DNA from: Opisthocomus hoazin
Lineage: Eukaryota > Chordata > Aves > Opisthocomiformes > Opisthocomidae
Assembly (NCBI RefSeq): GCF_030867145.1
Contig: NC_134427.1
Span: forward strand, 11,121,001-11,185,000
DNA length: 64,000 nt
Direction of reading: 5' to 3'
Shown here: positions 1 to 64,000 of the stretch, one piece after another
Numbering within the stretch: the first letter of the stretch is position 1
Layout of the letters: each line of letters begins with the position of its first letter
Program-made: the position numbers and the translations under genes
The notes under the pieces: model-generated
Databases searched by the model: none
Seen by the model: the letters and a program-made list of their open reading frames with translations, nothing else
What the model was told of the DNA's origin: nothing

Positions 1-585
1 GCGGCTCATCCCGGCCCTGGAGGGAACAGAGCTGCTGTCGCAGGGGCAGGGGAGAGGCTGGCAAAATGGCTGGCAGGGAGCCAGGCTGCTACGGTTAACC
101 ACAGTGAGCAGGACACCCAGCTGCCCTGATCTGTGCCCAGCCCTCGCTGGGGCTAGATGATGGTACAGCAGTGCCTGTCCCAGTACTCTCGAGCCAAGCC
201 TGGTAGCAGCTGTCCCAGCACCTCTCATCCTGGCATTGGTGTCACTGCCCAGCACCAGTTGTCCTGGCATTTTACTGCCTGGGCACCAGCTTGGCCCAGT
301 ACAAGCTAGCCCAGCCCCAGCGCAGGTTCCTCCAGCCCATGCTACAAGCAGGGCAGGTGCAGGGAGGGCTGGGGAAAGAGCTGGTCCTGGTTTCTGGCCT
401 TACTCACTGATCACCTGCTTGGGAGCACGAGCAAAATGCCTCTTCCTCAGCTGTAGAAGCAGCACCTGCACCTCACCCACCCCTGTCCAGGTACCTGGCA
501 GGGGAGAAGACAGCTCCTTCCTCCAGCACCCTCTTGCTTGCCGAATCACTGCAGCCCCTTGAAAACCTCGCCTCTTTTCCTACAG

Positions 586-860
586 AACATGCAGTGCTGC
601 AGGATTTGCTCATCTGAGTGTGGGAAGACAACATAGCTGAGCCGAACAGGATGGGTCCAGCCTCAGTGACCAGCCGCTGGCCTAGGACCAGAGCTGCTGG
701 CGCAGGACCCTGCCGCAGCTGGGAACGTTGGGTTTCCTGGAGCCGGAGGCATCTTGGGCCTGCGGTCAGCCAGGCACTGTTGTCCTGCCTTCAGAGCAGC
801 TGCGCAAGTTTGGATCCCCTTCTCAACATCTGGTAGAAATAAAGCACACATCCATGTCAA
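586..860 (+). other. Possible terminal exon of an unidentified plus-strand gene
   Basis: A strong acceptor (pyrimidine run then TACAG, AG at 584-585) is followed by a short open frame that can stop at TGA 615-617. About 220 bases later comes a canonical AATAAA (839-844) in a locally AT-rich patch, unlike the GC-rich surroundings. This is the layout of a last coding exon with a short 3' UTR, converging on the sestrin gene. No upstream exon is recognisable in bases 1-585 and I do not recognise the few residues encoded, so it may be chance. Confidence 0.25.
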
Positions 861-2066
861 ACATAGTATATTTATAGCAAAAATAGGCTTTTTCTGTAGC
901 TTCCATACACAAGGTTTTCTCCCCGTACATTTACGCAGTAAACAGGTCGACTGAAGCAGCGTGCGCTGGGCTGACTTGACAGCTGCCCTTGCTTCAGGCT
1001 CCCACTTGTCAGGGGTGGCCTCATTCCCTTTCCGTGGCTGCTCTCTGGAGCCTGTGCTGGATCCCTCGCACCTCCCTGGCTGGGGCTGCAGCGCAGGCGG
1101 GGAGCAGCCCTGGGACAGGGCAGTGGTGGTGCATGCTCCTGCCAGCTGGGCAGAGGGCAAGGCTGGTGCATAGGCTGCTCTCTTCAAGAGGGGACGCCCC
1201 AAGGAGTGCCCCCCAAGCCCAGGTTCAAGGAGAAGCTTCCCGTAGCTCACTTGTGCTCACCGCAGGCTCCTCCACCATGCTGTTAAGCAGCAAGTGACTG
1301 GGCACAGGACCTCAGCTCGCTCGTGGTGGTAAGAAGATACAAGCCACGTTAACTCAGGAAGCCTCCCTTGTTCCTCCTGCCCCTCTGCTGATGGGAGGCA
1401 GAGGAGGGGCTTTGGGGCAAGCTCTCTGAGGAGTGCCCAAAGTTCCCTGCAGAAACCTCCAAAGCCTGAACACTGTCAGAGACCTTCTCATCCTGCTGTC
1501 AGAGAAGGCAGAGTGCTAGGACACCCTGCCAGCAAGAGCTTCACAGTTTGGAGTTCACCTGGGTCATCGCTTGTCCATCCCAGAGGGGTTTGGCACATAG
1601 ACCTAAAGGGCAGGATGCGCAGGCAGCAAGCGCATCCCCTTCCCATACCAGGCTGGGAAGGGCCCTTGCTCGGAGCCTGACCACACAACTCGGGACACTG
1701 CAACGCACTGGCGAGGTGCCTGTGCTGCTCCTGAGTGAGATGCATCACCCCCGCGAGGCCAGGCACCAAAGGGTGGCTTGCAATCAGGGCGGCCGCCGCA
1801 GCACAGGACAGGAAGCCAGCTCTCCCCTCTGCCCTCCCTGCAGCCTCGCAACACCCAGATGAGGAGCTTTGTGCTCACGGGGGAGCATCCCTATAAACTG
1901 GCCCCAGTCCCCTCCTGCCCCCAGCTCTCCCCGCGTCTTTGACAGTCCTCCTTGGGCACTTTCAAGTCTCCAGCATCACACTGACATCTCAGCAGCACGG
2001 ACTTGCCTCACAGTTTGGTAATTGCACGTAACGGGGCCACTCAGCGAGCCCCACAAGGGGGAGGGC

Positions 2067-2083
2067 AAAAAAAAAAAAAAAAA
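2067..2083. repeat. A17 homopolymer (T17 on minus)
   Basis: Seventeen consecutive A residues lie about 130 bases beyond the sestrin stop codon. It could be a simple microsatellite or the tail of a decayed retroposed element. No target-site duplication or element body is evident next to it. Confidence 0.8.
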
Positions 2084-2209
2084 GGAACAAGACAGTCAAG
2101 TAAACTAAATTGAGTAATCCTTTGCTGTCCATCCCAGCATGACAGGTCACGCACAAGTCCAGGGAGAGAGGATGCTGGCCGGCCCTGCCGCAGCGCAGCT
2201 CCCCACCAT

Positions 2210-5200
2210 CTAGGAGATCATGTACTGGGTGATGGCCTGCAACGCGTACAGCAGCTCTGCCTGCATTCGGGCTTCCAGGATGAGCAGGTTCACGTGGACC
2301 TAAGGGAGAAGCAAGAGAGCTTCAGGCAGCTGCAGTGTGCCGTGGGCAGCAGTGCAAGCAAGCGCCCACCAAGGCTAGTAAGTCTTTTGGCATGGGACAA
2401 AATGCCACCAAGTTTTCCAGCAGAAACAGCTGCCCTTTCCCCCTCCCCTCCCAGTCCTGCAGGTTGTGGCTGCCTCCCAGAGCTGTGAGCTGGGGAGTCC
2501 CCGGCACACTTGGCACCAGCACGCCGGGCTGGCACCAGCACCGTCCCTGCCGCCGACAGCAGCCACTCCAGCAAGTTATAGCTGGACCGAGGGCTCGCCT
2601 GGAGGCACTCACTGCCAGGGTAATGGCCTTGGGAGATCCCCACGCTGCCAGTGGCCGCTGTGCTCATCACACTGCGGGCAGTTCCACACCACGCTAAGCC
2701 CATCTCCTTACAAACAGCCAGTTTCCATTTCCCCCCTCCATCTGCCTCAGACTGGTTTGGTGGCTCAAAGGTTTCCTGTACGCTCCCCAACACCCCCCAG
2801 CCTGCAGCCCCTGCCCACTCCTGGCCCCACTGCAGCTGGTCAGAGCCAGGGGCTGGCTGTCCCACCTTTTCACTGTGCTTGAACTGCTTCCAGAACCTGT
2901 CAAACATTTCTAAATTTGTCTTCTCTGGGTAGCAGGTTACAGTTTTAATGTAAACTTTGAGCATTCGCTCCAGGAGCTGATTCACTTCTGCGTAGTCGTA
3001 GTCATCGTACCTGTGGGGGAGCACAGGGGTGGGTCACGGCCAGCACCGTGTCCCTGCAGAGCACCTCACCCGTGGTCCGCCTGGGACACGGCCCAGCTGC
3101 GGGGCAGGGGGACACACAGCAGCGGCCACCAGGCACTGAAGCCCTGCTCCCAAAGCACCCTGCCCTGCCCACAGAAGCTGAGCATCTCTTTTCTGCCTGG
3201 CCCCAACATCCCAGCAGGCGATTCATCTCCATCTCTTTTCCAAGCCCATCTGCAAGACAGTCCGAGCGCCCTACCCTACTCCTGCCTGGGTCAGCTCGGT
3301 TTTCTCCCCTGGACCACGCGGTTGGGTTCCCTACCTAATGCCAAACATGCAGTGGATGTAGTTCCAGATGCCCCGCTTGAAGACAGAGGGTTCACAGCCC
3401 TGCCGCTTGGCCATAGCGCTGCTCTGCAGACCATCCACCATCCGAAACTTCTCATCCAGGAGATGCCCAATGTCAGAGTAGAGCCGGTTGACCAGCGAGA
3501 AGCCATGGTCTTCCCAGGAGTAATCCTGTTGAGCACAGCAAGAGGCTCTCACAACCACAAAAAGGAGACTGGGACATGTTCCCAGGAAGAAGGGCTGGAG
3601 ACCTCAGGATGCAGCAGAATTCAGTAGGTTTGCTCTGGGGGCGACTGCCACAAACCACAACATCCCTCATCAGGCAGCTTTTGGATGATTTTGACCATTG
3701 CCTCCGTGAAGGCAACACAAAGAAATCGGTAGCCCTTGGGGACAGAAGGTCACCAGTCACCTCCCCCTCCCCAAAGCTAGTGGGGCAGGTCCCCTCTCAG
3801 AGCTGAGCTTCCCCACTCAGGCACTTTGCAAAAGCGGCTGTGCTGGATCGGGGCTGCACGGGCACTCCGGCAACTGTCCACTCCCCACCAGGAGCAGAGC
3901 AGAGAGAAGATGAGCGGAGAGGAGAGGTGGCAGCCTGGGCTGCTGCCTGCCAAGAGAGCAGGAACCTCACCTGGACTCTGAATACCTGCGTCTGATCCTC
4001 ATCACGCCGGGCAAAGTCCTGGTATCCAAAGTCAGGGTCCTGCATGTAGCACGCAAGGTTGGTGGCACCGGTGACTTCCCCGTCAGTATCTGCGAGAGGG
4101 GAGAGCCCCACAGATGGGTCAGAACGATGCTTAGCTGCCCTCTTCCCAGCCGCAGCAGGCGTCAAAAGCCGGGCCTTGCTGCACCACTTTGGGAAGCACC
4201 ATTGTCTTCTTCAGCAGCACCAGCATTCCAGGAGCCCCTCTCCAAACCACACATCACAGAAAACAGAAGGATAGACATGGGGGAGCAACGCCCAGGTGTG
4301 CCATACGAACTGCCACCCTGCACACCTCCGTCCCCTCCCCTCCCTGCCCCTCACCTTCCTCTCGGTCCTGCTGCGGCAGCCTCGTCTCCTCCCTGTCCTC
4401 GGTCTCCACGTGGATCCGCTGCACACGTTCCCGGAGGGAATCCAGCTCCATGCAGGAGTCCAGGGACTGCACAGACACAGGCGTAGAGGTGAGGGCAGCG
4501 ATCCTGGCCACAGTCCCCGTCCCCCCACGGACCCACCCTCGGGGACTCACCCGCTTGCGGTTGATGCGCAGCAGCTCCTGGCTGCAGCCGTTGCTGGCGG
4601 TGGCTTCGCAGAAGCACTGGTTCCCGGGCGACAAGGGCTTCAGAGAGCCTCGGCCCCCTGGCCCCTCATCCTGCTCACAGCCACAGCCAAAGACAAAGCT
4701 GGCGAGCGCGTGGCAGTGCGCCAGGAGGACAACGGCGTGCACCAGCTCTGCCAGTGACCAGCTCCACTCGCTGATTTTCAGCAGCTTCTGCAGGACACGG
4801 ACAGACCAGCAATGTAACGCGGGCAGGCAGGGTGCCAGCACCCTCTGGGGATGCTACTGTCCCCACCACCGCCCTGGTCCCTGGCTGATGGCTCCCCCCC
4901 AATACCTCAATGTGCTCCTTGGTGATGAGCCACGGCCGGTGTGCCAGGATCTTGTTGATCTCATTGAGGTTGCGGAGTTTGGGGGGGATGAAGTCCAGGC
5001 CACGCAGCCACTGAGGATCACCCCCTGCCCGCAGGAACTGCAGCATGTGCAGGTTCACCAGGTACCGGCACTGGTGCCGGGCAGCTGCCTGCAAGAACAG
5101 CACACTGGCATCCCTGCACCACACCAGAGGGACAGGCGTCCCGAGACCCCACATCCACCTCTCACCCAGCCTCCCAGGCATCACGGTTTTGGCCTCTGCA

Positions 5201-8200
5201 GAGAAGCCCGCAGCACAGGCTGTCCAGTGGAGGGAGAGCAGGGAGTCTCGCGGGGCTGAGCAGAGCCCCCCGTCCCCCCTGGCAGCTCCCAGCGGGGCTC
5301 ACCATGATGGCAATGTAGTGCCGGCAGTCGAAGGGCAGCGGGCCGTCCATGTGCATCAGGTAGTGCTGCGTCTTGAGGAAGCTGTCAAGGTACTGCGGGT
5401 GGTAGCCCATCTGCTGGGTCACCGCCTCCAGCCGCCCTCGGCTCGCCAGCACCTTCACGAAGAGGAACTGTGGGCGCTCAGGGTCACTGCCAGACATCTT
5501 CACTACCTGCAGGGAATGTGCTCAGCTTAGCTCTCCCCGGAGCAGCAGCCCACCACAGCCAAAGCCGGGCTCTGCGAGAGGCTGGGATCCCCCCTCCTGG
5601 CGTGGTGCTCCCAGAGGGACACCATCACGTCAGAAGCCACCACAGAGGGCAAGGGCTCGGGTTGGGGAGCTGGGCAGAGCACTGCTCAGTGGGGTCACTG
5701 CTAGCGGGAGGACAGGCTGCAAGACACACAGGTTGGTCTCTGCCTGGTGAGCGGAAGCAAAGAGCAAATAAAGAGTGATTTTTCCTTGCAGTCTTAGAGG
5801 GGAATGCAAGGCCGGAGAAGGAGAAACACGACAGTTGAGAGACCTACCAGAACAGAGCGGCCCCTCAGCCTTACCACCAGACCCCTGCACCGCCAGCACC
5901 AAGCCCTCCTGCCCAGCACCGGGACAGGCTGAGAGCTGTGGAGCCAGCTGAGCTGCTCCTGGGCTCCTGCCCAGCAAGACAAGGGACAAGTGATGTCCTG
6001 GCACCCGCCGCGCAGTTGGGAGCACGTGAAGGGGCTCAGAGGTCTTCCCGCGCCCTGCCCAAGGAGACAGCGTGGGAGCGGGTCCCGCAGCACACAGCTG
6101 CACAGCAACTGGGTGAGGGGGGTCCACACATCCCGGGCAGCACCCGCCCCAGTCCCGCACTGGTGCCCCAGCCGAGCGCAGCCCTGAGCCACACTGCCCG
6201 AGTCCCTCTCGAGAGGGTGGTGGGAGCAGAGGGCAGGAATGTGCAGAAGGCGCCCGGGCAGCTGCTGCGCCCCAACGTCCCTGTCGCCACGTCTCCCACC
6301 CGACAGCGGGATCTGCACCCGCAGCCTGCCGGCACCAAAGCACAGGCACAGCAGGTGCTGGCCCTTGTCACACAGAAAGTCACAGCTCCCGCTCCCAAGC
6401 CCAGGCAGCGCCCTCAGATGCAGAGGGTGTACCTCCCATCCCAGGCTCGAACCAAAATCTCCCCTGGGAGCAACTGAGCCCGCTGACATGGCTGTCATCC
6501 GCCTCCTACCCACCTCTGCGGTGCAGTCACCCAAAGGCTGGTGACCGAGGCACAGCAGCAAACCAGGAGCATATCTGCAAACCAGCCCCTGCCCCACCAC
6601 AACCCTGGGTTGCCACTGTCGGCCAGGACATGCGCACAGCCCTTGGAGCCCCAGCCCAGAACCCCGATGCCCCATGCACCTCGCCTTGCCAGCTACACCG
6701 AGCCTTAACTTCTGCAGCAGCTCAGTGTGCCGCCACGAGCAACCCGGAGGGTCAGGGCAGTGCCAGCAGCAACGACGAAGCTGTGGGGCATGAAGCGGAG
6801 CACCCTGGGGCGAGGGGTGGCAGAGCAGGGCCGAGCCACGCAGCAGCATGGAGCAGTCGCACCCGCACAGGCAGAGCGGGAAGCAGCTCGGACTATTATC
6901 TACTGTCCTGCGCTTCTGGTGAACACACCGTTGCCCAGGTGTCAAGAAATTTACTCGATGCCATTTGGAGCTTCCTCTTTGCTTTTGGCCAAACTGGTCC
7001 AAAAAAACCCCCAAACACCAAGTTAAAATGGGGAGGGATGAAGAGCACCAGCTTCTCTGTCGCACGGGAGAAGGTGCAAACCAGAAGTGCGCTGTGAAAG
7101 TCCTCTGCAAAGTCCCTCTGCTCAGGGAGGTGAGCTGCCCTGAGGACACCCATGGGGCTACAGCTGCCGGTCTTCTTCTGGCGGGCAGAGATGGAGGAGC
7201 CAAGGCCCTTCTGCTCGCCCTGGGGGAAGGTGGTCCCCAGCGAGGCACCCTGCGAGCAGCCCGTGCCTCAGCCTCCAGGGCCACCGGCTCTTCTCGCTCT
7301 GCTTGTCCAGGTGATGATGGAGCAAGCAACCAGGCAGACACGGGCTGGAAGGGGAGGAGGAAGGAAGGAAGGGAAGGATGAAGGCAGGTGCAGGGCAGCT
7401 CCCCACCTCAGCGCTTGTCCCCTGCCCGGGCTCTCCTGCCTGCTCCCCATGGCACCGGCTCAGCCCACGGTCTCTCCTGCTGGCACCACAAGCCGTGTCC
7501 CCCCAGCCTGTCGCACTGCTCCCAGTACCACCTTCCTCACCCCCACCAGCCACAACCCTCCTCCTCCTCCTCCTCCCCTGTGCCTCCTCCAGCCCTGAGC
7601 AGTGGGAGCATCGCCTCCCTCCCCGGGGGGGCTTTTATGTGTCCAAGCCCCCTGAGCCCCAGCAGGGACCCGACCCCGCACCCGCCGCCAGCCTGGCCCC
7701 CTCCCTGCCGGGGCAGCGGGAGGATGTCGGGGCCCCGCCGCTCCTGCCACCGGGAGCAAGCCCGGGCAACGCCGGGAGCGGCGGGAGAGGGGCCGAAGGA
7801 CCTCGCCTCCCCTTCATACCCTCCACCCCCCGACCAGGCAATGCTCCACGGTGCGAGCCCCCAGCCCGCGGGGCTCCATCCCTCCGCCCGGCGAGACCGC
7901 CGCTCCGCCGCTACCGGTGGCTCCGCCGGTGATGCTCGCTGGGGACGCGGCCGCGGCGGGCACCTCCCGCCCGACCCCCCACCCCGGCTCTCCAGGGCAC
8001 GGGGGAAGTGCCGGTGCCCGCGACAGGGTCCCCGCGGCGGAGCCGGGCCCGGTAACCGGTAACCGGGGCCCCATTGTGCGGGCGGCGGCGGCAGCGCCCC
8101 CGGTGCGCGGCGCGGGCAGTGCAGGCGGAGAGAGAAAAACAAGTTTGATTGGCAGTGATGGAGGCACGGCGCTCCCGCACCCCGCACAAAGGGGACGGCG

Positions 8201-8469
8201 ACGGCGCCGCCGCACCGGTAACGGGACCGGGCCGCCCGCCACCGCGCCGGGAGAGAGCGGCCCCGCCGGGCCCGCGCACCGCCGGCGGGCGACGGGAGTG
8301 CCCTGGCCTGCTGGTGCCGCAGCCAGGCCGGGCTGGTGGCGGAGAGCAGGACCGAGCCCGGTGCTCCGGTGCGGGCTACCGGTGCCGGCGGGGCGGGTCC
8401 TACCTGCCCCGGCAGCCGCTGGCACCGGCTTCCTCGGGGGTGCTCCACGCTCTGGGGACACACGATCAT
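2210..8469 (-). CDS. Sestrin family protein, likely a fourth sestrin paralogue
   Basis: Sestrins are cytosolic stress proteins that inhibit GATOR2 and so mTORC1 signalling; their N-terminal half is an AhpD-like alkylhydroperoxidase fold. Nine minus-strand exons join in phase: 8469-8404, 5506-5303, 5088-4906, 4787-4551, 4466-4355, 4089-3971, 3525-3335, 3010-2866, 2299-2210, giving 448 residues plus stop. The AAARHQC block carries the peroxidase-site Cys97, Tyr99 and His104. The C-terminal half has [12 protein letters not shown], the GATOR2-contact DD (373-374) inside RYDDYDY, and a KHSEK block with Trp411 and Glu418. It most resembles SESN1 and SESN3 from memory, but the 335-360 stretch is clearly divergent. 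Exon 1 (22 residues, starting MIV like SESN2) is the weakest part: the usual N-terminal GPSAFIP motif is absent, so an exon may be missing. Paralogue identity is uncertain; family assignment is firm. Confidence 0.93.
5303..5506 (-). CDS. Sestrin second coding exon (alkylhydroperoxidase-fold entry)
   Basis: This exon codes residues 23-90. It starts after a CTGCAG acceptor with VVKMSGSD, aligns with the sestrin segment that begins just after the GPSAFIP motif, and ends in RHYIAIM before a GTGAGC donor. It contains [17 protein letters not shown] and MDGPLP, diagnostic of sestrins. Because homologues have conserved residues directly before this point, the join to the 8404-8469 exon leaves the protein about 20-30 residues shorter at the N terminus than its relatives. 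Confidence 0.9.
5507..8403 (-). other. Sestrin intron 1 (about 2.9 kb)
   Basis: The GTAGGA donor lies just below 8404 and the CTGCAG acceptor just above 5506. I searched the minus strand for an exon encoding the conserved sestrin motif with core FIP and found no convincing one; the nearest look-alikes, near 7035 and 7380, lack proper splice sites and context. The right end merges into the CpG island. Long open frames here (for example 5794-7341 minus) are composition artefacts. Confidence 0.6.
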
Positions 8470-8800
8470 GGTGAGCCCGCGCCGTGCCGTGCCGTGCCGT
8501 GCCGTGCCCGGTACCGGTGACCGACGCCGGTCCCTCCCGGCCCCTCCTGCCCCGTCGCGGCAGCCGGCAGCGCCGAGCCGGGCACCGCAGCAGCCCGAGC
8601 CGCGAGGGGCGTACCCGCCACTCCGCCTCCGCCAATCACCGCTGCGGGCGGGCGGGGCCTCCGGCGCCTCGCCCCCAATCGGCCGCGAAGGGGCGGAAGC
8701 CCGGCGCATCACGTGGGCGGGGTGGGAAAGTTATCCGTCCGTCATGCGCGGAGGTGGGCGGGGCTTGACTTGCCCGCCGCTGGGGGGCGCTGCGGGGCGG
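7600..8800 (-). promoter_or_regulatory. Sestrin CpG-island promoter
   Basis: Very CpG-dense sequence surrounds the first coding exon. Upstream of the minus-strand ATG (8467-8469) lie two CCAAT boxes (plus-strand copies at 8632-8636 and 8675-8679) and a CACGTG E-box at 8710-8715, with several GC boxes. This is a TATA-less housekeeping-type promoter. E-box and CCAAT factors are plausible regulators of a stress gene, but that is inference. Confidence 0.6.
8481..8507. repeat. GCCGT pentanucleotide tandem repeat
   Basis: About five consecutive GCCGT units lie just upstream of the sestrin start codon, inside its presumed 5' UTR or core promoter. A GC-rich short tandem repeat in this position can vary in length and affect transcription or translation. 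Confidence 0.75.
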
Positions 8801-9954
8801 GGCCTGTCCCCATGGTCCCCTCGCTCGCCCCCAGGGACGGCCACAGCCCTTACCCAGCCTCAGCGCCGCCTGCCCCGCTGGCCCGGCCCCGCCGTGCAGC
8901 CGCCCTGTGCCGGGTCCCCTTCGTCCCCTTCCCCTGCCTGGAGGGGCCTGGCACTGGGGCCCGGGGACAACGGGGCAGAAGGAGGTGGTGTCGCGGGGGA
9001 GGCGGGGCAGGGGATGGAGCGGGGCAGTGGGGCACAAGGGTGACGGGGCGTGGGGACAGCAGGCACTGGGACGGGACAGCAAGACGCGAGGGGAACAGGG
9101 CCTGGGGCCAGCGGGCACTGGGGATGGAGCAGCTCCCGCCCTGAGCCGCGTGCCCAGCAGGTTCTGGAGGTCCCGGGGCTGGGAAGGTCCCTGGGCAGGG
9201 CTGTCCCCCTGTCCCCACGGCAGAGGTGGCCTTGGTGAAGGTGGGCACGGCCACGCCAGCCGCCCTGGCTGCCCCTCACCGCTCCTTGGCCTCGCGCGCT
9301 GGAGGGCAGCGTCTCCATGTCAGGTGTCCTCCTCTCCTCCGGCGTCTCCCGGGCGCTGCTCTGCCTCCCGCGCCGGCGCTCGCCCTGCAGCCGTGGGGCC
9401 TCTGCCACCAGGGACGGGACTGGATGCTCCGCGGCACCCCGAGCCCAGCACCGGGCCTCACGCCTGCGCCCACCCGCCCGGCTGCGCCCCATCCCGTCAC
9501 CCGGCCCGGCTGCTCCGGGGTGCTCCAGGAGGGGCGTGAAGGACCAGCACGTCTCCTCCCGCTCAGTCCCCGCGCGACAGCCCCGCGGCCACCCCTGCCC
9601 GCTGCGCCCCGCTGCCCCGAGCGCGGCCGAGACCCTCAGGGACAGGGGCTCCGCTTGCCCGCACACCCACCAGGCGCTCCGAAACCCACCCGGCACACCC
9701 GGTGGGTGCCCCGCGCCCGCAGGGACTCGCTGGCCCTCTCGCTCAGGCGACAACGGCAGCCGGGGGGTGCCCAGCTCGTCACACGGGTGGGTGACGGCTG
9801 GGAAAGCCGGGGCGGGGGCGCGGGCTGCCGGCGGGACCGGCCGGGGACTCCCCACCCCGGCAGCCTGCGCGGCATCCCGCCGGAGCTGGGACCCCCCGCC
9901 GCCCGCACGGAGGGGAACAGCCGGGGGCCGGCGCTGCCCGGGGAGCTCCGGGGC

Positions 9955-9992
9955 AGCGGAGCCCGGAGCCGAGCCCGGAGCCGAGCCCGGGG
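9955..9992. repeat. 12-bp tandem repeat, about 2.7 copies
   Basis: Units of GCCGAGCCCGGA repeat head to tail in the CpG-rich belt downstream of IL2RG. It has no coding role that I can support. Confidence 0.65.
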
Positions 9993-10118
9993 ACGGAGCG
10001 GGCGGCGGGGGGATGGGGGGGCCGGGGCGGGGGGGAGGAGTCTCGCCGCCGCGCGTGACGCGGACCAACATCCCGCCGCCGGTACCGGGCGGCCGGCCCC
10101 GCCCCCTCGCGGCGCCAG

Positions 10119-10126
10119 TGACGTCA
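10119..10126. promoter_or_regulatory. Palindromic CRE (TGACGTCA)
   Basis: A perfect full cAMP-response element lies in CpG-island sequence, 76 bases beyond the IL2RG polyadenylation signal and about 1.65 kb upstream of the sestrin start. Full CREs in CpG islands are often bound by CREB/ATF. Here it could belong to a distal sestrin promoter or to an unannotated transcript. Confidence 0.45.
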
Positions 10127-10201
10127 GAGGCGGTCGGTGCGCCGGCGGCCCCTCCCCCAGCCCCGCGAGACCAGCGCGGCCGAGCCCCAGCGCAGCGGAG
10201 C

Positions 10202-10207
10202 TTTATT
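10202..10207 (-). terminator. IL2RG polyadenylation signal (AATAAA on minus)
   Basis: TTTATT on the plus strand reads AATAAA on the minus strand, 191 bases after the IL2RG stop codon. It is the only canonical hexamer close downstream and gives a short 3' UTR. Confidence 0.75.
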
Positions 10208-10397
10208 GCGGCGGGAAGCGGGGGCGCGGGGGGAGCGGCGGGATCCGGGGCGCGGCCGGGCGGGCCCGGTGCCTCTGTGCCGGTGAGGCGGTGGCTGGGC
10301 CCCTCGGCCCCAGTGCTGCCGTGCCTGCAGCCGTTGCACCGCGGGGCTGGCGGGGAGCGGGGCCGGCGGGGGTGACGGTGCGGGGCGCGGGGGTGCG

Positions 10398-13300
10398 TCA
10401 CACCCCCCGGTAGCCGCTCTGGCCGGGGCTGTGCTCGGGGGGCGCGGGCGGCGGCGGGCGGTCGCTGCCCTCCCGGAGCGGCTGGCAGCTCTGCCTGGGC
10501 GGCAGCTCGCTCACGTAGCAGATGTGCTCGCTGTAGTTGGGCTTGAAGCTCTCCACCAGGTCTTTGGGGACTCCGGCCCATTCCTCCGGGGAGAAGAGCA
10601 GGGTGAGAGGAGCCAGCGCCCAGCCCGGCCCCGCGGGGCAGGCTGCCCGCAGCCCCCTTACCTGGAAGTTGCCCTTGTGGGTGATGAAGAGCTCGTCGAA
10701 GTTTTTGCTGGGGTTGGGGATTCGGGGCATGAGGATGACCCACACCCTGCGTGGGAGAGACGTGTTGGAGGAGAAGGGCCCCAGCACTGCTGCCCCCACC
10801 AGCCCCCCGCGCCCACCTTTCCATGCGCACCAGCAGCACGACAAGCACCAGCAAGAGCAGGCAGGAGGCAATGGGGATCAAGACCGTGTGGATCCAGAAC
10901 CAGTGCAGCTGCTCCTCCACCGTGCCTGAGGAGAGCAGTGGGGTGAGCACGCCGTGTGTGACCATGGGAGGTCAGCATCATCCGTGGCAGGGCTCAGCTG
11001 GGAGGGGAGGATGGAGAAGGGGCCCATCCCCAAGCCCTGCCACGCTGTCACCACAAGTGGCAGGTGACCCTGTCCTGTACTGTCCATGCCAGAGCAGCCG
11101 TCCAGGGCTAAGAAACACCTGGCAAAAGTCAGCGGGTCCTGCTGGCAGGGGGTGTTTGGCTTCCAGAAGTGCAAAGGACGTAGGGGCCAGTCCAGATGGG
11201 TCTCGTCCCTACAGCTGCTGCCTCACCTCAGGCCAGTTTTCCACTTGTTTGGCTGTCCCTTGCCTGCTGAGCTCCGCCAGGCCCCAGCCTGTCCTGTCCC
11301 ACTGCAGCCCCCAGGACCTACCCTTGCTGGTGGAGTTGCTGCCCCAGACCACAGGGATGCTCCACTCGCTCCAGAGCTGGGTGCTGCCGCAGTAGCTGTT
11401 GATCTTGCTGCGCACGTAGAAGGTGTAGTACTTCTCATAGTCCACGCTGGGGAAGGAGAAGACATCTCCTTTCACACGCTGCTCCTGCAGAGAGACGTGG
11501 GCCACGGTGTGAGGGCCAGCGCTGCTGTGGAGGGTGCTGCACGGCTCGTCCCCAGGCACAAAACACGGAGGTGCCACATCCGGGGGACTCTCACCGTCCA
11601 GCTGGTGTCCTTGTTGCTCTTGTACTTGACGGCGTGCTCCAGGCACTGGGCTTTGGGGTACGGGGAGGTCCAGGTGAGCTGCAGCTGGTTGCTACTCACG
11701 TTATAGATGGTCAAGTTGACAGGCGCCTCCGGTTTCACTGCAAGACAAAGGTGACGCCTGCCTGGTGAGTGCCGTCCCCGTGCCCCTGTGGCCCTGCTGC
11801 CAGCCAGGACATGATGGGGCAGCCCTGGGGACCCACAGCCCTGCTTCTGCCCCGCAGCAGCCCCACAGAGGAGAGGGGGTGCCCCCCACCACTCCATACC
11901 CAGGTCCTGCAGCTCCATGCGCTTGCTGGGGATCTCCAGGGTCTTGCCGCCAAGGCTGGCATTGACGAGGACGTGGAAAGGCTGGAACTGGATGATCTCG
12001 CTCTGGTTGAAGCGGCAGCCGATGCTGACGCCCTGGTCCTGCAGGTAGTGCTTGCACTCGACAACGGGGGACCTGTTCTCATACCTGTGCTGCAACGGGT
12101 TACTGGGGCTCCCCGAGACCCCGCAGAGCCCAGGCCTCCCCAGGACCCGTCTCCGTGGCACAACCCATCCTGCTTGCCCCGGAGACAGAGTCTCCCCTAT
12201 CCTGGGCTCGGGGACGAGGAGCAGGCTGGTGCTGGGACCCGCAATGCCAGCATTGCAGGAGCCTCCCATGCGGGCACCCACCGCTGGACACCCTGCTGTG
12301 GGGCTGAATATGGGGCAAGGGCACCTACCAGTAGTAGAGGGAGTAGTTGGCTGTGAGCGTCTCTCTGCTCCCCCACGTGCAGGTCATGTACTCCTCGTTG
12401 AAGAGGACACACTCCACCCCTGCAAGTGACAGACACCACTGGGCCTGGCGGTGCTGGGCGGCTGTGCCGGGAACCAGGGGTGCTCCGGGGAGACAGAGCA
12501 CGTGCCAGGGAGCCCTGCACATCCCGTCAGCCTTCCCCTGTGTGAGCCAAACAGGCCCAGCTCTTCCCAGCAGAGCTGCTGTGCAGCCTGCCTGCCCTGC
12601 TGGGCCCCGCCACCCCGTTCACACATGCTGTGTGAGTGATGTCCGGGCTGCAGGCAGCCCCACATCTCCCTCCAAAGGGCCGCCGGCCAGGCTGCTGTCT
12701 CTCCCGCACCTATGCCATCGGCTCCTCTTGCTCCATACGTGCTGTTTCGCCCTGGTTCCTCCATCTGCTCCCCTTAGATCCCCCATGGTCACTGTTTGCA
12801 GCCCCTGGCACCGTGGGATGGGAGAGAAACCCCTCCCTGCCAACCCATTTTGCTTGTCCCTTGAGAAAATTGAGGAATTCCAGGATTTGTGCCTGATGTC
12901 TCTATCCTGGCTAAATTCATCTCGCTGGTCCCCTTTCGGGTGCTTGCAGGTGCTCGTGTGTCCCTGTGTCTGGGTGACGGGGGCTGTGCTGGGCTGTGCT
13001 TGCCACCGCAGCCTCTCCGCCACAGGGCCAGGGGCTGAGCCCCGGCACTTTGCTCTCTGCAGGAAACACCACCAAGCCCTGGGAGGCCAAGCAGCCACTC
13101 CAGGCACCCACGGTGGCTCCTCTGCCCCCTCTTTCCGCTGCGCCATGCCAGCCCTGGTGCTGCCCACGCAGCCAGCGGCCACATCCTGGGCTGGCTGGGG
13201 CCTGGGGGCCACCGGGGCGGTGCTGGTTCCTGCGTCAGTTATTGCGCCGCAGTCTGCTTGGGCTGCTGTGGGCATGGCTCACTGTGGGACAAGCTCCTCC

Positions 13301-14350
13301 AATGGACTGAGGCATCTCACAGGTCCCTTGCAAGTACCAAACCAGCTGCTGGTGGCTCAGAGCTGTCCTGGAGGCTCCCAGAAAATGGAATTTTTCCCCC
13401 TGAGAATCAGGCAATGGGACACCCAGCCCCTTTCGAGGACGTCCAAACCCATCAGCCAGTGCTGTGGGGGCAGGGGAAAGCCAGAACCGGGCTTTCCAGG
13501 GTTGTGATGTAACACGACAGAGCAAACATGCGCTGTGCTCTGGCTGTTTCCGTATGTGGAGATGGAGGGCACCTTCCCGGCAGCCTGGGAAGACCAGGCA
13601 TACAGAGGGGCTGCGTTTCCACAAAAAGCTGGTGTTTTACTGACAGCCAGCTAAGAAGTGGATTTTTTTCTTGGAAAACGATGGCTGGGGTGAGGGTGCG
13701 GGGTGGAGAGAGGAGCCACTGTTCCCCATCCCCCATCCCCTGCCTGCACGGCTGACATGACCGTGATGGAAAGGGCGGATCTGCTGGCTGCCGCCCTGCC
13801 GGGCTGAGGCACCGGGCCGATGGGATCTGCGCATCACATCCTGCCTCTGCCCCCCACCCCGGCCTGCCCCACGGCACCCCCATGGCCAGGGTCCCTGCCA
13901 GCAGCGATGCCTGTGGGGCTGGGAGCGGCGGGGCCAGGAGAGCCGCGGCACCGGTAGCCACGGGGCTGGTGCTGCCAGCGATGCTCCAGCGCCGGGGCGG
14001 AACAAGGACACCCAGCGGGGCTCCCTGGCACAGCCCGGCTCTCCCGGCAGCCCCACTGCAAGGGGCCACGTAGGTGCCAGGGGTCCCGGGGTGCCTCGGG
14101 GGTCCCGGGGTCTCTGCCGCACACCCCCATGGCCCACTGGCCCACGCAGCCTCAGGTCCTGTCTTCCTCGCCCGCCATCACCAGGCAGTGACACCCCACA
14201 GCCCCACCACCCATGGGCCGCCGTGGCTTCCGGCCCCCCGCGGGGCCCATGTGCCCCCTTACCTGGGGGGCTCTGGGCAGCATCAAGGTAGGGGCCCAGC
14301 CCGCAGAGGAGGAGGAGGACGGACGTGAGGAAGGTGCCGGGCACCGCCAT
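10398..14350 (-). CDS. IL2RG: Common cytokine receptor gamma chain (CD132)
   Basis: IL2RG is the type I membrane subunit shared by the IL-2, -4, -7, -9, -15 and -21 receptors; it pairs with JAK3. Eight minus-strand exons join in phase: 14350-14263, 12419-12329, 12084-11900, 11737-11595, 11484-11322, 10925-10817, 10746-10662, 10583-10398, giving 349 residues (human 369). Exon 1 encodes a hydrophobic signal peptide. Disulfide pairs Cys33-Cys43 and Cys70-Cys83 match the class I receptor pattern. [10 protein letters not shown], the inter-domain segment APVNLTIYN and WSEWS (207-211) are present. A transmembrane helix spans about 235-256, followed by the proline-containing Box1 (MPRIPNP, from 266) and the conserved tail [19 protein letters not shown]. 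The exon phases match the class I receptor layout. The gene is divergent from MED12, as in mammals. The ATG at 14348-14350 is chosen because it directly precedes the signal peptide. Confidence 0.96.
12420..14262 (-). other. IL2RG intron 1 (1.84 kb)
   Basis: This is the largest intron of the gene, between the signal-peptide exon and the first receptor-domain exon (GTAAGG donor, CTTGCAG acceptor). I see no coding or repeat element in it. Open frames on both strands are low-complexity. Confidence 0.7.
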
Positions 14351-14414
14351 GGTGGGCCAAGCTGTGGGGTGCGTGCGAGCGGCCCCTGCGCACAGCCCAC
14401 CACGCAGTGCTGCC

Positions 14415-14440
14415 GGCTTCCGCACCCGCGCTGCTTCCTG
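14415..14440 (-). promoter_or_regulatory. Paired ETS motifs in the IL2RG proximal promoter
   Basis: On the minus strand CGGAAGC (14416-14422) and AGGAAGC (14433-14439) lie 66-90 bases upstream of the IL2RG start codon. The human IL2RG promoter is known to depend on proximal ETS sites bound by GABP and Elf-1. The same arrangement here suggests conserved lymphoid regulation; binding itself is inference. Confidence 0.5.
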
Positions 14441-14833
14441 CCCCACGGCACCGCCTGCCACCAAGGGGCCCACCCCACGCGGCGCCCCACGGCTCACTGC
14501 GATGGGGACCAGGGCTCACGCCGGTGGGGTCCCACAGCTCATCCCACTGGGGCCCCGCCACGGCTCACCTCCCCGTGCCGCAGGGCTTGCCCCCACGGGG
14601 CTGCCCCCAGGAGCAGGGCCAGTGTGGTGATCCCGACCTACGGCCCCACCGTGGGTGTCCCGGGCTGGGTCTCTGAGAACTGGGCAGAACTGGGAGTCGC
14701 TGGGGCAGTCCCAGGGTGCAGCCATGGGGAGATGGTGACAGAGCAGCTCCTGGGGGCAGAGGGAGAGAGTTGGGGGCAGCTACAGGAGGTGGTTGTGGTG
14801 GCAGTGATGGGGCAGCGATGGGGGCAGCGATGG

Positions 14834-15426
14834 TGTCACCGAAAATCCGGGAATAAAACCTCGTCACACCGATGCAGTGTTAACAGGCAGCATTCTTTAT
14901 TGCAGTGCTGGATGCATGGGGGATAATTCCACCGAACGTGCATACCTCATACCTTTTCCGTGCAGTTTATATAGATCAAAAATATACATATTTATTTTAT
15001 TCATGCATATTCAATATTATTCTCTTTGGCGACTGGTGTAAACTTTTCTCGCTTCTTAAGTAAATTGTTGCGCAGACTCAGTTCCCCTCTTCTATTGTTT
15101 CTTTTTGAGTAGGTGATATTACTTGAGTAGGGGGCCAGTGAGTCGGTGGTCGCGATCTCCCCCTGCCGCAATCGCCTTTTACCTGCTCGACTCGCAATCT
15201 TGGCAGTCCTGGTCAGTCTCTTCAGTCCGCTTCACAGAACCACGCTCCATCATTTCTCTGGACAGAAACACAATTACCCACTGTGTAATGGTTACCTAGC
15301 GTTAATGGTTGCCTAGAGACGAGACCCTCTGTGCCCAGACCTGATGTCCAGGTAGGTCGGGCTGTACAAGGGACACAGCAACATTGTTCATGTTTATGGT
15401 CAACCGATTCCATCACCCTGGTTACA
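14834..15426 (-). mobile_element. Solo LTR of a class I-like endogenous retrovirus
   Basis: The 593-bp element reads TGTAACC...GGTGACA on the minus strand, the canonical TG...CA ends with near-perfect inverted termini (6 of 7). It is flanked by the identical 4-bp target duplication ATGG at 14830-14833 and 15427-15430. In element orientation it has a TATATAAAC box (plus 14965-14973) and AATAAAG (plus 14896-14901) about 65 bases later, then a T-rich U5 ending in the CA terminus. A 4-bp duplication is typical of gammaretrovirus-like (class I) elements. No internal gag, pol or env sequence and no second LTR are present, so this is a recombination-derived solo LTR. It points toward IL2RG. Confidence 0.88.
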
Positions 15427-52589
<37,163 letters not shown>

Positions 52590-53830
52590 TCTGTGGCACT
52601 TCAGCCTGATCCAGGAAGGAGACATCACTGTGGACTGGATACAGCCTCTTCAGCCTGACCCACAAACTGGGGCTGTCCCCAGCCTCTGTCCTTGGGCCTG
52701 TGCCCCCAGTGCTGCTGCTGCTGCCCATCTCACAGGGAGATGCCGGGAGGATGGTTTTATTGTACAGAGAAAGTGGTTTTGCTATCAGATTTCTACAAAC
52801 GTTTATGGAGATCCTGTGTGGCTGATAGTCTCCCTTCCCACTTTGGTTTCAGTTTTTACTCAGTTTTTAGTATTTTTGTTAAAATAATGATTAAGACATT
52901 GTAAAATTTTGTACTTTATTTATACCGGATGAACCCCGTACTGCAGACCTTCTTGGATGAATACAGAGAGCTTACTTTGCAAAAGGAGTGTGTATTCGGA
53001 GCCTGCCTTTCCTCCTCAGTGCTCCACCCAGTACAGCCCGGTAGCACCTTTACATATGGTCTTACCTCTCGGTAGAACTAATGCCTGCGTTTTCAGCTTT
53101 GATGAATGGCTAAATAATTTGGTTTGGGAAAGAAAGCCCTTCTTCCCTATTTGTTTCATAAGCTGGTGTTCACATGCTTGCAAGGGTTTGTGCAGGCTCT
53201 GTAAGATTTGTATGTTGATTAAGAGCTTTACTAGTAGTATATGGCATGTTCCACCAGGACAGGGGTATGAAGTAAAGAGGGAGTTAGATCTCAGGGTAAT
53301 TCTGAGCTCTAACAAGCCCAGCTGCCCAGTCACAGCAGTTATCGCGATGCTCAAGCCAGTACTTCTGCAGTCAGGGAGGACCTGCAGCCCAAGTGCACTC
53401 ACAACACTGCTCCTCATCGCAGCACAGTTTTGCTGATAAGTACCAAGGCTCCTTTGCTAGCTCCTTCCTGACGCCCACAGTCCTCTTTCTGGATGGGTAA
53501 TGTGCTGCAGTCTCAACTTTTCACCTGGCTTGTGCAGCCTGCGGGCATGGAGTGTCTGTTCTCTCAGTAACAGGCCCCTTTAGCTTAGTGCTGTCCATTC
53601 CTGCTGTCTGTTAAACCTGGAAACCACCACTACCACCACCTTTTTTTCTCTCTTTGGTTCTTCCTCAGCAAGTTGCTTGTGACCCATTTGACCTGTGGTC
53701 CCTCTGGCAGCTTTTCTTGACCAATGTCTTCCTTCTGCCCTATCTGTGTGGGATAGGGTGAGGTTTGCAGGGACTCATGGAAGAGCTGAACTTGACCTTA
53801 ATCTAAGGGCAAATAAACAGTTCTGTAAGG
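52590..53830 (+). other. MED12: MED12 3' UTR (inferred extent)
   Basis: After the stop codon comes T- and A-rich sequence without another recognisable frame. AT-rich sequence near 52880-52925 (TTGTAAAATTTTGTACTTTATT) could host a proximal non-canonical polyadenylation site. The first canonical AATAAA is at 53812-53817, giving a 3' UTR of about 1.24 kb if used. Confidence 0.5.
53812..53817 (+). terminator. MED12: Candidate MED12 polyadenylation signal (AATAAA)
   Basis: It is the first canonical hexamer on the plus strand after the MED12 stop codon, 1.22 kb downstream, and it is followed within 20 bases by TTCTGTAAGG. A shorter form ending near 52.9 kb through a variant signal cannot be excluded. 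Confidence 0.5.
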
Positions 53831-56400
53831 CAGGCCATAGTGAGAAGGCAGGCTCAGGGAGGGGAGGAGGGAGGGATGTTGGGTCTCCAGCCCTCAGACT
53901 GTGAGGGAGGGCAGTGCCCTGTGTGCTGGCTGATGGGGCTGTGTGCTGCCCCAAGAACTGAGCCGACCCCTTTCCTCCCCGGGAACTTGCGCTGAGCCCT
54001 TTCCTCCCTGGGAACAGGCACGTGGCTGTGCTTGGGAGGCACAGCTGTGTGGGTGCCAGGCTGTGCCCTGCTTGTCCCAATTGCCCTCTTGTTGCAGGTG
54101 GGTTGGGAGGAGTTGCTGGCCGGGGCTGATGGAGATGGGCTCCATTGTTAATGAGAACGGACAGATGTGTGCGCAGGGCTGCTTCCACTGCGCACCCCTG
54201 CTTCTCCCCTTCCATGAGGCTCAGGCTGGGGAGCAGCCATGAGCTGGCTGTGGGGCACAGCCCGCCTGGTTCCCCCACCCCTCCTGCCCAGGGGAGGCTG
54301 CTGCCAGGGGCTCTGCTTGCCCACAGCCTGTGCTGCGTGACCCTGGCCATGGAAGCCCTGCTCCGAGGGACCCGTGGCTGGGGCGGGAGGAGAGCCGTGC
54401 TCCCCGGTGTCCTGCCCCGGGCTGCCAGAGCCACGGCTGGGGACAGCTGGGCAGTCTCGGGGCAGAGCAGGCCCCTGGGCCTGGCACGCGTGGCCGTAGC
54501 TGGCGGCCCCCTCCTCTGCCAGCCCTGGGAGGCAGCTGAGCCTGCGCCGAGCAGCATGGTGGATGCTGCCTGCTGCATCGCTGTGTGCCGGGGGCGGGAG
54601 GAGGGCGGTCTGAGCAGCCCGAGCAGGGTGGTGGAGGCAGCACGGCCAGGGGCGGTGCTGGGCAGCGGTGCAGTGGGGTGCTGCTTCCACGGCAGCTGGG
54701 GCAGGGCTGGGGTGCTGCAGGAGGAGAGCAGGGAGTGGGGTGGTGACCTCCTGCTTTGTGTCCTTCGGGGCCGCAGGGACCACCCTGCCTCCCTAGGGGA
54801 AAGGGGACAACTCATCCCTCCCCGGGGCCGGGCGTCTGCTGCCAGGGGACCCGGATTTGTTGCAGGTCCAAGACCCAACAAGACCGTCCGGCTGCCCAGA
54901 GGGTTCCAGGGGGTCCAGGAGGCTGCGGGCAACGTGGGGACTGGGGCGAGACCTGGTCACAGCAGGAGGCAACGTTTGGGGACCTGCATTCTGCCAGCCT
55001 TGCTGAGTGCCTTGCAGCTGCCACTGCTGTGCTGCACCTCTGCAGTGGTTTTAAGCAGGTCTGACAGCTTCCAGCCCTTCTGCTCCTTCTCTGAGTCGTG
55101 GCTAAGTGCTGCTTGTGACAGATCCAGGGGCGACTGAGGGGATTTTATTACAAGCTGCCCATTGAGTAATGCACGTGGCTGCCCTGCTGTGGCTGCTGGT
55201 CCAGGGTTGTGTGTGTGTGATGCTGGGCTCCCTGGGGCTGGGGGCCATGCCCAAGGGGTGCCTGGGCAGGGTCCATGGGTGGCATGTGCAGGCGATGCCA
55301 CAGGGTGTGCCCAGCACATGGGGGGAAGCCTAAGGTTGCACAAGGCTTGGCATGGTGGGGTGATGGGTGGGCAGGAGCAGGTCATGCACCCAGCAACCTG
55401 GCACGGGTGGTCCCCAGGGACTGTGCCCCAGGCAAAGGCAGCTTGGCAGACACCTGTCAGAGCTGGTGTTGGGCAAGAAAATCAGTCCCTGCCCATTCGA
55501 GCAGCTGAAACCAGGAGTGGAGCAGCTCTGCAAGTGTCCAGCCTCCCCGTGCAGTGCCCATGGTGGGGAGTGGGCCATGAGACACCACTGCAGCCATGCA
55601 CCATGACCCGTCCTGGGCTGGCTTTGCTGAGCAGTGGGACGCAGGGAGCTGTGCCTGGAGCACTGCCTGCTGTGGGGCAGCCCGGCACTGGTCCAGGGGC
55701 CCCTTCAAGATGCTGCTCAGGGCTTCTGAACCCTGGTGGGCACGGGACAGGGTTGTGCATCCATCCCACGGGACACTGGACCACGTTGTCTGCTCAAGGG
55801 CTTACAGGCTGGCTGCGTGCAGCTCACCCTGCATATAACAGGCCAGCAACAAAATTGGTTAAGCTGCCAACCACCAGCGAGCAGTCCCTTGGAGAGGGAG
55901 TGGAGCAGGAGGGGCAGGAAAGCTCTGACCTGCTCTGCAGTGGCAGCTGGAAGGCGCTGGGGCAGTTGCAGCCCAACCTGTGTGGGGTGCAGCGATGTCC
56001 CTGTGGCTGCACATTCACCGACTCAGTGCACGTGCTGGTGGCACGTAGGAGAGCCAAAATAAATGCCTGCCCTTTGCATGCTGCTGCACAAGCTTCTTAA
56101 ATGGGAAGCGGTGGCTGCTCTGCAGAGCCCGGGTACGGTCTGGGTTACAGCTCTAGCAGTGGGAGGGAGGCAGAGCCAGCTCCGCTCGCCTGGATCGGGA
56201 AGCGTGGCGGAGTCTGCTGGTAACCGCACGTCCTTGTCTTTGATTCGGCTTCACGGCTGACGCTGCCCTGGCTGTGGCAGAGAGATGCACAGACCAGACA
56301 CATCCAGCAGGATCCAAATCCATGCCCTGTTTCAAATGATTTCTGTAATCCCATCAGGCAGGACTGGAACAGAGAGGTAGCCCCGCCGCGGGCAGAGGCA
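53831..56400. other. Intergenic, no gene recognised
   Basis: This is GC-rich DNA with long but low-complexity open frames on both strands (for example 54145-55137 plus and 53775-54932 minus). None shows a domain or conserved motif. An isolated plus-strand AATAAA sits at 56058-56063 without an associated coding exon that I can identify. Confidence 0.5.
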
Positions 56401-57343
56401 GCTCCTGCCAGGAGGCCATGCGTGAGGGGAAGGTGTCCCCACGCTGGGAAGGGTCATGCTGGGGAGAAAGGGGAGCGACAGAGGTGCTGGGTCGTGCTCA
56501 CGGGGCTGCTGGGGCCGGCGGGGCTGTGGGCGCTGAGCCGGCTGCCCGGTGCGCGGCAGGGCGGAGGCGGGGATGGGGCATCCCATGCTGGTGCCGGGTG
56601 AATCCTCCCCTGGAGCAGCCGGGCCCTGGGGAGCAGCGGGGCAAGCGGGGGCTGCTGCCCTGGCCCTGAGGGAAGGTGGGGGGCTGGCGGGCGTGGAGGG
56701 CTGCGGGGAGGGCTGGAGGGCGCCCGAGCAGAGGGCCTGGGGCAGGTACGGGCTGCCGTGGGGCACGATTCTGGGTGCCCGGGCTGGTGCGGGGATGCCC
56801 GGGGTCGTTTGCCGGTGCGGTGCGGGGGCCCCCAGGGCTTGCGGGTGCCCCGGCCGGTGCGCCGGGGGTTACCGCACCCTGGGCCGGGAGTGGGGCAGAG
56901 CCGGAGCCGTGCGCAGGGGCCGTGGGGGGTACCGGGGTGCGGGTGCGGCCAGCGCCGGTACGCAGCGGGCGCGGCCCCGGCCTGCGCGGGGCCCGGCGGC
57001 TGCGGCACCCCTCGGGGCGGTGCCCGGGGCGGTGCAGGCGCCGGGGCGTGCGGTACCGGACACGGCCGGCGCAGCGGCGGGGTCGTGGGACGCCCGATCA
57101 GTGCGGCACCGGTACCAGTACCGGGCGACGACGCCGAGGGCGGCGGCAGCGAAGGGGTGCTGCGGTGCGGCCCCTCCCCCGCCCGCCCCCGCCGTGCCCG
57201 CGCCGCGCGCTCTCGGTGCGCGGTCGGGCCGGACTGAGCGGAGTGCGGGCGCGGAGCAGCCGCTGCCGCCACCGGCATGGCCCAGCCGCGCCGCCGGCCC
57301 CCACGGTGAGTGCGGCCCGGCCCGGCCCGGCGTGGCTCTCGCT

Positions 57344-57357
57344 GGGGGGGGGGGGGG
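57344..57357. repeat. G14 homopolymer
   Basis: Fourteen consecutive G residues lie within the CpG island about 40 bases after the putative splice donor. It could form a G-quadruplex, and it is also a common place for assembly or base-calling length errors. Confidence 0.8.
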
Positions 57358-57666
57358 CGGCCGGGCGGGACTCGGCCGGCTCCACGGCGGCCGTGGGGCT
57401 CCCGAGGCGGGGGTGGCCGCGGGCCGGTGCCGGTGCCGCTCCCGGTGCCGGGGTGGGGCGGCCGGGGCCGGGCCGGGCAGCGGGGCGGGGCGGGGGTTCA
57501 CGGGTGGGGCCGAGCTCGGCGGCGGGTAACGGCGGGGGTTAACGGGGCCGGATGGGCGGCCGCGGCGAGCCGGCGGGTTGCCATGGCGACGCGCTGAAAG
57601 GGGGATTGTGCGCCCGCCTCAGCTGCGCGGCCCCCGCCCGCCCCTCGGCCCGGGGCCACCCGCCCG

Positions 57667-57690
57667 GTTCGGCTCGGCTCGGCTCGGCGC
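57667..57690. repeat. GGCTC pentanucleotide repeat
   Basis: About four GGCTC-like units sit in the right part of the CpG island. A simple GC-rich repeat with no coding role that I can support. Confidence 0.6.
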
Positions 57691-57800
57691 GGGGAGCGGC
57701 GGCTCGGGCGCTCCCGCCCCAGGGACCGGGATCCTCCCCGGGGCTGGGGGTGCTGGGAGGGCGGGGGCAGAAGGCTGCTGGCGGGAGCATCCCCAGGCCA

Positions 57801-60800
57801 AGGGCAGGCAGGAGATCCCCTCGGCTCGGTTCGTCTGGCAGAGCGCAGGGAACGCCATCAGTCCTTGGGCTCCTGGAGCAAACGGGCATTCCCGCTCCCG
57901 GGCAGGGGGCCTGGGGGAGGCAGGCTGGGGGGCAAACGGGCTCTGCTGTGCTGGCCATGCTCGCCCCTGAGCAGGGAGGTGGGTCGGGCCCGTTGCGCAG
58001 CAGTTGCCGGTGGCACGGCCGACGTCCGCGGTGGCTGGGGTCAGTGCTGTTCGCCTGAGCTGGGCTCCGCCGCGCTCCCAGAGCAGGGCAGGCCTGGTGG
58101 GTGATGGCTGGCGCCGGGGTCCGTCCGTGTCTGGCGCTGTTGGCAGCGAGCGAGAGGAGAAGTGACGAAGGACATGAGGCCTGCCCATCTCTTTCTGGGC
58201 CACACTGCCAAATGGTGACAGGTCCTGGTGCCTCTGCTGGCTGCCCTTCCCAAGGCCATGGACCTCCCTCAGGGAAGTGGCTCTGGCATGAGATGCCCAC
58301 GACGCTGGGGTTTTCTTTCCATCCTTTGACGGTGCCTCGTCCACTGCTGCTGCCGGCTCAGCCCCAGGCGACAGCGGAGGGGCTGGAGGTGCTGGGCACA
58401 CGTGGGTGCAGCGGGAGAGCCGGCAGAGCCAGCACCCCACCAGCCCCTGTGCTGGCTGTGCTTCCTGTCAGCCTGGTGGGACCTTCCTTCCTCTGGAAAC
58501 CGGGGTGCTCTGTGGAATTGGGGGCATCTGGCAGCCGGATAAGGGGTGGCAGAGAGGGAGATGTGTGTTGCCAGGGCGGGGGTTACTCTTCACTCTGGCA
58601 AATGCACGTGCCACCTTTTCTCCCTGCTCTGCACCAGAGCACCTGTGCCAACCCCTGGCGCAGGGCTGGGCTACCTGAGGTCCCCGTCAGAGCAGACCTC
58701 CTCCCGCTCTGCACGCTGCAGGTGGCCACCACCAGCCTGGTGTCTGCAGAATGGTTAAAGGCTGACATTTAGAGGTCACACTTTTAGCATTGTGCATGTG
58801 TTTGCTTCATTTGCATTTGCAGTTAGCCCAGCTCGAGGCTTTGCCACTCGCATGTGCAGTTGCCATGGTTACGTGTGCAGTCGGGATGTGGAGTTTGGTT
58901 GGACACCTGCAAACGTGCAGCTCTCAACCTCCAGAGCACCAGGGCATGAGCGAAAGCTGCTGAGATGCAGGGCAGCCCTTGGACCGGGGCGGGTGGGCCC
59001 TGCGCAGCAATGCGCGGAGGAAGTGGAGTTGCAGTGCCCAAAGGCCTGGAGTGAAGGTGCTCAAGAGCAGCGCAGTGAGGGTAGGCAGAACCTGGGAGTC
59101 GCAAGCGGAGCTGCTGTGCAGGCTGGCAGTGCCTTGCCCACAGGCAGGGGCCTGCCGAGGCTTCAGAAAGCAGCATGAGAGTTGGCAGAGTGCTGTGCCG
59201 AGGCTCCAGCTGTGGCGGCTGCATCTTTCCTGGCTCTCTGTGGAGTCTGCTCTGGCTGCTCAGGTCCGACACAGACAGGGACCCCCTCCAGGTGCTTTTT
59301 GACCAGGATCACACCAAGTCCATGAGCGACAGCAAGGAGATAGTGACTGCCAAAACCCTGTGGCAGATCCACGTTGGCCTTGTCTTTATGTCAAGGGAGG
59401 AGGAGTTTTACGACAGCAGGTGTGGAAGGGACATCAAGGTGACTGAGACTCTAAGCTCCATCTAAACCATTCCAGCATCAACTCAGCCAGCTCCTAAACT
59501 TTCCTTATCACAGTGGTTCTGCTGCCTCCCAAGCAGTTTGCTGCTGTCTTCCCATATCCTTCCTGCCAGGAGCTACTTCTACGCAGCAGGCGGGGGAGAA
59601 GGGAAGCCCTCTTGGCTGTCCAGGAACAACTGTCGCCTTGGACAGACCAGTGTGGGTTGTCCATGCTGCCCTGGTGGCAGCTGGAGGAATCCAGTAATTG
59701 GAGGAGGGTGGAAGGACGGTGGGGATGAAGACATGAAGCGTGTGTCTGGGTGTAAGCTGTGGAGAAGGCATGGAGGAACCTCTGAAATCTCATAGCAGAG
59801 CATGGAGGGGATGGGTATCTGCCATCCTCAGGCTGTGCATGAAGGGCAGAGGGATGGGGCAGGGACAGCTTGGCTCTGTCCTTAGGGCTTTCAGTGCCAC
59901 TGGGATGGGACAGTTATTTGCTCCCCATGGGATCCCAGACAGAGATTCTGCCCCTGATGGTCTGTGGTTATTGGCTGCCAGTAGACGTGCTCTGTCAGTA
60001 GAGCATTTCAGAAGATGCTTCTTAATCAGGGTCTGGCATTCGTACCTGCATCCACAGCCACAGCCAGGGACATGCGTGGGTCTTGGGTCAGCAGGGAGGG
60101 GAGGTGGTCACAACCAACTGGCAGGGGCACATCAGCAGGAGGAGGCAGGGTGGATCCTGGCACTGGGGTGCTCGAGAAGAGCAGGGTTTGAGGGCTGTGG
60201 CAGAGTTGAGTGGTGCTGTATGATGGACTAAATGCTCTGGTGGTCTCCTAATGTGATGCTCCCCGGAGCTGGGGGCAGGGAGCAGGCTGTGACCAGCGCT
60301 GTGTGCTGTTGGCCTCAGCAGGATTCTGCAATGGGTGTGAGGGGAATGAATAAATGGTCCTGCAACAGCCAGAGCTGGCGATTTGAACCCACATCATTCA
60401 GACTTTGGAGCGAGTCTGACTGAGGGGAAACAGGGATGAAGTGGGAGTTGTGGAAAGACGCGGAGGCTTCTGGCTGCAGCTGCTGGGTTCTGTCTGGTGC
60501 GTGTAGCTCCTGGAAGTTTTCCCTGGTTATGACGATACATGCTGTTTGTTTGGAGCCTTGTCTGGGCTCAGTAGCGATATGGTATTGCAGTCCGTGATGA
60601 AACCTGAGTTCCTGCTTAGTCTTGCAGTTGTGTGGGGAACTCTGCCCTTGCAATATACTCCTTTTGCCATGTTGTCTGTCTGGCAGCGGGGCAGGCACGT
60701 GGCATGTGGGGGATGGGGTACGTCTGTGAACAAGACTGTGCCGGGGAGTGCTGTCTGGGCTGAAACTGCCTTGGCAAGGAGCTCAGGGGGTTGTTGGTAA

Positions 60801-61540
60801 GGAAGCCTTGCTCCTGACACTGCAAAATGCAGAACAGTGGAGTAACATCTGTTATTTTCAAATCGCATCTCAGTGTGAGCGTATCCTGCTAGGTGCCTGG
60901 CAAGCAGAGCCGTAGCTTTGCCTGGTGGCCAGATGCTCTGGCCATGCCAGCAGAGCAGGTGGCAAAGTTTGGGAAAGGTTGCAGAGAGAGCGTGTTACAG
61001 GGCTCGTACTGTGCGTGAGCCTTGTTTGGGTCTGGGCCTGCACTGCTGGGGCTTCCTGAGGGTGAGGGTGGTTGGCAGAGGCTGGTCAGGAACGCTTTTG
61101 GGATCGACTTGGAGAGGAGACTGCTGGCATGGTGATCAGGGGCTGCAGAGACTTTACCTTCATCAGGCATCCATTAGATGCTACTCTAAAGGAAAGGGAG
61201 AAGAAGCCCGAGTCTGCAGTGTGGCCAAAGCCTCTGCACGCCACTCACCATGGAGGTGGCTGTGTCCATCTCCTGGTGCCAGCAGCCAGTGCTAAAGGAG
61301 TTGTGGAGAGGAGTCTGTGAGTCCAGCTGTCTTCACATCTTTCCTCTACCCTTACACGACTCCAGACGCTGCTGAGCAACTTGAGGACTTGTGGGACAGT
61401 GATGCAGAAGGAGAGGGCAGGGGTTACTCTGTGTCTCTGTCTCTAGAGCTGCTCTGGGGGAGCTCAGGAGAGATGTGTGGGTGTTGAGATCATTGTGGAG
61501 TCAAATGTCTGGAAGTTGCAGCAGGAATGGTCAGAGGTCT
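57801..61540. other. Non-coding flank, no gene recognised
   Basis: If the CpG island starts a plus-strand gene, this is its first intron. I checked for neuroligin and connexin sequence (the mammalian neighbours) and found none on either strand. Open frames up to about 270 residues are low-complexity. Confidence 0.5.
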
Positions 61541-61544
61541 GATG

Positions 61545-62010
61545 GTCTCTGTGCAAAAAATGGTTAGGTAGGGCAGGGTTCTTCAGACTGGAAAAGAAAC
61601 AACAGAAGATGGATAAGATATGTCTACAGAAGGCCAGGAGAGAAGGGATAGAGGTTAACTGTTCGTTGTTTCTTTCCATGCAAGTACAAGGTCACATCAA
61701 ATGAAGCTAGCAGGAGGTGCCAAACAGAAGGAGGGGCATTGCTTCTCACAGATGTGCTATCAAATCGCAGAAATGCTCAGAACAGGGTGCCGTGAACAGT
61801 GAAACCCTACGTTGGTTCCAGGAGAAACGGGCTGAATTCAAGCTGGACAAGAGGTTGCCCCTGAACCAACAAATACATTGAGATCCACCTCTGGCTTGGG
61901 ACGCTGCTGAGCTGCAAATTGCTCATGCTTCTGACTACTGGCAAGAAAGTACATAGAGCAAGGTGGACCCTTGGTCTGAGCTCTTATTTTCATAACATTG
62001 TTCCTGCTAG
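61545..62010 (+). mobile_element. CR1-type LINE 3' fragment
   Basis: Blocks in CR1 order: TTCTTCAGACTGGAAAAGAA, then GATAGAGGTTAACTGTTCG, a run resembling 'acaagg..catcaaatgaa', GCTGAATTCAAGCTGGACAAG, and finally GGTGGACCCTTGGTCTGAGC followed by TTTTCATAACATTGTTC. The last block corresponds to the CR1 tail wording 'gatggacccttggtctgacccagtatggc..ttcttatgttc'. Old and non-coding. Confidence 0.65.
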
Positions 62011-64000
62011 AGAGAGCGGAGCCAGGCGGGAGCACTGGGCTTTGGTGAGGAAGGGTGGGCTTATCCCCATCCAGCTCTGTGCTGCTTTGCTTGGCACAGG
62101 ATGACAGATGCCTGCTCAGTGCCTCTTCCTCGCTGAGAGCACGGTGATCAACGGGATGCTCTCTCCATATGATGGAGGTGCAGCTGGTAGAAGAGGTGGG
62201 ACCTGTGCTAAGCACCGATCCTCTGCCTTGGCATCACAGGACCCTTTGCTGGAGACTTCTGATAGACTTTTGTCTGCTGAGCAGCTGCTAATTCAGTTGG
62301 TTTGAAAATGGATGGCAAAATCCCTTCCCTCCTATGTTATCTGGCATTTCTGCTTCCTCTGGTTCCCTGGGCACAGGGCACCCACCCGACACGCTGGCAG
62401 CAGAGCTGGAGTCTCATCTTGGCGTTCTCCCATTTCCCTGGTACTCACTGCACCTGGTGGGCACTGTGGGATCACCAGGGATCTGATCTTCACCTCCCCC
62501 TCCTACAGTCCCCTGGCTCTGCCTGTTCTCACGCACATCAGGAAACATCAGTCTCATTTTTTTTCCTGGTTTTACGCCCAGATGAGAGATGTCAGTGAGG
62601 GTCCAGTTCAGCCTTACCTCAGCGTATGTGGGGTGCCAGAAAGCTGTCCCCGAGTTTCTCGAGCAGTCCAAAGACATGCAAGGACAGCAGGGAGACACGA
62701 GGCTCGGCTTGGGAGAGGTTTGCTTCTTGTGGGAGAAGTAGACTTGGAGAGGGGAATGCAGGGGTAAGCAGCCCCTAGTGGGCTCTGGCTGGGGGGCAGC
62801 AGGATGAGGCCAGGTAAGGTTGAAGCTCATGAAAAGGATGCTGTTTGCCATCGTCATGACTTCCAGGAGGACCTTGTCCACAAGGGCTGAGGGAAGTGTC
62901 CACTAGCACAATGGTGTCCTTGCAACCACAGAACTGGAATCTACCCTTGGCTAGCAGCCATAAGCGGACAGATCCCGTGCCTCAAGACAGAAACAATCTC
63001 TGTTTCTGTCTCATTGCCATTTTGGTCTCTGTTGCTGTTGGGCTCTCTTGATGAGGATCTGAGGTTGCAGATTTGGGCAGGGAGCTGCTGTACTTTGATG
63101 CTCACGACTGTAAGAGGATACAGGTTGTTACCTGCTCTTTGTAACAAAAACCTCCTCCCGTGTCTGCCGGGAGCGATGCTTCAAAGTGGGCATCTGCTGA
63201 GGCAGAGCTGTGCTCAGGGACCTCTGAGAAGCAGCAGGGAGCATGAGAGCCTTCTTGGCACTGGGGGTTTCCTTTCCTTGTCATTGCTGGTCCTTGCAGC
63301 CTGCCTGTATGTCCTGCTTCATCTTTGTCTGCTCCCTCTGGAGAGACAGGGCATCCCCAGGCTGCCCGATTTGCTCTGGTCCAGCTTATTTCTTAACACT
63401 AGGCAGCCTCTACAGTAAAACACATTAAAGGATTTTTTGCCAGAGGTTTTAGGCTTTCTGCTTTTTTGTGCTTGAAGATAGAAAATATGGGAGGAGAAAG
63501 CTACAAGGAAAAATAGAAAATACATTTTGGATTAAATTTAAATAAGCTTATTTCCTAGCTGCTGGCTTGCCTGGCCACCAGTCCTTAGCAAGCCCTGTTT
63601 CCATGAGCAAGAGTCAGACTTTGCAGAGCTGCCGTGGCTGCAGGCTGACCCTCCAGGCTGGAGGATTTCCGTGGTCTTCTGCTCGGTCACACCAGCTTTG
63701 GTTTCGGTTTAGGAATGTGAGCGGCTGATGGCTCTTGCTGAAGGCAGGCTTCCCTGCTTGAGGAAGCTGCATGTCTTAGTTGAGTAGAGGCTGTTGTGGG
63801 CTTGGGCTGGACCATCTAACTGCCTGAGTTCCTTCTGAGGTGACTGACACCACATCTGTCCAGGCTGCCAGCTATACATACGACCTGTGATGACAGTGAT
63901 CTCTGGCTGTGACACCTGTACATACTCTTCAGGTTGCTCACTGGAGCATGTAGCAAATCTGTGCATTTCCAGAGTTCCTGGGAAAGCGCTTAGGGTTTCT
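62011..64000. other. Right-hand flank, nothing recognised
   Basis: No exon, RNA gene or named repeat could be supported. A short AT-rich patch lies near 63415-63550 (polypurine with AGAAAATA-type words). Confidence 0.5.

What the first reader, a model, noticed from the sequence alone, without database searches (positions are those of the whole stretch)
2210..8469. A sestrin gene next to IL2RG and MED12: likely a fourth vertebrate sestrin absent from mammals
Seen: nine in-phase exons encode a sestrin directly downstream of IL2RG. Known: mammals have SESN1 beside FOXO3, SESN2 on the same arm as FOXO6, and SESN3; none lies at the IL2RG-MED12 locus, where FOXO4 sits. Inference: the FOXO-sestrin pairing suggests a whole-genome-duplication copy (the FOXO4-linked sestrin) kept in this lineage and lost in mammals.
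Basis: partly seen in the sequence, partly recalled or inferred. Interest (0 to 1): 0.75.

Follow-up and report, generated by a model that had tools for sequence, protein, structure and literature searches.

The report
Fourth vertebrate sestrin, missing in mammals
The gene is a real fourth vertebrate sestrin, a stress and nutrient regulator of cell growth, found from cartilaginous fishes to birds but not seen in mammals, and it has lost the loop that lets other sestrins sense the amino acid leucine.

Summary
Confirmed. Window 2210-8469 (minus strand) holds an intact nine-exon, 448-residue sestrin gene beside IL2RG, with a FOXO gene (FOXO4 by position) 15 kb to its left. The same genome has three more sestrin loci: SESN1, SESN2, SESN3. 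A 50-row tree puts the window protein in a separate clade (20 rows, 100/100) that includes elephant fish and ray; a late amniote copy of SESN1, 2 or 3 is rejected. FOXO matches lie at four places, one on each sestrin contig, and the published FoxO order (3,6)(1,4) matches the best sestrin tree (1,2)(3,4). This fits the early-vertebrate genome duplications, though sequence alone does not settle which sestrin is the sister.

New here: the leucine-lid residues of human SESN2 are replaced. The TY signature occurs in 0 of 111 SESN4 rows, while the GATOR2-binding motifs are mostly kept. I infer a leucine-blind GATOR2/mTORC1 inhibitor; this is untested.

UniRef already names some members 'Sestrin 4', but two sestrin reviews count three vertebrate sestrins, and my searches found no paper on a fourth. 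NCBI labels it mostly sestrin-3(-like).

The parts
8404..8469 (-). exon 1 of SESN4 (ATG at 8469; 22 aa), inside a CpG-rich stretch about 7800-8800
5303..5506 (-). exon 2 (start of the SESN-A domain)
4906..5088 (-). exon 3; holds AAARHQC.Y....H, the C125/Y127/H132 residues of the antioxidant site
4551..4787 (-). exon 4; holds WSLAEL, a GATOR2-binding motif
   Evidence: motif role from PMC11429811
4355..4466 (-). exon 5 (linker, SESN-B)
3971..4089 (-). exon 6 (448-aa form; a nearer donor, exon end 3986, would give 443 aa)
   Evidence: orthologue P0001
3335..3525 (-). exon 7; leucine-lid region changed to [23 protein letters not shown]
2866..3010 (-). exon 8; holds DDYDY (GATOR2) and HSEK of HSEKVH (base of the leucine pocket)
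2210..2299 (-). exon 9, last coding exon, stop codon at 2210-2212
10260..12456 (-). IL2RG (cytokine receptor common gamma chain), neighbour upstream of SESN4 on the same strand; limits are those of tblastn matches
26137..27844 (+). two stretches of MED12 with the Med12-LCEWAV domain (part of a longer gene)

Best explanation
The gene is SESN4, the fourth sestrin made in the early-vertebrate genome duplications, linked to FOXO4 as SESN1, 2 and 3 are linked to FOXO3, 6 and 1. Shown: intact gene, separate ancient clade, FOXO linkage, kept GATOR2-binding and (in the bony vertebrates aligned) antioxidant residues, lost leucine-lid residues. Inferred: the protein binds GATOR2 through WSLAEL and DDYDY like other sestrins but is not released by leucine. 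It would therefore restrain mTORC1 in proportion to how much of it is made, not to leucine supply. It resembles a natural version of the 'apo-locked' Sestrin2 mutant used in the laboratory.
For: Gene and family. Four sestrin loci in the genome, three of them modelled as SESN1/2/3. SESN4 clade 100/100 with elephant fish and ray; late amniote duplications rejected. FOXO-TAD at four places, each on the contig of one sestrin (15 kb from SESN4, 183 kb from SESN1, 2.6 Mb from SESN2, 17.4 Mb from SESN3). FAM76 copies near SESN2 and SESN3. FoxO order (3,6)(1,4): PMC2746812 passage; the four FOXO exons here give the split of the contigs that this predicts, by 40 log-likelihood units. Lid: TY signature in 0 of 111 SESN4 rows, at least 107 of which hold the region, but in 199 of 200 other rows assigned to SESN1-3. 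Position 390 is K in 104 of 111 rows. H86, D406 and D407 are kept in 20 of 20 aligned SESN4 rows, W444 and E451 in 19 of 20. WSLAEL (or close forms) in 106 of 111, DDYDY in 104 of 111. T374 and T386 mutations abolish leucine binding and R390 coordinates its carboxyl group (PMC11429811).
Against: No binding or expression test. SESN3 keeps the lid yet is reported to bind leucine only very weakly (PMC11429811), so lid letters alone do not predict behaviour. W444 and E451 at the pocket base are kept, so some ligand might still bind. The AlphaFold model (mean pLDDT 61.9) is too weak to judge the pocket. Sister order is unresolved: SESN4 outside SESN1-3 (p-AU 0.466), with SESN1 (0.188) or with SESN2 (0.257) are not rejected, and the own-genome sestrin quartet is nearly even (8, 5 and 5 sites).
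Confidence: 0.7

Rival explanations
1. It is a recent lineage-specific copy of SESN3 (as NCBI's name 'sestrin-3-like' suggests) or of another sestrin.
For: Best tree joins SESN4 with SESN3 (90/85); NCBI names it sestrin-3, sestrin-3-like or sestrin-1-like.
Against: Holding amniote SESN4 with amniote SESN3 costs 407 log-likelihood units, p-AU 5e-5; with SESN1 418 units; with SESN2 348 units. SESN3 is present separately on contig C1.
Confidence: 0.02
2. SESN4 has a re-modelled pocket and senses another small molecule through the new lid while still controlling GATOR2.
For: The lid is replaced by a conserved segment, AK[RQ][QR]GC, in 94 of 111 SESN4 rows and in 13 of 13 aligned rows outside ray-finned fishes; of 203 other rows one has it, P0273, itself a SESN4 by best match. 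The pocket base W444/E451 is kept in 19 of 20 aligned rows and R390 is mostly K, a like charge.
Against: The seven aligned ray-finned rows lack the segment and have deletions there, so it cannot be essential everywhere. Of the 17 rows without it, nine are ray-finned, six are bird or lizard rows with a variant or partly missing segment and two lack the region. No ligand is known.
Confidence: 0.2
3. The lid loss reflects relaxed constraint: SESN4 is a decaying sestrin, and its loss in mammals and frogs is the end of that course.
For: Longest stem of the four clades (0.37); no mammal or frog named among the SESN4 rows listed; C125 lost in the two aligned cartilaginous rows, and ray-finned lids shortened.
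Against: Window gene intact; 97% identity to the stork protein, 84% alligator, 75% salamander; DDYDY in 104 of 111 rows; conserved new lid segment in 13 of 13 aligned rows outside ray-finned fishes.
Confidence: 0.12
4. SESN4 no longer acts on mTORC1 and serves only as an antioxidant or AMPK partner.
For: C125/Y127/H132 are kept in the 18 aligned bony-vertebrate rows.
Against: GATOR2 motifs are kept in most rows, and the two aligned cartilaginous rows kept D406/D407 but lost C125.
Confidence: 0.08

Closest known systems
SESN3 (vertebrate sestrin 3)
   Same: Sestrin domain and shared splice positions; best-tree sister; 57% identity in the own genome, about the same as to SESN1 and SESN2; NCBI often uses its name for this gene.
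   Different: SESN3 keeps T374/Y375/T386/R390 and an extra exon with GPSAFIPE; separate locus on contig C1, with a FOXO gene at 17.4 Mb.
SESN1 and SESN2, the leucine-responsive sestrins
   Same: WSLAEL and DDYDY GATOR2 motifs, C125/Y127/H132, W444/E451.
   Different: Aligned SESN1 and SESN2 rows keep the leucine lid that SESN4 lost; a FOXO gene lies 183 kb from SESN1 and 2.6 Mb from SESN2.
Apo-locked human Sestrin2 mutant E451Q/R390A/W444E (PMC12136191, passages)
   Same: A sestrin altered in the leucine pocket, made to be held in the leucine-free state; position 390 is changed in both.
   Different: Man-made; alters E451 and W444, which SESN4 mostly keeps, while SESN4 alters the lid (T374, Y375, T377 in most, T386).
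'Sestrin 4' entries in UniRef (coelacanth P0067, elephant fish P0100, Paramormyrops P0111)
   Same: Same clade as the window gene: name databases already recognise it in fishes.
   Different: Bird, turtle, crocodile and salamander rows of the same clade carry other names; no paper on it was found in the searches listed.

Membership tests
Sestrin family (PF04636) | PA26/sestrin domain over the whole protein | tested here: met
   609 bits against a cut-off of 29.4, residues 22-441
Sestrin family (PF04636) | GATOR2-binding motifs WSLAEL and DDYDY | tested here: met
   window exons 4 and 8; D406/D407 in 20 of 20 aligned SESN4 rows
Sestrin family (PF04636) | Antioxidant site C125/Y127/H132 | tested here: met
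   kept in the window; the two cartilaginous SESN4 rows have S at 125
Leucine-sensing sestrin (SESN1/SESN2 type) | Lid residues T374, Y375, T377, T386 and R390 | tested here: not met
   window has Q, S, A, P, K; TY signature in 0 of 111 SESN4 rows
Leucine-sensing sestrin (SESN1/SESN2 type) | Leucine binding and leucine-driven release from GATOR2 | not testable with these tools
   needs protein
Ohnologue from the early-vertebrate genome duplications | Orthologues in cartilaginous and bony vertebrates forming one clade | tested here: met
   20 rows, 100/100
Ohnologue from the early-vertebrate genome duplications | Linked families duplicated in parallel | tested here: met
   four FOXO places, one per sestrin contig; FAM76 at SESN2 and SESN3; the CEP57 query did not complete
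Ohnologue from the early-vertebrate genome duplications | Symmetrical tree matching the linked family | tested here: inconclusive
   best tree (1,2)(3,4) at 91/88 and 90/85 matches FoxO (3,6)(1,4), but other orders are not rejected
Recent copy of SESN3 | Grouping with amniote SESN3 | tested here: not met
   p-AU 5e-5

The most novel reading that the evidence does not exclude
SESN4 is a nutrient sensor of a different specificity: the same GATOR2-binding body with a new conserved lid (AK[RQ][QR]GC) over the old pocket, so that birds, reptiles, salamanders, lobe-finned and cartilaginous fishes carry an mTORC1 input that mammals have lost.
Probability: 0.18. Interest if true: 0.9.

Novelty: new variant of a known kind. 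Interest (0 to 1): 0.68.

Why it matters
Two sestrin reviews state that vertebrates have three sestrins (PMC11429811, abstract, passages and sections; PMC12071529, passages). A fourth, without the leucine lid, would mean that many jawed vertebrates have an mTORC1 restraint that mouse and human work cannot reveal. It also gives a natural test of which sestrin residues sense leucine and which bind GATOR2. Practically, the chicken protein that NCBI calls sestrin-3 (P0007) is SESN4 in the tree, so published bird 'SESN3' results may mix two genes. In the 1006-sequence alignment of PMC11429811, T374, T386 and R390 are conserved at 92.6, 92.4 and 92.4%, while E451 is at 99.5% and three DDYDY residues at 100%; SESN4 entries filed as SESN3 could explain that matching shortfall (my inference, not tested).

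Tried and rejected
Late duplication of SESN1, SESN2 or SESN3 in amniotes: rejected. Pseudogene: no stop or broken splice site. Mis-assembly: IL2RG and this sestrin are also neighbours in Apteryx and Hirundo gene models. p53 and FOXO sites: no FOXO core and no full p53 site in window 5507-9500 by simple consensus; p53 half-sites 4 against 2.1 expected. A rough forkhead motif search found no FOXO in the window or in the 10 kb on either side; the FOXO-TAD match lies a little further left. A gene between that FOXO and SESN4: I recognised none by eye among the ORFs of L013. AlphaFold of the stork orthologue P0001: sestrin fold (best PDB match human Sestrin2 5dj4, TM 0.80 on the target) but confidence too low to judge the pocket. 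Paper searches aimed at a fourth sestrin or sestrin evolution: searches gave 0 papers; one search gave 3 (turkey 'sestrin-3-like', a superscript read as 'sestrin4', trout 'sestrin-1-like'; passages); one search gave 8 (passages of two, the other six seen in the listing only). One search gave 144 papers with 'sestrin' and 'phylogenetic', 40 listed; of those I saw passages of two, neither about a fourth sestrin, so a mention in the rest is not excluded.

Full report
OBSERVATION. The minus strand of window 8469-2210 carries nine exons with AG/GT borders and consistent phases, an ATG and a stop codon. It is a sestrin (PF04636, E 6.7e-183; human Sestrin-2 in the PDB, E about 5e-138). IL2RG lies directly upstream on the same strand and MED12 beyond it on the other strand.

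FOUR SESTRINS IN ONE GENOME. The window's assembly (1.48 Gb, 415 contigs) has 29 sestrin-exon matches, all at four loci: C14 (the window), C2:79.50 Mb, C17:4.86 Mb and C1:15.39 Mb. Exon models of the last three are SESN1, SESN2 and SESN3 by similarity and by tree. Their downstream exons end at the same places as those of the window gene, but they carry an added exon encoding GPS(R/A)FIP; their first exons were not modelled. Of the 111 SESN4 rows only the ray Mobula (P0103) shows such a stretch; 140 of the 203 other rows do.

PHYLOGENY. One search found 1465 homologues and listed the best 120. By best match 111 of these 120 are SESN4, the other nine SESN3 (8) or SESN2 (1). Named sources of the SESN4 rows are birds, crocodilians, turtles, squamates, salamanders, coelacanth, lungfish, paddlefish, gar, bowfin, bichir, some teleosts, elephant fish and a ray. 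None is named as a mammal or frog; the mammal and frog rows in the list (P0120, P0115, P0118) are SESN3. At least one SESN4 row has no source name (P0084), and proteins under 0.55 of the query's length are not seen by this search. A tree of 50 rows (the four own proteins and 46 chosen from the 314 found), 475 columns, gives SESN4 100/100, SESN1 100/100, SESN2 100/99, and SESN3 plus the ray row P0112 100/98. Holding amniote SESN4 with amniote SESN3, SESN1 or SESN2 is rejected (p-AU 5e-5, 6e-5, 1e-4). The best order is (SESN1,SESN2),(SESN3,SESN4) at 91/88 and 90/85. The AU test does not reject SESN4 outside the other three (0.466), or beside SESN1 (0.188) or SESN2 (0.257), and the quartet of the bird's own four sestrins has 8, 5 and 5 supporting sites for the three splits. 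So the fourth clade is firm and its sister is not.

FOXO LINKAGE. The FOXO-TAD domain matches at four places in the genome (nine candidates scored; the tool calls its counts lower bounds), each on a sestrin contig: 15 kb from SESN4, 183 kb from SESN1, 2.6 Mb from SESN2 and 17.4 Mb from SESN3. The length-weighted chance that four loci fall one on each of these contigs is 6e-5; this figure is generous to the hypothesis, because the SESN1-FOXO3 and SESN2-FOXO6 links were in the finding beforehand; for SESN3 on the FOXO1 contig alone it is 0.106. I name the four FOXOs by these links and by the published order, not by a tree with named FOXO rows. FoxO evolved as (3,6),(1,4) (PMC2746812, passages); the four FOXO exons here give the matching split C2+C17 against C1+C14, -3255.0 against -3295.3 and -3295.9. 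FAM76 copies lie within 30 kb of SESN2 and about 0.18 Mb from SESN3. Sestrins and FOXOs thus look duplicated together.

FUNCTIONAL RESIDUES. On human SESN2 numbering 20 of 20 SESN4 rows keep H86, Y127, H132, D406 and D407; W444 and E451 in 19 of 20 (Paramormyrops differs); S190 in 19 of 20; C125 in 18 of 20 (S in both cartilaginous rows). None of the 20 has T374, Y375 or T386; T377 is still present in coelacanth and in both cartilaginous rows; R390 is kept only in Paramormyrops. The SESN1, SESN2, SESN3, insect, crustacean, mollusc, tunicate and Capsaspora rows aligned there all keep T374, Y375, T386 and R390, but not all keep T377. Over the wider set, the TY signature is in 0 of 111 SESN4 rows, at least 107 of which hold the region, and in 199 of 200 rows assigned to SESN1-3, the exception being P0314, a retro-element protein with a sestrin piece. 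In one search, 114 of the 314 rows fell to SESN4; besides the 111 these are P0273, a duck SESN4, and P0299 and P0306, two unnamed rows with TY that I regard as distant sequences wrongly assigned. DDYDY is exact in 104 of 111 and WSLAEL or a close form in 106 of 111. A new lid segment, AK[RQ][QR]GC, is in 94 of 111 SESN4 rows. Of the 17 without it nine are ray-finned, six are bird or lizard rows with a variant or partly missing segment, and two lack the region.

MECHANISM. According to PMC11429811 (abstract, passages, section 5 part 1 and section 9 read) T374 and T386 mutants lose leucine binding, R390 holds its carboxyl group, Y375 seals the lid against H86, and WSLAEL and DDYDY bind GATOR2. 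From this I infer that SESN4 binds GATOR2 and is not released by leucine. Its output would then be set by expression. PMC12136191 (passages) used a leucine-pocket mutant, E451Q/R390A/W444E, as apo-locked Sestrin2. Against a simple reading: SESN3 keeps the lid but is reported to bind leucine very weakly, and SESN4 keeps the pocket base. I put the identity as a fourth ancient sestrin at about 0.97 and the leucine-blind GATOR2 inhibitor at about 0.6.

WHAT IS KNOWN. UniRef names three SESN4 rows 'Sestrin 4'. PMC11429811 and PMC12071529 state that vertebrates have three sestrins. Searches for 'sestrin 4', 'sesn4', 'fourth sestrin', 'sestrin-4' and like forms, 'sestrin' with 'ohnolog', and 'four sestrin' and like forms gave no paper on it among those seen; only open-licence papers are held. 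That mammalian FOXO4, IL2RG and MED12 are neighbours on Xq13 without a sestrin is recalled, not tested.

Noticed in passing
P0007: The chicken protein that NCBI and UniRef call sestrin-3 is SESN4 in the tree, so bird 'SESN3' labels can mean two genes.
   Followed up: yes
PMC12491267: Turkey 'sestrin-3-like' LOC104912103 is listed among temperature-responsive genes of breast muscle, in the same table as SESN1; it may be SESN4 (not checked).
   Followed up: no
P0100, P0103: Both aligned cartilaginous SESN4 proteins have serine in place of the catalytic C125, while the aligned bony-vertebrate rows keep it.
   Followed up: partly
P0087, P0095, P0096, P0108, P0109, P0111, P0116: The aligned ray-finned SESN4 proteins have deletions in the old leucine lid and lack the new lid segment.
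   Followed up: partly
P0108, P0109: The bonefish Albula has two SESN4 copies that are not direct sisters in the tree, perhaps from the teleost genome duplication.
   Followed up: no
P0012, P0055: Gene models of Hirundo and Apteryx fuse IL2RG with SESN4, probably annotation errors caused by their closeness.
   Followed up: yes
window 56450-57860: Long overlapping open frames on both strands with GC-rich codons, perhaps a CpG-island promoter of the next gene; not identified.
   Followed up: no
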